Origin: Bradyrhizobium pachyrhizi | GTDB taxonomy: Bacteria > Pseudomonadota > Alphaproteobacteria > Rhizobiales > Xanthobacteraceae | Assembly (NCBI RefSeq): GCF_001189245.1 | Contig: NZ_LFIQ01000114.1 | Location: forward strand, 112,386 to 176,385 | DNA: 64,000 bases | Direction: 5' to 3' | Part shown: piece by piece, positions 1 through 64,000 of the stretch | Layout: each line of letters starts with the position of its first letter | How positions within the stretch are numbered: the first letter of the stretch is position 1 | The notes under the pieces: generated by a model | Seen by the model: only the letters and a program-made list of their open reading frames with translations | The model's database searches: none | Told to the model about the DNA's origin: nothing | Made by a program: the position numbers and the translations under genes

Positions 1-1150
1 CAGGCCGAGCACGCGGCGGGCGATCGCCTGGCGATGCACCTCGCTCGGGCCTTCGTAGACCCGCATCAGGCGCGCCTTCTGCCACAGCGCGTTGAGCGGC
101 AATTCCAGCGTCACGCCGAGCGCGCCGAGCGTCTGCATCGCGTGGTCGCAGGCGTCATAGGGCATCTCGGTCGCGAACACCTTGATCATCGAAGCCTCGT
201 GGCGGATGTCCTCGCCGCGGTCGGTCTTGTCGGCGGCCTCGCGCACCATCAGCCGGCACGCATGCATGCGCGTGGAGATATCGGCGATCCACCACTGGAT
301 CGCCTGGCGCTCGGCGAGCTTGACGCCGAACGTCTCGCGCTGCCTGGCGTGCTCGCACATCATGTCGAGCGCACGCTTGGTGATACCGACGCAGGTCGAT
401 CCCATCTCGAGCCGCCGCGTGCGCAGCCGCAGCTGCATCGGCGCGTAGCCCTTGCCGACCTCGCCGAGCACGGAGTCCTTCGGGATGCGGCAATCCTCGA
501 ACACGATCTCGTAGGTCGAGCCGCCGCCGACCATCGGGATCTCGCGCTCGATGATGAAGCCCGCCGTGCCCTTCTCGACGATGAAGGAGGTGATGCCGCC
601 CTGGCGCTGATCGTTGCCGACCCGCGCCATCACGATGATGAAGTCGGCGGCGCGTGCATTGCTGATCCAGATCTTGCGGCCGTTGAGCACCCACTGTTCG
701 CCTTCGAGCACCGCGCGCGTCTTCATGCCCGCGGGATCGCCGCCGGCGCCGGGCTCGGAGATTGCGATCGCCGAGGCCATCCGGCCTTCGATATAGGGCT
801 GCAGATACTTCTTCTTCTGCGCGTCGGTACCGACCGCCTGCAGCATGCGCAGGTTCGGCGTCCGGCGGCAGCACGAACGGCACGCAACTGCGGCCGAGTT
901 CTTCGTGCACCGCAGCCATCGTGCGCGTCGGCAGGTCGTGGCCACCGAGATCCTCGGGCGCATCGAGGCCCCAGAGGCCGAGCTCCTTCGAGACGTCGCG
1001 CAGCCGCTTGCGCTGTTCCGACGTGAGCTCGGGGTGATCGCTGCCGGGCAGCTTCGATTTCAGATAGTGCGGCTCGAGCGGGATCAGTTCGCGATCGACG
1101 AATCTCGCGACGGTTTCGCGGATCATGGCTGTCTGTTCATCGTCGCTCAT
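1..1150 (-). pseudogene. acyl-CoA dehydrogenase, frameshifted, 3' end outside the window
   Basis: FAD-dependent acyl-CoA dehydrogenase, which oxidises acyl-CoA to enoyl-CoA in fatty or branched acid degradation. The start at 1150 opens MSDDEQTAMIRETVARFV and follows a gagga Shine-Dalgarno. An ATG at 1183 is possible but less well placed. The first frame runs to PFVLPPDA, then the reading frame jumps near 857-862. The remainder (NLRMLQAVGT, AISEPGAGGDP, the C-terminal VYEGPSEVHRQAIARRVLG) is intact in another frame. Two bases appear lost, or one gained, in the GC-rich run. Both halves match the family's N- and C-terminal domains, so the gene is either recently inactivated or misread. The stop codon lies beyond position 1. 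Confidence 0.85.
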
Positions 1151-1385
1151 CTGAGATTCCTCGCCTGCGCTGTTGTGCTTCAAAAAACCAGTAGCGCATT
1201 TTTTATCGGCGGGAATAGCGGAAATGCGCAGCCGTGCTCACGCTCGCGCGATGGTTTCACGGCGCGGAATTCAATATCCCGCGGCATGGTCGATGCGTGC
1301 GCAAATGCGCCGGACGCGCCCATGCATCGCGCAGCTGATCGCGCCCCACGAGGTTGTTGCCCCTGAGCAAGCGATCGACGCCGCG

Positions 1386-2063
1386 CTAATCGGCAAAGCC
1401 GACGTAGCGGACAAAATCGTTGTTGGCCTCGCGGTCGGAGCGCACCGCATTGGCGGCAAAGCTGTCGTCGGGATAGCCCATCGCGACGCAGGTCATGATC
1501 ACCTCGTCTTCCGGGATGTCGGCGACCTCGCGCACGATGTCGGAGCGCATGATGCCCTGACCGTTGATCACGCTGCCAAGGCCGCGATCCCACGCTGCAA
1601 GCACGATGCCGTAGCAGAGCGCGCCGAGATCGAAATGGCAGACCGCGCCCGGATCGAGGATCCGGTCGTAGGTCAGGACCAGCGACACCGGGGCGTCGAA
1701 CTGGCGGAAGCCGCGCAGCACCCAGTCCTGCCGCATCGGCTTGTCGTCGCGGGCAATCCCCATCGCGCCGAACAGCTTCTTGGCGATGTCGACCTGGCGG
1801 CCGCGATGCACGCCCTGGTACTCGTTATGGCTGACGATGTCGCGCTTCACCTTGGCACCGGCGACCATCTCTTCCATGTTGCGGCGGCACACTTCCTCCA
1901 GCGGCGCCCCGGTCAGGACGTGGACGTGCCAGGGCTGGGTGTTCATCGAGGACGGCGCGCGCTTGGCCACCTCGATGATCTCCTCGACCGTCGCCCGCAA
2001 CACCGGCTGCTTCTTGAACCCGCGCACGCTTTTGCGTGACTGTACCAGCGTCTCGAATTCCAT
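1386..2063 (-). CDS. nitroreductase family protein
   Basis: FMN-dependent nitroreductase of 225 residues, a usual length for the family. These enzymes reduce nitro groups or quinones with NAD(P)H in the cytoplasm; the substrate here is unknown. The N-terminal SRKSVRGF and KRAPSSMNTQPW segments are the FMN-phosphate-binding signature. GLGSVINGQ and the C-terminal MGYPDD are also typical. The start at 2063 follows a gggaag Shine-Dalgarno. The gene is divergent from the PsiF-repeat gene, and the shared spacer holds several repeats that look like operators. Confidence 0.85.
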   Translation of the reverse strand: MEFETLVQSRKSVRGFKKQPVLRATVEEIIEVAKRAPSSMNTQPWHVHVLTGAPLEEVCRRNMEEMVAGAKVKRDIVSHNEYQGVHRGRQVDIAKKLFGAMGIARDDKPMRQDWVLRGFRQFDAPVSLVLTYDRILDPGAVCHFDLGALCYGIVLAAWDRGLGSVINGQGIMRSDIVREVADIPEDEVIMTCVAMGYPDDSFAANAVRSDREANNDFVRYVGFAD

Positions 2064-2074
2064 TCCGCGCTTCC

Positions 2075-2167
2075 CCGATTTTGTTCCGCGCTGCGCGCGG
2101 AATTTCCTTGATCTGACCAGGGTATTTTATCGACAAAATCGGCCATGGGAACTTGATCGGACCAGGA
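2075..2167. promoter_or_regulatory. repeat-rich divergent promoter region (nitroreductase / psiF)
   Basis: Three repeat patterns lie between the divergent starts. A 10-base perfect inverted pair, ccgattttgt and acaaaatcgg, is at 2075-2084 and 2133-2142. A perfect hairpin, ttccgcgc-tgc-gcgcggaa, is at 2084-2102. A direct repeat, cttgatctgaccaggg and cttgatcggaccagga, is at 2107-2122 and 2152-2167, with the copies starting 45 bases apart. The arrangement suggests binding of a regulator. No consensus I know fits, and it does not resemble a Pho box. Confidence 0.4.
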
Positions 2168-2213
2168 ATCCCGTATCCAATCCGGCCACTGGTTTGGTTT
2201 AGGGAGAACCCAG

Positions 2214-2462
2214 ATGAAGCGGATTTTCTTGGCGGCCGTGATCGCGACCTTTGCCGCCGGTTCGGCATTTGCACAGGACGCCTCCTGCGAGACGAAAGCG
2301 GTCGGCAAGGACGGCAAGCCGCTGGCCGGCGCGGCCAAGACCTCGTTCATGAAGAAGTGCACGACAGATGCCTGCGAGAGCAAGGCAGTCGGCTCCGACG
2401 GCAAGAAGCTCGCGGGCGCGGCCAAAACCTCGTTCATGAAGAAGTGCCAGAGCGGCGCCTGA
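2214..2462 (+). CDS. psiF: PsiF-repeat secreted protein
   Basis: Secreted 82-residue protein with a signal peptide ending near AFA-QD at residues 20-22, followed by two tandem PsiF repeats. Each repeat reads roughly C..KAVG.DGK.LAGAAKTSFMKKC, and the four cysteines fall at 25, 49, 54 and 78. PsiF of E. coli is induced by phosphate starvation, but its biochemical role is unknown. The near identity of the two repeats suggests a fairly recent internal duplication. The start follows a clear aggga Shine-Dalgarno. The phosphate link here comes from the family only; I see no Pho box. Confidence 0.85.
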   Translation: MKRIFLAAVIATFAAGSAFAQDASCETKAVGKDGKPLAGAAKTSFMKKCTTDACESKAVGSDGKKLAGAAKTSFMKKCQSGA

Positions 2463-2587
2463 GCCCCCGCATCGACGCCTTTTCACTCCCATCGGGACAG
2501 ACTTCAATCGGGACAAACCATCGGGTCGCGCAGGGCGCGGCCCGAACGGCTATTGGCCGGTGGATCGCCCCTGACCGGCGGGCGCCC

Positions 2588-2833
2588 TCAGAACGAGACG
2601 CCGACCCGCACGCCCCTGCTCCAGACCCGCCGGCAACGCTTCCTGGTGTTGCCGTGAAACATTTCGAAACGTTCCGGCAACTGGATCGGCTTGGCAAATT
2701 CCAGGCAGGCCCCGCCGGCGGAATAGTCCACCAGCCGGCATTCGATCAGCGGCGCCTTCGGTTCAAGCTGGAGCTTGACCACGCTGGATACGCATCCGCT
2801 CGGACGAACACGCGCAAATCTCCGGGGATGCAT
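2588..2833 (-). CDS. PilZ domain protein (81 aa)
   Basis: Small protein consisting almost only of a PilZ domain, the usual cyclic-di-GMP receptor fold. The RxxxR arm is in RRFARVR near the N-terminus and the D.S..G motif is VDYSAGGA, so both ligand-contact motifs are kept. The start at 2833 gives the family's normal beginning; an upstream in-frame extension to 3052 overlaps the AraC gene and looks non-coding. The gene lies 71 bases downstream of the AraC regulator on the same strand and may be co-transcribed with it. The output partner is unknown. Confidence 0.75.
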   Translation of the reverse strand: MHPRRFARVRPSGCVSSVVKLQLEPKAPLIECRLVDYSAGGACLEFAKPIQLPERFEMFHGNTRKRCRRVWSRGVRVGVSF

Positions 2834-2904
2834 TGCCGTCGCCTCTGGTGAAATCGTACCCACAGGCTCGTCGGCGGCCGTTAAGATTCCGTTCAGATCG
2901 GTGG

Positions 2905-3954
2905 TTACGAACCGTGGCTGCGGGACGGATCGGCCCGGGTGGCGCCCAGACGGCGCGCGGCGGCCAGCGTCTCCGACGGCGCTTCCCCGAACTGCGACCG
3001 ATAGCTGCGCGAAAAATCGCTTAAGTGCCAAAATCCGTAGGCCAGCGCGCACGTCTTGACGCTGGGCGCACCGGCCAGCAGTTGCTGGCGCACCAGCCAG
3101 AGCCGGCGCAACCGCAAATAGCGATGCAGGCTGACGCCCCGGTAGCGCTGAATGGCGTCATGCAGCGTGCGCACCGACACGCCGATCTGCCTGGCGAGTT
3201 CGCCGCTGTAGATCGGGTGCGCCACGTCGCCTGCCAGAATTGCGCGCGCGTCGTTGAAGACCTTGAACTGGCGCGTCGTGTTGGCCCGCGTCGTCCACTT
3301 GGCCGGCACGATCTCGGCGAAGGCCTTGTCGATCGCGGCAAGCAGCGTCTCCTTGATCGACTCGCCGCTGGCGAACTGGGCATCCTCGGTCGGCTGCGAG
3401 GTCACGAGCAGGATGTGCCTTACTACTTCACGCAGCCGATCCTGCGCGCGTTGAGAAATTTCGTGAATGCTGAAATGAAGACCCGCTTGCGGCCAACCGC
3501 GGTCGACAATCTCCGGCGTAAACATCACCGAGGCATATTGGCGGGGCGTCTCCTCCACCGACGAGTAGAACGCGCCGCCGCCACCGAGCACAATGACCGC
3601 GCGATCGCGCTCGACGCCGTTGAAGCGGATCGGGACCCCGTCATCCATCGTGAAGCCGACTGCGGCGGTGTGCGGCGCAAGCTGTGCGTCGACGATCCGC
3701 GGAAAGGACTGCGTGTAGTTGAGGTCGCATCCCGGCAAACTCAGGATGACCTGCTCGGCCGAAATCTTCCGCGCAAGTGGCGTGAAATCAACATCCAGAT
3801 TTCGGATCGAACTCCGGAATGCATCAACATCGTCAAAACGAAAGACTCTCGGCACCGGTAATGGCGCCGTCAAATGACCGCTCCCGTGAAATGCTCTTGA
3901 AAAATTGTGCGCGACGCGGCGGCCTTGCGCGCCGGCCTCATCAATAAATTCCAT
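2905..3954 (-). CDS. AraC family transcriptional regulator
   Basis: DNA-binding regulator of 349 residues. The C-terminal third carries the AraC double helix-turn-helix: the IYSGELARQIGVSVRTLHDAI segment is the first recognition helix region, and CALAYGFWHLSDFSRSYR with FGEAPS is the second. The N-terminal part resembles the effector-binding half of AraC proteins that sense small organic ligands. I chose the ATG at 3954; an in-frame TTG at 3960 is the alternative. The ligand and targets cannot be read from the sequence. The PilZ gene downstream is the nearest co-directional gene. Confidence 0.85.
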   Translation of the reverse strand: MEFIDEAGAQGRRVAHNFSRAFHGSGHLTAPLPVPRVFRFDDVDAFRSSIRNLDVDFTPLARKISAEQVILSLPGCDLNYTQSFPRIVDAQLAPHTAAVGFTMDDGVPIRFNGVERDRAVIVLGGGGAFYSSVEETPRQYASVMFTPEIVDRGWPQAGLHFSIHEISQRAQDRLREVVRHILLVTSQPTEDAQFASGESIKETLLAAIDKAFAEIVPAKWTTRANTTRQFKVFNDARAILAGDVAHPIYSGELARQIGVSVRTLHDAIQRYRGVSLHRYLRLRRLWLVRQQLLAGAPSVKTCALAYGFWHLSDFSRSYRSQFGEAPSETLAAARRLGATRADPSRSHGS

Positions 3955-4186
3955 GCACAAAATGCGAATCGTCCAATAGGTTCAATCAGGAAAAATGCGG
4001 TCCGTTCGTCGAACCGGGCAATCCGGCAATGTAACGCGGCTGCCGAATTTCGATAGTCTTTAGCGGGATATCCACCGCCGCGATCGGCCCTCCCAATCAA
4101 TTTCTATACCCCTATTAAAGATTCGAGGAGCAAATTGGCATCGGGAACGATGACGTTCCTCGTCGCGGAGCATTTTAGGTACCGCA

Positions 4187-5296
4187 ATGACAGTTATTGC
4201 CTCGCCCGATCTTATTGCCAAACTCGACCTTGTCTTGAAAGCCGGCTCACCCGACCTCCGCACGCGCATGCTGCAGGAGGTGGCCGGGCTGTTTCTCGAA
4301 GACGCTCACCGCCTCAGCGCGCACCACGTCGAGATGTTCGACGGCATCCTGGTCCGCCTGACCGAGAGCGTCGAACTGCGGACCCTGACCACGCTCAGCC
4401 GCTCGCTTGCCGATTTGCACCTGGTGCCGCGGGAACTCGCGCGCCGCCTGGCCAACCATGACGACGCCGATGTCGCCGCTCCGATCCTGCGCAAATGCGA
4501 ATGCCTCCCCGATGCCGACCTGATCGACATCGCCTGGATGCGGGCCGAGGGACACCTCTGCGCGATCGCAGGACGCAAGGCCGTCAATGCGGAGCTCACG
4601 GACATTCTCTTGATGCGAGGCGACAGCAGCGTGCTTCGGGTCCTCGCGCGCAATCCCGGCGCTGATCTGACCAGCGCGGGCCTCGCCATGATGGTCGATG
4701 CCGCCGAGCGCGACGACGACGTCGCCGACGCGCTGATATCGCGCAGCGACCTGCCCCACCGCGTTCTCGTCGACCTCGTGATGCGATCCACGCCGCGCCA
4801 GCAGGCCCGGCTGCTCAAACGCGCACGCCCCGACATTCAGGACGCGATCCGCGCTGCGATCGATGCCAGCGCAGCCCGCGCCTCCGCAACCCCACCAGCC
4901 ACAATCGACTATGCGGAGGCGCGGGCCACCGTGCTGGCCTTAAACAGAACCGGGCAGTTGAACGATTCCAGCGTCAACCGTTTCGCGATCAGGCGAGAGG
5001 TCCGCAACGTCGTCGCAGCGCTGGCGCAGCTCGCAACCGTTCCGATCGAGACGATCGCACCGCTGATGGAAGCCGCCGACATCAGCGGACTCGTAATCGC
5101 CTGCCGCGCATCGCGACTGAACTGGAACACAACGGCTGCCATCGTCAGCTGCCGGAAGGCCGGGCTGACGGTTGCACCTGATGAGCTACAGCGCGCACGG
5201 GACATGTTTGGAGGACTGGCGCTCTCTAACGCGCAGCGCACGATCCGGTTCGGTTCGCTTAGCGAGCTGACCGCGAAGCGCTCCCAGGCAATGTGA
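4187..5296 (+). CDS. DUF2336 domain protein
   Basis: Protein of 369 residues that fits the alphaproteobacterial DUF2336 family, whose function is not established. It is alpha-helical with HEAT-like repeats (for example RRLANHDDADVAAPILRKC and its neighbours) and has no signal peptide or membrane segment, so it should be cytoplasmic. Its stop overlaps the start of the following PilZ gene by four bases (gtga), which indicates translational coupling. Coupling to a PilZ protein suggests a scaffold or adaptor role in c-di-GMP output; that is an inference. Confidence 0.75.
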   Translation: MTVIASPDLIAKLDLVLKAGSPDLRTRMLQEVAGLFLEDAHRLSAHHVEMFDGILVRLTESVELRTLTTLSRSLADLHLVPRELARRLANHDDADVAAPILRKCECLPDADLIDIAWMRAEGHLCAIAGRKAVNAELTDILLMRGDSSVLRVLARNPGADLTSAGLAMMVDAAERDDDVADALISRSDLPHRVLVDLVMRSTPRQQARLLKRARPDIQDAIRAAIDASAARASATPPATIDYAEARATVLALNRTGQLNDSSVNRFAIRREVRNVVAALAQLATVPIETIAPLMEAADISGLVIACRASRLNWNTTAAIVSCRKAGLTVAPDELQRARDMFGGLALSNAQRTIRFGSLSELTAKRSQAM

Positions 5297-5607
5297 GTGA
5301 TGCTATGACGTATGGTGACCGCAGGGCGGAACGCGTCAGGCTCGAGACGCGCTATCCCGTCAATCTCATGGGTGTCGACGGCACGTGGCGGCGGAGTTGC
5401 ATCCTGCTCGACGTCTCGCAGAGCGGGGCCCGGCTCGAGGTCGACGGAACGCTCGATGTGCTGAAGGCCCAGGAGTTCTTCCTGGTGCTGTCCTCGCGTG
5501 GACTGGCCTTCCGCCGCTGCGAGCTGGTTCGCGTCGACGGTGCCGAGATCGGCGTGAGATTCATCGAAGAGAGACGGCGAAAGGGACGCCCCGTCATTCC
5601 AAGGTGA
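5293..5607 (+). CDS. PilZ domain protein (104 aa)
   Basis: Single-domain PilZ protein, a predicted c-di-GMP receptor. The RxxxR motif is RRAER near residues 9-13, and the second motif is DVSQSGA. The GTG start at 5293 overlaps the DUF2336 stop; an ATG at 5305 is the other candidate. The position directly behind the DUF2336 gene and ahead of a small unknown gene suggests one transcript. It is the second PilZ gene within 3 kb, but its sequence differs clearly from the one at 2588-2833. Confidence 0.8.
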   Translation: MSDAMTYGDRRAERVRLETRYPVNLMGVDGTWRRSCILLDVSQSGARLEVDGTLDVLKAQEFFLVLSSRGLAFRRCELVRVDGAEIGVRFIEERRRKGRPVIPR

Positions 5608-5657
5608 GGATTGCCAGATGAGGATTGCCGCAACCGGCCCGAAGGGAAGTTGACGAC

Positions 5658-5849
5658 ATGACCGTACAGAGAGCGACCAACATCACGGTATCGACCGTCT
5701 CCGCCGCACCATTGCGCGGGACCATCGAGATCGACTGCGCCGGCACCGTCGCGACGTTTGCGATCGACGAGGAAATGGCGCATCGCCTGTGCGCCGATCT
5801 GGAACGGTTCCTGACCCAGGTCCCGCGCCGGACCCGCGCAGCGCGGTGA
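5658..5849 (+). CDS. hypothetical protein (63 aa)
   Basis: Small cytoplasmic protein starting MTVQRATNITVSTV. I recognise no domain. The start at 5658 follows a ggaag Shine-Dalgarno, and an upstream in-frame ATG at 5625 lacks one. The middle (IEIDCAGTVATFAIDEEMAHRL) reads as a beta hairpin followed by a helix. It lies 50 bases downstream of the PilZ gene on the same strand, so it is probably the last gene of the DUF2336-PilZ unit. No function can be assigned. Confidence 0.6.
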   Translation: MTVQRATNITVSTVSAAPLRGTIEIDCAGTVATFAIDEEMAHRLCADLERFLTQVPRRTRAAR

Positions 5850-5874
5850 CCTTGAGCTGCCGACTGTTGCGCGC

Positions 5875-6750
5875 CTACTCCCGCTTGAAGCGATAGTCGA
5901 AACGATCGCCATCCGCCTTGATCAGGCCGACCGTCGGGGCCGGAAAATGGATCGGCAGGATCAGCGTGTCGGTCTCGGCAACGGACGCAAAAAACTTCCG
6001 CCGCGATAGTGCCGACTGCTTCGGGTCCCAATCGGGCTTGGCCGACCATTCCGGTTCGCGGCACTGGATCGCATGGTGCATCAGGTCGCCCGCGACCACC
6101 GCGCGCTGCCCCTTCGAGAAGATGTTGACGCAGCAATGGCAGGGCGAATGGCCTGGGGTCGGCGTCAGCGTCACGGTGTCGTCGAGCGCGTAGTCGTCGT
6201 CGACCAGGAGCGCCTGCCCGGCCTCGACGATCGGCAGGCAATTGTCGCGGAACACCGTGCCGGGCGGATTGGCACCCTTGGCGTTCTCGGCCTCCCAGGC
6301 CGCGTACTCGCCCTTGTGGAAGACGTATTTCGCGTTCGGGAAGGTCGGCACCCAGCGCCCGTCGCGCAGCGTCGTATTCCAGCCGGTGTGGTCGATGTGC
6401 AGATGGGTGCAGAACACATAGTCGATCTGCTCATAGGAGATGCCGAGCGCAAACAGCTCGTTGCGCCAGCGCTCCTTGCCCGGGAAGTCGAACGGCGGCG
6501 GGTGGCCCTTGTCCTCGCCGGTGCAGGTATCGACCAGGATAGTGTAGCGCAGCGTCCGCACCACGAAGGTCTGATAGGTGATCACCATCATGCCGCGCGC
6601 GGCGTCGAAGACCTCCGGCTCCATCGTCTTGAGGTGATGCTTGAACACATCGTCGTTGTAGGTCGGGAAGAAATCCTGCGGCCGCCGCCACGGTCCTTCG
6701 CGCTCGATCACCGCGTCGATCGTGATGTCGCCGATCCTGATCTGCTTCAT
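5875..6750 (-). CDS. metallo-beta-lactamase fold hydrolase
   Basis: MBL-fold metal-dependent hydrolase of 291 residues. The zinc ligands are visible: HLHIDH in the central THLHIDHTGW motif, then GHSPCHC and GDLMHH. The arrangement resembles the quorum-quenching lactonase and hydroxyacylglutathione-hydrolase branches, but the substrate cannot be told from sequence. There is no signal peptide, so it should be cytoplasmic. The start at 6750 (MKQIRIGDI) follows a gggag Shine-Dalgarno; the in-frame extension to 6825 is unlikely. It is divergent from the frameshifted hydrolase gene. Confidence 0.85.
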   Translation of the reverse strand: MKQIRIGDITIDAVIEREGPWRRPQDFFPTYNDDVFKHHLKTMEPEVFDAARGMMVITYQTFVVRTLRYTILVDTCTGEDKGHPPPFDFPGKERWRNELFALGISYEQIDYVFCTHLHIDHTGWNTTLRDGRWVPTFPNAKYVFHKGEYAAWEAENAKGANPPGTVFRDNCLPIVEAGQALLVDDDYALDDTVTLTPTPGHSPCHCCVNIFSKGQRAVVAGDLMHHAIQCREPEWSAKPDWDPKQSALSRRKFFASVAETDTLILPIHFPAPTVGLIKADGDRFDYRFKRE

Positions 6751-6860
6751 GGTTGTTTCGCTCCCAGTTTTTTGTAAAGCGTAGCGGGCGGCACCTCGCC
6801 TCACAAGCCGAGCACCGCGCAGCACGCCATGCGGCTTTGCATTGCTGGCGGGAAACAGCC

Positions 6861-7771
6861 ATGCCGCAATTCGTCCGAAATCCTGCTCATGCTGCGGGAA
6901 TGACCCATCGCGCGATTCCGATCGTCCTCATGATACTCACGACATTGCCGACAGCGGCGGTAGCCGCGCCCGACACCGTTTTCTTTCCGAGCGCCGACGG
7001 CAAGACCGAGATCGTCGGCTATCTGTTCAGGCCGCAAACGCCGGGCCCGCACCCCGCCACGTGCTGCTGCACGGCCGCGGCGGGCCCTATTCGATCAACG
7101 TCAACAGGGACTGCACGCTGGTGTCGCGGACCAATCCGTCGGCGGCCTGCAATGCCGCCAGCCTGTCCAAGCGCCACGCGATGTGGGGACAGTATTGGGC
7201 CGACCACGGCTATTTCGCGCTGCTGCCGGACAGTTTTGGGCCGCGCGGCAAGGCGCACGGCTTCGGCCGCTTCACGCATGACGATTCTGATCGCACCGAC
7301 GTCAATGAGAAGACCGTGCGGCCGCTCGACGCCGAGGGCGCGCTGAGCTGGCTGCGCAGCCAGAAGGAGATCAGCGGCAATCGCATCTTCCTGCAGGGAT
7401 GGTCGAACGGCGGCAGCACCGCGCTGAACGTGATGCAGCGGCAGGGCGCCGCGACGTCGGGCTATCGCGCCGCGCTCGTGTTCTATCCGGGCTGCGGGCC
7501 GGCCGCGCTGTTGGCGCAGACGCTCAGGTCGGCAGCACCGATCACGATGTTACTGGGCACGGACGACGAGGAAGTATCGCCCGACCGCTGCCGGGACGTC
7601 GCCGGTCGCTCCGTTGCTGCCGGCAGCAAGATCGACGTCGTGGTCTATCCGGGTGCCACCCACGATTTCGACGATCCCGACCGCCGCCGCCAGTCGAATC
7701 CCGCCAACAACGCGGCGCTCCACGACGCGATGGTGCGGGCGATTGCCGCAATCGACGGCTTGATTGATTAG
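6861..7771 (+). pseudogene. dienelactone-hydrolase type alpha/beta hydrolase, frameshifted
   Basis: Secreted alpha/beta hydrolase. The N-terminal part encodes a signal peptide (cleavage near AVA-AP) and runs to PQTPGPHPA. The frame then breaks near 7056-7063, and VLLHGRGGPYS onward continues in another frame to 7771. The nucleophile elbow GWSNGGS and the late HDF histidine are present, so all catalytic parts survive across the two frames. One base is missing, or two extra, at the gccacgtgctg stretch. The start at 6861 has a gggaa Shine-Dalgarno; the ATG at 6900 would give a tighter signal peptide. It is either a young pseudogene or a sequence error. Confidence 0.8.
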
Positions 7772-7836
7772 GCCGCCGCAAATCGACCAGAAAGCACCCC
7801 TACCCGGACCGGCGATCCAGCAAGGAACCGAGTCGC

Positions 7837-8811
7837 TTGGGCAGGAAACTGAAATACGCGGCAGCGACGATCGTTGCCGTCGCCGCCGCAATCTACCTCA
7901 ACAACACCAGCCTTCTCGCAACGCATGCCGGCGGCAAGCCGGTGCTGCTCGCCCATCGCGGCATGGCGCAGCGTTTCGATGAGCGCGACCTCAAAAACGA
8001 CACCTGCACCGCGGCGCGCATGCTGCCGCCGACCCATGACTACCTCGAGAACACGATCCGCTCGATGCGGGCGAGCTTCGAGCGCGGCGCCGATATCGTC
8101 GAACTCGACGTCCATCCGACGACCGACGGCGAGTTCGCCGTGTTTCACGACTGGACCGTCGATTGCCGCACCGACGGCCAGGGCGTCACCCGCGAGCAGC
8201 CGATGGCGCGGCTCAAGATGCTCGATATCGGCCATGGCTACACGGCCGATGGCGGCAAAACCTTTCCGTTCCGCGGCAAGGGCATCGGCCTGATGCCGTC
8301 GCTGGACGAGGTGCTCAAGACCTTTCCGGGTCGCCGGCTCCTGATCAACGTCAAGAGCCGCGATCCCGCCGAGGGCGAGAAGCTCGCAACGGTCTTGAAC
8401 CGGTTCCCCGCCGAACGGCGCAAGCTGATCATGGCTTATGGCGGCGACGAGCCGATCGAGACGATCCGGCGGCTTTCGCCGGAGACCCGCACCATTTCCC
8501 GCGCGGCGCTCAAGAGCTGCCTCATCCGCTATATCGGCTATGGCTGGACCGGCATCGTGCCTGATGCCTGCCGCAACGCCATCGTGCTGGTGCCGGTCAA
8601 CTACGCACCCTGGCTATGGGGATGGCCGGACCGCTTCCTCAACCGAATGGCGGCGGCCAACAGCGCGGTCTTCGTGCTCGGCCCCTATCAGGGCGGCGAA
8701 TTCTCGACCGGCATCGACGATGCCGACCTGTTCCGGCGCCTGCCCGAAAGCTATTCCGGCGGGATCTGGACCAACGAGATCGAGACCATCGCCCGCCTCG
8801 CCGGGCGTTAA
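7837..8811 (+). CDS. glycerophosphodiester phosphodiesterase family protein
   Basis: GDPD-family hydrolase of 324 residues, releasing glycerol 3-phosphate from glycerophosphodiesters. The catalytic LLAHRG and [10 protein letters not shown] motifs are near residues 37 and 87, and the FHDWT segment follows. An N-terminal hydrophobic stretch ([12 protein letters not shown]) suggests a signal anchor and a periplasmic enzyme. Translation should begin at the TTG at 7837, placed after an aaggaac Shine-Dalgarno. The hexapeptide acyltransferase gene follows 76 bases downstream and may share its transcript. Confidence 0.85.
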
Positions 8812-8887
8812 ATCCGGCCTCCTCCTGTCATCTGTCCGTCATAGAAATTGTGCGACTGAAGCGGCTCGTCGCATCGAGGACAACGCT

Positions 8888-9520
8888 ATGAACGCACCGA
8901 GCCTGACCCGCCCCAAGATTGCCGAAACCGTCATCGAGCCGACGGTCAAGCTGCGCGAGGTCAAGGTCGGACGTTGCTGCGAGATTCTCGGCGACACCGC
9001 GATCGAATACACCGAGCTTGGCGACTACTCCTATCTCGGCAGCGGCTGTATCGTCGCCGACGCCGTAATCGGCCGCTTCTGCGCGATCGCGGCGCAGGTC
9101 CGGATCGGCGCGCCCAATCATCCGCTCGAGCGCCCCTCGCAGCATCGCTTCACCTACTGCCCCGAATACTACACGGCCTCTGCCGAGCGCGATCATGACT
9201 TCTTCAGGAACCGACGCGCGGATCGCGTCGTGATCGGAAACGACGTCTGGATCGGCCACGGCGTGATCGTGCTGCCCGGCGTCACCGTCGGAGACGGCGC
9301 AGTGCTGGCGGCCGGCGCCGTGGTCTCGCGCGATGTCGCGCCCTACACCATCGTCGGCGGCGTGCCGGCCCGGCCGATCAAGGAGCGGTTCAACCGCAAG
9401 ATCGCCGCCGAGCTGTCGCAGATCGCCTGGTGGAACTGGCCGGCTGAAACCATCTGGGAACGCCTGCCCGAATTCCAGTCCGGCGATGTCGAGGCGTTTT
9501 GCGCGCGGTGGCGGGCTTGA
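8888..9520 (+). CDS. hexapeptide-repeat acyltransferase (phosphonate-associated type)
   Basis: Acetyltransferase of 210 residues with a left-handed beta-helix ([19 protein letters not shown], then [13 protein letters not shown] and [12 protein letters not shown]). The [19 protein letters not shown] block is characteristic of the hexapeptide transferases often found in C-P lyase (phn) clusters. No phn gene is visible in the window, so a phosphonate role is uncertain; the upstream GDPD gene hints at a link to organophosphates. The gene ends one base before the stop of the convergent ABC-F gene. Confidence 0.8.
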
Positions 9521-9521
9521 G

Positions 9522-11144
9522 CTAGCTCCGCAGTCCCGGCGCTTCCTGGCCGGTACGCGCGACATACTCAGTGTAGCCGCCGCCATATTGGTGGATGCCG
9601 TCAGGGGTCAGCTCGAGCACGCGGTTGGAGAGCGCGGCGAGGAAGTGCCGGTCGTGCGAGACGAACAGCATCGTGCCCTCGAACTCGCAGAGCGCATTGA
9701 TCAGCATCTCCTTGGTGGCGAGATCGAGATGGTTGGTCGGTTCGTCCAGCACGAGGAAATTCGGCGGATCGAACAACATCTTCGCCATCACCAGCCGCGC
9801 CTTCTCGCCGCCCGAGAGCACCCGGCACTTCTTCTCGACGTCGTCGCCGGAGAAGCCGAAACAGCCGGCGAGCGCGCGAAGGCTGCCCTGCCCGGCCTGC
9901 GGAAACGCGTCCTCCAGCGACTGGAACACGGTGCGCTCCCCGTCGAGCAGGTCCATCGCATGCTGGGCGAAATAGCCCATCTTGACGCTGCCGCCGATCG
10001 CGACCGCGCCGTCATCGGGCTCGGTTGAACCGGCGATCAGTTTCAGGAGCGTCGACTTGCCCGCGCCGTTGATGCCCATCACGCACCAGCGCTCCTTGCG
10101 GCGGATCATGAAGTCGAGGCCGTCATAGATGCGCTTGCTGCCATAGGCCTTGTGGACGTTCTTCAGGCTGACGACATCCTCGCCCGAGCGCGGCGCCGGC
10201 TGGAATTCGAACGCCACGGTCTGCCGCCGCCGCGGCGGCTCGACCCGCTCGATCTTGTCGAGCTTCTTCACCCGGCTCTGCACCTGGGCTGCGTGCGAGG
10301 CGCGCGCCTTGAAGCGCTCGATGAACTTGATCTCCTTGGCGAGCATCGCCTGCTGCCGCTCGAACTGCGCCTGCTGCTGCTTGTCGGAGAGCGCGCGCTG
10401 CTGTTCGTAGAACTCGTAATTGCCGGAATAGGTGGTGAGCTGGCCGGCGTCGATCTCGACCACCTTGTTGATGATCCGGTTGATGAACTCGCGGTCATGC
10501 GAAGTCATCAGCAGCGCGCCCTCATAACCCTTCAGGAACTGCTCGAGCCAGATCAGGCTTTCGAGATCGAGATGGTTGCTCGGCTCGTCGAGCAGCATGA
10601 CGTCCGGACGCATCAAGAGGATGCGCGCCAGCGCCACCCGCATCTTCCAGCCGCCGGATAGTTTGCCGACGTCGCCTTCCATCACCTCCTGGCTGAAGCC
10701 GAGACCGGCCAGCGCCTCGCGCGCGCGGCCGTCGAGCGCATAGCCGTCGAGTTCCTCGAATTGATGCTGCACCTCGCCATACCGCGCGATGATGTCATCC
10801 ATCTCGTCGGCCTTGTCGGGGTCGGCCATCGCCGCCTCGAGTTCCCTGAGCTCGGCCGCGACCACGCTGACGGGCCCTGCCCCATCCATCACCTCGGCGA
10901 CCGCGCTGCGGCCGGACATCTCGCCGACATCCTGGCTGAAATAGCCGATCGAAATGCCGCGATCGAGCGAGACCTGGCCCTCGTCCGGGATTTCCCGGCC
11001 CGAGATCATCCGGAACAGCGTGGTCTTGCCGGCGCCGTTCGGCCCGACGAGGCCGATCTTCTCGCCCTTCTGGAGCGCCGCGGAGGCTTCGATGAAGAGG
11101 ATCTGGTGGCCGACTTGCTTGGAGACGTTATCGAGGCGGATCAT
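9522..11144 (-). CDS. ABC-F family ATP-binding protein
   Basis: Cytoplasmic ABC-F ATPase of 540 residues with two nucleotide-binding domains and no membrane segments. Walker A motifs are GPNGAGKTT at about residues 34-42 and GINGAGKST in the second half. The signatures are LSGGWKMR and LSGGEKARL, and the Walker B regions are LLDEPSNHLDL and VLDEPTNHLDL. The charged linker between the domains is the part that reaches into the ribosome in this family. Members act on translation or, in some branches, antibiotic resistance. Subfamily assignment (Uup, EttA, YbiT, YheS) needs a tree. Confidence 0.9.
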   Translation of the reverse strand: MIRLDNVSKQVGHQILFIEASAALQKGEKIGLVGPNGAGKTTLFRMISGREIPDEGQVSLDRGISIGYFSQDVGEMSGRSAVAEVMDGAGPVSVVAAELRELEAAMADPDKADEMDDIIARYGEVQHQFEELDGYALDGRAREALAGLGFSQEVMEGDVGKLSGGWKMRVALARILLMRPDVMLLDEPSNHLDLESLIWLEQFLKGYEGALLMTSHDREFINRIINKVVEIDAGQLTTYSGNYEFYEQQRALSDKQQQAQFERQQAMLAKEIKFIERFKARASHAAQVQSRVKKLDKIERVEPPRRRQTVAFEFQPAPRSGEDVVSLKNVHKAYGSKRIYDGLDFMIRRKERWCVMGINGAGKSTLLKLIAGSTEPDDGAVAIGGSVKMGYFAQHAMDLLDGERTVFQSLEDAFPQAGQGSLRALAGCFGFSGDDVEKKCRVLSGGEKARLVMAKMLFDPPNFLVLDEPTNHLDLATKEMLINALCEFEGTMLFVSHDRHFLAALSNRVLELTPDGIHQYGGGYTEYVARTGQEAPGLRS

Positions 11145-11303
11145 GCTCTAATACTGGGAAACTGAGGATTTGCGGCCTCTTATTCGATCTGGGACGCGGG
11201 TGGAAGCCCATTCCGCAGGTTCGTGCCGCGTTTCGTGCATGCCACGATCATTGCCAATCGAATATGACATGAAGCGGTTCGATGATCGGTTTTGGGGCAT
11301 CTT

Positions 11304-11747
11304 ATGCAAGTCTGGTTTCTCTATCTCCTCGCGCTTGGCGCCGGCATCTGCGTCGCGGTTCAGCAGGTCCTGAACGGCAATCTCAGGTCTGCCCTCAACT
11401 CGCCGGCCTGGGCCGGGCTCGTCAGCTATCTCGGCGGACTCGTGACGATGGCGGTCGTGCTGGTCGCGACGCGCGAGCCGGTGCCGTCCTGGAAGCTGGT
11501 GACGGCAGTGCCGTGGTGGGCCTGGAGCGGCGGTGTCCTCGGCGGCATCTTCATCCTGTTGATGATCCTGCTGCTGCCGCCACTCGGCGCCGCGACCCTG
11601 CTGGCACTGGTGGTTGCGGGTCAAATGCTCGCGGGCATCGCGATGGACCATTTTGGCCTGTTCGGGCTGGCGCAGCACCCCGTGTCGGTTTCACGGCTGG
11701 CCGGCATCGCACTGATCATCGGCGGCGTGCTTCTGATCAAGGATTGA
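11304..11747 (+). CDS. DMT family transporter, YdcZ type
   Basis: Small integral membrane protein of 147 residues with four or five transmembrane helices, matching the single-domain DUF606/YdcZ branch of the drug/metabolite transporters. Such half-size proteins normally dimerise; the substrate is unknown. I chose the ATG at 11304 (MQVWFLYLLALG) over an in-frame TTG at 11292. It is divergent from the ABC-F gene and convergent with the first GrlR-like gene, so it is probably transcribed alone. Confidence 0.8.
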   Translation: MQVWFLYLLALGAGICVAVQQVLNGNLRSALNSPAWAGLVSYLGGLVTMAVVLVATREPVPSWKLVTAVPWWAWSGGVLGGIFILLMILLLPPLGAATLLALVVAGQMLAGIAMDHFGLFGLAQHPVSVSRLAGIALIIGGVLLIKD

Positions 11748-11757
11748 CGGGCTCTCG

Positions 11758-12462
11758 TTACGCCCGGCGCATCAGCCGCAGTTCGGCCGACAGGCGAAGG
11801 CTGCGCTTGCCGGCCAGCGCGATTCCTTCGAGCTCGGCACCATCCGCACGGCACGAACCGGCGAAGCCGATGCCGACTTCATAACCGCCGAACACCGGGT
11901 ACTCGCCCTTCGCCGAGGTATGCTCCTGGTTGACGATCTCGCCTCGCCAGCGGCCATCCGCGGACGAATACGAACCGAGATAGTAGAAGAACGCATCGCC
12001 GCCGAGGATGCGGCCGTCCATCAGCAGCATGACCCCGGTGAGCCCGGCGTCGACACCGTCGAGCGCGCGGAGATGGATGGAGTACAGTCCGTTGACAATG
12101 CCGCCGGGACCAACCGCCCCGCGCGGCGGCAAGGCCTCGTCGTCGAGCGGCGCCAAATTCGCCCAGAACACGCCGTCCGGCATGGCGTCGGCCTTGCCCT
12201 CGAGCAGGATGGTGGAACCCTCGCTCCTGCCGCGCACCTTGATGACGGTGACGTCGGCGCCCATCAGCGGCTTGAAGTTCGGATCGTCATTGTGGCGCTC
12301 GGTGATCACCTCGGCGGCGATCTCGCCTTCCGTCACCTGATAGGTGCCGAGATGGGCAAAGGCCGAATTGCCGCCCAGCATCCTGCCGTCATGCATGCAC
12401 ATGATGCTGCGGCCGAATGCGCCGTTGATGCCGTACTCGACCTTGTAAAGTCCGTTGAGCAC
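11758..12462 (-). CDS. GrlR-like tandem-domain protein (copy 1)
   Basis: Protein of 234 residues made of two similar domains. The N-terminal half has NGLYKVEY and GRMLGGNSAFAHLGTY, and the C-terminal half has NGLYSIHL and GRILGGDAFFYYLGSY. Both fit the GrlR-like fold, a beta-barrel family named for a negative regulator of type III secretion in enteropathogenic E. coli. The GTG start at 12462 is supported by the paralog at 19667-20371, which has the same length and start context. Upstream sequence is strikingly AT-rich. No secretion genes are near, so a role in type III secretion is not supported. Confidence 0.7.
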   Translation of the reverse strand: MLNGLYKVEYGINGAFGRSIMCMHDGRMLGGNSAFAHLGTYQVTEGEIAAEVITERHNDDPNFKPLMGADVTVIKVRGRSEGSTILLEGKADAMPDGVFWANLAPLDDEALPPRGAVGPGGIVNGLYSIHLRALDGVDAGLTGVMLLMDGRILGGDAFFYYLGSYSSADGRWRGEIVNQEHTSAKGEYPVFGGYEVGIGFAGSCRADGAELEGIALAGKRSLRLSAELRLMRRA

Positions 12463-12747
12463 GCAAAAATCCAAAAAAATAAAATTGATTCTGTTCGCCA
12501 CATAGCACCGGGCCGAACGCCGCACCATTGCGTCTTTTGGCGCAGGCAAGCCCGCAATGTCCGGGTGTGGACAGCAGCCGATTCGTCGCTTAGCTGTAGG
12601 CACCGCCCGCGTCGTACTGCGTCACGCGGGATCTGGTCTGCCGGTCCTCCACTATCTCAGTTCATTGTGTCCAAGCATTTGCGCATTCCGCCAATGGTCG
12701 CGCGCCGCACCCGGCCTCGACACAGGCGAGGCTTCGAGGAGCATCAC
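12463..12747. other. intergenic region with AT-rich tract
   Basis: This 285-base divergent spacer separates the first GrlR-like gene from the secreted unknown. At 12463-12490 it contains an A-run tract directly before the GrlR-like start, far more AT-rich than its surroundings, which should place a promoter or leader there. I see no RNA gene. The right end carries a cgagga Shine-Dalgarno for the gene at 12748. Confidence 0.4.
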
Positions 12748-13839
12748 ATGATCAATCGCTTTGGCCTGGCCGCCGCGCTGGCGCTGCTGCTCGGCAGTGG
12801 CGGTGCTGCCCTGGCGCAGTCGCTGCCCGACTATATGGGGCCGATCTCCGGCAAGACCTCATCAACGCCGGCCGCCGTCGCGACCAAGGACGTGCTGGCG
12901 CTCAACACCGGCATGTTCGAGCTCTATGGCGATGCGGCGCGGATCTTCCAGAAGAACATCCTCGACAAACACCCCGTGATCCTCGGCCTGTTCTCCGGCG
13001 CCGGCGGCCGCCTGATCCTGTACCGGCCGGGCAAGCCGCCGACCGAAGCGCCGCAGGTGCCGATCGTCTATCAGCTGCTCAAATCGGTCGGCCACAGCAC
13101 GATGGCGCTGGCCGAGGTGGTCGGCCCCTATGTCAACAATCCCGACGACAAGGCGTGGCGCGGGTCGATGCAGGCCTATCGCAGCCGGATGCAGTCGGCG
13201 CTCGACGGGCTCGATGCTACGCCGATGCAGGCGGACTGGCGCGACAACAACCGCGCCATCCTCAAGAACAACATCGCCTTCATGGATGAATGCCTCACCG
13301 CCGGCGCGATCCTCTTCGCGACGCTCGAGGCGTTCGGCAAGAAGCAGGCGCCGCTGCTCGCCAGGAACGTCGCCTGGGCTGCGCAGACCCAGGTCGCGCA
13401 CTGGATGACAGTCATGGCCGACTGGAAATCCCAGCTCGGCGCCGACTGGGACAAGACCTACGGCGCGAGCAACACGATCTATGTGGCGCGGCAGAACAAC
13501 GTGATCTTCAGCGTGCTGGCCCAGTTCTTCGGGCCTGACGCCATCAACAGCCGCCTGATGCTGATCGAGACGATCTCCTTCACCACGACGCCGTCGGACA
13601 TGCTGGAGTCGCTGACCCGGATCATCGCCGACCGCTCGGTCGGCGCGCTGTTTTTCGGCAGCTATCACCTGATGGACTATGAGCTGATGGGGGGCGATGC
13701 GCGCGAGGCGATCATCGCCGAGACCAAGAAGCGCGGCATGACGGCCTTCCTGCCGCCGCTGGTGCCGTTCGGCTCCAAGCAGTGGCCGACGCTGATCACG
13801 CCGGGTCCGGGACCGGCCACCATCGCCGACCTGAAGTGA
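12748..13839 (+). CDS. secreted protein of unknown function (363 aa)
   Basis: Exported protein with a signal peptide cleaved near ALA-QS (residues 22-24). I recognise no domain. The mature part is mostly helical, with segments such as DVLALNTGMFELYGDAARIF and KNNIAFMDECLTAGAILFATLE, and has few cysteines. It starts at 12748 after a gagga Shine-Dalgarno. It lies 115 bases upstream of the molybdenum hydroxylase genes on the same strand, so a functional link to that periplasmic enzyme is possible but unproven. Confidence 0.7.
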   Translation: MINRFGLAAALALLLGSGGAALAQSLPDYMGPISGKTSSTPAAVATKDVLALNTGMFELYGDAARIFQKNILDKHPVILGLFSGAGGRLILYRPGKPPTEAPQVPIVYQLLKSVGHSTMALAEVVGPYVNNPDDKAWRGSMQAYRSRMQSALDGLDATPMQADWRDNNRAILKNNIAFMDECLTAGAILFATLEAFGKKQAPLLARNVAWAAQTQVAHWMTVMADWKSQLGADWDKTYGASNTIYVARQNNVIFSVLAQFFGPDAINSRLMLIETISFTTTPSDMLESLTRIIADRSVGALFFGSYHLMDYELMGGDAREAIIAETKKRGMTAFLPPLVPFGSKQWPTLITPGPGPATIADLK

Positions 13840-13954
13840 GACCACGCCTACGACCTATTGCGACGTTGCGGTTGTGCTCGCTTTGCCGCAATACTTTCAC
13901 GTGCATTGCACCAATTGTTAAACCCCGGCGCGATATGCCGTCGTCGAGGTGTCG

Positions 13955-16744
13955 ATGAAAGATCAGACCATGCGGCCTTCGCGACGCGAATTCGTGAAGT
14001 GGTTGTCGGCAGGCGGCATCTCGGTCAGCCTGTCGCATCTGGCGCTGGCGAAGGAACCGGCTTTCGCGACCCGCGAGACGCTGCCCGGTCACGGCCATTT
14101 CAATCCGGCGGAAAAGGGCGCCGGCCGTGTCGACGGCGTGGCCAAGGTCACCGGCGCAAAACTCTACGCGTCCGACTTTCGCGCCGCCGACATGCCGGGC
14201 TGGCCCGCGACCACCGCGCACGCCATCCTGGTCCGCGCCGATGACGCGACGCATGTCTATGCCGGCATGGACCTCGCCCGTCTCGATGATCAGGCAAAGC
14301 CGTCGGTTATCGTGACCGCTGCCGATCTCGACCGGATCGGCACGCGGGTCCCGGAATTCTACACCGGCGACCTGTTCTGCCCGGTCGGCAAGACGCCGCT
14401 CTATCTCGGACAGCCGGTCGCGCTGTTGATCTTCGAGCAGTTCGACGCCTTCGACCGCGCGCGCCTCGCGTTGCGCGACGGCGGCTTCGTCAAATTCGGC
14501 GACGAGACCGGGCCGGTCATCCTGCCGAACTACGGCGCGTATCGCTTCACGCGCGTGGCGGGCGCCACGCCTGACGCGCCCGACGTCTATTCGCCGATCC
14601 AGGCCGGCTGGGTTTCGCCGAGCCGCATTCAGAACGCGGCGCTGCCGGTCTGGCTGCCGCTCGCCAAGGAGACCAAGGCCGACTACGCCAAGGCCGCGAC
14701 CCATGGCGAAGCGATCCGCGCCCAGCTCGCCAAGGACGATCCGACACAGCTCGTGCTCGACCGCGAGTTCGAGACCCAGTCGGTCGATCCGATGTTCCTC
14801 GAGCCGGAGAGCGGTCTCGCCTGGTACAGCGACAACAACGGCAATCTCGAACTCTTGCTCGGCGTGCAGTCGCCCTATGAGGCGACCGAGTCGATCGCCT
14901 TCATGCTCGGCAAGGCCCGCCCGCCGTTCCGGCCCTCGCACATCAACGCGCAGTTCGCCCATGTCGGCGGCGGCTTCGGCGGCCGCGACCATACGCCATT
15001 CGTGCTTTACGTGGCGCTGGCGGCGATGTTCCTCCCGGGCCGGCCGGTGCGGCTGGCGCAGGACCGCTACCAGCAATTCCAGGGCGGCATCAAACGCCAC
15101 CCGATCAAGATGCGCTCGCGGATCGGCATCGATCGCGCCAGCGGCAAGATCACTGCGTTCGCCGCCGACCATGTGCTCGACGGCGGCGGGCTCGCCAACT
15201 TCTCGGCCAATGTCGCGGTCGTTGCCGCGACCGCTGCGATCGGCATCTACGACATCCCGAAAGTCGACGTCACCACCGTGGCGCTGCATTCGCGCGGCGT
15301 CACCGCAGGGTCGATGCGCGGCTACGGCACGCTGCAGACCATGACCGCGCTGGAAGTCCTGATCGACGAGGCCGCCAGCGAGCTCAAGGTCGATCCGATC
15401 GCGTTCCGGCGCAACAATGCGCTGAAGCAGGACGGCCGGACCATGACCGGCAATCCCTACATCGTATCGGTGCGCACATCAGATATCCTCGACAAGCTCG
15501 AGAAGCATCCGATCTGGCGGCAGCGCGCTGACTTCAAGCAGAAGGCGCTGGAGGGACGCCTGGTCGGCACCGGCGTCGCCTGCGTCACCAAGGATTACGG
15601 CTCGGGCGCGGATTGCTCGCTCGGCCGGGTCGAGATCGATCCCGAGGGACGGATCGCGATCCACTGCGACCATGTCGAAATGGGCAATGGCGTCGGCACC
15701 GCACTCGCCAACCGGGTCGCGAGCCATCTCGGCGCCGTCGCCGGCGAGGTCGCGGTCTCTCGGGTCGACAGCTATGACGCGCTCGGCCTGGTCACCTCGG
15801 GCGATCCCTACACGATGGATCAGAAGACCCAGGATCTTGCCGAGAAGAACACGCGCTGGGTGCCCGTGATCAGCTCGGCGACCAGCGCGTCGATCGGCGC
15901 CCATGTCGGCACGCACTCGTCGGCCGAGGCGGCCCGCGTCATCTTCCGCTTCGGCCTGTGGCCGGCGGCGCTCGAGCTCTGGCACATCGCCAAGGCCGAT
16001 CCCCGCGCCCGCCAATGGGACCAGGCGCACTGGAAGGATGGCCAGCTGGCGCTCGACGATCTCGCGCCGCTACCCTTGCCGAAGCTTGCCGCGACCGCGC
16101 ATGCGCGCGGCTTCGTCACCGGCGCCATCGCGCACAGCTTCTCGCGCTGGGCCTGGTCGCGCGCGCGCTTCCCCCTGTTCGGCGAACAGTACCGCGCCGA
16201 GATCGACGCGCTCGCTGTTCGTCGTGGCCGGAGCCAATTCGAGCGGATCGACCGAACAAGCGTGAAATTCCCGCCGACCGACAACAACCGGATCGGCACC
16301 GCCTACACCTCGATGTGCGGCACGCTGGTCCGCGTCGAGATCGAGCGCACGACCGGCAGCTTGCGCATTGTCAAGGCCTACAGCGTGTTCGAATGCGGCC
16401 AGGCGCTGGTGCCCGAAGTGGTGCTCGGCCAGTCGCATGGCGGGTTCGCCATGGGCGTCGGCTACGCGCTGCTGGAAACTTTGCCGCCGTTCGAAGGCGG
16501 GCCCGGCAACGGGCAGTGGAATCTCGGCCAGTACCTGATCGCGCGCGGCTCCGATCTGCCGCTGCACGATCTTGAGATCGAGATGCTGCCGCCACTGACG
16601 CCGGACGAGCCGCCGAAGGGCATGGCCGAGGTGGTGATGATCCCGATCGTGCCGGCGCTGCTCAACGCGATCAACGATGCGACCGGCCACCGCTTCCGCT
16701 CTCTGCCGGTGACAACAAGCCTGCTCAAGGGAGCGCTGGCGTGA
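13955..16744 (+). CDS. molybdenum hydroxylase, molybdopterin-binding subunit (isoquinoline 1-oxidoreductase type)
   Basis: Large catalytic subunit of a xanthine-oxidase family hydroxylase, 929 residues. A twin-arginine signal (SRREFVKW at residues 9-16) predicts export of the folded enzyme to the periplasm. Cofactor-site segments HVGGGFGGRD and SMRGYGTLQ are present, and the catalytic glutamate is E892 in PKGMAE. It is longer than common members because of an insert around FGLWPAALELWHIAKADPRA. Like IorB-type enzymes it should hydroxylate an N-heterocycle or aldehyde using water; the substrate is unknown. ATG 13955 has a gagg Shine-Dalgarno. The stop overlaps the next gene by four bases. Confidence 0.85.
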   Translation: MKDQTMRPSRREFVKWLSAGGISVSLSHLALAKEPAFATRETLPGHGHFNPAEKGAGRVDGVAKVTGAKLYASDFRAADMPGWPATTAHAILVRADDATHVYAGMDLARLDDQAKPSVIVTAADLDRIGTRVPEFYTGDLFCPVGKTPLYLGQPVALLIFEQFDAFDRARLALRDGGFVKFGDETGPVILPNYGAYRFTRVAGATPDAPDVYSPIQAGWVSPSRIQNAALPVWLPLAKETKADYAKAATHGEAIRAQLAKDDPTQLVLDREFETQSVDPMFLEPESGLAWYSDNNGNLELLLGVQSPYEATESIAFMLGKARPPFRPSHINAQFAHVGGGFGGRDHTPFVLYVALAAMFLPGRPVRLAQDRYQQFQGGIKRHPIKMRSRIGIDRASGKITAFAADHVLDGGGLANFSANVAVVAATAAIGIYDIPKVDVTTVALHSRGVTAGSMRGYGTLQTMTALEVLIDEAASELKVDPIAFRRNNALKQDGRTMTGNPYIVSVRTSDILDKLEKHPIWRQRADFKQKALEGRLVGTGVACVTKDYGSGADCSLGRVEIDPEGRIAIHCDHVEMGNGVGTALANRVASHLGAVAGEVAVSRVDSYDALGLVTSGDPYTMDQKTQDLAEKNTRWVPVISSATSASIGAHVGTHSSAEAARVIFRFGLWPAALELWHIAKADPRARQWDQAHWKDGQLALDDLAPLPLPKLAATAHARGFVTGAIAHSFSRWAWSRARFPLFGEQYRAEIDALAVRRGRSQFERIDRTSVKFPPTDNNRIGTAYTSMCGTLVRVEIERTTGSLRIVKAYSVFECGQALVPEVVLGQSHGGFAMGVGYALLETLPPFEGGPGNGQWNLGQYLIARGSDLPLHDLEIEMLPPLTPDEPPKGMAEVVMIPIVPALLNAINDATGHRFRSLPVTTSLLKGALA

Positions 16745-17265
16745 CGACGCTCAACCTCACCATCAACGGCCAGAAGCACGGCCCGATCGAGGTCCGCGAC
16801 GACCTCTCGATGAACGATTTCCTTCGGGAAATGCTCGGGATGACCGGGACCAAGTTCGGCTGCGGCGCCGCGCAATGCCTGAGCTGTGCCGTCATCATCG
16901 ATAATCCCGACGGCACGAGCTACACCACCCCGACCTGCGTGGTACCCGCCGCGAATTTCGACGGCAAGGCGATCCGCACCGTCGAGGGCCACGCCAGGGA
17001 CGGCGAGCTCTCGGCGTTGCAGCGCGCCTTCATCGACCACTTCGCGTTCCAGTGCGGCTATTGCACGGCCGGCTTCCTCAACGAGGGCCAGGTGCTGCTC
17101 GAACGGCTGGCAAAGACGCCGGTGGCACGGGACCAGCTCGAGAGCGTCATTGCGGATGCGCTCGACGGCCATCTGTGCCGCTGCACCGGCTACATCAAGT
17201 ATCACCAGGCTGTGCGCGACGTGATCCTCGCCGATTCCAAACGCTATCTGACCGCCAGCAAGTAA
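16741..17265 (+). CDS. molybdenum hydroxylase, 2Fe-2S subunit
   Basis: Small iron-sulfur subunit of 174 residues that carries electrons from the molybdenum site. Cysteines 41, 46, 49 and 66 form the plant-ferredoxin-type cluster, and cysteines 105, 108, 146 and 148 (CGYC, CRC) form the second, so both clusters are complete. It starts with GTG in the overlap with the large subunit and has no signal peptide; it is presumably carried out of the cell by the Tat signal of its partner. No FAD subunit is encoded, as in the IorAB type. Confidence 0.9.
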   Translation: MTTLNLTINGQKHGPIEVRDDLSMNDFLREMLGMTGTKFGCGAAQCLSCAVIIDNPDGTSYTTPTCVVPAANFDGKAIRTVEGHARDGELSALQRAFIDHFAFQCGYCTAGFLNEGQVLLERLAKTPVARDQLESVIADALDGHLCRCTGYIKYHQAVRDVILADSKRYLTASK

Positions 17266-17276
17266 GCGTGCAAGCA

Positions 17277-17894
17277 ATGCCATCGGAAATGCGGTTTCGG
17301 ATCGTTGCAGTGCTGACGGCGCTCGCGACCAGCCTGTGCGCAGGCTACGCGGCGTCGGAAAGCGCGAGCCACGCCCTCGCCTCGCCGGAAAGCTTTGCCG
17401 GCATCGAGAACGTCGAGCAGCGCTCGGCGGCGATCTTCACCGAACTCGGCAAGGTATTGACGCATCCGCGCTGCACCAACTGCCATCCCGCCGGCGACAG
17501 CCCGCGGCAGGGCGATGTCAGCCGCATGCATCAGCCGCCGGTGACGCGCGGTGCCGACGGCCACGGCAACGACGCCATGCGCTGCTCGATCTGTCACCAG
17601 CACGCCAATTTCGATCCCGGTCGGGTGCCGGGCCACCCGGAATGGCACCTTGCGCCGCGCGAGATGGCATGGGCCGGCAAGACCGTCGGCGAGATCTGCG
17701 CACAAATCCGCGACCCCGCGCGGAATGGCGGCCGCAAGGTCGAGGAGCTGATCGAGCATATCGGCAAGGACACGCTGGTGGGCTGGGCCTGGCATCCCGG
17801 CTTCGGCCGCGCACCGGCACCCGGCACGCAGGCGCAGGCCGGCGCGCTGGTCGAGGCCTGGGTGAAGACCGGCGCGGCCTGCCCAGCGCCCTAG
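17277..17894 (+). CDS. di-heme cytochrome c subunit of the molybdenum hydroxylase
   Basis: Exported protein of 205 residues with two CxxCH heme sites, CTNCH at 66-70 and CSICH at 103-107. The signal peptide covers about the first 25 residues. It lies 11 bases after the 2Fe-2S subunit gene, and such proteins are often annotated as an isoquinoline 1-oxidoreductase subunit. The likely role is to accept electrons from the 2Fe-2S subunit and pass them to the respiratory chain, replacing the missing flavin subunit. The exact start is uncertain: GTG 17268, ATG 17277 and ATG 17289 are all possible. Confidence 0.75.
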   Translation: MPSEMRFRIVAVLTALATSLCAGYAASESASHALASPESFAGIENVEQRSAAIFTELGKVLTHPRCTNCHPAGDSPRQGDVSRMHQPPVTRGADGHGNDAMRCSICHQHANFDPGRVPGHPEWHLAPREMAWAGKTVGEICAQIRDPARNGGRKVEELIEHIGKDTLVGWAWHPGFGRAPAPGTQAQAGALVEAWVKTGAACPAP

Positions 17895-17910
17895 TCGCGC
17901 AACGTCCGAA

Positions 17911-18060
17911 CTAGTGGCGCTTGAAATACTGCACGTCGCGCTCGTGCTTCTCCGCCGCAGCGCGCGACTTGAAGGTGCCGAGATTGCGCCGCTTGCCGGT
18001 CTTCGGATTGACCTTGCGGGAATACAGCCGGTACTCGCCGGAACTTAGTTTGCGGATCAT
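17911..18060 (-). CDS. small conserved basic protein (49 aa)
   Basis: Basic 49-residue protein beginning MIRKLSSGEYRLYSRKVN and continuing with KTGKRRNLGTFKSRAAAEKHERDV. I recall similar short proteins across Rhizobiales, but no function is known. The fold looks like a beta hairpin followed by a helix, which could suit nucleic-acid binding; that is a guess. The start at 18060 is the conserved one, and the in-frame ATG at 18099 adds an unrelated extension. It is convergent with the cytochrome gene. Confidence 0.7.
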   Translation of the reverse strand: MIRKLSSGEYRLYSRKVNPKTGKRRNLGTFKSRAAAEKHERDVQYFKRH

Positions 18061-18123
18061 CGCAACGTCTCGCCAATGCCTTTCGCATGTCAACGACATG
18101 CCGCGGCGAGCGTTCCAGTTTGC

Positions 18124-18978
18124 TTAGAAGCACAGATTGGTCACGGGATTGCCGCGCTTGTCCTTGATGACGTAGGGACAGCGGGCCCGCTCCAGCGCCT
18201 TCTTGGCATCCTCATCGCCGAGCGCCGCCGCCCGCTCGTAATAGGCTTTTGCGGCATCGCTATCCTTCGGCCCGCCGCGACCGGCCTGCGCGAAGGCGCC
18301 CAGCCGCTCCAGCGCGCCCGGATGGTTCTGCGCGGCGGCCTTCTCGAACAGCGCCCGCGCGCCGGCATCGTCCTGCGCGCCGCCCTTGCCTTCGGCCAGC
18401 ATCATGCCGAGCTGGTACTGCGCTTCGGCATTGGTCTCGGCGGACCTGGCAAGCAATTCGCGCGCGCGTGCCGGATCAGCCGCCGCCCCGCCGCCGAGCG
18501 CCGCAAGGTTGCTGACGCCGCGCGCGTTGCCGGCCTGCGCCGCGCGCTCGAACAATTTGCGCGCCTGCGCTTCGTCCTTGGCAACGCCGGTGCCGTTGCC
18601 GTAGAGCACGCCGAGCTCGACCATCGCCGACGTCGAGCCCTTGTCGGCGGCCTTGCGCCAGGCGCTTGCGGCTTCCGCGGTCTGCCGGTTGGCGGCATAG
18701 GCCCGGCCGAGCTCGTACATCGCCCGGCGCGACGATCTTGCCGCCACCGCGCAGTACTTGATCGCGGTCGCGATGTCGGCCGACGCGATCTCGCCCACGC
18801 CCTTCACGTCGGCCGGCTTGTCGGGATCGGTGGGATCGGCGGCGAGCCGGTCGCACAGAACGAGGTCGGCCGATTGCGCGTGGGCAACCACGGGCGCGGC
18901 CAGCGCCGCAGCAAAGACAATCGCGTGAAGTGGTTTGAACATGACAAGCAGGTTGCGTCGCGGTGCGGGCGAATTCAT
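18124..18978 (-). CDS. Sel1-repeat (TPR-like) secreted protein
   Basis: Protein of 284 residues with a signal peptide (AAPVVAHA-QS) and several Sel1-like repeats such as SAMVELGVLYGNGTGVAKDEAQARKLFERAA and AEAQYQLGMMLAEGKGG. Sel1 repeats form alpha solenoids that hold protein complexes together; here in the periplasm. The ATG at 18978 overlaps the stop of the upstream ModA-like gene (atga), so the two are translationally coupled. An ATG at 18942 gives a shorter signal peptide. The last residues GNPVTNLCF carry an unpaired cysteine. Confidence 0.8.
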   Translation of the reverse strand: MNSPAPRRNLLVMFKPLHAIVFAAALAAPVVAHAQSADLVLCDRLAADPTDPDKPADVKGVGEIASADIATAIKYCAVAARSSRRAMYELGRAYAANRQTAEAASAWRKAADKGSTSAMVELGVLYGNGTGVAKDEAQARKLFERAAQAGNARGVSNLAALGGGAAADPARARELLARSAETNAEAQYQLGMMLAEGKGGAQDDAGARALFEKAAAQNHPGALERLGAFAQAGRGGPKDSDAAKAYYERAAALGDEDAKKALERARCPYVIKDKRGNPVTNLCF

Positions 18979-19661
18979 GGCTCGAGCCCGGTCTCGCGCA
19001 GCACCGGCGCGACGTCAGCCGACGACAGATAGCGCAGCAGATCATCGGCGGCCGCTGCGCGCTGCGACGCTGCCATGCGGCCGGCGGAGAACACCGCCGG
19101 AACCTGCAAATCCAGCGGAATCGGCCCGACGACCTCGATGCCCTCGATCTGCTTCAACTCGCTGATCTGCTGGATTGCAAGGTCGGCGTCGCCGCTGACG
19201 AGCTTTTCCGCGGTGAATCCGCTCGGAACGATCACCGCCCGCGCGTTGATCGCCTCCACAATGCCGAGACGCTCGATCAGCTGCGCGAACAGGATGCCGC
19301 TGGCGCCGAGCCGCGAATAGGCCACCGCGCTCGCTCCGAGCAGCGCCGCACGCAACGCGGCTTCAGTCGCGATGTCGGGATGCGCGGCTCCCGCCTTCAT
19401 CGCGACGCCGACATAGGAGCGCGCAAGATCCACTGCGCTCTCCCGCGCAACGCGGCCCTCGCCGATCGTCTCGTCAAGACCCTCGCGGGTCAGGATCACG
19501 AGATCAGCGGCCTCGCCGCCGCGCAGGCGCTCGAGCAGTGCCAGCGTCGGGGCGAAATCGGCGTCGATCGCAACGCCGCTCGCCGCCTGATAGGAGGCGG
19601 CTAGCCGCACGACCGCGCCCTTCAGCGCCAGCGTCGAAAGAACGCGAACCGAATTGCCCAT
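18975..19661 (-). CDS. ModA-like substrate-binding protein without signal peptide
   Basis: Protein of 228 residues resembling the type 2 periplasmic binding fold of molybdate-binding ModA (VRVLSTLALKGAV, then DLVILTREGLDETI and GASGILFAQLIERLGI). It begins directly with the first strand of the fold and has no signal peptide, so it should stay in the cytoplasm. No permease or ATPase genes are adjacent. It starts five bases after the GrlR-like stop and overlaps the Sel1 gene, making a tight three-gene operon. It may sense a small anion rather than transport one; that is an inference. Confidence 0.7.
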   Translation of the reverse strand: MGNSVRVLSTLALKGAVVRLAASYQAASGVAIDADFAPTLALLERLRGGEAADLVILTREGLDETIGEGRVARESAVDLARSYVGVAMKAGAAHPDIATEAALRAALLGASAVAYSRLGASGILFAQLIERLGIVEAINARAVIVPSGFTAEKLVSGDADLAIQQISELKQIEGIEVVGPIPLDLQVPAVFSAGRMAASQRAAAADDLLRYLSSADVAPVLRETGLEP

Positions 19662-19666
19662 ATGGC

Positions 19667-20371
19667 CTATGCCCGCCGCATCAGCTTGAGCGCGGCCGTA
19701 AGGCGCAGGCTGCGCTTGCCGGCAAGCGCGGTCGCCTCCAGCACGGCGCCATCGGCGTCGCAAGTGCCTGCAAAGCCGATGCCGACCTCGTGGCCGCCAA
19801 AGATCGGATTCTCGCCCATCGCCGAAGTGTGCTCCTGATTGAGAATCTGGCCCTTCCAGCGGCCTTTCTCGGAGGTGTAGGTGCCGAGATAGTAGAAGAA
19901 GGCGTCGCCGCCAAGGATGCGGCCATTGTTCAGCAGCATCACGCCGGTGAGGCCGCCGTCGACCCCATCGAGCACGCGGATGCGGATCGAATAGAGCCCG
20001 TTGATGACGCCACCCTCGCCGACCCCGCCGGCGATCGGGATGTCCTCCCCGGTGATCGGCGTCATCACCGACTGGAACGGCACGCCGGGCAGTTCCTTCA
20101 GCTCGCCCCTGAAGCGATAGAGTTCGCCGTCCGGCCGGCCTTTGGCAATCAGCGTGGCATCATCGGTACCGGCCATCGCGCGGTAGGTCGGATCGGGATT
20201 GTGGCGGACGGTCTGGATCTCGACTGCCACCTCGTCGCCGGCTTTCTCGTAGGTGCCGATATGGGCGAACGCCGAGTTGCCGCCCAACATCTTGCCGTCG
20301 CCGACATACATCACGCTGCGGCCGACGGCGCCGCCGAGTTCGAACCGGACCTTGTAAAACCCCTCAAACAA
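19667..20371 (-). CDS. GrlR-like tandem-domain protein (copy 2)
   Basis: Paralog of the protein at 11758-12462, also exactly 234 residues. Domain 1 (FYKVRFEL, GKMLGGNSAFAHIGTY) and domain 2 from about residue 122 (NGLYSIRI, GRILGGDAFFYYLGTY) repeat the GrlR-like fold. The second domain is more conserved between the copies (HTSAMGENPIFGGHEVGIGFAG against HTSAKGEYPVFGGYEVGIGFAG). The start is a TTG at 20371 with ggggac upstream. It heads an operon with the cytoplasmic ModA-like gene and the Sel1-repeat gene. Function unknown. Confidence 0.7.
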   Translation of the reverse strand: MFEGFYKVRFELGGAVGRSVMYVGDGKMLGGNSAFAHIGTYEKAGDEVAVEIQTVRHNPDPTYRAMAGTDDATLIAKGRPDGELYRFRGELKELPGVPFQSVMTPITGEDIPIAGGVGEGGVINGLYSIRIRVLDGVDGGLTGVMLLNNGRILGGDAFFYYLGTYTSEKGRWKGQILNQEHTSAMGENPIFGGHEVGIGFAGTCDADGAVLEATALAGKRSLRLTAALKLMRRA

Positions 20372-20480
20372 GCGCCGCGTCCCCGGCAGCCAACATGCAC
20401 CCGTTATCTAGCGCGGTTCATAACGCAGCGAAACCGGTTTCGGCGGAACGCCACCTGCAAAGGGTATCGCTAAATAGCGA

Positions 20481-20512
20481 AGGTCCGCCAAGGCTGTCGC
20501 CCTGGCGGACCT
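20481..20512 (-). terminator. probable terminator after glnII
   Basis: A perfect 10-base inverted repeat (aggtccgcca at 20481-20490 and tggcggacct at 20503-20512, loop 12) lies downstream of glnII. It is followed on the minus strand by a mixed AT stretch rather than a clean T-run. A second small hairpin (ccggatgg-ct-ccatccgg) is at 20524-20541. Confidence 0.5.
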
Positions 20513-20569
20513 GATTTGCGGTACCGGATGGCTCCATCCGGGTCCGATAGCAGCTTAGCCCGCAGCCAC

Positions 20570-21604
20570 TTAAGCCGCAGCCTTGGCGCCGGTCGGAACC
20601 TCGGAGATCGTCTTCAGGATCTGCGAAGCGATCTGGTAGGGGTCGCCTTGCGAGTTCGGGCGGCGATCTTCCAGATAGCCCTTGTAGCCGTTGTTGACGA
20701 ACGAGTGCGGCACGCGGATCGAGGCACCACGGTCAGCCACGCCGTAGCTGAACTTGTTCCAGGGCGCGGTCTCGTGCTTGCCGGTCAGGCGCTTGTCGTT
20801 GTCCGGGCCGTAGACGGCGATGTGATCCATCAGGTTCTTGTCGAAGGCCTTCATCAGGCTCTCGAAGTACTCCTTGCCGCCGACTTCGCGCATGTACTTG
20901 GTCGAGAAGTTGGCGTGCATGCCCGAGCCGTTCCAGTCGGTGTCGCCGAGCGGCTTGCAATGGAATTCGATATCGATGCCGTAGCTCTCGGTGAGGCGCA
21001 GCATCAGGTAGCGGGCCATCCACATCTGGTCAGCGGCGGTCTTGGAGCCCTTGCCGAAGATCTGGAATTCCCACTGGCCCTTCGCCACTTCGGCGTTGAT
21101 GCCTTCGTGGTTGATGCCGGCGGCGAGGCAGAGATTGAGATGCTCTTCGACGATCTTGCGGGCGACGCTGCCGACGTTCTTGTAGCCGACGCCGGTGTAG
21201 TACGGGCCCTGCGGCGCCGGATAACCCTCTTCCGGAAAGCCGAGCGGACGGCCGTCTTTGTAGAAGAAGTATTCCTGCTCGAAGCCGAACCAGGCGCCTT
21301 CGTCATCCAGAACGGTGGCGCGCTTGTTCGAGACATGCGGCGTCTTGCCGTCGGGCATCATGACTTCGCACATCACAAGCACGCCGTTCTCGCGCGCGGC
21401 GTCGGGATAGCAGGCGACCGGCTTCAGCACGCAGTCAGAGCTGTGGCCTTCAGCTTGCTGGGTGGACGAACCGTCAAAACCCCACAGCGGAAGCTGTTCG
21501 AGGGTCGGGAACGACGCGAATTCCTTGATCTGCGTCTTACCGCGCAGGCTCGGCGTCGGCGTATATCCGTCGAGCCAGATATACTCGAGCTTGTACTTGG
21601 TCAT
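20570..21604 (-). CDS. glnII: glutamine synthetase, type II
   Basis: Eukaryotic-like GSII of 344 residues, making glutamine from glutamate, ammonia and ATP in the cytoplasm. The start MTKYKLEYIWLDG and the segments WGFDGSSTQQAEG, NHEGINAEVAKGQWEFQ, GSGMHANFS and the RGASIRVP active-site block are typical of rhizobial GlnII, and length is normal. The start at 21604 has an agaggt Shine-Dalgarno. A candidate sigma-54 promoter lies about 95 bases upstream, consistent with the NtrC-dependent nitrogen control known for Bradyrhizobium glnII. The divergent small gene at 22143 belongs to the family that includes GstI, a repressor of glnII translation in Rhizobium. Confidence 0.95.
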   Translation of the reverse strand: MTKYKLEYIWLDGYTPTPSLRGKTQIKEFASFPTLEQLPLWGFDGSSTQQAEGHSSDCVLKPVACYPDAARENGVLVMCEVMMPDGKTPHVSNKRATVLDDEGAWFGFEQEYFFYKDGRPLGFPEEGYPAPQGPYYTGVGYKNVGSVARKIVEEHLNLCLAAGINHEGINAEVAKGQWEFQIFGKGSKTAADQMWMARYLMLRLTESYGIDIEFHCKPLGDTDWNGSGMHANFSTKYMREVGGKEYFESLMKAFDKNLMDHIAVYGPDNDKRLTGKHETAPWNKFSYGVADRGASIRVPHSFVNNGYKGYLEDRRPNSQGDPYQIASQILKTISEVPTGAKAAA

Positions 21605-22142
21605 TGAACCTCTCTGTTGATGATGCAAAACCGTGAGGAACCGAAAGCCAGTCGGCCGCCGCACGCGTACCCGGCCACCATCGGCCGGCTCTTACTAAGC
21701 AATTAAAATGCCAGTCGCTGCACTGCGGCGGCCGCCCGGCCGCGGATGTCCACAGCGGAGATCGCATTTTTTTCTGCGACATAGCAGCGCGGCTGGCATG
21801 CGCGCGCTCAGTCAAAATCTTCTCCCGGCGCCCTCCACCGCCCGTTTCTGCAGCAAATTTGGCTACGGCATCGCCTGCCGCTTAATGCGGCGGCAGCACC
21901 ATGTGACAGTTCGCGTCCAGCGGTCGGGCGCCCCGCAACCATCGTCGCGGCTCAAGCGTTGGTCAGCTGCACCCTGCCTCACAGGAAGCAAACCCGAATC
22001 TGCCCACGAATTGACCAAACAATGACTATTTCTTGGTCACTTGCACCCCGCCCAGCCCGGGCCGATATCGAAAACACGGTAACCACACGCGAATGAGTCG
22101 GGCGCACCATGGAGGCTCGCTCCGGCCAAAGGAGACTTTGAC
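21605..22142. other. glnII / DUF2735 divergent intergenic region
   Basis: This 538-base spacer holds the sigma-54-like site at 21698-21713. I found no tRNA or clear NtrC-binding palindrome. The right end carries an aaaggag Shine-Dalgarno for the gene at 22143. Confidence 0.5.
21698..21713 (-). promoter_or_regulatory. candidate sigma-54 promoter of glnII
   Basis: On the minus strand the site reads tggcattttaattgct. The GG and GC elements are separated by exactly 10 bases, as required for -24/-12 promoters, and the sequence differs from the consensus only in the bases just after TGGCA. Transcription should begin near 21687, giving a leader of about 83 bases before the glnII start. Confidence 0.7.
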
Positions 22143-22355
22143 ATGATCACCACGGGCCAAAACCAAGGACCGATCCAGGGATCGGCAACAATCTATCAAT
22201 TCCCGGCAGGAGGCCGCGCGGCTCTCGGCGGACGCCGCTACGGCGAGGCGCGGACCGCGCTCGAACTCGCCGCTGAGGTCGAGACCTCGGCCTGCAGCGA
22301 GAGCTGGTACCATCAGGCGGCCATCGACGACGCCAAGCCAGGCCGCGATCACTGA
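22143..22355 (+). CDS. DUF2735 / GstI-like small protein
   Basis: Small protein of 70 residues with the ATIYQFPAGGR motif typical of the DUF2735 family. As far as I recall, this family includes GstI, the glutamine synthetase translational inhibitor of Rhizobium leguminosarum, encoded divergently upstream of glnII. The same gene order is found here. GstI-type action would block glnII mRNA translation when nitrogen is plentiful. The start follows an aaaggag Shine-Dalgarno. The family call rests mainly on the motif and position. Confidence 0.65.
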   Translation: MITTGQNQGPIQGSATIYQFPAGGRAALGGRRYGEARTALELAAEVETSACSESWYHQAAIDDAKPGRDH

Positions 22356-22409
22356 TGCAGATGCGATCGAGGGGCGCGACGCAAAAACGTCAGACAGCAG
22401 CAGAATAAC

Positions 22410-22444
22410 AAGGGTCGGAACGCGAGCGTTTCGGCCCTTTTTTA
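22410..22444 (+). terminator. rho-independent terminator
   Basis: The stem aagggtcggaacg pairs with cgtttcggccctt across a short loop and is followed by a run of seven Ts. It ends the DUF2735 transcript and overlaps the 3' end of the convergent MliC gene. Confidence 0.8.
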
Positions 22445-22753
22445 TGCCAGCTCGCAGGCCGTCGCCGGCCGCCTCGCATGCCGGAGCCTGGCAAGCCCGG
22501 CCCGGCTGATCTCGAGCGTGACCCCGCCGCCCTTGTAGCGCGTGCCAGTCAGCGACAGGCGCTTCTTCAGCGTCACCGCCTTGCCGTCGAGTTGCAGATG
22601 CGCGCGCGTATCCCCGTTGAAGAACCCGGCAATGAACTGCGTGCCGTCAGCGCAATGATAATTCCGGAAGGCGGACTGCGCCGACACGTTCGAGGAACCA
22701 AAGAGCTCGAAAAGAATTGCGCCGATGACAATGGCGCCCCCGCGATAAGTCAT
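22442..22753 (-). CDS. MliC-family lysozyme inhibitor
   Basis: Exported protein of 103 residues with a signal peptide (cleavage near VSA-QS) and an MliC domain. The YHCADGTQFIAGFF strand, AHLQLDGKAVTL and LSLTGTRYKGGGVTLEI follow the family pattern. The two cysteines (in YHC and near the C-terminus, ATACELA) should form the domain's disulfide. MliC proteins bind c-type lysozyme and protect peptidoglycan from host enzymes. No lipobox cysteine is seen, so it may be soluble in the periplasm. The start has a strong ggggggag Shine-Dalgarno. Confidence 0.75.
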   Translation of the reverse strand: MTYRGGAIVIGAILFELFGSSNVSAQSAFRNYHCADGTQFIAGFFNGDTRAHLQLDGKAVTLKKRLSLTGTRYKGGGVTLEISRAGLARLRHARRPATACELA

Positions 22754-22838
22754 ATTCTCCCCCCAACGGGCCGGTTATAGACCTGTCTGCGCCGCTATTC
22801 CTGCGCCAAGACCTCATCAGCTGCAACAGGCCCGCCCG

Positions 22839-23582
22839 ATGTCCGAAGCCCCTGCCCGTCATCTCAATCTCGCCGGCGCCAGCAATTTTCGCGACCTTGG
22901 CGGCTACCAGACGCGCGACGGGCGGACGGTGCGCTGGCGCCAGATCTTCCGCTCCAACCATCTTGCGCACCTCACCGAGCAGGACGTTGCCGTGGTGCGC
23001 TCGCTCGGGGTCAGGAGCGCGTTCGATTTCCGCGGCGTCGCCGAGCGCGCCGAGGCGCTGTGCGGCATGAGCGACGTCACCGTGCATTCACTCCCGGTCG
23101 AGCCGACCGTAGTGGCTTCGCTGCGCGAGATCGCCAGCAACCGTCAGATCTCGGAAGCCGATGCGATCGACGTGATGCGGGACTCCTACCGGGGTTATGT
23201 GCAGGACAACACGGCGCGCTACCGCACGCTGTTTGCTCATCTATTGGAAGACCGGGCGCCGCTCGTGATCCACTGCACCGCCGGCAAGGATCGCACCGGC
23301 TTTGCCTGCGCGCTGATCCTGCACGCACTCGGCGTGTCCGAGCAGGTGATCGCGGACGACTATCTCCTGACCAATCAGTTCTACAAGCGCGACCCGGCCC
23401 ACAGCACCGAGCTGCCTGACGACGTCAAGCAGGTGCTCGGCACCGTGCGCGCGGCATTTCTGGAGGCTGCATTCGAGGCGATCGATGCCGACTATGGCAG
23501 CCTCGACGGTTATTTCCACGAAGGCCTAGGGCTCGGCCAGGCCGAGCGCAAGGCGCTCGAAGGCCGCTATCTGCGGGCCTGA
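22839..23582 (+). CDS. tyrosine-protein phosphatase
   Basis: Protein phosphatase of 247 residues of the atypical bacterial tyrosine or lipid phosphatase group (Y_phosphatase3). The catalytic P-loop HCTAGKDRTG has its nucleophile at C146 and the phosphate-binding arginine at R152. The N-terminal NFRDLGGY block is diagnostic of the group. There is no signal peptide. Relatives dephosphorylate phosphotyrosine or phosphoinositides; the substrate here is unknown. It stands alone between the MliC gene and a small convergent gene. Confidence 0.88.
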   Translation: MSEAPARHLNLAGASNFRDLGGYQTRDGRTVRWRQIFRSNHLAHLTEQDVAVVRSLGVRSAFDFRGVAERAEALCGMSDVTVHSLPVEPTVVASLREIASNRQISEADAIDVMRDSYRGYVQDNTARYRTLFAHLLEDRAPLVIHCTAGKDRTGFACALILHALGVSEQVIADDYLLTNQFYKRDPAHSTELPDDVKQVLGTVRAAFLEAAFEAIDADYGSLDGYFHEGLGLGQAERKALEGRYLRA

Positions 23583-23596
23583 TCAGTTCGCCCGAC

Positions 23597-23638
23597 TTTT
23601 CGAGCGACGTGCACACCGGTTCGCGTGAAGAAAACGCG
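23597..23638 (+). repeat. dispersed palindromic repeat, type A
   Basis: The sequence ends with accggttcgcgtgaagaaaa. It resembles, in opposite orientation, the element at 27539-27584. I recall this short repeat as common in Bradyrhizobium intergenic regions. Confidence 0.55.
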
Positions 23639-23654
23639 GCTGAACTAAAAAAGC

Positions 23655-23867
23655 TCAGGCCGCTGCGGCCTCGAGCTCGAGCTCCGCATCGAGGTCGGCA
23701 ATCACATCCTCGAACGCCGAGATCGCCTGCTGGATCGCGGCGATCTGCATCAATTCCCAGCTGCCCACTGGTCCCTTGCGGTTTTGCAGCGCCACCACGA
23801 GATCGCGCCGCTGCTCCTTAAGCTGAACGAGCGGTAAACCGTGATCCGGAAGATTTCCCATTCGCAT
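23655..23867 (-). CDS. hypothetical protein (70 aa)
   Basis: Acidic helical protein starting MRMGNLPDHGLPLVQL and ending in an ELELEAAAA tail. The middle (QLKEQRRDLVVALQNRKG, then IAAIQQAISAFEDVIADLDAE) reads as two amphipathic helices that could form a coiled coil. I recognise no family. The start at 23867 follows a cagggg Shine-Dalgarno; an in-frame extension to 23948 has none. Confidence 0.6.
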   Translation of the reverse strand: MRMGNLPDHGLPLVQLKEQRRDLVVALQNRKGPVGSWELMQIAAIQQAISAFEDVIADLDAELELEAAAA

Positions 23868-23995
23868 AACCCCTGCCTTGGCTGGAGTTCCGCTTCTACG
23901 GAAAGGGTTCTGCGAACGACTTACAGAACTGCTGCAAATTTTATCCAACAGGCCCTACCCCGTAGTCTTACGTAGTCGGGCCGACGTTGTTGGGC

Positions 23996-24685
23996 TTACG
24001 TGATCGCCTCCGGCTTCAATGCGTCGTCGATCGCGCCGAACAGCGACTGGGTCACGCAATTGGTCGCCCATTCGCTGGTATGAAGCTGCCCGCCATCGTC
24101 GAGCTCGGCGAGTGGAATCCCGTCATCGGTCCAGTGCTTCATCAGCGCGAACCGGCTGAACAGATTCACCTTCTTGCTTGCAGCTACTTCGGCGATCATC
24201 GGCATTATCACGTTGGCGAGATTGAGCGCAGCTTCCGTGCCGACGATCGCCTGCGTGTACTGGGAATCCATCACGACCACGTCAAGCGGAAGCGCTGCGA
24301 GCACGTCGAGCCCCGCCTCCAGCGTCGCGCGCACCTCGGCCGGATTGTAGCTCTTGTAGACGGCGTTGGTGCCGACCTGCCAGATCACCAGCACCGGCGC
24401 CTCAGCCGTCACGTCGGACTCGATGCGCGAATATTCCTCCGGCGCCTCCTGCCCGCCGATCCCGCGATTGATCACGTCGATCATCCGGCCGAAGAAGCGT
24501 TGCCGCAGCAGCATCTCGAGCCGCGGCGGGAACGGCAGGATGTTGTCGGCGCCCGCGGTCGAGGACGATCCGAGCGCCACCAGCTTGATCTTGCGCTGAT
24601 GCCGGAGCGCATCCGCGAAGTGCGGCAGCTTGTGTCCGAACCTGACGACATCGAGATGGGTTTCGCACGATCTGGGCGTCGGCAT
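23996..24685 (-). CDS. SGNH/GDSL hydrolase
   Basis: SGNH-fold esterase or acetylhydrolase of 229 residues. The first block is VALGSSSTAG with the nucleophile serine, the third block is WQVGTNAVY, and the last block is near LDDGGQLHTSEW with its histidine. The start at 24685 (MPTPRSCETH) has an aagga Shine-Dalgarno eight bases before it; ATGs at 24694 and 24754 are less likely. There is no obvious signal peptide. The substrate is unknown. It is divergent from the short-chain dehydrogenase gene. Confidence 0.75.
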   Translation of the reverse strand: MPTPRSCETHLDVVRFGHKLPHFADALRHQRKIKLVALGSSSTAGADNILPFPPRLEMLLRQRFFGRMIDVINRGIGGQEAPEEYSRIESDVTAEAPVLVIWQVGTNAVYKSYNPAEVRATLEAGLDVLAALPLDVVVMDSQYTQAIVGTEAALNLANVIMPMIAEVAASKKVNLFSRFALMKHWTDDGIPLAELDDGGQLHTSEWATNCVTQSLFGAIDDALKPEAIT

Positions 24686-24810
24686 AGCAAACATCCTTGA
24701 GGCGAATGAATTGATAAATACGCGCAGTAGGCGGCGAAATTGGCGGCATTGCAAATGAATTCCGCCTGATCATAGTGGGCATTCGTTTGCTCGCGAATGC
24801 GGAGACCGCC

Positions 24811-25491
24811 ATGCACGGAAAAGCCATCGTCATCACGGGCGCCCTCGGCGCGCTTGGCAAAGTGGTCGCCACGGAGGCGCTGGCGCGCGGCGCGCGCGTC
24901 GCCGGCATCGATCATGCCGCGTCAACGCTTGCGGCGACGGCCGACCATATCGAGCTGGGCGGTGTCGACCTCACCGACACTGCGCAGGCGACCGCCGCGA
25001 TCGACAAGGCGGCCGCGCATTTCGGCCGGCTCGATGGGCTGATCAACATCGCCGGCGGCTTTACCTTCGAGGCGGTCGGCGACGGCGATCCGGCGACCTG
25101 GCAGCGCATGTATGCGATGAACGTGATGACGGCGCTCAACACCTCGCGCGCCGCCATCCCGCATCTCACCAAATCGGGCGCCGGCCGGATCATCAATATC
25201 GGCGCGCTCGGTGCCTTGCAGGCCGCCTCCGGCATGGGTCCCTACGCTGCCTCGAAGGCCGGCGTGCATCGCCTTACCGAGTCGCTCGCCGCGGAACTCA
25301 AGGGCAAGGTCACGGTCAACGCGGTGCTGCCCTCGATCATCGACACCGCCGCCAACCGCGCCGCGATGCCGAAGGCCGACATCTCCAAATGGGTGACGCC
25401 GAAGGAGCTCGCCGACGTGATCCTGTTCCTCGCCAGCGACGCCGCGAGCGCCGTCACCGGCGCGCTGCTGCCGGTGAACGGGCGGGTTTAG
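24811..25491 (+). CDS. SDR family oxidoreductase
   Basis: Short-chain dehydrogenase of 226 residues, NAD(P)-binding through TGALGALG at residues 9-16. The catalytic YxxxK is Y145 and K149 in GPYAASKAG. At the place of the usual catalytic serine, 13 residues before the tyrosine, the sequence has alanine (INIGALGAL), so the standard catalytic triad is incomplete. The substrate cannot be told. The start at 24811 follows a ggaga Shine-Dalgarno. Its end overlaps the convergent third GrlR-like gene by four bases. Confidence 0.85.
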   Translation: MHGKAIVITGALGALGKVVATEALARGARVAGIDHAASTLAATADHIELGGVDLTDTAQATAAIDKAAAHFGRLDGLINIAGGFTFEAVGDGDPATWQRMYAMNVMTALNTSRAAIPHLTKSGAGRIINIGALGALQAASGMGPYAASKAGVHRLTESLAAELKGKVTVNAVLPSIIDTAANRAAMPKADISKWVTPKELADVILFLASDAASAVTGALLPVNGRV

Positions 25492-25832
25492 TCCGCAACC
25501 AGCAGCCGCAGCTTCGACCTGAAGCGGATGCTCTGCTTGCCGGCGAGCGCCATGCCGTCACCTTCGGCGGTCTGGTCGGTATAGGTGCCGGTAAATCCGA
25601 TCGTGACCACCTTGCGTTCCCACACCGGGCGCTCGCCATAGGTCGGCGAATGCTCCTCGTTGGTGACCTCGCCCTTCCACTTGCCGTCGGCTGCGGTGTA
25701 GCTGCCGTAGGCAAAGAAAAACGAGTCGCCGCCGCGCATCTGTCCGTCGCGCAGCACCATGACGCCCTGGTTGCCGCCAGAGACGCCGTCGAGAAATTCG
25801 ACAGTGATGTGATAGAGCCCGTTCCGGATCAT
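25488..25832 (-). CDS. GrlR-like single-domain protein (copy 3)
   Basis: Protein of 114 residues equivalent to one domain of the tandem GrlR-like proteins. It has NGLYHITVEFLDG, GQMRGGDSFFFAYGSY, DGKWKGEVTNEEHS and a C-terminal LAGKQSIRFRSKLRLL that mirrors the LAGKRSLRL ending of the other copies. It aligns best with their second domain. The start at 25832 is an ATG with a weak Shine-Dalgarno; an in-frame extension to 25976 has no family match. No partner gene is adjacent on the same strand. Function unknown. Confidence 0.65.
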   Translation of the reverse strand: MIRNGLYHITVEFLDGVSGGNQGVMVLRDGQMRGGDSFFFAYGSYTAADGKWKGEVTNEEHSPTYGERPVWERKVVTIGFTGTYTDQTAEGDGMALAGKQSIRFRSKLRLLVAD

Positions 25833-25965
25833 GAGCTGCGCCTGGTCCCGGTTCCGACCATAGCCGCTCGGCCGTGCCTTGAGCAAATTCCATCCGCCTC
25901 GGCGGGCGCAATTCCGCGCTATGCTGGCGCACCGAGTCGCGGCCGATGCCGCAGGAGCCTGCCTG

Positions 25966-26649
25966 TTGGAAACCACGCTTTATCTGCCCGTCAAACGCTT
26001 CCTGGAAAAGCTCGGCTTCACGGTGAAGGGCGAGATCGGCGGCTGCGATCTCGTGGCGCTGAGCGGCGATGATCCACCGGTCGTCGTGATCGGTGAACTC
26101 AAGCTCGCCTTCAATCTCGAACTGATCCTGCAGGCGGTCGATCGCGCCGGCGCCGCCGACGAGGTCTGGATCGCGGCAAAGGTGTCGGCCCGCGGCAAGG
26201 GCCGCGAGAGCGACGCGCGCTATCGCAATCTGTGCCGGCGGCTCGGCTTCGGCATGCTCGGCGTCACCGATCGCGGCGACGTCGAGGTGCTGGTGCCGCC
26301 GCCGACCGCGGCGCCGCGCCGCAATCCGAAGAAGCGTTCACGGCTGATCGCCGAGCACCGGAAACGCAAGGGCGATCCCGCAATGGGCGGATCGACGCGG
26401 GCGCCGATCATGACCGCCTACCGGCAGCAGGCGCTGGCCTGCGCCTGTGCGCTTTCGGATGGGCCGCGGCGGGTGCGCGACCTCCGCGCGGATATTCCCG
26501 ACGCCGGCAAGATCCTGCTGCATAATGTCTATGGCTGGTTCGATCGCGCCGAGCGCGGCATCTATGTGCTGACCGATGCCGGTCGCGCCGCGCTGAAGCG
26601 CTGGCCGCAGCAACAGATGAGTGCATCCGGGGCAGAAGCCATCCCGTAG
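25966..26649 (+). CDS. DUF2161 putative PD-(D/E)XK phosphodiesterase
   Basis: Protein of 227 residues of the DUF2161 family, predicted to have a restriction-endonuclease-like fold. The putative metal site is the aspartate in GGCDLVAL and the E-x-K in IGELKL. The C-terminal half (STRAPIMTAYRQQALACACAL, then NVYGWFDRAERGIYVLT) resembles a winged helix. I chose the TTG at 25966, giving METTLYLPVKRF, which suits the family and has an aggag Shine-Dalgarno eight bases upstream; ATG 25921 and TTG 25879 lack one. No methylase or helicase is near, so a restriction role is not supported. Confidence 0.7.
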   Translation: METTLYLPVKRFLEKLGFTVKGEIGGCDLVALSGDDPPVVVIGELKLAFNLELILQAVDRAGAADEVWIAAKVSARGKGRESDARYRNLCRRLGFGMLGVTDRGDVEVLVPPPTAAPRRNPKKRSRLIAEHRKRKGDPAMGGSTRAPIMTAYRQQALACACALSDGPRRVRDLRADIPDAGKILLHNVYGWFDRAERGIYVLTDAGRAALKRWPQQQMSASGAEAIP

Positions 26650-26650
26650 G

Positions 26651-26703
26651 GCATGATCCGGAAAAGTGCGAAGCGGTTTTCCGAAAAGATCACGCTCAAA
26701 CAA
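26651..26703 (+). repeat. dispersed palindromic repeat, type B
   Basis: The element begins gcatgatccggaaaagtgcg and continues with gcggttttccgaaaagatca. A diverged copy is at 40928-40979. It has the look of the abundant Bradyrhizobium short repeats of this kind. Confidence 0.6.
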
Positions 26704-26756
26704 GAACCTAAGGCGCGATGATGACTTGGCTTCATCGCGCATTGGAGGGGGATATC

Positions 26757-27056
26757 ATGATCGTCGTCACCGGCAGCGTCACCGCCCGCCCCGACTCGTT
26801 CGACGAGGCACGGCGGCTGAGCCTCGAGCACGTGCATCGCTCTCGCTCCGAGCCCGGCTGCATCTCCCACGCAGTCCATGTCGACTGCGAGAATCCGCTC
26901 AGACTGGTGTTCTTCGAGCAATGGGCCGACCGCGCCGCGCTGGCGGCGCATTTCGCGGTCCCCGCGTCACGCGATTTCGTCCGTTTGCTGCAATCTCTCG
27001 CGGCCGCGGCGACCACCATCGAACTTTATGACGCTCACAAGATTGAGAGACTCTAG
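26757..27056 (+). CDS. antibiotic biosynthesis monooxygenase (ABM) domain protein
   Basis: Small ABM-fold protein of 99 residues, commonly called a putative quinol monooxygenase. The segments IVVTGSVTARPDSF, SRSEPGCISHAVH, RLVFFEQWADRAALAAHF and a terminal beta strand follow the family layout. Such proteins act as dimers on quinones or heme-like compounds, mostly with unknown substrates. The start at 26757 follows a ggaggggg Shine-Dalgarno; an in-frame ATG at 26718 lies upstream of that site. Confidence 0.8.
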   Translation: MIVVTGSVTARPDSFDEARRLSLEHVHRSRSEPGCISHAVHVDCENPLRLVFFEQWADRAALAAHFAVPASRDFVRLLQSLAAAATTIELYDAHKIERL

Positions 27057-27145
27057 CTGCATGGCTGGATTGCCATCTCACATTCATATTGCAATGCAAC
27101 ATTGGGGACCTTACGTATCTCCCGCGATTCAATGATGAGGCGGCG

Positions 27146-27454
27146 ATGAGCGGAGACTGGAATACCAAGTATGGCACCCGGCGCGTGCGGCATGATCCGC
27201 CGACGCTGGAAGAAGCAATCTTCGCCGCCATCGGCATCACCGATGACGTGGAGGCCCAGGCCGAGATCGCGTCGGCCCTGATGGGGCTGCCTTATGACGA
27301 TGTGCTCGCAGAGGTGAAGAAGACCGCGCGCGTCAGTGCCCGCACCGGCACGGCAACCCGCGTCATCGCCGGCGAACAGGGCGCGCAGCGCTCCGTGGTA
27401 GTCGAGCGCCGCGTGGTTCGCCGCTTTGCGACCGACAAGCGCACCGGCACCTGA
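27146..27454 (+). CDS. hypothetical protein (102 aa)
   Basis: Cytoplasmic protein starting MSGDWNTKYGTRRVRHDPPT. It contains a helical central region (LEEAIFAAIGITDDVEAQAEIASALMGLPYDDV) and a basic tail (VERRVVRRFATDKR). I recognise no domain. The start at 27146 has a gagg Shine-Dalgarno. It ends just before a strong terminator. Confidence 0.6.
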   Translation: MSGDWNTKYGTRRVRHDPPTLEEAIFAAIGITDDVEAQAEIASALMGLPYDDVLAEVKKTARVSARTGTATRVIAGEQGAQRSVVVERRVVRRFATDKRTGT

Positions 27455-27477
27455 GACGTACCATCCAATTGCTGAAA

Positions 27478-27515
27478 GAAAAAGGGCAATCCATTGAGTG
27501 GATTGCCCTTTTTCG
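27478..27515. terminator. strong bidirectional terminator
   Basis: The perfect inverted repeat aaaagggcaatcca-ttgag-tggattgccctttt has A-runs on the left and T-runs on the right. It lies between convergent genes and should terminate transcription from both sides. Confidence 0.85.
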
Positions 27516-27538
27516 TTTGATCCGAGATTCTTGCTCGA

Positions 27539-27584
27539 CGCGTTTCCCTCACGCGAAGCGGTATCCACTTCGCTTGGAAACGCT
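27539..27584 (-). repeat. dispersed palindromic repeat, type A
   Basis: The element contains acgcgaagcggtatccactt followed by cgcttggaaacgct. It is the reverse orientation of the repeat at 23597-23638, with several mismatches. Confidence 0.55.
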
Positions 27585-27590
27585 ACCGAC

Positions 27591-28214
27591 TCAGGCCGCC
27601 CGGCCCCAGCCGGAGATCTGCATCACCATGCGCCAATAAGCGCGGTTCATGTCGACGATCGCGCGCGCAGCCTCGACCGGCGTCACCGCGGCGACAGCCG
27701 GCGCCGCTTCGGGCTGCTGCTGCTCGGTCAGGTCTATGCTGCCGGTCGACTCGCCATGACGGAAGGTCAGTTGGGCACCGAACTTGGTGGCGAGCGCCCG
27801 CATAGCATCGTTCTGTGCGCCGGTGGTGATGCGCAGGCTGCCGTATCCCTTGGCGTGCGCCTCGGCGATCAGCTTGCGGAACAGGGTGCTGCCGACGCCC
27901 TTCCGCCGCGCCGACCGCTCGACGCTGAAGGCGATCTCGGGCTGGGCATCCGGTGATTGCTCCGGCGGATGCAACTCGGCCGCGCCGCGGACCACGCCAT
28001 CCTCGAAGTAGGCGATGATGACCGTGCCGTCATTGGCGCAGCGCTCGGCGTAGCGGCGGATGAAACTGTCGTCGATGAAGCCATGAAAACGATCATGACG
28101 GCTGGCGCGATCCAGCCGCAGCAGGTGATCGCGCAGCAGAGGAAGCTCTTCCTGCTGGCTCAACGTCCGCACGGTGCCCTTGGCGGGCGTCGGACGAATG
28201 GAATCATAGTTCAT
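27591..28214 (-). CDS. GNAT family N-acetyltransferase
   Basis: Acetyltransferase of 207 residues of the GNAT fold. The acetyl-CoA-binding region is IAFSVERSARRKGVGSTLF, in which RRKGVG is the Q/RxxGxG/A loop. The helix that follows (KLIAEAHAKGYGSLRITT) is also typical. The last 50 residues (proline- and alanine-rich, then a helix) are an extra tail. The acceptor is unknown. The start at 28214 (MNYDSIRP) has a gaggag Shine-Dalgarno. Confidence 0.8.
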   Translation of the reverse strand: MNYDSIRPTPAKGTVRTLSQQEELPLLRDHLLRLDRASRHDRFHGFIDDSFIRRYAERCANDGTVIIAYFEDGVVRGAAELHPPEQSPDAQPEIAFSVERSARRKGVGSTLFRKLIAEAHAKGYGSLRITTGAQNDAMRALATKFGAQLTFRHGESTGSIDLTEQQQPEAAPAVAAVTPVEAARAIVDMNRAYWRMVMQISGWGRAA

Positions 28215-28353
28215 TTCATACTCCTCTTGGTAGCCCTCGAGGAGGCGTCGAGTCCCTAGCAACTCCTATATTGTGCGACGCACCATAAAATTCAAGCGTT
28301 GAGATTCATTCAATTAAGGCATGCGGTGATTGGCAAATCACATTATCGCCCCA

Positions 28354-28752
28354 TCATAGTACCAGCTGTGTCTGGGTCACCACCGCGACCAGCTTGCCGT
28401 CTTCGGTCTCCAGCCTGGTCTGCCACACCTGGGTCCGCCGCCCGCGGTGAACCGGTGTTGCGGTCGCAATCACGGTCGTCCCCTCCTTGGCGCCGCCGAT
28501 GAAGTTGGTCTTGCTCTCCAGCGTCGTGGTGCCCTTGGCGTCCTCAGGCAGGTTGATCACGGTCGCAGCGGCGCCGACCGAGTCCGCGAAGGCCATCACC
28601 GCGCCGCCATGGATCGTGTTGCGAAGGGTGCAGAGGTCCGGCCGCACCACCATTTTCGCGACCACCCGGTCCTGATCGGCCTCGATGAAGGTAACGCCCT
28701 TCAGTTCCGCAAACGGCATCTTCATCGACTGGATCTTTTCGAGCGGCGTCAT
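28354..28752 (-). CDS. PaaI-type hotdog thioesterase
   Basis: Hotdog-fold acyl-CoA thioesterase of 132 residues. The catalytic region NTIHGGAVMAFADSVGAAA is characteristic of the PaaI group, and the strands TTTLESKTNFIGGAKEG and ATPVHRGRRTQVWQT complete the fold. It should hydrolyse aryl- or acyl-CoA thioesters in the cytoplasm. The start at 28752 has a ggga Shine-Dalgarno; the longer in-frame extension to 28908 would overlap the divergent gene. It is divergent from the BtuF-like gene. Confidence 0.85.
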   Translation of the reverse strand: MTPLEKIQSMKMPFAELKGVTFIEADQDRVVAKMVVRPDLCTLRNTIHGGAVMAFADSVGAAATVINLPEDAKGTTTLESKTNFIGGAKEGTTVIATATPVHRGRRTQVWQTRLETEDGKLVAVVTQTQLVL

Positions 28753-28900
28753 GGGCACTCCCTGCTTTGTGGCCTTCTTCGAGGTTGGTATCGGCATGAT
28801 GGATTGCCCGAGCGGGCCCGGCAATGACGTCTGAGGTAATGGCGCGAATGACGTCATGACATCAGTGACAATATGCCTCCGAGCCTGCATACCGCCTGAT

Positions 28901-29686
28901 ATGCGCAACTTCCCTCCCCGCCGGATCGTCTGCCTGACCGAAGAGACGGTCGAGACGCTCTATCTGCTCGGCGAGCAGGACCGCATCGTCGGCGTCTCCG
29001 GCTATGCGGTGCGGCCACCGCAGGTCCGCCGCGAGAAGCCGCGCGTTTCGGCGTTCATCTCGGCCGACATGCCAAAAATCCTCGCGCTCGACCCCGATCT
29101 GGTGCTCGCCTTCTCCGATCTGCAAGCCGACATCATTGCCGATCTCGTGCGCGCCGGCGTCGCCGTCCACGTCTTCAACCAGCGCGACGTCGCCGGCATC
29201 CTCGCGATGATCCGAACCTTGGGCGCAATGGTCGGTGCCGCCGACCGCGCCGATCAGCTCGCGCAAAACCTCGAACAACGGCTGGCGACGATCGCGGCAA
29301 CGCCGCGTGCGGCACCGCGGCCAAAGGTCTATTTCGAGGAATGGGACGATCCGCTGATCAGCGGCATCGGCTGGGTGTCCGAACTGATCGAGATCGCCGG
29401 CGGCACCGATGCGCTGCCGCATCTGCGCGCGCACCAGGCGGCCAAGGATCGCATCGTCACGCCTGACGCCGTGCGCGTGGCGATGCCCGACGTGATCCTG
29501 GCGTCCTGGTGCGGCAAGAAGGTCGTGCCCGACCGCATCCGCAAGCGTGAGGGCTGGCGCGACATCCCGGCGGTGCGCAACGACCGCATCGTCGAGATCA
29601 AGTCGCCCATCATCCTGCAGCCCGGCCCCGCGGCGTTGACCGATGGGCTCGATGCGATCGTGAAGGCGTTGTGGGCAGAGCGTTGA
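28901..29686 (+). CDS. BtuF-like (TroA-fold) substrate-binding protein without signal peptide
   Basis: Protein of 261 residues that fits the vitamin B12 or siderophore type of ABC binding protein (RIVCLTEETVETLYLLGEQDRIVGVSGYA, DLVLAFSDLQADI, GWVSELIEIAGG). These are normally exported, but the chosen start (MRNFPPRR at 28901) and the longer alternative at 28856 show no signal peptide, so it is predicted cytoplasmic. No permease or ATPase lies near, and no cobalamin riboswitch is seen. It may be a scavenging or sensor relative; the ligand is unknown. Confidence 0.75.
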   Translation: MRNFPPRRIVCLTEETVETLYLLGEQDRIVGVSGYAVRPPQVRREKPRVSAFISADMPKILALDPDLVLAFSDLQADIIADLVRAGVAVHVFNQRDVAGILAMIRTLGAMVGAADRADQLAQNLEQRLATIAATPRAAPRPKVYFEEWDDPLISGIGWVSELIEIAGGTDALPHLRAHQAAKDRIVTPDAVRVAMPDVILASWCGKKVVPDRIRKREGWRDIPAVRNDRIVEIKSPIILQPGPAALTDGLDAIVKALWAER

Positions 29687-29694
29687 GCCTTCAG

Positions 29695-29828
29695 CGTCGT
29701 CCTGGCCGATTGCGCACGGAGCCGGAACCCATAACCACAAATCTTGATTGATCTGCAGCGCTGCAAGGACGAGTCCCGATCACAACATCCGCTGCGGAGT
29801 ATGGGTCCCGGCCTTCACCGGGACGACG
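29695..29828. repeat. MITE-like element with terminal inverted repeats
   Basis: A 134-base element flanked by perfect 8-base inverted ends (cgtcgtcc at 29695-29702 and ggacgacg at 29821-29828). It contains acccataaccacaaat on one arm and atgggtcccgg on the other. A related, longer copy lies at 59360-59500, which shares the taaccacaaat core. There are no coding sequences inside. Confidence 0.6.
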
Positions 29829-29881
29829 CCGGATTTGTTGCGCTATCGCGCGCAATACTGAGTGAGGGGCGCAGACTGTGG

Positions 29882-31159
29882 CTACGCCTTCTCCACGCCG
29901 CACCATTCCGCGATGAACAGCGCCATCGCCTTGGTCGCTTTCCGCAGCGACTCCAGCTCGACATATTCGTTGAAGCCGTGCATCGCCGCGCCACTGGCGC
30001 CGAAGCAGAGGCTCGGGATGTTGTGGTTGAGGCCGTAGAAGCGCGTATCGGTCAACGCGGTGAAGGCGCGGTCTTCCACCGCGCCGCCATAGACGACTTC
30101 GTGCGCCTTGGCGAAGGCGGCTTCCGGTGCCTCGGAGTTCACCAGCTCGTAGCCTTCCGACAGGAAGCCCGACCATTCGACCTGCGGCGGATTGTTGGAG
30201 AGGAAGCGATGATCGCGCGCCGCCGCCGACACGCAAGCCAAAATCTCCTTCTGGCACTCGGCGATCGACCAGCCCGGCAAGACCGCGATGCGGCAGTCGA
30301 CGTCGCACCAGGCCGGCACGCTGGAGGCCCAGTCGCCGCCCTTGATGATACCCGGATTGAAATTGATCGGGTGATTGACGTCCTTGAAATGGCGGTCGGC
30401 CTTGGCGCGCTCGTTCCAGGCGATCTCGAGCTGCTCCAGCGCGTGCACCAGATGATACGCCGCCATGATCGCGTTCGAGCCCGCGCCGGCCTCGAACACA
30501 TGCACCGGGAAACCGCGCACCTTCAGGCGGAACCAGATCACGCCGACCTGCGAGCGGATCATCGTGCCGTTGGTCGGCTCCGGGATGAAGCATGCATCGG
30601 CGCGATAGCCGCGCTGCAAGGTCGAGAGCGCGCCGACGCCGGTGCTCTCCTCCTCGATGACGGACTGGAAGTGAATCCGCGCCGTCGGCTTCAGGCCGGC
30701 CTTCCTGATCGCATCCAGCGCATAGAGCGCGGCGATGGTGCCTGACTTCATGTCGCAGGCGCCGCGGCCGTACATCCTGCCGTCCTTGATGACGGGCGAG
30801 AACGGCGGCGTCTCCCACATCTCGAGCGGACCGGTCGGCACGACGTCGCAGTGGCCCTGCAGGATCAGCGATTTGCCGGCATTGGTGGCCGGACGGTAGG
30901 TGCCGACCACCGTGCGCGCCTTCGAGAAATCATGCTCGATCGGGCCGAAGCCGCGCAGGTCCTTCAGTTCGTCGAGATTGATGTGCCAGTCGTCGACCTC
31001 GTAGCCGCGCTCGCGCAGGAGATCGCCGATCATGTCCTGGCACGGCCCCTCGGCGCCGCGGGTCGAGGGGATCGCGACAAAGGCCTGCGTCGTCGCAAGC
31101 TGCGCATCGAATCCCTCGTCAACGGCGGCAAGGATTCGTTGTTGCGTCTCGGCAGTCAT
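29882..31159 (-). CDS. M20 family (ArgE/DapE-type) peptidase or deacylase
   Basis: Zinc-dependent amidohydrolase of 425 residues. Metal ligands are in GHCDVVPTG and YGRGACDMKSG, the catalytic base is in EEESTGVGA, and the dimerisation domain follows. It belongs with acetylornithine deacetylase and succinyl-diaminopimelate desuccinylase, but orthology to either is not evident and the surrounding genes are not biosynthetic. The start at 31159 has a ggag Shine-Dalgarno; an in-frame ATG at 31201 is also possible. It lies 54 bases after the PPOX gene on the same strand. Confidence 0.85.
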   Translation of the reverse strand: MTAETQQRILAAVDEGFDAQLATTQAFVAIPSTRGAEGPCQDMIGDLLRERGYEVDDWHINLDELKDLRGFGPIEHDFSKARTVVGTYRPATNAGKSLILQGHCDVVPTGPLEMWETPPFSPVIKDGRMYGRGACDMKSGTIAALYALDAIRKAGLKPTARIHFQSVIEEESTGVGALSTLQRGYRADACFIPEPTNGTMIRSQVGVIWFRLKVRGFPVHVFEAGAGSNAIMAAYHLVHALEQLEIAWNERAKADRHFKDVNHPINFNPGIIKGGDWASSVPAWCDVDCRIAVLPGWSIAECQKEILACVSAAARDHRFLSNNPPQVEWSGFLSEGYELVNSEAPEAAFAKAHEVVYGGAVEDRAFTALTDTRFYGLNHNIPSLCFGASGAAMHGFNEYVELESLRKATKAMALFIAEWCGVEKA

Positions 31160-31213
31160 GCTTTGGCTCCATCGGGAAAACAGATCAGGCGGGAGCCGCA
31201 ACGTAGCCCGATT

Positions 31214-31939
31214 TCACTCCGCCTTGTATTGCGCAAAATAAGCATCCCGCAATGCATCTTCGAGCAGCCGGCCCTCCGAATAACCATCGAGCGTCTTCGG
31301 CCGCGTCACGCCGTCGAGCAGCCGCGGACACGGCTCGGGCGCGCCGAGCACGGTGCGCACCGGAATGCGCTCGGCATAGATCGGCAACTCGTAATCCTCG
31401 TCATCGTCGGCGACGCCCTTGGCGCGAATTTTTGCCGAGGCCTCCTCGATCTCCATCGCGATGAACGAGGTCGCCTTGATCTCCTGCTTGTTGCTGGCAC
31501 GCAGGCTCGCGGTGCGCTCGGGAAAGAAACGGTCGACCATCGCGACGATCGCGCGTTCCTTCTCTGCGGGATCGGTGACGAGATAGGCTGACCCGAACGC
31601 CATCACCGCGCGATAGTCGGCCGAGTGGTTGAAGCCGCAGCGCGCCAGCACCAGGCTGTCGAGATGGGCGACCGTCAGGCACACGCGTTGCCCTTCGAAC
31701 TGGTTCTCCAGCATCCGGCTCGCGCTCGAGCCGTGCCAGTAGAGCCTGGTGCCCTCGCGCCAGAAGAAGGTCGGCGTGCAATATGGCTGGCCGTCGATCA
31801 CGTAGGAGACGTGGCACAGCATCGAGGCGTCGAGGATCTTGTGCACGGTGACGTGGTCGTAGAAACCGCGGTCGTGGCGGCGCTTCACCCGGTTGCGGGA
31901 CGACATGGGGTAGGACGGAGCGGATGCGCCTTCGGTCAC
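31214..31939 (-). CDS. pyridoxamine 5'-phosphate oxidase family (PPOX-type) protein
   Basis: Flavin-nucleotide-binding split-barrel protein of 241 residues. The segments ILDASMLCHVSYVIDGQPYCTPTFFW and LYWHGSSASRMLEN are typical of the PNPOx-like 2 branch. The GTG start at 31939 follows an aaagg Shine-Dalgarno; an ATG at 31906 is internal. It is divergent from the MocR regulator, a common arrangement where MocR controls the neighbour, and a vitamin B6-related or flavin-dependent function is likely but unproven. Confidence 0.8.
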   Translation of the reverse strand: MTEGASAPSYPMSSRNRVKRRHDRGFYDHVTVHKILDASMLCHVSYVIDGQPYCTPTFFWREGTRLYWHGSSASRMLENQFEGQRVCLTVAHLDSLVLARCGFNHSADYRAVMAFGSAYLVTDPAEKERAIVAMVDRFFPERTASLRASNKQEIKATSFIAMEIEEASAKIRAKGVADDDEDYELPIYAERIPVRTVLGAPEPCPRLLDGVTRPKTLDGYSEGRLLEDALRDAYFAQYKAE

Positions 31940-31956
31940 GGTGGTGCCTTTCGAAA

Positions 31957-32008
31957 TCTGGAATCTGTCCAGAGTTGTAGCGGCTCATTTGGTCTGCGAT
32001 AGTACCAA
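31957..32008. promoter_or_regulatory. inverted repeats between PPOX and MocR genes
   Basis: Two imperfect operators lie in the 73-base divergent spacer: tctgga-5-tccaga (perfect, 31957-31962 and 31968-31973) and ttggt-10-accaa (31989-31993 and 32004-32008). They are candidate MocR-binding sites. Confidence 0.4.
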
Positions 32009-32012
32009 TTCC

Positions 32013-33527
32013 ATGCGAAAAATTCCGACCAATTCCCGGGAGCCCACGGCGCGCAAGGCCGAGGTGCCGCTCGACCTCGCCGGCCCGCACGTCACTCCCG
32101 GCGCGGCTTCGCAGCAGCGGCTTTATCAGGCGCTGTGCCACGCGATCGTCGGCGGCCTCGTCAAGCCGGGCGAGCCGCTGCCGCCGTCGCGCGCGCTCGC
32201 CAAGCAGACCGGCTTCCGCCGCAACGCCGTCACCACGGCCTATGAGCGGCTGATCGCCGACGGCTTTGCGGTGGCAACCACGGGCTCCGGAACCTTCGTC
32301 GCGGCGCGCATTCCGGCGCAGGTCGCCGCGCCGCGCCGCGCAAGGATCGCGATCGAGCCGCCACAGCACAATGCGCTGTCGCTCGGCTGCACGCATATCG
32401 ACGAGCGCGCGCTGCAGCGCTTCCGCGCCTTTGCCGGCCGCAGGCTGCGCGCGTTCGGGTCCGAGCATCTGCATTACGGCGATCCCCGCGGCAGTAGCGA
32501 GCTGCGCGCGGCGATATCGGACCATCTTCTGTCGGCGCGCGGGCTGCGCTGCGACCCCGACCAAATCATGCTGGCGTCCGGCACGCTGCATGCCCTGCGC
32601 ATCGTGCTCGGGGCGATCCTCAAGCCCGGCGACCAGGTCTGGTGCGAAGACCCCGGCTATCCGGCGGCGCGGCGCGCGATCGAGCATTGCGGCTATCGTC
32701 CGGTGTCGGTGCCGGTCGACATGTCGGGCATGCGCATCGACAAGGGGCGAGCGTCCGCGCCGCAAGCGCGCGCCGCCTATGTCACGCCCTCGCACCAGTT
32801 TCCGCTCGGCGTGCAGATGTCGATGCCGCGCCGGCTCGAGCTGCTCGACTGGGCACGGGACGCCGGCGCTTTCGTGTTCGAGGACGACTACGACAGCGAG
32901 TTCCGCTACGACGGCGCGCCGCTGTTGTCGCTCGCCGGCATCGATCATCTGCGCCGCGTGATCTACATGGGCACGTTTGCGAAGACGCTGTTTCCCGGAT
33001 TGCGGATCGGCTATTGCGCCCTGCCCGAAGCCTTGATCGGCCCGGTGACGGCGGCGCGCGCCGCGCTCGACCGCTTTCCCGCCACTTTGATGGAAGGCGC
33101 GGTCGCCGACATGCTGAACTCCGGCGCGTTCGCGGCCAACTTGCGCAAATCGCGCAAACTCTATCGCGAGGCGCGCGACGTCCTGGCGTCGACGCTTGCC
33201 AATGCATCGGAGGGCGAGCTCACGGTTCCCGTGCCCTCGCAGGGCCTTCACCTAGTGGCGCGGCTCGATCCCGCGACCGATCCGCTGATTGCCGCGCAGG
33301 CAAAGGCTAATGCCGGCGTCGGCGGCTGGCTGCTCGCCGAGACCTATCATCGCGCACCGCCACTGCCCGGCTTCGTGCTGGGATTTTCCGGCCATCCGGT
33401 TCCGCAACTCGTCGCGTCGGCGGAACGACTGGCGAAGACTACGCTCGCCGCGCTGCGCGCGACGCGCAAGACATCGGTCAAGCCATCCGCCAAGCCGCAG
33501 CGCTCTAGGAGAATCGCAGTCACCTGA
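32013..33527 (+). CDS. MocR/PdxR-type transcriptional regulator
   Basis: Regulator of 504 residues that fuses an N-terminal GntR-type winged helix (LYQALCHAIVGGLVKPGEPLPPSRALA, then NAVTTAYERLIADGF) to a fold type I aminotransferase domain. The PLP-binding lysine is K324 in GTFAKTLFPG, and FEDDYDSEFRYDG and RIGY are also present. Such proteins sense PLP or amino compounds and regulate adjacent genes, here probably the divergent PPOX gene. I chose the ATG at 32013; the longer in-frame ATG at 31941 reads across the operator region. Confidence 0.88.
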   Translation: MRKIPTNSREPTARKAEVPLDLAGPHVTPGAASQQRLYQALCHAIVGGLVKPGEPLPPSRALAKQTGFRRNAVTTAYERLIADGFAVATTGSGTFVAARIPAQVAAPRRARIAIEPPQHNALSLGCTHIDERALQRFRAFAGRRLRAFGSEHLHYGDPRGSSELRAAISDHLLSARGLRCDPDQIMLASGTLHALRIVLGAILKPGDQVWCEDPGYPAARRAIEHCGYRPVSVPVDMSGMRIDKGRASAPQARAAYVTPSHQFPLGVQMSMPRRLELLDWARDAGAFVFEDDYDSEFRYDGAPLLSLAGIDHLRRVIYMGTFAKTLFPGLRIGYCALPEALIGPVTAARAALDRFPATLMEGAVADMLNSGAFAANLRKSRKLYREARDVLASTLANASEGELTVPVPSQGLHLVARLDPATDPLIAAQAKANAGVGGWLLAETYHRAPPLPGFVLGFSGHPVPQLVASAERLAKTTLAALRATRKTSVKPSAKPQRSRRIAVT

Positions 33528-33573
33528 CTAAGGTCGCCCGCGTTCAGTCAGTGTCCGCTTACGGAGATACCGG

Positions 33574-33723
33574 ATGCCAAATCGCAACGTCCTGTATCTC
33601 GTGATCGCCGCGCTGGTCGTGATCGCAGGCATGCTCGGCTACAATCTTTATCAGGCGAACAAGCAGCCCGAAGGCCTTCAGATCAATGTCGGCCCCGACG
33701 GGCTCAAGATCCAGAACAAGTGA
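33574..33723 (+). CDS. small membrane-anchored protein (49 aa)
   Basis: A 49-residue protein starting MPNRNVLYLVIAALVVIAG with one N-terminal transmembrane helix and a short periplasmic tail (LYQANKQPEG, then INVGPDGLKIQNK). The start follows a cggaga Shine-Dalgarno. No domain is recognised. The following gene starts 11 bases after its stop and has an aaggagg Shine-Dalgarno that overlaps this stop, so both probably form an operon. Confidence 0.65.
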   Translation: MPNRNVLYLVIAALVVIAGMLGYNLYQANKQPEGLQINVGPDGLKIQNK

Positions 33724-33734
33724 AGGAGGCCGCG

Positions 33735-33980
33735 ATGCCGCGCTTGGGATTCGTCGCGCTGGTCAGCGTCGCGGCTCTTGGCGCGATGGCTCAATCCGCC
33801 GCTGCAGAGCAGTCCTACATGCGTGAGGGCGACATCGTCGATCTGCGGGTCGGCCAGCGCGTCCTTGTCGATGACGGCTCGTGCCCGGCCGGGCAGATCA
33901 AGCAGGTCGTCGGCTCCAGGCTGAGCGAGAACGGCGTGGTGCGGACCCGCAGCTGCGTGCCGCGCCTCGCCAAAAAGTAA
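33735..33980 (+). CDS. secreted small protein, probably DUF6719 family
   Basis: Exported protein of 81 residues with a signal peptide (cleavage near AAA-EQ). The mature part has two cysteines (DDGSCPAGQIKQVVG and RTRSCVPR) that could pair. It resembles the DUF6719 family as I remember it; function unknown. The start at 33735 follows an aaggagg Shine-Dalgarno and lies behind the small membrane protein gene. Confidence 0.6.
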   Translation: MPRLGFVALVSVAALGAMAQSAAAEQSYMREGDIVDLRVGQRVLVDDGSCPAGQIKQVVGSRLSENGVVRTRSCVPRLAKK

Positions 33981-34031
33981 AACGCCCCGCTGTCGCGAGG
34001 CGGTGCGGTCCTCATTGCTTTGATGCTCAGC

Positions 34032-34439
34032 TCAGTTCGAGACCGGCTCGAACATGCATTGCAGGGTCGGCTTGGCGATCTTGGTGAAGGTCGGGCCGAT
34101 CTCGCCCTGCTTGGACGGCGGCACCCAATCGGTCTCGATGGTCGGCACGCCGGTCTCGCTGATGCCGCGCAGCAGCGCCTGGCGCAGGTCGGGATCGTCC
34201 ACGGTCGCGGCGGCGTGGTCGTGCAGGCAGCCGCACACGGCCTCGGGATGCGCCCAACGGCCGAGCATATGGGGCGCGCATTGCCGCACGAACTCGTCGC
34301 GCGGTTCAGGCACGCGGTACAGCGAGCGGATCTGCATCGATTCGAGGGGGAGCTGGGATTGGGCCTGCGCGGCGCCCGCCAAGGGCCCCATTAGGACAAG
34401 CGATGCCAACATCGCGGCGGAACAGATACGGAGCACCAT
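34032..34439 (-). CDS. secreted hypothetical protein (135 aa)
   Basis: Exported protein with a signal peptide cleaved near AQA-QS. The mature protein has four cysteines (RQCAPHMLGRW, VCGCLHDHAAA, LQCMFEP), suggesting disulfides or a metal site. I recognise no family. The gene lies between two genes for other small exported proteins. Confidence 0.6.
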   Translation of the reverse strand: MVLRICSAAMLASLVLMGPLAGAAQAQSQLPLESMQIRSLYRVPEPRDEFVRQCAPHMLGRWAHPEAVCGCLHDHAAATVDDPDLRQALLRGISETGVPTIETDWVPPSKQGEIGPTFTKIAKPTLQCMFEPVSN

Positions 34440-34480
34440 TGGGAGAGCCTTTACCGGCAGTTCTGTTTTTTGCGTCGCGC

Positions 34481-34639
34481 TCAGTTGGCCTGTGCCATCA
34501 CCATCGGGACCGGGGTGACTACCGGCGAGCCGTTATAGGAGAAGGTGCCGATCCCGGGCAAACCGCTGTCCGGCGAGCCTGCCATCGACGAGCCGGCCAT
34601 CACAAAGGCGAAGGCGAGGATCAGGCTCATGGTTCGCAT
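34481..34639 (-). CDS. small secreted peptide (52 aa)
   Basis: The short product starts MRTMSLILAFAFVMAGSSMA and has a short proline-, glycine- and valine-rich tail (GSPVVTPVPMVMAQAN). It looks like a signal peptide followed by a 30-residue peptide. The start at 34639 follows a cggaga Shine-Dalgarno, and the in-frame extension to 34858 looks non-coding. Function unknown. Confidence 0.5.
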   Translation of the reverse strand: MRTMSLILAFAFVMAGSSMAGSPDSGLPGIGTFSYNGSPVVTPVPMVMAQAN

Positions 34640-35069
34640 CTGACAGTCTCCGTTATTCCGCTCGGCATCCGGCGCCGTTGTGTGACGGTCTGATAACGAT
34701 CTGCCGTTTCCGGAGTTCTGCGGAACAAGCCGAAAATGGTTTCGTCGGACCTGGAATTGTTTCGTCGACCAGCGGTCCACGAAACATTCGGCGGAAAACA
34801 CCAATGATTTCAGCGGCAGGAGCGTGGCTGATAGGCTGTTGAAAACTTCGCGCGACAATGCCGGACCCCGGCCACTGCCGGAGCGAGGGCCAATTATGCG
34901 TGCAAACTGAACGAGCTAGCGCGCTTTGTTAACTTTCCTCTGCTGAGAGGAGAAGCAGCACAGCAAGGGCGGCGTGAACCGGGCGACGGTTTGGCCGACT
35001 CATATTTGGGCGCCGTGCAACCATCTTCGCGGTGGCACGTTGTCGTGATCACTCCCGATCCAACGAAGG
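34640..35069. other. intergenic region
   Basis: I find no gene, tRNA or clear terminator in these 430 bases. They separate the small secreted peptide gene from the divergent 74-residue gene and probably hold both promoters. Confidence 0.4.
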
Positions 35070-35294
35070 ATGTCAGTCGTGGGCAATGGCAACATCGGTG
35101 TTGGCAATGAATCCGCGGCGAGCAAATCCGGCCAGCAACAGATGACGGCCGCGATGCCGCAGCAAGGCGCCTATGTGATGGGCGACAATGAGTGCGCGCC
35201 GCAGAAGCTGGTCCGCCTCGTCGGCTGCCGCGACTCGAAGGTCAAGCCGGCCCTTGGCATCAGCGCGAAGCAGTTCGGGCAAACCGAGCGCTAG
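35070..35294 (+). CDS. hypothetical protein (about 74 aa)
   Basis: Small hydrophilic product rich in Gly, Asn and Gln near its N-terminus (GNGNIGVGNESAASKSGQQQ), with two cysteines (NECAPQKLVRLVGCRDSK). No signal peptide and no family are recognised. The ATG at 35070 sits on top of the aagga Shine-Dalgarno, whereas the GTG at 35079 is eight bases after it and may be the true start. Confidence 0.45.
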   Translation: MSVVGNGNIGVGNESAASKSGQQQMTAAMPQQGAYVMGDNECAPQKLVRLVGCRDSKVKPALGISAKQFGQTER

Positions 35295-35337
35295 CTCGCC
35301 CGCCGCCTCAGCCGCCTGGGCCAAGCCCCTGCTCCAG

Positions 35338-35895
35338 CTACTGAATGAACTCGCCGCACTTCTGCACGGCAGCATCGGCCGCGCCCCACGGCATGATCGG
35401 CACCGACGACGTCGAGTTCTTTGGCGAGCCCTCGATCAGGCGGTCCGAATAGACCATGTAGACCAGCACATTGCGCTTGGCGTCGCAGCCGCGCACGATC
35501 TGCATCTTCTTGAAGAACAGCGACCGGCGCTTGCTGAACATGTCGTCGCCCTGGCCGAGCTTGGTCTTGAAGCGGATCGGCCCGATCTGCCGGCAAGCCA
35601 GCGAGATATCGGAGACTTCCTCGGCAAGGCCAAGCCAGCCCTTGAAGCCGCCCCTCTCCGGCACCGTGAAGTGACAGGCGACACCCTCGACCTCGGGATC
35701 GTCGACGCCATAGGTCGCGAGCTTATCGTTGGGGCTCACCCATTTGAACACGGTGGAGCGGCGGAAGATCAGGTCCGGCTCGTCGGCCGCGACCGCAGGA
35801 CCCGCCTGCCCCAAAGCCAGCAACATCAGCAGCACCGCGCATCCCCAGCGAGACAACCGTCGCAGGTCACACAAGCTCACAGTTCTCGATGTCAT
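35338..35895 (-). CDS. creA: CreA family protein
   Basis: Exported protein of 185 residues with a signal peptide cleaved near AVA-AD and the conserved CreA domain (STVFKWVSPNDKLATYGVDDPEVEGVACHFT, then ISLACRQIG and VRGCDAKRNVLVYMVYSDRLIEGSP). CreA is encoded beside the CreBCD system in E. coli, but its function is unknown. No creBCD genes are seen here. The start at 35895 has a cggag Shine-Dalgarno. Confidence 0.85.
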   Translation of the reverse strand: MTSRTVSLCDLRRLSRWGCAVLLMLLALGQAGPAVAADEPDLIFRRSTVFKWVSPNDKLATYGVDDPEVEGVACHFTVPERGGFKGWLGLAEEVSDISLACRQIGPIRFKTKLGQGDDMFSKRRSLFFKKMQIVRGCDAKRNVLVYMVYSDRLIEGSPKNSTSSVPIMPWGAADAAVQKCGEFIQ

Positions 35896-36116
35896 TGAGG
35901 TCTCCGGGGTGGGTCCCGCCTATGTAGTGCGCAAACGCCGCACAGGAAGGCGCTGACAGTTCGGTGATCGAACGCGGCGCTTTAACCTCTTGTGAGGCTT
36001 TTTTGTTACTCTTTCGTCGAAAATACCGCCCTCACGGAAGGGTTAGATCGCTTGCGCTGGTGAACGCGTTGTGCGTCTGCGACAACCAACAGGTAGTCTG
36101 GACTGGGATTCGGAAT

Positions 36117-37838
36117 ATGCGCGCAGGTGGACGGCGGATTTCGATTTTTGATTTCGCGAATGAGCGGTTCTGGCAGCTTGCAATTCTGACGACCGCCGGC
36201 ACCGTCGCCGCCTCCACGCAGGCCGATGCAGCGCTCTATTACTGGAACCGCGACTCCGCCTTCTACGGCGAATACGAGCCGATGCCGCTGCCCCAGCCGC
36301 ACCGGCAAAAGCCGAAGCGCAGCACAGCCAAGAAGAATCCGGCGATCGAGAAGGAGGCCGGCAGCAAGCCGCAAGGTCCCCTGATCATCTCGGTCTCGAT
36401 CGACCAGCAGCGGGTCAGCCTCTACGACGCCAATGGCCTCTATGCCGAGAGCCCGGTGTCAACGGGCATGAAGGGGCACTCGACCCCAATGGGTGTCTTC
36501 AGCGTCATCCAGAAGCAGAAGTATCACCAGTCCAACATCTATAGCGGCGCGCCGATGCCCTATATGCAGCGCATCACCTGGTCGGGCATTGCCATGCACG
36601 CCGGTGTGCTGCCCGGCTATCCGGCGTCCCATGGCTGCATCCGCATGCCGATGTCGTTCGCGGTCAAGATGTACAATTGGACGCGGATGGGTGCCCGCGT
36701 GTTCGTCACGCCGGGCACGATCTCGCCGGAGAGTTTCTCGCACCCGCTGCTGGTCACGCAGAAGGTGGCGCCGCAGCAGCCGGTTGCCGACGACATTCTG
36801 AAGATGGATGCGCCGCTCGGCGTGAAGAGCGACAAGGGCGCCGACAAGCAGTCCAGTCTCGATTTGCGCAGCAGTGTCGGCCATGCCGCCGCGTCGCTGC
36901 GCGACAACACCCACACCGCCGACGCCAGCAGCGCGATGCCGGCAGCGAGTGCGTCGGTGACGATGTCCGATGCGACCTCTTCCACGGCGCGCGACGCCAT
37001 TGCGGAGAAGATCGCAGCGAACAAGTCCGAGACAGTGAAGCCCGAGACGGCCGCCGCCGACAAGCCGGCCGAGACCAATTCCGCCGGCCACGACAGCAAC
37101 CCGACCACAGATGACAACACGGTCGGCGAAACCACCGCCGGCACCGACACGCCAAAGAGCGAGGTCTCGGCAAGCGATCCGGTGAAGGCGGAAGCCAAGG
37201 CCGACGAGCCGAAGGCGGACGCCGCCATGCCTGGTGCTGCCGAGGCGCCCAAGATCGATGCACCGAAGACCGATGCACCGAAGGCCGCTGACAAACCCGC
37301 CGAGGCGGCGACCGCAGCTGATGCGCCCGACGCCAAGAAGGATCCGGCACGGCTGCCGGGCACGGCCAGGATCGACGTGCCGAAGCGCGGCGGCCAGATT
37401 GCGGTGTTCATCAGCCGCAAGGATTCCAAGCTCTACGTGCGGCAGAATTTTGCACCGCTGTTCGAGGTGCCGGTGACGATCGCGGCAAGCGACCGGCCGC
37501 TCGGCACCCATGTGTTCACCGCACAAGCCGACAAGACCGATCCGAACCTGCTGCGCTGGTCGGTGGTGACGCTGCCGACCCGCAACGTCGCCCGCATCGA
37601 CGTCGAGGAGCGTGCCTCGCATCGCCGCAAGATCGCGGCCGCAGCGGTGGCCGAGGCCAAGCCGCAGCCGGTGACCAACACCCCGGCCGAGGCGCTCGAC
37701 CGCATCTCCATTCCGGCCGACGTGATGGCGCGGATCAGCGAAGCTCTCGGCACCGGCGGATCGATCATCGTCTCCGATCTCGGTGTGAACCAGGGCGAGA
37801 CCGGCGAAGGCACCGACTTCATCCTGCCGCTGCGTTGA
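36117..37838 (+). CDS. L,D-transpeptidase with long disordered region
   Basis: Periplasmic L,D-transpeptidase (YkuD domain) of 573 residues. The catalytic histidine is H161 and the nucleophile is C174 in SHGCIRM. The enzyme cross-links peptidoglycan or anchors proteins to it. Residues roughly 245-420 are an Ala/Lys/Asp/Pro-rich region with PKTDAPK-like repeats, probably disordered. A C-terminal segment (IAVFISRKDSKLYVRQNF, ASDRPLGTHVFTA) looks like a second, degenerate YkuD part lacking the cysteine. The N-terminal hydrophobic segment directs export. The start at 36117 is the best of several. Confidence 0.85.
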   Translation: MRAGGRRISIFDFANERFWQLAILTTAGTVAASTQADAALYYWNRDSAFYGEYEPMPLPQPHRQKPKRSTAKKNPAIEKEAGSKPQGPLIISVSIDQQRVSLYDANGLYAESPVSTGMKGHSTPMGVFSVIQKQKYHQSNIYSGAPMPYMQRITWSGIAMHAGVLPGYPASHGCIRMPMSFAVKMYNWTRMGARVFVTPGTISPESFSHPLLVTQKVAPQQPVADDILKMDAPLGVKSDKGADKQSSLDLRSSVGHAAASLRDNTHTADASSAMPAASASVTMSDATSSTARDAIAEKIAANKSETVKPETAAADKPAETNSAGHDSNPTTDDNTVGETTAGTDTPKSEVSASDPVKAEAKADEPKADAAMPGAAEAPKIDAPKTDAPKAADKPAEAATAADAPDAKKDPARLPGTARIDVPKRGGQIAVFISRKDSKLYVRQNFAPLFEVPVTIAASDRPLGTHVFTAQADKTDPNLLRWSVVTLPTRNVARIDVEERASHRRKIAAAAVAEAKPQPVTNTPAEALDRISIPADVMARISEALGTGGSIIVSDLGVNQGETGEGTDFILPLR

Positions 37839-37965
37839 GGCGATCGATCCCGGATTGGGCTTCGCGCCATCCGGCCACCCGCTTCCGGCAATAACGCCTT
37901 CTTGAAAGCCTGCGCCTCCCCGCCGGATTATGATCCCGACGAACATCTGTTCCGGGGACGAGACC

Positions 37966-38535
37966 ATGATGGACCGCAGGACACTAATTGTGACCGCGAT
38001 CGCCGCAGCCGCATCATCCCGCCCGCTGCATGCCGAGCAGCCCGCGATGAGCCGGATCACCGCCTACGCCTTCTCATTTCCGGCACCTGGCGGCGGCGAT
38101 ATCAGACTTGCCGACTATGCCGGCCGTCCGTTGATGATCGTGAACACGGCCTCGCTTTGTGGCTTCACGCCGCAATATGCCGGCCTGCAGCAACTCTGGA
38201 CCGAATTCCGCGATCGCGGCTTCGTCATCATTGGCGTCCCCTCCAATGACTTCGGCGGCCAGGAGCCCGGCGGCCCAACCGAGATCGCCGAGACCGCGCA
38301 GCATCAATATGGCGTCACCTTCCCGATCGCGGCGAAAGCAATCGTCCGCGGAACGAGCGCGCATCCGTTCTACCGCTGGGCGGCGGAGGCTCGGCCGAAG
38401 GACGTACCGCGCTGGAATTTTCACAAATACCTGATCGGCCGCGACGGCTACATCGCCGACGTTTTCGCTGAGTCGGTTGCGCCCGACGACACGCGCATCA
38501 AGACCGGGATCGCACGGGCACTGGCGGCCGCCTGA
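37966..38535 (+). CDS. glutathione peroxidase (cysteine type), exported
   Basis: Peroxidase of 189 residues that reduces hydroperoxides using thiols. The peroxidatic cysteine is C65 in NTASLCGFTPQY, and SNDFGGQEPG and WNFHKYLIG complete the family signatures. An N-terminal hydrophobic segment ending near LHA suggests export to the periplasm, which is less common than the cytoplasmic form. Two adjacent ATGs (37966, 37969) follow a ggggac Shine-Dalgarno. Confidence 0.88.
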   Translation: MMDRRTLIVTAIAAAASSRPLHAEQPAMSRITAYAFSFPAPGGGDIRLADYAGRPLMIVNTASLCGFTPQYAGLQQLWTEFRDRGFVIIGVPSNDFGGQEPGGPTEIAETAQHQYGVTFPIAAKAIVRGTSAHPFYRWAAEARPKDVPRWNFHKYLIGRDGYIADVFAESVAPDDTRIKTGIARALAAA

Positions 38536-38706
38536 GATATGACGATAATCCCCGGAATTAACTGATCCGGCGAGGATTTTGGACACGCGCTCGCCACGTT
38601 CATTGCCTTGGCGTCGCCACTGCGACTAGGGTACGATCGGTTGGGGGCGAAGCGACCCGGTCGCGGCAATGCCGGCGCCGGGAGCGCGAGCAGCAGGGAA
38701 CACGCC

Positions 38707-39708
38707 ATGCGCATTGCGACAGGTCTGATTTTTGCGGGGACCGTATCGTTGCTCGCGTCGAGCGCAGCTTGGTCGCAGACGTCGCCCGCCAAGGGCGCTA
38801 CTGCGGCACCGGCAGCACCAGCGGCCGCGGCTCCCGCGCCCGCCGCCGCAGCCCCGGCACCGGCCACCGCAACCGCTGCCCCGGTTCCGCCGAAGCAACC
38901 GCCACAGCCGGCGCGCGCCGCCTGCAACAACCCGAACGCGCTGGGCGTCGGCCGCACGGTCGAGATCGACACCACCGGCGGTCCGGGCTTCGGCTTCGAG
39001 CATTTCAAGCAGCTCGACTTCCTGCGCGACCATGAGGTGGTGCTGACCTTCGACGACGGCCCGTGGCCGGGCAACACGCCGGCAGTGCTGAAGGCGCTCG
39101 CGGATGAATGCACCACGGGCATCTTCTTTCCGATCGGCAAGCACGCGACCTATCACCCCGAAATCCTGCGGCAGGTCTATGCCGCCGGCCACACGGTCGG
39201 CGCCCACACCTGGTCGCACGCCAATCTGAACAACAAGAAGCTGACCGAGGATCAGAAGAAGGACGAAATCGAGCGCGGCTACGCCGCGGTCAAGTGGGCG
39301 CTCGAGACCTCACCCTCGCCGTTCTTCCGCTTCCCGGCGCTGCAGCATCCGCCGGAGATGGTGACCTATCTCGGCAACCGCAACATCGCGATCTTCTCCT
39401 GCGACCTCGACTCTTTCGACTTCAAGGCGAGCAAGCCGCAGCAGGTGATCGACACCGTGATGAAGAAGCTGAACAAGCTCGGCAAGGGCATCATCCTGAT
39501 GCACGACTTCCAGAAGCACACCGCGGAAGCCCTGCCCACGCTGCTGACGCAGCTCAAGGCCGGCGGCTACAAGGTGGTCGCGATGCGCGCCAAGTTCCCG
39601 GTAACGGTGCTGCCGCAATACGAGCAGGAGCTCGCCAAGGACGTCAAGCTGCCGACCGTAAGCTCGCGCCCGGTGAACAGCGTCGTCACCACCGTCGATC
39701 AGCAATAG
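38707..39708 (+). CDS. exported polysaccharide deacetylase
   Basis: NodB-homology deacetylase of 333 residues, acting on acetylated glycans such as peptidoglycan or exopolysaccharide. The metal motif is TFDDGPWPGNTP, and the second motif is AHTWSHANL. A signal peptide (ASSAAWS-QT) and an Ala/Pro-rich linker (about residues 25-65) precede the domain. The third motif is FFRFPALQHPPE rather than RxPYG, so the catalytic geometry may be modified. The start at 38707 has a caggga Shine-Dalgarno. Confidence 0.85.
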   Translation: MRIATGLIFAGTVSLLASSAAWSQTSPAKGATAAPAAPAAAAPAPAAAAPAPATATAAPVPPKQPPQPARAACNNPNALGVGRTVEIDTTGGPGFGFEHFKQLDFLRDHEVVLTFDDGPWPGNTPAVLKALADECTTGIFFPIGKHATYHPEILRQVYAAGHTVGAHTWSHANLNNKKLTEDQKKDEIERGYAAVKWALETSPSPFFRFPALQHPPEMVTYLGNRNIAIFSCDLDSFDFKASKPQQVIDTVMKKLNKLGKGIILMHDFQKHTAEALPTLLTQLKAGGYKVVAMRAKFPVTVLPQYEQELAKDVKLPTVSSRPVNSVVTTVDQQ

Positions 39709-39725
39709 CGCCGGCGACAATCCTG

Positions 39726-40283
39726 GTGCCGGCGTTGCGCATCGAAGGCTTCGTCATCGTCTCCGCCGATGGCCGGCTGGCGAATGCGCGGAACGTGATG
39801 CCCGACGATCTCAAGATCGAGGGCGACAAGCGGTTCTTCACCGCAGCCCTCGACCGCGCCGACCTCGTCGTGCATGGCCGTCACTCCCAGGAAGAGCAGC
39901 CGAATGCGCCAAAGCGGCGGCGCCTGATCCTGACCAGCAAGGTCGCGGCCACCGCGCCCGCCCCCGATAATCCGAAGGCGCTGTTGTGGAATCCCGCCGG
40001 CTGCCCGTTCGAGACGGCGAGCCGCGAGGCCGGCGTGACCTCGGGCATGGTCGCGGTCATCGGCGGCCCCGGCGTGTTCGGCATGTTCATGGACCGCTAC
40101 GACACGTTCTGGCTCTCGGTCGCCCCGAAGGTGCACATCCCCGACGGCGAGCCGTGCTTTCCCGGCGTTCCCGCCCGCACCCCGCAGCAGGTGCTCTCGG
40201 CGCACGGCCTGCACGCCGGCGCGCCGCAGCTGATCGATGCCGCGCAGGATGTCAGCGTGACGCCGTGGCGGCGGATGGGTTGA
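39726..40283 (+). CDS. dihydrofolate reductase / RibD C-terminal-like protein
   Basis: Protein of about 185 residues with a DHFR-like fold (EGFVIVSADGRLANARNVMP, then FFTAALDRADLVVHGRHSQ and AVIGGPGVFGMFMDRYDTFWLS). It resembles the RibD C-terminal reductase family, which uses NADPH on pterin- or pyrimidine-type substrates. The start is not secure: GTG 39726 is the first good in-frame codon after the deacetylase stop, with only a weak Shine-Dalgarno. It is probably co-transcribed with the deacetylase. Confidence 0.7.
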   Translation: MPALRIEGFVIVSADGRLANARNVMPDDLKIEGDKRFFTAALDRADLVVHGRHSQEEQPNAPKRRRLILTSKVAATAPAPDNPKALLWNPAGCPFETASREAGVTSGMVAVIGGPGVFGMFMDRYDTFWLSVAPKVHIPDGEPCFPGVPARTPQQVLSAHGLHAGAPQLIDAAQDVSVTPWRRMG

Positions 40284-40296
40284 AAGATCGCTGTTC

Positions 40297-40339
40297 GTAG
40301 TCCGTAGGATGGGTAGAGCGCAGCGAAACCCATCGCTAC
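40297..40339. repeat. short palindromic repeat
   Basis: Between DHFR-like and DoxX genes, gatgggt and acccatc form an inverted pair around agagcgcagcga. It is of the Bradyrhizobium GATGGGT-type intergenic repeat as I remember it. Confidence 0.45.
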
Positions 40340-40376
40340 GTGCCAGCCTGGCGCATGATGCCTACGCTGCCGCGTC

Positions 40377-40829
40377 CTACACGTCCCCATAGGCCGGGTC
40401 GTCGCGGCGCGGGCCGCGGCCGTAGCCGGCGATGATGAACAGCGCGCCGATCAGCGACAGGTTCTTCAGCGCATCGATCAGCGTGCTGAGGTTGTCGGGC
40501 GCCGGCTGATTCCAGAAGTCATGGAAGTAGAAGGTGGCGAAGCACACGAAGATGATCAGGAGAATCGCGAAGAAACGCGCCAGCACGTTCACCGCGATCA
40601 TCAGCCCCGCGACGATCTCGAAGCCACCGATCGTGATCGCCAGCAGCTGCATGAAGGGCATGCCGACGGAGGTTTCGATCTGCTGCGTATAGGGCACGAC
40701 CACGGCCGGGATCGTCACCTTGGCCGCCAGCAGATCCGCCGTCGCCTGGATGCCGAACAGCTTGCTCGCTCCCGAATAGAGGAACAGCACGGCGAACAGG
40801 ATCCGCCCGAAGGTGATGAACGCTGGCAT
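40377..40829 (-). CDS. DoxX family membrane protein
   Basis: Integral membrane protein of 150 residues with four predicted helices, starting with ITFGRILFAVLFLYSGASKL, the DoxX signature. A second typical segment is GGFEIVAGLMIAVNV. DoxX proteins occur in thiosulfate oxidation and in redox stress complexes; the specific role is unknown. The start has a gagg Shine-Dalgarno. It lies downstream of the malic enzyme gene with a palindromic repeat between them. Confidence 0.8.
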   Translation of the reverse strand: MPAFITFGRILFAVLFLYSGASKLFGIQATADLLAAKVTIPAVVVPYTQQIETSVGMPFMQLLAITIGGFEIVAGLMIAVNVLARFFAILLIIFVCFATFYFHDFWNQPAPDNLSTLIDALKNLSLIGALFIIAGYGRGPRRDDPAYGDV

Positions 40830-40927
40830 GAGTCGGCCTCACTGGATGGCAGAAATCGGACGAAGCAGGCGAAGCGATTATGGTCGCTCCACCTGCCTCG
40901 ATCAAATCGAATCCATCTCGGTTCAAA

Positions 40928-40979
40928 CACGATGCGGAAAGCTGCGCTGCGGTTTTCCGAACATAACGTGCTCAAACAA
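40928..40979. repeat. dispersed palindromic repeat, type B
   Basis: The element contains gatgcggaaagctgcgctgc and gcggttttccgaacataacg, a diverged copy of the repeat at 26651-26703. It lies between maeB and the DoxX gene and may affect mRNA stability. Confidence 0.5.
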
Positions 40980-40985
40980 CGGCCG

Positions 40986-43295
40986 TCAGCCGAACAGCGT
41001 CGGCTGCGCGCGGCCGGCGCGCTCTTGGGCTTCGACCGCGGCCACCGCCGTCATGTTGAGGATGCCGCGCGCCGTCACGCCGGGGGTGAGGATGTGCGCC
41101 GGGCGCGCCGGACCGATCAGGATCGGCCCCACCGGCAACGCGTTGGCCAGCGATTTGATCATTTGATAGGCGATGTTGGCGGCATCGAGGTTCGGCATGA
41201 TCAGGATGTTGGCCTCGCCTTCCAGCCGCGACTGCGGCAGCACCAGGCGCCGCGCCGCCGCCGACAGCGCAGTGTCACCCTGCATCTCGCCGTCGGCCTC
41301 GATCTCCGGGTGCTTGTCCTTCAGGAGCTGGGTCGCCCGCCGCATCTTGCGCGAGGAATCCGTGTCATAGCTGCCGAAGTCGGAATGTGACACGAAGGCG
41401 ACCCTCGGCTTGAAGGCGAAGCGCTGGACATGGATCGCCGCGAGCGATGCCACTTCGGCGAGTTCCTCCGCGCTCGGGTTCGGCCGCACCTGGGTATCGG
41501 CGAGGAAATGGGCGCCGGTGGAGGTGATCATCAGCGCCAGCGCGGCATAGTCGCTGACCCCCGGCAGGAAGCCGATGATCTCGCGGACATGGCGCAGATG
41601 GCTCATGTAGCGGCCCTCGACGCCGCACAGCATCGCGTCAGCCTCGCCGCGCGACACTGCAAGCGCCGCGATCACGGTATTGTTGGTGCGGACCACGGTC
41701 CGCGCGGCCTCGGGCGTCACGCCGCGCCGGCCGGCGACGTCGATATAGGACTGCACATAGGAACGGTAGCGCGGATCGTCCTCGGGATTGATCAGGTCGA
41801 AATCGCGGCCGGCCTTGATCGACAGGCCGAAGCGCTTGATCCTGGTCTCGACCACCGATGGCCGGCCGACCAGGATCGGTCGCGCCAGCTTTTCCTCGAG
41901 CACCACCTGCGTCGCGCGCAGCACACGCTCGTCCTCGCCTTCGGCGTAGATCACGCGCACCGGCTGGGTCTTGGCCTTGGCGAACACCGGCTTCATGGTG
42001 AGGCCGGAGCGGAAGGCAAAGCGTTCGAGATTGGCGGCGTATTCGTCGAAATTGGTGATCGGCCGGGTCGCGACGCCGGACTCGATCGCGGCCCTGGCCA
42101 CCGCCGGCGCGATGCGCAGGATCAGGCGCGGATCGAACGGGCTCGGGATCAGCGAACCGGGGCCGAACCCCTGGGTCTCGCCGCTCTCGAAACCATGGGC
42201 CACCGCATCCGACGGCGGATCGCGCGCGAGCTGCGCGATCGCGTCCACGGCGGCATGCTTCATCGCCTCGTTGATCGCGGTAGCGCCGACATCGAGCGCG
42301 CCGCGGAAGATGAAGGGGAAGCAGAGCACGTTGTTGACCTGGTTCGGAAAGTCCGACCGTCCGGTGCAGATCATCGCGTCGGGACGCGCCAGACGCGCCT
42401 CATCCGGCATGATCTCCGGCACCGGATTGGCAAGCGCCATCACAAGCGGCTTGTCGCCCATCTGCTTGACCATTTCGGGCTTGAGCACACCCGGCGCCGA
42501 CAGGCCGATGAAGATGTCCGCGCCCGGAATGACGTCGGCGAGCACGCGTGCGTCGGTCTTCTGGGTATAGACCGCCTTCCAGCGATCCATCGTGGTGTTG
42601 CGGCCCTCATAGACCACACCATCGATGTCGCAGACCCAGATGTTCTTGCGCTGCGCCCCCATCGAGACCAGCAGATTGAGGGTTGCGATCGCGGCCGCGC
42701 CCGCGCCCGAACAGACGATCTTCACGTCAGAGAGTTGCTTGCCGTTCAACAACAGCCCGTTGACGATCGCGGCGGCGACGATGATCGCGGTGCCGTGCTG
42801 GTCGTCGTGGAAGACCGGGATCTTCATGCGCTCCTTGAGCTGCGCCTCGATCTCGAAGCACTCAGGTCCGCGGATGTCCTCGAGATTGATGCCGCCGAAG
42901 GTCGGCTCCAGCGCGGCGACGGTCTCGACCACGCGCTCGATCGTGTCGGCCTTGATCTCGATGTCGAACACGTCGATGCCGGCGAATTTCTTGAACAGCA
43001 CCGCCTTGCCTTCCATGACGGGCTTGGACGCCAGCGGACCGATATTGCCGAGACCGAGCACCGCGGTCCCGTTCGAGACCACGGCGACCAGATTGGAGCG
43101 GGCAGTCAGCGTTGCCGCCTCGGCCGGGTTCTTGGCAATCTCGGTGCAGGCGGCGGCGACGCCCGGCGAATAGGCCAGCGCCAGGTCTCGCTGGTTGGCA
43201 AGCGGCTTGATCGCCTGGATCTCGAGCTTGCCCGGCCGCGGCAGCCGGTGATAGGCGAGCGCGGCGTTATGGAGTTCTTCAGACGATGACGACAT
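40986..43295 (-). CDS. maeB: NADP-dependent malic enzyme with phosphotransacetylase-like domain
   Basis: Malic enzyme of 769 residues, oxidatively decarboxylating malate to pyruvate with NADP. The N-terminal half is catalytic ([36 protein letters not shown]), and the C-terminal half from about residue 440 resembles phosphate acetyltransferase ([14 protein letters not shown]), a regulatory domain in MaeB. Length and domain order match E. coli MaeB. The start at 43295 has a ggggag Shine-Dalgarno. In rhizobia malic enzyme supports use of C4-dicarboxylates. Confidence 0.92.
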
Positions 43296-43518
43296 GCGTG
43301 CTCCCCGCGTTTCCGGCCCAAATTTCTTGTTTCTGTGCTAATTCAGGCGAAAGTCATTTGTCCGGCAAATCGAGCCGGATGTGAAGCATGTCCGGCCGCT
43401 TGGATGCAACATCGGATAATGTCCCCGTCAACAGGCCCGGGCCGGCCCGTTCGTGGATGCTGCACCTTCCGGCCGCGGATTGGCAATTTTTTCCCCTTGA
43501 TCATCCGGAGTTGACCGA

Positions 43519-45510
43519 ATGAAGAAAATTCTGCTCGGCCTGATTGCCGTGGTTGTGATCGCGGCTGCCGGCTTCTTCGGTTTCGACTTCTATGCCCAGC
43601 GCCGGGTCACGCGCGACGTCGAGGCCGCCTTCGAGCAGGTCCGTGCCAGCGGCGCCAAGGCGAGCCACGGCAAGATCACGTTCGACGTTAAGAGCCGCAC
43701 CCTGACGATCGCGGACGTCGCCACCGAGTCGGGGACGCAATCCCCGGTCAGCGTCAAGATTGCCAGTCTCACGATGACCGGCCTCGGTCAAACCGACGCG
43801 GCACGGGTCTCCGCCGGCAATGTCGAGTTCAGCGATGTCGAGATCGGCGTGGCAGGACCTACCCCGACGATCACCTCACTGACCTACAAGGCGCCGCGGA
43901 TCACGGTGAAGGATTATTCCGGCCCCGCCAGCCTGCCCCAGCTTCCAGCCTCGTCGTCGATCTTCGAGCTGTACCGGTCCGCGTTCGGACTGCTTGCGAG
44001 CATCAACGCATCATCGGTCGCTGCGCCCAGCCTGACCGGAACGATGACCTTCAGTGCCGCCGCAAAAGCCGGCGACGGCGCCGGCGGCGAATTCGCCTAT
44101 TCGGGCATCGCCATTGAAAACATGAAGGACGGAAAGATCGCGTCCAGCAAAACCGACAAGGTTGTGTTCACGATCAACCAGCAGGCGGCAGGCAAGCCGA
44201 TCAAAATGACCGGCGAGCTCGCCAATATCGCCGCGACCGATATCGACGTTGGCGCGATGGCGGCGATATTCGATCCGGGCAAGGCCAACGATGACAGGGA
44301 GTACCGGATCCAAGGACACGTTTCGGCCGGTCCTTATGTCATTACCGCTGCGCCCGGCGTGAACATGCGGATCGAGGGCGTGACCGTCGACGACACCAGG
44401 ATCAATCCGTCACGGATGCAACTGCCGGCGCTGCTGGCAATGATCCCGCCGCAAGGGAGTCCGCCGCCGTCTGCCGCCCAGGCACGCGAACTGCTGGACA
44501 AGATCGCCGGCCTATATTCGGGCATCGGAATTGCAAATGCCGAGATGCATGGGCTCTCGGTCGAGACGCCGCAGGGCCCGCTCAAGCTCGCCTCGATGCG
44601 GTTCAACTTCGAACACGGCAAGATCGGCGAACTTGCGGTCGAGGGACTCGATACCCGTGCGCCGAACGGTCCCATCAAGGTCGGACGCTTTGCGCTGAAG
44701 TCGCTCGACGTCGCCAGCTTCATGCGGCTGTCGGCACAATTCGCCGCGCAGAAGCCGTCGGCCGAACAGGCGCTGGCGCTATTCCCGCTGATCGAAGGCG
44801 TCGAGGTCAAAGGCGTCGCGTCGCCCTACAAGGCCACCGGCAAGCCGGTCAACATCGACGTCTTCAGTCTCGACTGGGGTCAGTTCGTCGGATCGATCCC
44901 GAGCAAGCTGCGGCTGACCGCGAAGCTGGCGGCACCGCTCGATGCGGCCGATCCGCGGCAGCAACCGTTCGTCGCCGCCGGGATCGACCGGATGGCTGTC
45001 GACGCCGATCTCGGCGCTGTCTGGACCGAGACGTCGCGCGTGTTCGTGCTCGAGCCGGTCAAGCTCGACATGGCGGGCCTGCTGAATGCGTCGGCGAAGC
45101 TCTCGCTTGGCAACGTGCCGCGCGAGACCTTTTCGGCGAGCGCCGCAGAAGCCATGGGCGCGGCCGCGCAGATCGAAGCCGGCATGATCGAGCTCACGAT
45201 TCACGACCTCGGCATCATCGACCTCGCTGTCGCCCAGTACGCCCGCACCCGGAACATCAGCCGCGACGAGGCGCGCAAGGTCATCCTCGACGCTATCAAG
45301 GCGCAAGGCGCCGAGATCGGCGGAGCCAATCCCGACGCCACCGCGCTCCTCACCGCGATCGGCCAGTTCATCGAGACGCCGGGACAGACGCTGGTCATCA
45401 AGCTCACTCCGCGCGCGAAAGCGCCGGCGCTTCAGCTGATGCAGTTGCTCAAGACCGATCCGCAATCGGCGCTGGCGCAATTCCGGATCGAGGCCTCGAC
45501 GGGGTTGTGA
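43519..45510 (+). CDS. AsmA-like envelope protein of unknown function (663 aa)
   Basis: Protein with an N-terminal membrane anchor (ILLGLIAVVVIAAAGFFGF) and a long beta-rich periplasmic part, with repeated strands such as VEFSDVEIGV, LTYKAPRITVKDYSG and MTFSAAAK. The layout resembles AsmA or DUF945-like envelope proteins, but I cannot match it firmly. A C-terminal helical part (YARTRNISRDEARKVILDAIKAQGAEIGG) follows. The start at 43519 has a cggag Shine-Dalgarno. It is divergent from maeB. Confidence 0.65.
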   Translation: MKKILLGLIAVVVIAAAGFFGFDFYAQRRVTRDVEAAFEQVRASGAKASHGKITFDVKSRTLTIADVATESGTQSPVSVKIASLTMTGLGQTDAARVSAGNVEFSDVEIGVAGPTPTITSLTYKAPRITVKDYSGPASLPQLPASSSIFELYRSAFGLLASINASSVAAPSLTGTMTFSAAAKAGDGAGGEFAYSGIAIENMKDGKIASSKTDKVVFTINQQAAGKPIKMTGELANIAATDIDVGAMAAIFDPGKANDDREYRIQGHVSAGPYVITAAPGVNMRIEGVTVDDTRINPSRMQLPALLAMIPPQGSPPPSAAQARELLDKIAGLYSGIGIANAEMHGLSVETPQGPLKLASMRFNFEHGKIGELAVEGLDTRAPNGPIKVGRFALKSLDVASFMRLSAQFAAQKPSAEQALALFPLIEGVEVKGVASPYKATGKPVNIDVFSLDWGQFVGSIPSKLRLTAKLAAPLDAADPRQQPFVAAGIDRMAVDADLGAVWTETSRVFVLEPVKLDMAGLLNASAKLSLGNVPRETFSASAAEAMGAAAQIEAGMIELTIHDLGIIDLAVAQYARTRNISRDEARKVILDAIKAQGAEIGGANPDATALLTAIGQFIETPGQTLVIKLTPRAKAPALQLMQLLKTDPQSALAQFRIEASTGL

Positions 45511-45515
45511 TTCCC

Positions 45516-45605
45516 GTAGCCCGGATGGAGCGAAGCGCAATCCGGGAACAGCGTCGCCGCAGGAGAGACCCGCCCCGGATTTCGCTTTCGCTCCATCCGG
45601 GCTAC
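45516..45605. repeat. REP/BIME-like inverted repeat
   Basis: A 19-base perfect inverted repeat, gtagcccggatggagcgaa at 45516-45534 and its reverse complement at 45587-45605, flanks a 52-base interior. The element lies between convergent genes and could stop transcription from both sides. Confidence 0.75.
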
Positions 45606-45622
45606 GCACCTCTCCTGCCCGC

Positions 45623-47398
45623 CTAACCCTTCGCCGGCAGGTTGGTGCGGATGTGAAGCTCCTTGAGCTGCTTCGGGGTTGCTTCCGACGGCGCGCCCAT
45701 CAGCAAGTCCATGGCCTGCTGGTTCATCGGGAACAGCGAGATCTCGCGCAGATTGTTGGTGCCGCAGAGCAGCATCACGATGCGGTCGAGGCCTGCCGCC
45801 ATGCCGCCATGCGGCGGGGCGCCGTACTGGAACGCACGGTACATGCCGCCGAAGCGATCGATGACCTCCTGCTCGCCATAGCCTGCGATCTCGAACGCCT
45901 TCACCATCGCTTCCGGCTTGTGGTTGCGGATGCCGCCGGAGGCGATCTCGTAGCCGTTGCAGGCGATGTCGTACTGGAACGCCTTGATGGTCAGCGGGTC
46001 CTGCGACGTCAGCGCGTCGAGGCCGCCCTGCGGCATCGAGAACGGGTTGTGCGAGAAGTCGACCTTCTTGTTCTCCTCGTCATACTCGTACATCGGGAAG
46101 TCGACGATCCAGGCGAGCTCGAACCGGTCCTTGTCGATCAGGTTCAATTCCTCGCCGAGCTTGGTGCGCGCGAGACCCGCGAACTTCCAGAATTTCTCGG
46201 GATCGCCGGCGACAAAGAACGCGGCATCGCCTTCCTTGAGGCCGAGCTGGTCGCGGATCGCTGCCGTGCGCTCCGCTCCGATGTTGTTCGCCAGGGGACC
46301 CGCGCCCTCGCCGCCCTCGCGCCACATGATGTAGCCGAGGCCGGGCTGGCCTTCGCCCTGCGCCCACGAGTTCATGCGGTCGCAGAACGCGCGGCTGCCG
46401 CCGCCGGTACCCGGGATCGCCCAGACCTGGTTCTTCGGGTCCTCCAGCATGCGTGCGAACACCTTGAAGCCGGAGCCGCGGAAGTGCTCGGAGACTTCCT
46501 GCATTACGATCTTGTTGCGCAAATCGGGCTTGTCGGAGCCGTATTTGCGCACGGCCTCCGCAAACGGAATCCGCGGCCAGTTCTTCGTGACCGGCTTGCC
46601 CTTGGCAAAATCCTCGAACACACCGGTGATCACGGGCTCCATCGCCGCGAACACGTCGTCCTGGGTGACGAAGCTCATCTCGACGTCGAGCTGATAGAAC
46701 TCGCCCGGCAGACGGTCGGCGCGCGGGTCCTCGTCGCGGAAGCACGGCGCGATCTGGAAGTAGCGGTCGAAGCCCGACATCATCAACAGCTGCTTGTACT
46801 GCTGCGGCGCCTGCGGCAGCGCGTAGAACTTGCCGGGATGGATGCGCGACGGCACCAGGAAGTCGCGCGCGCCTTCCGGCGAGGACGCCGTCAGGATCGG
46901 GGTCTGGAATTCGAAGAAGCCCTGCTCCTTCATCCGCTTGCGCATGGAATCGACCACCGCGCCGCGGGTCATGATGTTCTGGTGCAGCTTCTCGCGACGC
47001 AGGTCGAGGAAGCGGTATTTCAGCCTGATATCTTCGGGATATTCCTGCTCGCCGAACACCGGCAGCGGCAGTTCGGCGGCCGGGCCCAGCACCTCGATCT
47101 CCTTGATGTAGACCTCGACCATGCCGGTCGGCAGTTCCGGGTTGTCGGTGCCGGCGGGACGGCGGCGCACCTTGCCGTCGATCCGCACCACCCATTCGGA
47201 GCGGAACTTCTCGACCTCGGCGAATGCCGGCGAGTCCGGATCGGCCACGCATTGGGTGATGCCGTAATGGTCGCGCAGATCGACGAACAGCACGCCGCCA
47301 TGGTCGCGGACCCGGTGAACCCAACCCGAAAGCCGGACCGTCTGGTCGATATCGCCCTCTCGGAGCGCGCCGCATGTGTGTGACCGGTAGCGATGCAT
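45623..47398 (-). CDS. aspS: aspartyl-tRNA synthetase
   Basis: Class II aminoacyl-tRNA synthetase of 591 residues. The N-terminal OB fold ([23 protein letters not shown]) binds the anticodon, motif 2 has the [10 protein letters not shown] block, and motif 3 has [13 protein letters not shown] near the end. A GAD insertion domain lies between, as in bacterial AspRS. The start at 47398 is the family's [10 protein letters not shown]. Whether it is discriminating or also charges tRNA-Asn is not decided here. Confidence 0.95.
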
Positions 47399-47598
47399 AG
47401 TCGTTCCAAAAACTGATGTCGGAGGAGAATCGCGATAGGAAACTTCCTATCCGAAGGCGCTGGGTTTACCCGAGCCCGCTCGGGGCGGCAACCAAGGGAA
47501 CGCCCGCTTTTGGCCCGAAACTGCAGATTTTGCTGCGATCCGGCGCCAGGTGGGCGCCAATCGTTTGCCTATTCGGCCCGCGAGCCTATCTTCGGGAT

Positions 47599-49071
47599 AT
47601 GACCATCCATTTCCCGTTCCAGAACACCTATTCGGCGCTGCCGGCGAACTTTTTCGCCCGCGTCGCGCCGACCCCGGTCGCCGCCCCCCGGCTGATCAAG
47701 CTGAACCGGCCGCTCGCGGTCCAGCTCGGGCTGGACCCTGACCTGCTTTCGACGCCGGAGGGCGCCGAAATCCTTGCCGGAAAGCGGCTGCCTGACGGCG
47801 CCGACCCGATCGCAATGGCCTATGCCGGCCATCAATTCGGGCACTTTGTTCCGCAGCTCGGCGACGGCCGCGCCATCCTGCTCGGCGAGGTCATCGACAA
47901 GGAGGGCGTTCGCCGTGACATCCAGCTCAAGGGATCCGGCCCAACCCCGTTCTCCCGCCGCGGCGACGGCCGCGCCGCCCTTGGTCCGGTCTTGCGCGAA
48001 TACATCGTCAGCGAGGCGATGTTCGCTTTGGGCATCCCGACCACCCGCTCGCTCGCCGCCGTCGTCACCGGCGAGCCCGTGATGCGCGAGACCGCGCTGC
48101 CCGGCGCGGTGCTGACCCGCGTCGCGGCGAGTCACATCCGCGTCGGCACCTTCCAGTTCTTCGCCGCCCGCGGCGACACCGACGGCGTGCGCGCGCTCGC
48201 CGACCATGTCATCGCCAGGCACTATCCCGAGCTGAAGGACGCCGCCCAGCCCTATCACGCCCTGCTCGCCGGCGTCGTGGCACGGCAGGCCGCCCTGGTC
48301 GCGCGCTGGCTCCTGGTCGGCTTCATCCACGGCGTGATGAATACCGACAACACCTCGATCTCGGGCGAGACCATCGATTACGGTCCCTGCGCCTTCCTCG
48401 ACACCTACAACCCGGCGCAGGTGTTCTCATCGATCGACGAGATGGGCCGCTACGCCTATGCCAACCAGCCGCGCATCGCGTTGTGGAATCTGACCCGGCT
48501 CGCCGAATGCCTGCTGCCGCTGTTCGCGGACGAGCAGGAGAAGGCGATCGAGCAGGCGCAGGTGATCCTCGGCGAATTCCCTGAAAAGTTCACCGCGGCC
48601 TACAACACCGGGCTGCGCGCCAAGGTCGGCCTCTTCACCGCGCGCGACGGTGACGAGGCGCTGATCCAGGATCTGCTGGACGCGATGGCCAAGAACGCGG
48701 CCGACTTCACGCTGACCTTCCGCCATCTCGGCGAGGCCGCAAGCGATGACGCCGCCGACGTCCGCGCGCAGTTCACCGATCCCGCGGCGTTCGACGAATG
48801 GGCCGCCCGCTGGCGCGCCCGCCTCGCGCTTGAGCCGCAAGCGCCGGCCGAACGCAAGGCCGCGATGCAGGCGGTCAATCCGGCCTTCATCCCGCGCAAC
48901 CACCGGATCGAGGCGGTGATTGCGGCTGCGGTGAACTCGGATGACTACGCGCCGTTCGAGGAACTGCTGACGGTGCTGGCCAAGCCCTATGAGGACCAGC
49001 CGCAGTTCGCAGCCTACGCCGATCCGCCACTCCCCGAGCAGCGCGTGACGCAGACATTCTGCGGGACGTGA
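47599..49071 (+). CDS. selO: protein adenylyltransferase SelO
   Basis: SelO/YdiU pseudokinase of 490 residues that transfers AMP to proteins. The kinase-like core starts with the ATP-binding region and includes HGVMNTDNTSISGETIDYGPCAFLD, with the metal-binding N and D residues. The C-terminal end (TFCGT) has cysteine at the place of selenocysteine in eukaryotic SelO. The start at 47599 (MTIHFPFQNTY) is clearly the family start; the longer in-frame ATG at 47416 is not. It is divergent from aspS. Confidence 0.9.
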   Translation: MTIHFPFQNTYSALPANFFARVAPTPVAAPRLIKLNRPLAVQLGLDPDLLSTPEGAEILAGKRLPDGADPIAMAYAGHQFGHFVPQLGDGRAILLGEVIDKEGVRRDIQLKGSGPTPFSRRGDGRAALGPVLREYIVSEAMFALGIPTTRSLAAVVTGEPVMRETALPGAVLTRVAASHIRVGTFQFFAARGDTDGVRALADHVIARHYPELKDAAQPYHALLAGVVARQAALVARWLLVGFIHGVMNTDNTSISGETIDYGPCAFLDTYNPAQVFSSIDEMGRYAYANQPRIALWNLTRLAECLLPLFADEQEKAIEQAQVILGEFPEKFTAAYNTGLRAKVGLFTARDGDEALIQDLLDAMAKNAADFTLTFRHLGEAASDDAADVRAQFTDPAAFDEWAARWRARLALEPQAPAERKAAMQAVNPAFIPRNHRIEAVIAAAVNSDDYAPFEELLTVLAKPYEDQPQFAAYADPPLPEQRVTQTFCGT

Positions 49072-49086
49072 ACCCATCCTGCGCAT

Positions 49087-50076
49087 TCACACCGTCACCA
49101 CGATCTTGCCCAACTGCGTGTTCGACTCCAGGTACCGGTGCGCGTCGACGATCTCCTCGAACGGAAACGTCCTGGCGATGATCGGCCTCAAGGCGCCGTC
49201 CGCAAGCCCGTCGAGGATGAACGCCTTCGCCGCGGCAAGCCGCGCGGGATCGCGCACGATCTCGTGCACGAGGTAGCCGCGCAGGGTCAGGCTCTTGCCG
49301 AGCACGTTGGCGAGCGGAAACGGCGTCGGCTCAGGACTGAGTCCACCATATTCGATCAGGATGCCGCCGGGTGCCATCGATGCCGTCAGCGGCACGAAGG
49401 CGGGGCCGCCGACGGCATCGAGCACCACGCGCACGCCGTTCGGTCCCGCGATCTGCTCCAGCCTTGATTGCAAATCTTGCTCCGCCGACGCGATCACGTG
49501 CGTCGCGCCGGCCTCGCGCAGCGCCTGCGCCTTGGCCGATGTCCGCGTCACCGCAATCGGGACCGCGCCGACACGGTTGGCGACCTGGATCGCCGCGAGC
49601 CCGACGCTGCTCGACGCCGCTGTGATGACGACGAACTCGCCTCGCCCGAGCCTTGCAAGATCGACCAGCGCACCGAACGCGGTGAGGTACTGCATCCACA
49701 CCGCAGCCGCCGTTTCAAAACCGAGCGCGGGTGGATGCTTGACGACAAGCTCCGCCGGAAAGGTCGCGAGCTCGGCATGGGCAGGCCAGCGCACCATCGA
49801 GACCGGCGGCACAATGCTCACGGCATCGCCCGGCGCAAATCCTTCGACGTCCTCGCCGATCGCCGCGACAATCCCGGCGACTTCCAGCCCGAGGCCGGAC
49901 GGCAGCGTCGCGGTCTCGATATAGCTGCCCCGGCGCAGCGAGGCCTCGGCGCGGTTGAGCCCCAGCGCCTTGCTGCGGATCTGAACCTCGCCGCGGGCCG
50001 GCGGCGCAATCGCGATCTCCTCGATGCGCAGCACCTCGGGACCACCATGCTGGTGAAAGCGGACGACACGGGCCAT
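49087..50076 (-). CDS. zinc-type/quinone oxidoreductase (MDR superfamily)
   Basis: Medium-chain dehydrogenase/reductase family protein of 329 residues. The N-terminal part (GEVQIRSKALGLNRAEASLRRG, GLEVAGIV) and the nucleotide-binding ITAASSSVGLAAIQVAN fit quinone oxidoreductases that use NADPH and need no zinc. The start at 50076 (MARVVRFH) has a ttggag Shine-Dalgarno; the ATG at 50094 is less suitable. It is divergent from the LysR gene, its likely regulator. Confidence 0.85.
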   Translation of the reverse strand: MARVVRFHQHGGPEVLRIEEIAIAPPARGEVQIRSKALGLNRAEASLRRGSYIETATLPSGLGLEVAGIVAAIGEDVEGFAPGDAVSIVPPVSMVRWPAHAELATFPAELVVKHPPALGFETAAAVWMQYLTAFGALVDLARLGRGEFVVITAASSSVGLAAIQVANRVGAVPIAVTRTSAKAQALREAGATHVIASAEQDLQSRLEQIAGPNGVRVVLDAVGGPAFVPLTASMAPGGILIEYGGLSPEPTPFPLANVLGKSLTLRGYLVHEIVRDPARLAAAKAFILDGLADGALRPIIARTFPFEEIVDAHRYLESNTQLGKIVVTV

Positions 50077-50177
50077 GGGCGAACTCCAAAACAATTGAAT
50101 GGAATGTCGCTATGCCCGGCGGCGATCCCCGGATAAATCACCCGGTAGTTCCGACAATCGAAACCAGGAGTTTTGAA

Positions 50178-51077
50178 TTGGATCGCCTCACCAGCATGGC
50201 CGTCTTCGTCAGGGCGGTCGATCTCGGCTCGTTCGCGGCCGCCGCCGATGCGCTCGAGATGTCGGCCCCGATGGTCGGCAAGCATGTGCGCTTCCTCGAA
50301 CAACGGCTCGGCGTCCGCCTGCTCCATCGCACCACGCGCCGGCAGAGCCTGACCGATTCAGGGCAAGCCTATTACGAGCGCTGCCGCATCGTGCTCGGCG
50401 AGGCCGAGGCCGCCGACGCGCTCGCCTCCGATCAATCGTCGCAGCCGCGCGGGCGGCTGCGGGTGACGATGCCGTCGCTGCTCGGCCGCTACTGCATCGT
50501 CCCCACGCTGCTGAAGCTCGCGCAGAAATATCCCGCGCTCGAGCTCGATCTCGCGTTCGGTGATCCGATCGCCGATCTGATGGAGGGCGGTTACGACCTT
50601 GCGATCAGGACCGGCGAGCTCAACGAGCAATCCGGCGTGATCGCGCGGCGCATCGCGCTCCAGCGCATGGTGGTGTGCGGCTCGCGCACCTATCTGAAGG
50701 CCCATGGCAGGCCGCGCACGCTCGACGAACTCGGCCGGCACCAGGCGATCGTCTACCGCCGCTCGGGCCGCGTTCGCCCCTGGCTGTTTCCGCGCGACGG
50801 TCTTGCGCCGCACGAGGTCTGGCCGGCCGGGCGGCTCAGGCTCGACGACCTCGAAGCCATCGCGGATGCCGCAGCGAGCGGCATGGGGCTGGCGTGGCTG
50901 CCCTCCTGGCTGGTGCGTGAACGCCTCGACACCGGCGCGCTGGTCCGCGTTCTCGGCGACAACGGGGAATTTCCCTACGATTGCCACGCGCTGTGGCTGC
51001 CGACGCCGCGATTGCCACTCAAGGTCCGGCTCGCGGTGGATGCACTCGCAGCCGCGCTGCCGAAGCTCGTGGCGTAG
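50178..51077 (+). CDS. LysR family transcriptional regulator
   Basis: LysR-type regulator of 299 residues. The N-terminal winged helix includes GSFAAAADALEMSAPMVGKHVRFLEQRLGVRLL, followed by the substrate-binding domain. I chose the TTG at 50178 because it sits seven bases after an aggag Shine-Dalgarno and gives MDRLTSMAVFVRAVDLG, a normal LysR start; an in-frame ATG at 50112 has none. It probably controls the divergent quinone oxidoreductase. The spacer is about 100 bases. Confidence 0.88.
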   Translation: MDRLTSMAVFVRAVDLGSFAAAADALEMSAPMVGKHVRFLEQRLGVRLLHRTTRRQSLTDSGQAYYERCRIVLGEAEAADALASDQSSQPRGRLRVTMPSLLGRYCIVPTLLKLAQKYPALELDLAFGDPIADLMEGGYDLAIRTGELNEQSGVIARRIALQRMVVCGSRTYLKAHGRPRTLDELGRHQAIVYRRSGRVRPWLFPRDGLAPHEVWPAGRLRLDDLEAIADAAASGMGLAWLPSWLVRERLDTGALVRVLGDNGEFPYDCHALWLPTPRLPLKVRLAVDALAAALPKLVA

Positions 51078-51194
51078 CGCCGCGCCCCCGATTTGTTTGC
51101 AACGATTTCGCGCGCGCATCGTTGGCCGGTCAGCGCGGAACGGGCGGCCTCGTCCGATCCAGGTTCCGTGCCGCCGTGATGATGGAGCGCCAGC

Positions 51195-51398
51195 ATGAAC
51201 CAGCGCGATGACGACCTGAAAACCGCGATCGAGCGCAGCAACCCGAACGGCGTCGAGCCGCCCTTCTCCGAGGACGATCTGCAGCGCCGGCAACTCGGGC
51301 CGCGCGGCGTGCCCGGGCAACCGGACCCGGCGAAGATGACGCCACAACGCGCCAAGAAGACGCCGATCGATTCCGGTTCCGGCGGCCACACCGCCTGA
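51195..51398 (+). CDS. hypothetical protein (67 aa)
   Basis: Small hydrophilic product, rich in Gln, Pro, Asp and Arg (MNQRDDDLKTAIERSNPNG, then GVPGQPDPAKMTPQRAKKTP), probably disordered. No domain is recognised. It has a ggag Shine-Dalgarno and precedes the DUF892 gene by 36 bases, so it may be part of a stress operon. Confidence 0.55.
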   Translation: MNQRDDDLKTAIERSNPNGVEPPFSEDDLQRRQLGPRGVPGQPDPAKMTPQRAKKTPIDSGSGGHTA

Positions 51399-51434
51399 AC
51401 GCCGAAACAACGAAGAAACGAGAAGGATTCCACG

Positions 51435-51929
51435 ATGAAGATCACCAGCTTCAAGGACATGTATGTCGCCGAGCTTCAGGAACTCGCAAGCGTCGAGGAG
51501 CAGCTCGCCGTGGCGCTGGCGCGGATGGCAGAGATCGCCTCGCATCCGTCGCTCAAGGATGCGTTCAGCCGCCATCACCGCGAGACCATCGTGCAGGGCG
51601 AGCGGTTGAAGTCGCTGCTGCGGATGCACGGGGCCGATCCGCTTGAGCACACCGACCAGGCCATGCAGGCGCTGATCCACGAGACCGCCAAGATGGTTTC
51701 GCTGCTGCCCGACGACAATCTGCGCGATGCCGGCCTCGTCGCGTCGGCGCAGAAGCTCGAGCACTACGAGATCGCCGCCTATGGCAGCGCGGCCGCCCTC
51801 GCCGGCCAGCTCAATCTGCGCGACGATCAGCGGCTGCTGCACGACAGTCTCGAGGAAGAGCGGCACGTCGACACGCTGCTGACGGCGCTCGCCAAGGGCG
51901 AGATCAACCAGGACGCGCTCGCCGCGTGA
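51435..51929 (+). CDS. DUF892 (YciE/YciF-type) ferritin-like protein
   Basis: Four-helix ferritin-like protein of 164 residues. The sequence DMYVAELQELASVEEQLAVAL and the late EEERHVDTLLTALA carry the paired glutamate and histidine ligands typical of the YciE/YciF group. These proteins are induced by osmotic and general stress and may bind iron. The start has an aagga Shine-Dalgarno. OsmC follows, also a stress protein. Confidence 0.85.
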   Translation: MKITSFKDMYVAELQELASVEEQLAVALARMAEIASHPSLKDAFSRHHRETIVQGERLKSLLRMHGADPLEHTDQAMQALIHETAKMVSLLPDDNLRDAGLVASAQKLEHYEIAAYGSAAALAGQLNLRDDQRLLHDSLEEERHVDTLLTALAKGEINQDALAA

Positions 51930-52090
51930 CGCCGCAGGCTCTACTCATCCTACGCATCTACGCGCGCGGGAAAAATGCTGCTGAAAAATTCGCGCTTCGC
52001 GGAGTTGCTGTCGTTTTTATCCCGCGACTATTGCCCTGCGTGAGTCGTTCGATCAGCCTCTCATGATCGATGCCATGGGGAAGACGAACG

Positions 52091-52612
52091 ATGAGCTTCA
52101 GGTTCAAGCAGGTTTTCGCAGACACCCAACAGGCGCTCGGCGCCGATCCGGCGCAGGCGCAGGTCGTGTTCCAGGCGACTTCGCAACTCGGCGACGGCGT
52201 CAATAGCCGCGTTGCCGTGCGGCAATTCTACGTCAGCGTCGACGAGCCGCCGGCGCTGGGCGGCAAGGACACCGCACCGAACCCGGTCGAGTACATCCTC
52301 GCCGCGCTCGGCGCATGCCAGGAGATCACCTATCGGCTCTATGCCGACGCGCTCGGCATTCCCCTCAGCGGCGTGTCCGTCAAGCTGTCGGGTGCCATCG
52401 ATCTGCGCGGCTTCTTCAGCGTCGATCCAGACGTGCGAGCCGGTTTCCGCCAGATCGAGGCCGAGGTCGCCATCGACAGCCCGGCCTCCGCGGCCGACAT
52501 CGCTCGGCTGAAGGAAACCGTCGACCGTCATTGCCCCGTGCTGGACATCCTGCGCAACCCGACGCCGGTGGATCTGAAGCTGCGCACCGGACCGTTGAGC
52601 GTGGCCGCCTAG
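52091..52612 (+). CDS. OsmC family protein
   Basis: Thiol peroxidase-like OsmC/Ohr protein of 173 residues. The two reactive cysteines are in ALGACQEIT and DRHCPVLDIL. The family reduces organic hydroperoxides in the cytoplasm, or in some branches acts in other thiol chemistry. It is short of the distinctive Ohr signatures, so OsmC is the safer call. The start at 52091 has a gggaag Shine-Dalgarno. The gene is downstream of the DUF892 gene, with a 160-base spacer. Confidence 0.82.
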   Translation: MSFRFKQVFADTQQALGADPAQAQVVFQATSQLGDGVNSRVAVRQFYVSVDEPPALGGKDTAPNPVEYILAALGACQEITYRLYADALGIPLSGVSVKLSGAIDLRGFFSVDPDVRAGFRQIEAEVAIDSPASAADIARLKETVDRHCPVLDILRNPTPVDLKLRTGPLSVAA

Positions 52613-52738
52613 CGCGCCATGTGAGCGTTAACTCACTCTCCACCATGCGCCGAGGCCGGCAGCGGTAACCATAAGGCTTAACAGCGCGTCAACGCTCCCC
52701 CAACAAGTCTAACTGTTTCTGATGGGGGAGAATGGCCC

Positions 52739-52849
52739 GTGGACGCATTTGCATTCGAATTTATGGGATTGGCGATGATCGCGCTCTGTCTCGTCGTGCT
52801 GGCGATGCCCGCCGCGCGCCGGCCGTCGAAGAACATCCGCTACGAGTGA
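52739..52849 (+). CDS. very small membrane protein (36 aa)
   Basis: The GTG at 52739 opens VDAFAFEFMGLAMIALCL and continues with a hydrophobic helix and a basic tail (AARRPSKNIRYE). A very strong ggggag Shine-Dalgarno lies eight bases before it. The frame has no long competing frame with equal support, and an ATG at 52732 reads a different frame. It is a single-helix membrane protein of unknown function, small enough to be missed by standard gene finding. Confidence 0.6.
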   Translation: MDAFAFEFMGLAMIALCLVVLAMPAARRPSKNIRYE

Positions 52850-52947
52850 GAGCCGCGAGAAATAACGCGCTCAAACGTCATCGAATGGCGATATGCTCGC
52901 GCTGACGAGTCCTGACCTTGGACGCAAATTGCGGGAATTGACGACGC

Positions 52948-54171
52948 TTGAACGACACCGACGTCCCGCAGCCAGGCCCAGCGCCCGCCACCGCGAGCTC
53001 GACGCACTCGCCGCTCGAGGTGCTGCTCATCTTCTTCAAGCTCGGCGTCAGCTGCTTCGGCGGCCCGATCGCCCATATCGGCTATTTCCGCGACGAGTTC
53101 GTCACCCGCCGCCGCTGGCTTGACGAGCAGGCCTATGCGGACCTGGTCGCGCTCTGCCAATTCCTGCCGGGCCCGGCGAGCAGCCAGGTCGGCTTTTCGC
53201 TCGGCCTGATCCGCGCCGGATACCTGGGGGCGCTGGCGGCCTGGACCGGGTTCACTTTGCCGTCTGCGATCGCGCTGGTGCTGTTTGCCTTCGGCGCCGG
53301 CGGATTGAGCGGTCCGGCGGGTACCGGCCTGGTGCACGGCCTCAAGCTGGTCGCGGTGGCGATCGTCGCCCAGGCCGTCTGGGGCATGGCGCGCTCGCTC
53401 TGCCCCGACCGCGAACGCGCCTCGATCGCGACGGTCGCGGCACTCGTCATCCTCGCCAGTTCGTCGTCGATCGCGCAGATCGGCGCCATCGTGCTCGGCG
53501 CCGTCGCCGGGCTTTGGTTCTGCCGGGCGCAAGAGGCCAACGGGGCCACCCATATCGCGATGCCGGTATCGCGCCGCGTTGGCGTCGTGGCGCTGATCCT
53601 GTTCGTCGCGCTGTTGGTCGGACTGCCGCTGCTGTCGCGGACATGGCCCGGCCTCGGCCTGTTCGAGGCCTTCTACCGCTCGGGCGCGCTGGTGTTCGGC
53701 GGAGGCCACGTCGTGTTGCCGCTGCTGCGCGAAGCCGTGGTGACGCCGGGCTGGATCGGCGACGATGCGTTCCTGACCGGCTACGGCGCCGCGCAGGCGG
53801 TGCCGGGCCCGCTATTCACCTTTGCCGCCTATCTCGGCGCCGTGATCGGCGGCCTGCCGGGCGCGATCGTCGGCCTCGTCGGTATCTTCCTGCCAGGAAT
53901 TCTCGTCCTGCTCGCGGCACTGCCGTTCTGGGATAGCTTTCGCAAACGGCCGGCGGCGCAGGCGATGATGCGCGGCGTCAACGCCGCGGTCGTCGGCCTT
54001 CTGGGGGCCGCGCTCTACAATCCGGTGTGGACCAGCAGCGTCCACCGTCCGCTCGATTTCGGCATCGCGCTGGCCGGCTTCGTCCTGCTCACGGCATGGC
54101 GCGCGCCGCCGCTCGTGGTGGTCGTGCTCAGCGCGGCCGCCGGCATCGCCACGGGGCTCCTGCAATCGTGA
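52948..54171 (+). CDS. chrA: chromate transporter
   Basis: CHR superfamily transporter of 407 residues with about 10-12 transmembrane helices in two homologous halves. The half motifs are FGGPIAHIGYFRDEFV near the start and FGGGHVVLPLLREAVV in the second half, with FLPGPASSQVGFSLG and AVPGPLFTFAAYLGA downstream. It exports chromate, giving resistance. The start is a TTG at 52948. It is not in a chromate-resistance operon, and substrate specificity is inferred from the family. Confidence 0.88.
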   Translation: MNDTDVPQPGPAPATASSTHSPLEVLLIFFKLGVSCFGGPIAHIGYFRDEFVTRRRWLDEQAYADLVALCQFLPGPASSQVGFSLGLIRAGYLGALAAWTGFTLPSAIALVLFAFGAGGLSGPAGTGLVHGLKLVAVAIVAQAVWGMARSLCPDRERASIATVAALVILASSSSIAQIGAIVLGAVAGLWFCRAQEANGATHIAMPVSRRVGVVALILFVALLVGLPLLSRTWPGLGLFEAFYRSGALVFGGGHVVLPLLREAVVTPGWIGDDAFLTGYGAAQAVPGPLFTFAAYLGAVIGGLPGAIVGLVGIFLPGILVLLAALPFWDSFRKRPAAQAMMRGVNAAVVGLLGAALYNPVWTSSVHRPLDFGIALAGFVLLTAWRAPPLVVVVLSAAAGIATGLLQS

Positions 54172-54214
54172 ACGATCGCGCGGTCGTTTCGCCGGGCGGA
54201 TTAAGAACGCCTTC

Positions 54215-55396
54215 ATGCCTCGCCGCCACGATAGCGGATATATGCCGAGCGCTTCTAAACAACCGGATCCGACCCGGGTTCCCATGCTGGACCTGCTGCG
54301 GCTCGCCGCGGTCGGGGCCGTGATCCTGTACCATTACGGCTTCTGGGGCGTGGCATCGAACGGCGTGCAAAAGGTGGCGATGCCGTACCTCGCCCCGGTC
54401 GCGCAATACGGCTTCCTCGGCGTCCCCGTGTTCTTCGCGATCTCTGGCTTCGTCATTGCCTATTCCGCCGAAGGCCGCACGCCGATTGGCTTCGCGATCG
54501 CCCGCTTCAGCCGGATCTATCCGACCTTCGTCATCTGCATGACGCTGACCTTCCTCGCGACGCTGCTGTTGGGCCACGCGTACTTCCACGTGACGTGGGG
54601 GCAATGGCTGGCAAACCTGTTCATCGCAGCCCCGATGCTCGGTCAGCCCTACATGGACGACGCCTACTGGTCGCTGGTGATCGAGGTCGTGTTCTACGCC
54701 TGGATCGCGCTGTTCCTGGCCTGGGGCATCTTTCCGCGGCGCATCGACACGATCATCGTAGCGTGGATCGCAATCACCTTCGCCAACGAGCTGACCCTCG
54801 ACGTTCCCCTGTTCGAGAAGCTGTTCATGGCCGACGACAGCGGCTTCTTCGCCGTCGGGCTCCTGATCTATGAGCATTACCGGGGACGGCGCGACACCAG
54901 GCTGTACAGCCTGCTGACGCTGGCGACAGGCACGGCGACGTTCCAGGCCGTGCACAAGCTGGAGCGGCTCGGCGTCCACACCCATGGCAGCTTCGATCCC
55001 GGCGTTGTGACGGTGATCTGCATCGTCTCGCTCGGCATCGTGTTCGCTGCCACCCGCATCAAGTCGGTAGCCCTGCCGGCAGGCCTCGTCAGGGCCGTCG
55101 GCGGCATCACCTATCCGCTCTATCTGCTGCATCTGCAGCTCGGCTACGTCATCCTGCTCTTGATCGCACCAACGCCGAACGCGCTCTCGACCGTGCTGGT
55201 CGTGACGGGCATGGTGCTGCTGGCATGGTTCGTCTGGCGCTTCCTCGAAGGCCCGGCGCATTATCTAGTCAGGGACAGGCTGACGATGCTGGCCTCACGG
55301 CACGGATGGCCGTCGCGCATTCGCGCGAACGAAGCGCGGATTGATCGGGACGACGTTGCCCCGCCAATCGAGGCCAGGAGCATCGCCAACCGCTGA
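54215..55396 (+). CDS. membrane acyltransferase (acyltransferase 3 family)
   Basis: Integral membrane O-acyltransferase of 393 residues with about ten helices. The catalytic region includes LDLLRLAAVGAVILYHYGFWG, with the family histidine, and RFSRIYPTF. Members acetylate or acylate sugars in lipopolysaccharide, exopolysaccharide or lipid-linked glycans. The substrate is unknown. The ATG at 54215 is used, but one at 54242 is also possible. Confidence 0.82.
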   Translation: MPRRHDSGYMPSASKQPDPTRVPMLDLLRLAAVGAVILYHYGFWGVASNGVQKVAMPYLAPVAQYGFLGVPVFFAISGFVIAYSAEGRTPIGFAIARFSRIYPTFVICMTLTFLATLLLGHAYFHVTWGQWLANLFIAAPMLGQPYMDDAYWSLVIEVVFYAWIALFLAWGIFPRRIDTIIVAWIAITFANELTLDVPLFEKLFMADDSGFFAVGLLIYEHYRGRRDTRLYSLLTLATGTATFQAVHKLERLGVHTHGSFDPGVVTVICIVSLGIVFAATRIKSVALPAGLVRAVGGITYPLYLLHLQLGYVILLLIAPTPNALSTVLVVTGMVLLAWFVWRFLEGPAHYLVRDRLTMLASRHGWPSRIRANEARIDRDDVAPPIEARSIANR

Positions 55397-55540
55397 TCAG
55401 TCCGGCGCACATCGCCGGAACAGCATCCACCCAACGTTGCCGCCGCCGCGAACCGTGGGCGGAAGCGAACACCATCATTCATCTGCGATGCGACGGTCAG
55501 GCGTAAGCGGGCGGATAGCGCCCGGGGCGCCTCGGTATGC

Positions 55541-58500
55541 TCAGACCCGCCCGCTCCATTCATGATCTCCGGGCATTTCCATTGTCAGTTCATTCGCCAG
55601 CTCGAGCGCTTCCTTGACGTCAGGCGTAGACAGACCTTCCGTGAACGTTCGAACGACGGGTAGCAACAGCTCAGCCGCTCGCGCCTGTTTGCCGGAATGT
55701 CGCCATAGGCGCGCCAGGCTGACAGCTGACCGCAATTCAAAGGACCGCGCGCTTTGCCTGCGCGCCAGCTCGATCGCGGCGAGGAACATTCGCTCGGCGG
55801 ATTCGACGGACGATGGTTTCGAGTCATTGAGCGTTATCTCACCCTGCAGACGATAGATCTCGGCTTCGTAAAAATGCTCTCCCGTTCTTCTCCCGATCGC
55901 CGATGCACTGTCGAGTTCGTGCAAGGCAGCATCCGGCAAGCCGGCACTTGCATAGGCCTTCGCGAGCAGGCTCCTGAACCAGCAACTGGCGAGCCGGGCG
56001 CTCATGCCCTCGTAACCGTCGATAGCCATTCGCATCTGGTTCAATCCCTCATCGACATTCCCAAGCTCGGTCATCGCCCATCCTCGCAGGATGGTTGTCT
56101 GATGCTTCCAATGCAGGAAGCCGTGTTCCGATGAGAGAGCCAGTGCCCTGTTGGTGTAGTCGTGGGTCCCTTCGACATCGCGTAGATGCTGGCAAACGTA
56201 AGCGCCGAATGTCAGTGCAAACGACAGCGTGAAGGGGTGGCGAAGGTCTTCCGCTTCCGAAATAGCCTGCTGGCTATATCGGCGCGCCGCGTCAGGGCGG
56301 CCCAGAAACCACGACACGTACCCGAGATACGAGAGCGAGACGATCCCAGGATGGATGCCATGCGTTGCCGTCAGGGCGCCGTGTAGATCGGGACGATACA
56401 GATTCCTGAAGCGATGAAGGTGATGTTCGGCGGCGACAAACCGCCCGCGGTACAGCATGGTCATCGCGATCGCCCGATGCGCCTCGATCAGATATCCCGT
56501 CTGTTGCGTCGCGGACGAACTTTGGTTCGATGCCTCGCGCCTTGCGAACTGCAGGAGCTCCGCGCTCAGCTCATGCGCCCGCGCGAGATCGCCGCGGATA
56601 AAATGGCACACCCAAAGTCCGCGCGTCGCCGCAAAGACCTTCGCCATGTTGCCAAGATTCCGGCCGAGTTCGAGCGCGCGAACATAGTTCTCCTCGACTT
56701 CCTGCACGGCGTATCCCTTTGCCGCGATCAGGGCGGTGCCCAGGGCGATGCGAAGCTCAAGCTCGGACTCGTTTCGGCCCAGCATGCCGGGTGAGGCTTG
56801 CAGAACCCCGAGCCCACGACGCAAATGACCGATCGCCTCCAGAGTCGCACCCTTCATCGCGGCCTGCTTTCCGGCCTTGAGCCAGAAACCCGCAGCCGGC
56901 TCGCTTTGGCCAGACTCGGTCAGATGGTAGGCGAGAAGCTCCGGTTCGCGTTCGATCTTTTCCGGATATTTTTCGGCGAGCACGCGTGCGATCTTGGAGT
57001 GCAGCGTCCTTCTTTCCCTGTGCAACAAGCTTTCATGCGCCGCATTCTGGATCATCACGTGCTTGAACGAGTACAGCGCCTCCGGCAGAAAGCCGAAGCG
57101 GACGATCAATCCGGCTGCCTCCAGATGGTTCAGGGCGGCTTCGATCTGGTCCGCCGGCGCCTCGGCAACCTCGCGAAGGATCTCATAGGAGAACTCGCGG
57201 CCGATGGTGGCGCCGATCTGCGCGATTTTCTTGAATGATCCCATCCGGTCGAGGCGGGCCATCAGGGAATCGTTCAATGTCGCGGGAATAGCGAGCTGAT
57301 GCCACGGACCGGACAAGACGTAACGTCCATGTTGTTCAGTCAAGACGTCGGATTCGAGAACGGCCTTGGTCAGCTCTTCAAGGAAGAGCGGCACACCATC
57401 GGTTTTGACAATGATGTCCTCAATCACCTCTTTGGGAAGCTCCTTTTCTCCAGCCACACGTTCAACCAATATCGTGCGGACCTGTCGGCCGAGACGCTTG
57501 AGGTTCGCACTGATGGTGTGCGCGTGATCCTTCCAGCCCGGCTGAAACTCCGGACGACAGGTGATCACGACGAGGATCGACGTGTTGCGAACGTTCTCCA
57601 CCAGCAGATCGAGCACGGCCCGCGAGGTGGGATCGATCCAATGTACGTCCTCAAAATCGATCAGGAGCGTCTGCCCGCGTGCTTGCGCGAGCAGATGGTT
57701 GACGAGCGTGGAAATCGTCGCATCCTTCAGCTGCTGCGGCGAGAGATCCAGGGCCGCGTAGCGGTCCCCGGTGGGAATTGAAAGCAACGCCGCAAGGATC
57801 GGGACCACTGTGTCCGCCTCGCCGTTCGAGGCGGCGACACCGGCTTCAAGCTTTGTCAGCCAAAGCGCAGACGCGTTCTCGCCGTCAAGGCCGAGCGCGA
57901 ATTTGAGATGCTCGATGAAGGGATGAAAAGCGGTGCTGCTGTAATAGGGAGAGCACTGGAACGAAACCTGTCCGTGCTGATCACCTGCGATCCGCTCCCG
58001 CAATTCCTGAACGATCCTGGACTTTCCAATTCCCGGCTCGCCCGTCAGCACCACGACCTGCCCCTCATGGGCTTTCGCTTGCTGCCAACGCGTGAGCAGC
58101 AACGCCACCTCTTCGGTGCGGTTGACCAGCGGCGTCAATCTGGAGCCCATGGCTGCGGCAAATCGCGTCTCGGCGCGGCAGGGCCGAACCACGAGCCAGG
58201 CCTGGGCCTTCGCGGATATCCCCTTCAGCGCGTGAAATCCGAAGTCCTGGTAGTCGAACTTTCCTCTCAGCAGGGATTGCGTCGAAGACGCAATGACGAC
58301 GCCGTCCGGAGGCGCCAAGGCCTGCAGACGGGCAGCCAGATTTGGCGTCTCGCCGACTGCGGAATCGTGCTCCTCGGTGTCCTGTCCAACCAGGTCTCCG
58401 ACGACAACAAGGCCGGTCGCAATCCCGATGCGCACACTGGGCCCATGATTTGCAACGTCGCGGGCGTCACTCGCTCTCGCCGACGACAGGCTCCGTACAA

Positions 58501-59008
58501 TTTCGAGCGCCGCACGCACCGACCGCTCGGCGTCATCCTCATGGGCATTCGGATAGCCAAAATAGACCAGAATGCCGTCCCCGAGGTAGCGGGCCGCGAA
58601 GCCTTCATACCGCTTGACCACGCTGACGCACTTTTCCCTGAAGCTCGCGATCATGTCGCGGACGTCTTCGGGATCGAACTGTTCGGACAGCGAGGTCGAA
58701 CCGACCATGTCGCAGAACATCACGGTCAGCTGGCGCCGCTCGGCGCTCACCGCCGCGCCTTCCGCGACGCTCCTACCGCCGGCGGGACCTTCTGCCGAAC
58801 GGGTCAGGGAAGCAACCGCGCGCTGCAAGCGCTTGCGGTCTCCCAGCGGAAGTCCAAGCTCGACCAGATCCTGCTCGGTCAAATCGGGCAGGATGTCCAA
58901 GTCGATGCGATGCAGTACAAAGAGGTCGCTGTACTGGCCGAGATCAACGGTTTCGAGCCAGTGCTTGAGAGCAGCCTCGATATCGGCGCTTGGCTGTTTC
59001 TCCGGCAT
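55541..59008 (-). CDS. SAM-domain class III cyclase with AAA ATPase and TPR region
   Basis: Multidomain protein of 1155 residues. An N-terminal SAM domain (about 8-68) is followed by a class III adenylate/guanylate cyclase domain (about 90-270) with the two metal aspartates D100 (FCDMVGS) and D144 (YLGDGIL) and the catalytic N223 and R227 (NLAARL), so activity is expected. Walker A GEPGIGKS is at 323-330 and the ATPase domain follows. The remainder is a long TPR-type solenoid. Such proteins may sense and relay signals; input is unknown. The start at 59008 is MPEKQPSAD; 59065 adds a poor extension. Confidence 0.88.
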   Translation of the reverse strand: MPEKQPSADIEAALKHWLETVDLGQYSDLFVLHRIDLDILPDLTEQDLVELGLPLGDRKRLQRAVASLTRSAEGPAGGRSVAEGAAVSAERRQLTVMFCDMVGSTSLSEQFDPEDVRDMIASFREKCVSVVKRYEGFAARYLGDGILVYFGYPNAHEDDAERSVRAALEIVRSLSSARASDARDVANHGPSVRIGIATGLVVVGDLVGQDTEEHDSAVGETPNLAARLQALAPPDGVVIASSTQSLLRGKFDYQDFGFHALKGISAKAQAWLVVRPCRAETRFAAAMGSRLTPLVNRTEEVALLLTRWQQAKAHEGQVVVLTGEPGIGKSRIVQELRERIAGDQHGQVSFQCSPYYSSTAFHPFIEHLKFALGLDGENASALWLTKLEAGVAASNGEADTVVPILAALLSIPTGDRYAALDLSPQQLKDATISTLVNHLLAQARGQTLLIDFEDVHWIDPTSRAVLDLLVENVRNTSILVVITCRPEFQPGWKDHAHTISANLKRLGRQVRTILVERVAGEKELPKEVIEDIIVKTDGVPLFLEELTKAVLESDVLTEQHGRYVLSGPWHQLAIPATLNDSLMARLDRMGSFKKIAQIGATIGREFSYEILREVAEAPADQIEAALNHLEAAGLIVRFGFLPEALYSFKHVMIQNAAHESLLHRERRTLHSKIARVLAEKYPEKIEREPELLAYHLTESGQSEPAAGFWLKAGKQAAMKGATLEAIGHLRRGLGVLQASPGMLGRNESELELRIALGTALIAAKGYAVQEVEENYVRALELGRNLGNMAKVFAATRGLWVCHFIRGDLARAHELSAELLQFARREASNQSSSATQQTGYLIEAHRAIAMTMLYRGRFVAAEHHLHRFRNLYRPDLHGALTATHGIHPGIVSLSYLGYVSWFLGRPDAARRYSQQAISEAEDLRHPFTLSFALTFGAYVCQHLRDVEGTHDYTNRALALSSEHGFLHWKHQTTILRGWAMTELGNVDEGLNQMRMAIDGYEGMSARLASCWFRSLLAKAYASAGLPDAALHELDSASAIGRRTGEHFYEAEIYRLQGEITLNDSKPSSVESAERMFLAAIELARRQSARSFELRSAVSLARLWRHSGKQARAAELLLPVVRTFTEGLSTPDVKEALELANELTMEMPGDHEWSGRV

Positions 59009-59199
59009 TGTGATCCGTCCGACTGCGGGCCATTGGCGACAATGGGCCTCGTTCGACGATGCCAAGGGGTTTGTTTACCCCAGACTGGACGCGTTCACAA
59101 AGTGCGAAAACAAGGAGCAGGCCGATCGAAGACGCACTCTGCCCTCGGTCGCTCAGATATTCGAGATGGCGCACGCGCCGGTATTTTGGCCGTGGTCCT

Positions 59200-59345
59200 A
59201 GCCCCGAGCTTGCTACCCATTGCTCGGGGCCCATGGGTGCGATCGGCACCCGGCTTTCCCTGCGCCCTCTGAGAGAGCGCGAAACGAACAGCAAGACTCG
59301 GGCAACTCATGCCGCGAGAATGCGGAAACATGACTCACAAGAGGC
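59200..59345. repeat. dispersed repeat with spurious ORFs
   Basis: The stretch containing cggctttccctgcgccctct and catgccgcgagaatgcggaa resembles a repeat that I recall as widespread in Bradyrhizobium, where it often gives rise to hypothetical short ORFs. No coding function is supported. Confidence 0.4.
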
Positions 59346-59359
59346 GCAGCAAACTCAGT

Positions 59360-59500
59360 GTCGTCCCGGGCTTGACCCGGGACCCGTAACCACAAATGCA
59401 AGTTTGTTGCGCGGCGCTGGGCCAGGGCCCTCTTCAACAACAGATCCCTGTGGTTATGGGTCCCTGCTCCCGTGCGCATTGCGCACTAGGCAGGGACGAG
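59360..59500. repeat. MITE-like element, copy 2
   Basis: The ends tcgtccc (59361-59367) and gggacga (59493-59499) form an inverted pair, and the left arm shares taaccacaaat with the element at 29695-29828. A partial third copy (gtcgtcctggcctggtgcgc) is at 59531-59578. Confidence 0.55.
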
Positions 59501-59836
59501 GATTGCGGATGTCGTCCGTGCGATACATTCGGTGTCGTCCTGGCCTGGTGCGCAATTGCGCACGGAGCCACGACCCATCCCCCCAATGCCCATTGCCGCG
59601 CGCGACTGGGGCCGCGATCGCCCGACCTACGAATTCCGGCGGCTACGGGTCCCGCCTTTCGCCCGCACGACCGACGAATTGTCGGCACGACCAGGCCGAA
59701 AACACCCTCGAATCACGCCCAATCAATTCAAAAATGCCCTGTCCCTCGCCCCGCGCAGGGCCAAAATCCCTGCAAGACCCTTGACATAGCTGCCCTTTCG
59801 GCAGAACGCGTGGGGTCAAGCCGTTATGGACACTTC

Positions 59837-60985
59837 ATGGATTTGATTAGCACGACCTCCGACCTCGCCGCCGCCTGCGACCGGCTCGCCAAACACAAGG
59901 TCATCACTGTCGACACCGAGTTCCTGCGGGAGACGACCTACTATCCGCTGCTCTGCGTCGTGCAGATGGCGAGCGCGGACGAAGCGGTCGTGGTCGACGC
60001 GCTGGCACCCGGCATCGACCTCAAGCCGTTCTTCGACCTGATGTCGAACGAGGCCGTGCTCAAGGTATTCCACGCCGCGCGGCAGGACATCGAAATCGTC
60101 TGGCACCTCTCCGGCACGATTCCACATCCGATCTTCGATACCCAGGTCGCCGCCATGGTGCTCGGCTATGGCGACAGCATCGCCTATGACCAGCTCGTCG
60201 ACCGCGTCACCGGCCACCGCCCCGACAAGACCCATCGCTTCACCGACTGGTCGCGCCGCCCGCTGACCGACGAGCAGCTCCACTACGCCGTCTCCGACGT
60301 GACCCATCTGCGCGAAGTGTTCGCAGCGCTCGATGCCGATCTGAAGAAGCGCGACCGCAGCGACTGGGTCAGCGAGGAGATGGAGGTCCTGACCTCGCCG
60401 AAGACCTACGACTTCCATCCGGAGCGCGCCTGGGAGCGGCTCAAGACCCGCGTGCGCAAGCCGCGCGAGCTCGCAGTGCTGATCGAGGTCGCGGCCTGGC
60501 GCGAGCAGGAGGCGCAGAGCCGCGACGTGCCGCGTTCGCGCGTGCTCAAGGACGATGCGGTCGGCGATATCGCCACCCATGCGCCGACCTCGCTGGAGAA
60601 GCTCGGCAATCTGCGCTCGCTGCCGAAGGGCTTTGAGCGCTCGAAATGGGGCGCCGACATCATTGCCGCCGTGCAGCGCGGGCTCGCCCGCGACCAGGCG
60701 ACGCTGCCCAAGCTGGAAAAGCCGAGAAACAATTCCAACGGTGCGGCGACCGTCGAACTGTTGAAGGTGCTGCTGCGCATGACCTCGGAGCGGCACGGCG
60801 TCGCCAGCAAGGTGATCGCCACCGTCGACGACCTCGAGCAGATCGCGGCCAGCGATCAGGCCGAGGTCGGCGCCCTGCACGGCTGGCGTCGCGAACTGTT
60901 CGGCGAGGCCGCGCTCAAGCTCAAGCACGGCCAGCTCGCGCTGGCGATCGACAAGGGCCGCGTGGTGCGGGTGGACCGGAGTTAG
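59837..60985 (+). CDS. rnd: ribonuclease D
   Basis: 3'-5' exoribonuclease of 382 residues that trims tRNA precursors. The DEDDy exonuclease domain has [18 protein letters not shown] and [10 protein letters not shown], giving the acidic residues and tyrosine. Two HRDC domains follow. The start at 59837 ([13 protein letters not shown]) suits the family, and the longer upstream in-frame reading crosses repeats. It is followed by the cold-shock gene. Confidence 0.9.
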
Positions 60986-61339
60986 CGCGTTCGCCTGGTG
61001 CGCGCCGGGTTCCGCCGGCAGTCGGCCAGTGGCCGAACGCGTTGCCCCGGAGTTCGACCGGCACAGGCTGAGGTTGCGTCACGCAAAACCACCGCGCTTG
61101 CTAAGGCGCAATTTTCGTGTTGCAATCCCTTCACAATCGGATTGCGGCCGTTCGACTGTGCGTTTCGCGACGTTGATATCCAAGGCTTCGATGTACAGGC
61201 TTCGAGAGGCGAAACTTCGGACTTGAAGACTTTGGATCTGACGACCCGGAAAGTGAACAGACAGCGCAAAGTCCGCTTGTGGCGTGGCACGTGGAAAACG
61301 TGGCCGCGTCTTTTTTATGTCTAAACTGGGAGAGAGACG
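60986..61339. other. rnd / csp intergenic region and csp leader
   Basis: This 354-base stretch has no gene. It should hold the cold-shock gene's promoter and its leader. The leader contains a terminator-like hairpin at 61283-61316 upstream of the start. Confidence 0.5.
61283..61316 (+). promoter_or_regulatory. hairpin plus T-run in the csp leader
   Basis: The stem cgtggcacgt pairs with acgtggccgcg with one bulge, around the loop ggaaa, and is followed by tctttttt. It resembles an intrinsic terminator placed about 24 bases upstream of the cold-shock start codon, which could be a temperature-sensitive attenuator or the end of another transcript. Confidence 0.5.
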
Positions 61340-61543
61340 ATGCCGAAGGGTACCGTCAAATGGTTCAACCCGACCAAAGGTTACGGGTTCATCAAGCCAG
61401 CCGTCGGCGACAAGGACGTGTTCGTCCACATCTCGGCGGTCGAGCGCGCGGGCCTCAGCACATTGAACGAGAACCAGTCCGTCGAGTACGAGCTGGTGGA
61501 GAACCGCGGCAAGGCGTCGGCAGAGAACCTCAAGGTTCACTGA
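61340..61543 (+). CDS. cspA: cold-shock protein
   Basis: Cold-shock domain protein of 67 residues, a single-stranded RNA/DNA-binding beta barrel. The RNA-binding motifs are KGYGFI and VFVHIS. It acts as an RNA chaperone. The start has a gggagagag Shine-Dalgarno. The leader of over 20 bases contains a hairpin that may regulate expression. Several paralogs normally occur in the genus; the assignment to cspA is generic. Confidence 0.9.
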   Translation: MPKGTVKWFNPTKGYGFIKPAVGDKDVFVHISAVERAGLSTLNENQSVEYELVENRGKASAENLKVH

Positions 61544-61576
61544 ACGCCGCTGCCAGCGGAATTCATCCTGATGCCT

Positions 61577-61600
61577 CCCCCGGCCGCATCACCCCGGGGG
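61577..61600 (+). terminator. weak terminator after the cold-shock gene
   Basis: The 7-base stem cccccgg/ccggggg lies 34 bases after the cold-shock stop. No T-run follows, so the call is weak. Confidence 0.35.
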
Positions 61601-61620
61601 ATGTCTCCTGCAACCGCGCG

Positions 61621-62271
61621 CTAAGGCGCCGGCGCGATCAGCGTATCGTCGGTTGCGCCGCTGCCCACGGTCTTGCAGAGATCGCCTTCGAGCTTGAGCC
61701 GGCCGCTTGCCAGCAGCCGCAGCGCCTCCGGATAGATGCGATGCTCGATGGTGATCACGCGCGCGGCGAGCGTCTCGGCGGTGTCGTCGTCAGCGACCGT
61801 GACCGCGCCCTGCATCACGATCGGTCCGGCGTCGGTCTCCGGGATCACGAAATGCACCGTCGCTCCGGACAGCTTGACCCCGGCACGCAACGCCTGGCCG
61901 TGCGGATCGAGGCCCGGAAAACAGGGCAGCAGCGAGGGATGGATGTTGAGCATCCGCCCGTACCAGTGTCGCACGAACTCGGCGGTGAACAGCCGCATGA
62001 AGCCGCCGAGGCAGATCAGCTCGACCTGCCTGTCATCGAGCGCGCGCTGCAGCACGGCCTCGAAGCCGGCGCGGTCCTTGCCGAACGGCTTGCTCTCGAT
62101 GACGATGGTCGCAATGCCGCTCGCGGCCGCCTTCTCGAGCCCGGCAGCATCGGCGCGGTTCGAGATCACGGCGACGATCTCAGCTGGGAAATCCGCAGCC
62201 TTCGCAGCCTCGATCAGCGCGGCCATGTTGGAGCCGCGGCCGGAGATCAGGATGGCGACGCGGCGCTTCAT
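61621..62271 (-). CDS. purN: phosphoribosylglycinamide formyltransferase
   Basis: GAR transformylase of 216 residues, the third step of purine synthesis using 10-formyl-THF. The [14 protein letters not shown] start, [21 protein letters not shown] with the catalytic N and H, and DAGPIVMQG are all present. Its ATG overlaps the purM stop by four bases (atga), so the two genes are translationally coupled. The C-terminal tail ([14 protein letters not shown]) is a small family extension. Confidence 0.93.
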
Positions 62272-63341
62272 CGCGAGAGATCGAGATGACCGTTATAGAC
62301 CACGCGATGCTCACCCTTGGCCTCGATCACCTCGCCGAGCAGCGTCGCGGTCTCGCCGCCGGCGGTGAACGCCTCGGTCACGGCGTCGACCGCATCAGCC
62401 TTGACGATCGCGATCATGCCGATGCCGCAGTTGAAGGTGCGCAGCAGCTCGAGCTCGGCGATGCCGCCCTGCTCGGCCAGCCATTTGAACACCGGCAGCA
62501 CCGGCAGCCGCGCCAGATCGATGCCGACGCCGAGATGCTTCGGCAAGACGCGCGGAATGTTGTCGGTGAAGCCGCCGCCGGTGATGTGGGCGAGGCCCTT
62601 CACCGCGCCGGTGTCACGGATCGCGCTCAGGCAGGATTTCACATAGAGCCTGGTCGGCGTCAGCAGCGCCGCGCCAAGCGTCATCACCGGCGCGAACGGT
62701 GCCGGCGCGTCATAGGCAACGCCGGACTGCTCGACGATCTTGCGCACCAGCGAATAGCCGTTGGAGTGCACGCCGGAGGAAGCCAGCCCAATCACGGCAT
62801 CGCCCGCCGCGATATCCGGGGTCGGCAGCAGCGTGCCGCGCTCGGCCGCGCCGACCGCGAAGCCGCCGAGGTCGTAATCGCTATCCTTGTAGAGGCCGGG
62901 CATCTCGGCGGTTTCGCCGCCGATCAGCGCGCAGCCGGATTCCCGGCAGCCCTCGGCGATGCCAGCGACGATCTGCGCGGTGGCCTCCGGATGGAGCTTG
63001 CCGCAGGCGAAATAGTCGAGGAAGAACAGCGGTTCCGCGCCCTGCACGACGAGGTCGTTGACCGACATCGCGACCAGATCGATGCCGATGCCGCCATGTA
63101 TGCCGGTCTCGATCGCGATCTTCAGCTTGGTGCCGACGCCATCGGTCGCCGCCACCAGGACCGGATCCTTGAAGCCGGCGGCCTTGAGGTCGAACAGCCC
63201 GCCGAAACCGCCGATCTCGGCGTCCGCGCCAGGCCGCGCGGTGGCCCGCACCATCGGCTTGATCAGATCGACCAATCGATTGCCGGCGTCGATATCGACA
63301 CCCGAATCCGCGTAAGTGAGCCCGTTTTTGCGCTCGGTCAT
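62268..63341 (-). CDS. purM: phosphoribosylformylglycinamidine cyclo-ligase
   Basis: AIR synthetase of 357 residues, the fifth step of purine synthesis. The start region [20 protein letters not shown], the [12 protein letters not shown] motif, and [11 protein letters not shown] are diagnostic. The ATG at 63341 has a ggaat Shine-Dalgarno, and an in-frame TTG at 63347 is less likely. It is divergent from the CDP-alcohol phosphatidyltransferase gene and precedes purN in an operon. Confidence 0.93.
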
Positions 63342-63501
63342 GCCCAATTCCAGATGATCAGGGGCTGGTTACGAGGAATTCCGCCCCCGCGCAATGGCTC
63401 GCGGCGCTGCTGCCGCGATACTATGTAGATAACATAAGGCGGCTGCGCAAAAGAGCCGGATATCGAGTAAAATCAGGCTTCTAGCCGGGAAGCGACCCAA
63501 G

Positions 63502-64000
63502 TTGAGCATTCCGAACATCATCACCCTCGGCCGCATCATCCTGGTGCCGGTGATCGTCTGGGCCATCGTGTCCAGCCAGATGGAGATCGCGTTCGCGATC
63601 TTCGTGATCGCCGGCGTCTCGGACGCGGTCGACGGTTTCCTCGCCAAGCGCTTCAACATGACGAGCGAACTCGGCGCCCTGCTCGATCCGCTCGCCGACA
63701 AGGCGCTCCTGGTGTCGATCTATGTCGCGCTCGGAATCTGGGGCGCGGTGCCGCGCTGGATCGTGATTCTCGTGGTGTCGCGCGACATCATGATCGTCTC
63801 CGCGGTGATTGTGTCATGGTTGTTCGACAAGCCGGTCGAGATGAAGCCGCTGATGGTGTCGAAGCTGAACACGGTAGCGCAGGTCGCGTTCGCGGCACTG
63901 GTGCTGGCCTCGCTCGGCTTCGGCTTTCAGCCGCACCCTTACGACCTGATCCTGATGGGCCTGGTCACGATCTTTACTTTGGGTTCGGTGTCCCTCTATC
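63502..64000 (+). CDS. CDP-alcohol phosphatidyltransferase, 3' end outside the window
   Basis: Integral membrane enzyme of the PgsA/phosphatidyltransferase family, transferring a phosphatidyl group from CDP-diacylglycerol to an alcohol. The motif D41..D44-G45..A48-K49.......G58...D62...D66 is visible, with lysine at the place of the first arginine. The TTG start at 63502 follows a cggga Shine-Dalgarno and gives MSIPNIITLGRIIL. At least four helices are present before the window ends at residue 166. The true alcohol substrate cannot be decided. Confidence 0.85.
   Translation, partial: MSIPNIITLGRIILVPVIVWAIVSSQMEIAFAIFVIAGVSDAVDGFLAKRFNMTSELGALLDPLADKALLVSIYVALGIWGAVPRWIVILVVSRDIMIVSAVIVSWLFDKPVEMKPLMVSKLNTVAQVAFAALVLASLGFGFQPHPYDLILMGLVTIFTLGSVSLY

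Follow-up and report, generated by a model that had tools for sequence, protein, structure and literature searches.

Three genes on the minus strand of a 64,000-nucleotide stretch of the Bradyrhizobium pachyrhizi genome (the window) encode distant homologues of GrlR, and the relationship is real. Two of them, T1 (11758..12462, GTG start) and T2 (19667..20371, TTG start), each specify a 234-amino-acid protein with two domains, and the third (25488..25832, ATG start) specifies 114 amino acids with a single domain. The N barrel of T1 is encoded by 12136..12462 (residues 1–109) and its C barrel by 11761..12099 (residues 122–234); the corresponding parts of T2 are 20045..20371 and 19670..20008, with the same residue limits. 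A first-pass annotation had the coordinates and lengths of the three genes right and left their minus strand unsaid. Its description of T1 and T2 as having tandem domains is also borne out, as the domain profile matches both halves and the structural model is of two barrels. Overall T1 and T2 are 59% identical, with 41% for the N halves and 76% for the C halves. The T1 frame can be read further upstream, as far as 12603, and starting at the ATG at 12528 would give a protein of 256 amino acids. Of 149 orthologues and paralogues, 98 meet a stop within 15 codons upstream, in keeping with the short start; T1 orthologues have about the same length, and lengths of 233–235 residues characterise 144 of 178 domain-bearing frames. 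For the 149 tandems readable upstream, the starts picked were GTG or TTG in 147 and ATG in 2, the former being an upper bound, since the start picker takes the start nearest the domain, an upstream ATG is also present in 10 of the 98 tandems whose frame closes within 15 codons, and that count of 10 covers just those 98, the other 51 of the 149 having longer open frames.

Why should proteins in which neither Pfam nor NCBIfam finds anything over its cut-off be called GrlR-like, as the first-pass annotation did? Compared directly with Pfam PF16518 (cut-off 26.8 bits), the three give 12.8 bits, no match and 13.3 bits, and of the nine related domains in the whole genome only three match at all (E up to 10), the best, L004, at 20.5 bits. 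These nine domains come from seven loci, four of which are further single-domain copies on other contigs that the first-pass annotation missed. A family profile was built from the nine, so that its matches to them, at E 1.4e-35 or better, are to its own input; it also reaches homologues in other genera, with E down to 2.5e-46, and since it both returns its own domains and finds such homologues, a likeness by chance can be discounted. It is the intermediate sequence L107, found by this profile at E 1e-9 and itself matching PF16518 at 48 bits (E 1.6e-12), that together with the fold bears out the GrlR-like designation, even though direct comparison with Pfam falls short of the cut-off. The genome with L107 is the only one of 396 in a phylum-level sample in which PF16518 scores over its cut-off. 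Against the sequences of PDB entries, the single-domain profile has two GrlR chains as its best matches, at only E 0.21 and 0.25; GrlR comes first with that profile only, cobalamin adenosyltransferase-like chains standing above it when the whole-tandem profile is used, and a phmmer search with one tandem gave unrelated matches. PADLOC and PHROGs returned weak, unconvincing matches only, none of 26 stretches of viral contigs that fit the pattern encodes a relative, and among plasmid records eight match an N-type single and none the C-type single. In the literature collection searched, no paper dealing with the Bradyrhizobium genes came up.

The AlphaFold model of the tandem (m7064648068f2, pLDDT 90.9) has two eight-stranded barrels, with strands from E4-12 to E94-105 in the N half of T1 and from E125-133 to E220-233 in its C half, and that of the single-domain protein (mf2dd51deb850, pLDDT 89.3) is an eight-stranded barrel like those of 2ovs and 4kt5. 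GrlR chains take the top three Foldseek places for the latter (E 7e-5 to 4e-4, TM up to 0.77), the next match being at E 0.013, and in VIA the GrlR match has Z 13.4 over 104 residues. Eight-stranded barrels are common and others tie with GrlR in VIA (designed barrels at 13.4 and 13.3 at best, OprF at 12.3, a quinohemoprotein amine dehydrogenase domain at 12.3), so neither ancestry nor function is proved by the fold on its own. For the tandem model, Foldseek lists first an outer-membrane protein, at TM 0.29; streptavidins have VIA Z of about 8.6–9.5, and lipocalins are among the Foldseek matches with E > 0.01. No signal sequence was seen by eye in the barrel proteins, which suggests a cytosolic location. 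In the cyclic-dinucleotide receptor Cap15, membrane helices precede the barrel; unlike in that receptor, no helix stands before the first strand in either the tandem or the single-domain model. Cap15 (PDB 7n34) does share a small eight-stranded barrel with the window proteins (VIA Z 11.4–11.9), and a defence library search gave one weak match only, to another family.

T2 opens a run of genes that is conserved in the genus, all on the minus strand. A gap of 5 bp separates it from a ModA-like gene (18975..19661; SBP_bac_11, PF13531, 127 bits over residues 5–226), which is overlapped by 4 bp by a Sel1-repeat gene (18124..18978; PF08238), and its conserved upstream neighbour is a glutamine synthetase gene (20570..21604; PF00120 and PF03951), which we take, from its neighbourhood, to be glnII. 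T2 comes next after the glutamine synthetase gene in 59 of 66 cases, the ModA-like gene after T2 in 58 of 64 and the Sel1 gene after the ModA-like gene in 51 of 62. With the called start of the ModA-like protein there is no room for a signal peptide, as its domain begins at residue 5; its frame runs on without a stop into T2, and the true start may lie further upstream. The N terminus of the Sel1 protein looks, by eye, like a signal peptide. The 121 bases of 20455..20575, behind the glutamine synthetase gene (one of 14 pairs), form strong hairpins with a minimum free energy of -61.4 kcal/mol (z -5.2), which are a likely terminator. An operon of T2 with glnII was for that reason rejected as likely, and T2 probably has its own promoter, though a consensus scan between the two genes found no promoter-like site. 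A conserved element upstream of T2, noted by eye, is no more than a tentative promoter candidate. A small hairpin around the Shine-Dalgarno sequence, as a translational control of T2, was another candidate set aside; its arms look alike by eye in many of the 68 distinct upstream sequences, which is no evidence for structure. None of 13 tandem regions from other genera of the taxonomic family has a ModA-like gene next to the tandem. Even in the genus sample, three genomes (G014, G032 and G048) keep the ModA-like gene without a full-length tandem and two (G003 and G006) have a full-length tandem without it. Given these mismatches and the 13 regions, the run may be plain synteny.

Are the tandems doubled copies of one domain? 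In the tree all N halves form one clade (support 100/99) and all C halves another (98/93), and it is with the C halves, and with C-type singles, that the window's single-domain gene groups. Forcing N and C halves into one clade is 40 log units worse and is rejected (p-AU 0.0024). The claim that all three genes share one origin thus holds at the level of the family. Within a tandem, however, neither half is a recent copy of the other, and the comparison of tandem and single forms instead indicates one fusion of two types. Judged from the tree, the tandem form arose once, by the joining of two already diverged single-barrel genes, one of N type and one of C type. As the halves lie in separate, already diverged clades, it resembles a joined heterodimer rather than a doubled homodimer. 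Mean conservation over 63 tandems is 0.66 for the N half and 0.83 for the C half, and the conserved residues differ, RH at 56–57 in the former and N-x-E-H at 178–181 in the latter. These differences and the two clades make it improbable, in our estimation, that an internal duplication fixed a GrlR-type homodimer in one chain that works as the single-domain dimer does, even if GrlR is described, in the excerpt of PMC9979310, as a dimer of antiparallel barrels and the tandem is modelled as two barrels. The first-pass suggestion that a tandem could mimic a GrlR dimer likewise fits the two predicted barrels in one chain, but the halves differ.

The name GrlR brings with it the possibility that these proteins negatively regulate type III secretion, with the rhizobial system of this genome as their target. 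No secretion gene was noticed in the window, but the genome does have one intact SctV gene (contig C66) and a second SctV with in-frame stops. Both, however, are on contigs (C66 and C30) other than that of the window. In Sinorhizobium fredii HH103 under mannitol, a gene named grlR went down 4.9-fold and some secretion genes went up, and a link between grlR and secretion is suggested by the authors (excerpt of PMC9952627). In a family-level sample SctV is weakly associated with relatives of the window genes (4 of 36 genomes with relatives versus 1 of 83; Fisher p 0.03), but 32 of the 36 have no SctV over the cut-off and the association is no longer apparent without Bradyrhizobium (1 of 31 versus 1 of 83; p 0.47). 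Within the genus, with SctV alone as secretion marker, relatives occur in all 60 Bradyrhizobium genomes sampled and a full-length tandem in 56, whereas SctV is over the cut-off in only 35; the 25 others have the relatives without it, a few (e.g., G041 and G046) having split fragments. Copy number rises with genome size (rho 0.54); once that is accounted for, its rank correlation with SctV is -0.01. GrlA (the CaiF_GrlA family) is over the cut-off in none of the 60, with weak matches (E 0.1 to 1.5) in 12, in a search to which the controls, Escherichia coli and Corynebacterium glutamicum, both respond, one of the two over the cut-off. The EDED motif, implicated in regulation according to the title of a GrlR structure paper listed in PMC9979310, is missing as well: four acidic residues in a row occur in none of 446 distinct domains, and three of four at that position in 12 of the 440 whose loop was found by pattern. 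L107 passes the Pfam cut-off and yet lacks EDED, so the motif is a mark of GrlR proper rather than of the family. In all, secretion control here seems to us very doubtful, and the presence of the genes where SctV and GrlA were not found supports, indirectly, the first-pass idea of an unrecognised role outside type III secretion. GrlR-type proteins were named after one job in gut pathogens; with paralogues genus-wide, with and without SctV, and GrlA over the cut-off in no genome of the genus sample, the name is probably misleading here, and these genes are likely to have an older, general function. Might that function be no regulation at all, but the carrying or buffering of a small hydrophobic molecule in the manner of fatty-acid-binding proteins? 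The calycin-kind fold, the binding of lipids in the GrlR cavity (published work cited in PMC4933562, seen there in excerpt) and the several scattered genome copies, whose neighbourhoods have no visible theme, would all suit such carriers. The polar residues D156, N178, E180, H181, K219 and R223 of the C barrel are, however, each conserved in at least 95% of 63 tandems, which suggests more than a greasy pocket, and we rate mere carriage as unlikely while giving it appreciable weight.

The reading that we prefer, and to which we would give about an even chance, is that the proteins are cytosolic calycin-type binders of ligands or proteins with a regulatory role outside type III secretion, the tandem being a single N/C fusion. 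The joined N-type and C-type barrels would form a covalent pseudo-heterodimer, the interior of a barrel holding a small, probably hydrophobic ligand and its outer surface binding another protein, both as reported for GrlR, and the whole may serve as an adaptor, or an anti-regulator, that responds to the ligand. A binding activity common to the family, also to the single-domain gene, would reside in the strongly conserved C barrel, and what sets the paralogues apart in specificity would be the fast-changing N barrel. The target would not be a type III secretion system, nor the partner GrlA; for T2 the co-encoded ModA-like and Sel1 proteins would be the first partner candidates. It is a rather improbable extension that T2, the apparently signal-less ModA-like protein and the Sel1 protein make up a Bradyrhizobium signalling module in which the binding protein, in the cytosol, senses a small anion or other solute and the joined barrels relay this to transcription; if so, the GrlR of enteric pathogens would have its source in a more general and older family of barrel regulators. 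To our knowledge no use of a fused GrlR-type heterodimer has been described. As a natural single-chain pair of the two barrel types, the fused form is a convenient one for finding what the barrels bind.

Among known systems GrlR, the repressor of the LEE pathogenicity island (PF16518; PDB 2ovs, 3e3c and 4kt5), is closest. It has the same eight-stranded barrel of about 110 residues, aligns in its N-terminal (K/N)(D/N)G-(L/I)-Y-S-I strand and GGD motif, and is the best natural Foldseek match of the single-domain model, with 9–14% identity to the window proteins in structural alignments. Unlike GrlR, the window family is without EDED, without GrlA over the cut-off and without a link to the secretion marker, is fused in pairs, has several copies per genome and falls below the Pfam cut-off. 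The bile-salt receptor VtrC/VtrA of Vibrio parahaemolyticus, in the excerpt of PMC4933562, is a calycin barrel that binds its ligand and controls a transcription factor, and its authors there name GrlR/GrlA as the closest example; unlike the window proteins it is an obligate heterodimer with the periplasmic part of the activator, and the likeness is one of description. Nearer in provenance are rhizobial single-domain GrlR-family proteins, which, unlike the tandems, are not fused, such as that of a Phyllobacterium plasmid gene annotated ‘GrlR family regulatory protein’ and matched by the N-type single L006. In the tree L006, from the genome studied here, and L007 fall in the N-side part at a weakly resolved fork. 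Both also carry proline-rich tails.

Are the three window genes relatives of GrlR, as the first-pass annotation proposed? The two tandem genes, T1 (12462-11758, minus strand, GTG start) and T2 (20371-19667, minus strand, TTG start), have 234 codons each, and the single-domain gene (25832-25488, minus strand, ATG start) has 114. The GTG of T1 is not certain; a start picker places apparent TTG or GTG starts at 147 of 149 tandem genes orthologous to T1 or T2 (loci L114-L192), and ATG is nearly missing among them. None of the three window proteins reaches the Pfam GrlR cut-off of 26.8 bits (12.8 bits, no hit and 13.3 bits). When all nine domains of the own genome were built into a profile and PDB sequences searched with it, GrlR took ranks 1 and 2, but at E 0.21 and 0.25. 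On sequence comparison the link to GrlR is made through an intermediate, L107, from another family of the phylum: the nine-domain profile finds it at E 1e-9, and it matches PF16518 with 48 bits (E 1.6e-12).

AlphaFold predicts both the tandem (pLDDT 90.9, pTM 0.87) and the single-domain protein (pLDDT 89.3, pTM 0.80) with confidence. The structure alignments drew on the window and Bradyrhizobium loci only. For the single-domain model, GrlR chains fill the first three places among Foldseek's PDB matches (E 7e-5 to 4e-4, TM up to 0.77), the next match following at E 0.013. For the tandem model GrlR chains take ranks 2-4 with probability 1.00, behind an outer-membrane protein, 3rwx, whose E-value is better than GrlR's at a TM of 0.29. 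GrlR's VIA Z of 12.2-13.4 is on a par with that of designed barrels (up to 13.4) and of some natural ones (e.g., OprF, 12.3); the fold is therefore common to unrelated proteins and a claim of ancestry needs the sequence intermediate. Taken together, L107 and the Foldseek GrlR matches bear out the proposed GrlR-likeness.

Does the kinship extend to type III secretion? SctV (TIGR01399, curated cut-off) is present in 35 of 60 Bradyrhizobium genomes, our own among them. GrlR-like matches average 6.2 per genome with SctV versus 5.5 without (Mann-Whitney p 0.06), and once genome size is taken out the rank correlation of copy number with SctV drops to -0.01. In the family sample SctV occurs in 4/36 positive versus 1/83 negative genomes (p 0.03), and with the own genus set aside in 1/31 versus 1/83 (p 0.47). 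CaiF_GrlA, the family of GrlR's partner, is over its cut-off in none of the 60 genus genomes, with weak matches in 12, and in none of 446 distinct domains do four acidic residues stand in a row as in EDED; as L107 is also without EDED, that motif marks GrlR itself. With the GrlA family under cut-off, no EDED and no secretion link, the window genes are members of a wider GrlR-like family and are not filed as GrlR orthologues. Beside the intact SctV gene on contig C66, our own genome carries a second SctV-like gene (G000:C30:1303-3336) with five in-frame stops.

Relatives occur in 60/60 Bradyrhizobium genomes, and the full-length tandem in 56/60, the exceptions being G014, G032, G041 and G048. 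Further afield, 36 of 119 genomes (14 of 47 genera) are positive in the family sample, 13 of 249 in the order sample (7 from the own genus) and 14 of 398 in the phylum sample (10 from the own genus); in the last two only 11 or 18 candidates were scored per genome, and so misses are possible. One phylum-sample match outside the genus, L109, looks like chance. The own genome (8.7 Mb, the window being part of contig C49) has four further single-domain copies on other contigs, giving seven loci and nine domains, and no common theme was evident among their neighbourhoods. Two of its N-type singles, L006 (C121) and L007 (C55), have proline-rich, positively charged C-terminal tails.

How did the tandem arise? 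In a domain tree of 62 rows (reduced from 477) and 113 columns, all 28 N halves fall in one clade (100/99) and all 12 C halves in a separate one (98/93), both persisting when two long rows are removed (100/99 and 97/87); the window single-domain gene groups with C-type singles, which adjoin the C halves. Forcing the N halves into one clade with the C halves lowers the log-likelihood by 40 units (p-AU 0.0024); the tool cautions that this test presupposes a group chosen in advance and may be misled by long branches. Many deeper forks are unresolved with 113 columns. We read this as one fusion event that joined two already diverged genes. N and C halves also evolve differently: T1 and T2 are 41% identical in the N halves and 76% in the C halves, and mean column conservation over 63 tandems is 0.66 for N and 0.83 for C.

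PMC4933562 describes GrlR as a lipocalin of the cytosol that takes up lipids in its cavity and binds the helix-turn-helix domain of GrlA; according to PMC9979310 it represses also without GrlA, by an unknown route. The GrlR-like proteins, having no visible signal sequence, would likewise be cytosolic. Because the barrel is shared, GrlR's known partner and a secretion link are missing, and a fixed C barrel goes with a variable N barrel, we suggest that they may be ligand-binding adaptors, in which the C barrel would provide a common binding activity and the N barrel specificity. The sole expression hint found comes from Sinorhizobium fredii, for a gene that bears the name grlR there (PMC9952627).

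Gene order was counted with our own gene caller in the 79 best-matching of 244 candidate stretches, hence in the loci closest to T1. Commonly glnII (glutamine synthetase), T2, a ModA-like (SBP_bac_11) gene and a Sel1-repeat gene follow one another on one strand: glnII then T2 in 59/66, T2 then the ModA-like gene in 58/64 (printed gaps -4 to 34 bases), and ModA-like then Sel1 in 51/62. Sel1 is directly followed by T1 in 19/61; in the window several genes intervene. Of the whole genus genomes 57/60 have the ModA-like gene, and in 49 of the 57, by a hand count from coordinates, a full-length tandem lies upstream of it at a distance of up to about 60 bases. G014, G032 and G048 have the ModA-like gene and no full-length tandem, G003 and G006 the reverse. 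Upstream of the ModA-like gene in G052 (G052:C24:322372-322752) a match spans tandem residues 2-128 only, with a stop codon inside, and may be a decayed copy. Outside the genus the tandem's neighbours differ: the ModA-like gene is beside it in none of 13 tandem regions (L193-L203, L205, L207) taken from other genera of the family, and a Sel1-like gene is near it in L194, L195 and L198.

The four genes numbered next after blr4169, which we guess from the numbering to be the T2 run, were not found mentioned by name in the literature search. For glnII (blr4169) itself, PMC6515984 has one row, with values 2.0 and 2.1, in a low-oxygen table. A strong hairpin lies between glnII and T2. Directly before the T2 start (window 20371-20400, and in orthologues) stands GCCGGGGACACGGC or a close variant, which would place the Shine-Dalgarno bases in a possible small hairpin; with a variable loop, it is present in many of 68 distinct upstream sequences. 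Between T1 and T2 the window has four genes (12748-17894); judged by eye, they encode a large subunit of molybdo-hydroxylase type, a 2Fe-2S subunit and two proteins that match no Pfam family. They are present at 14 to 20 of the 79 loci, which gives them the look of an insertion into an older gene run.
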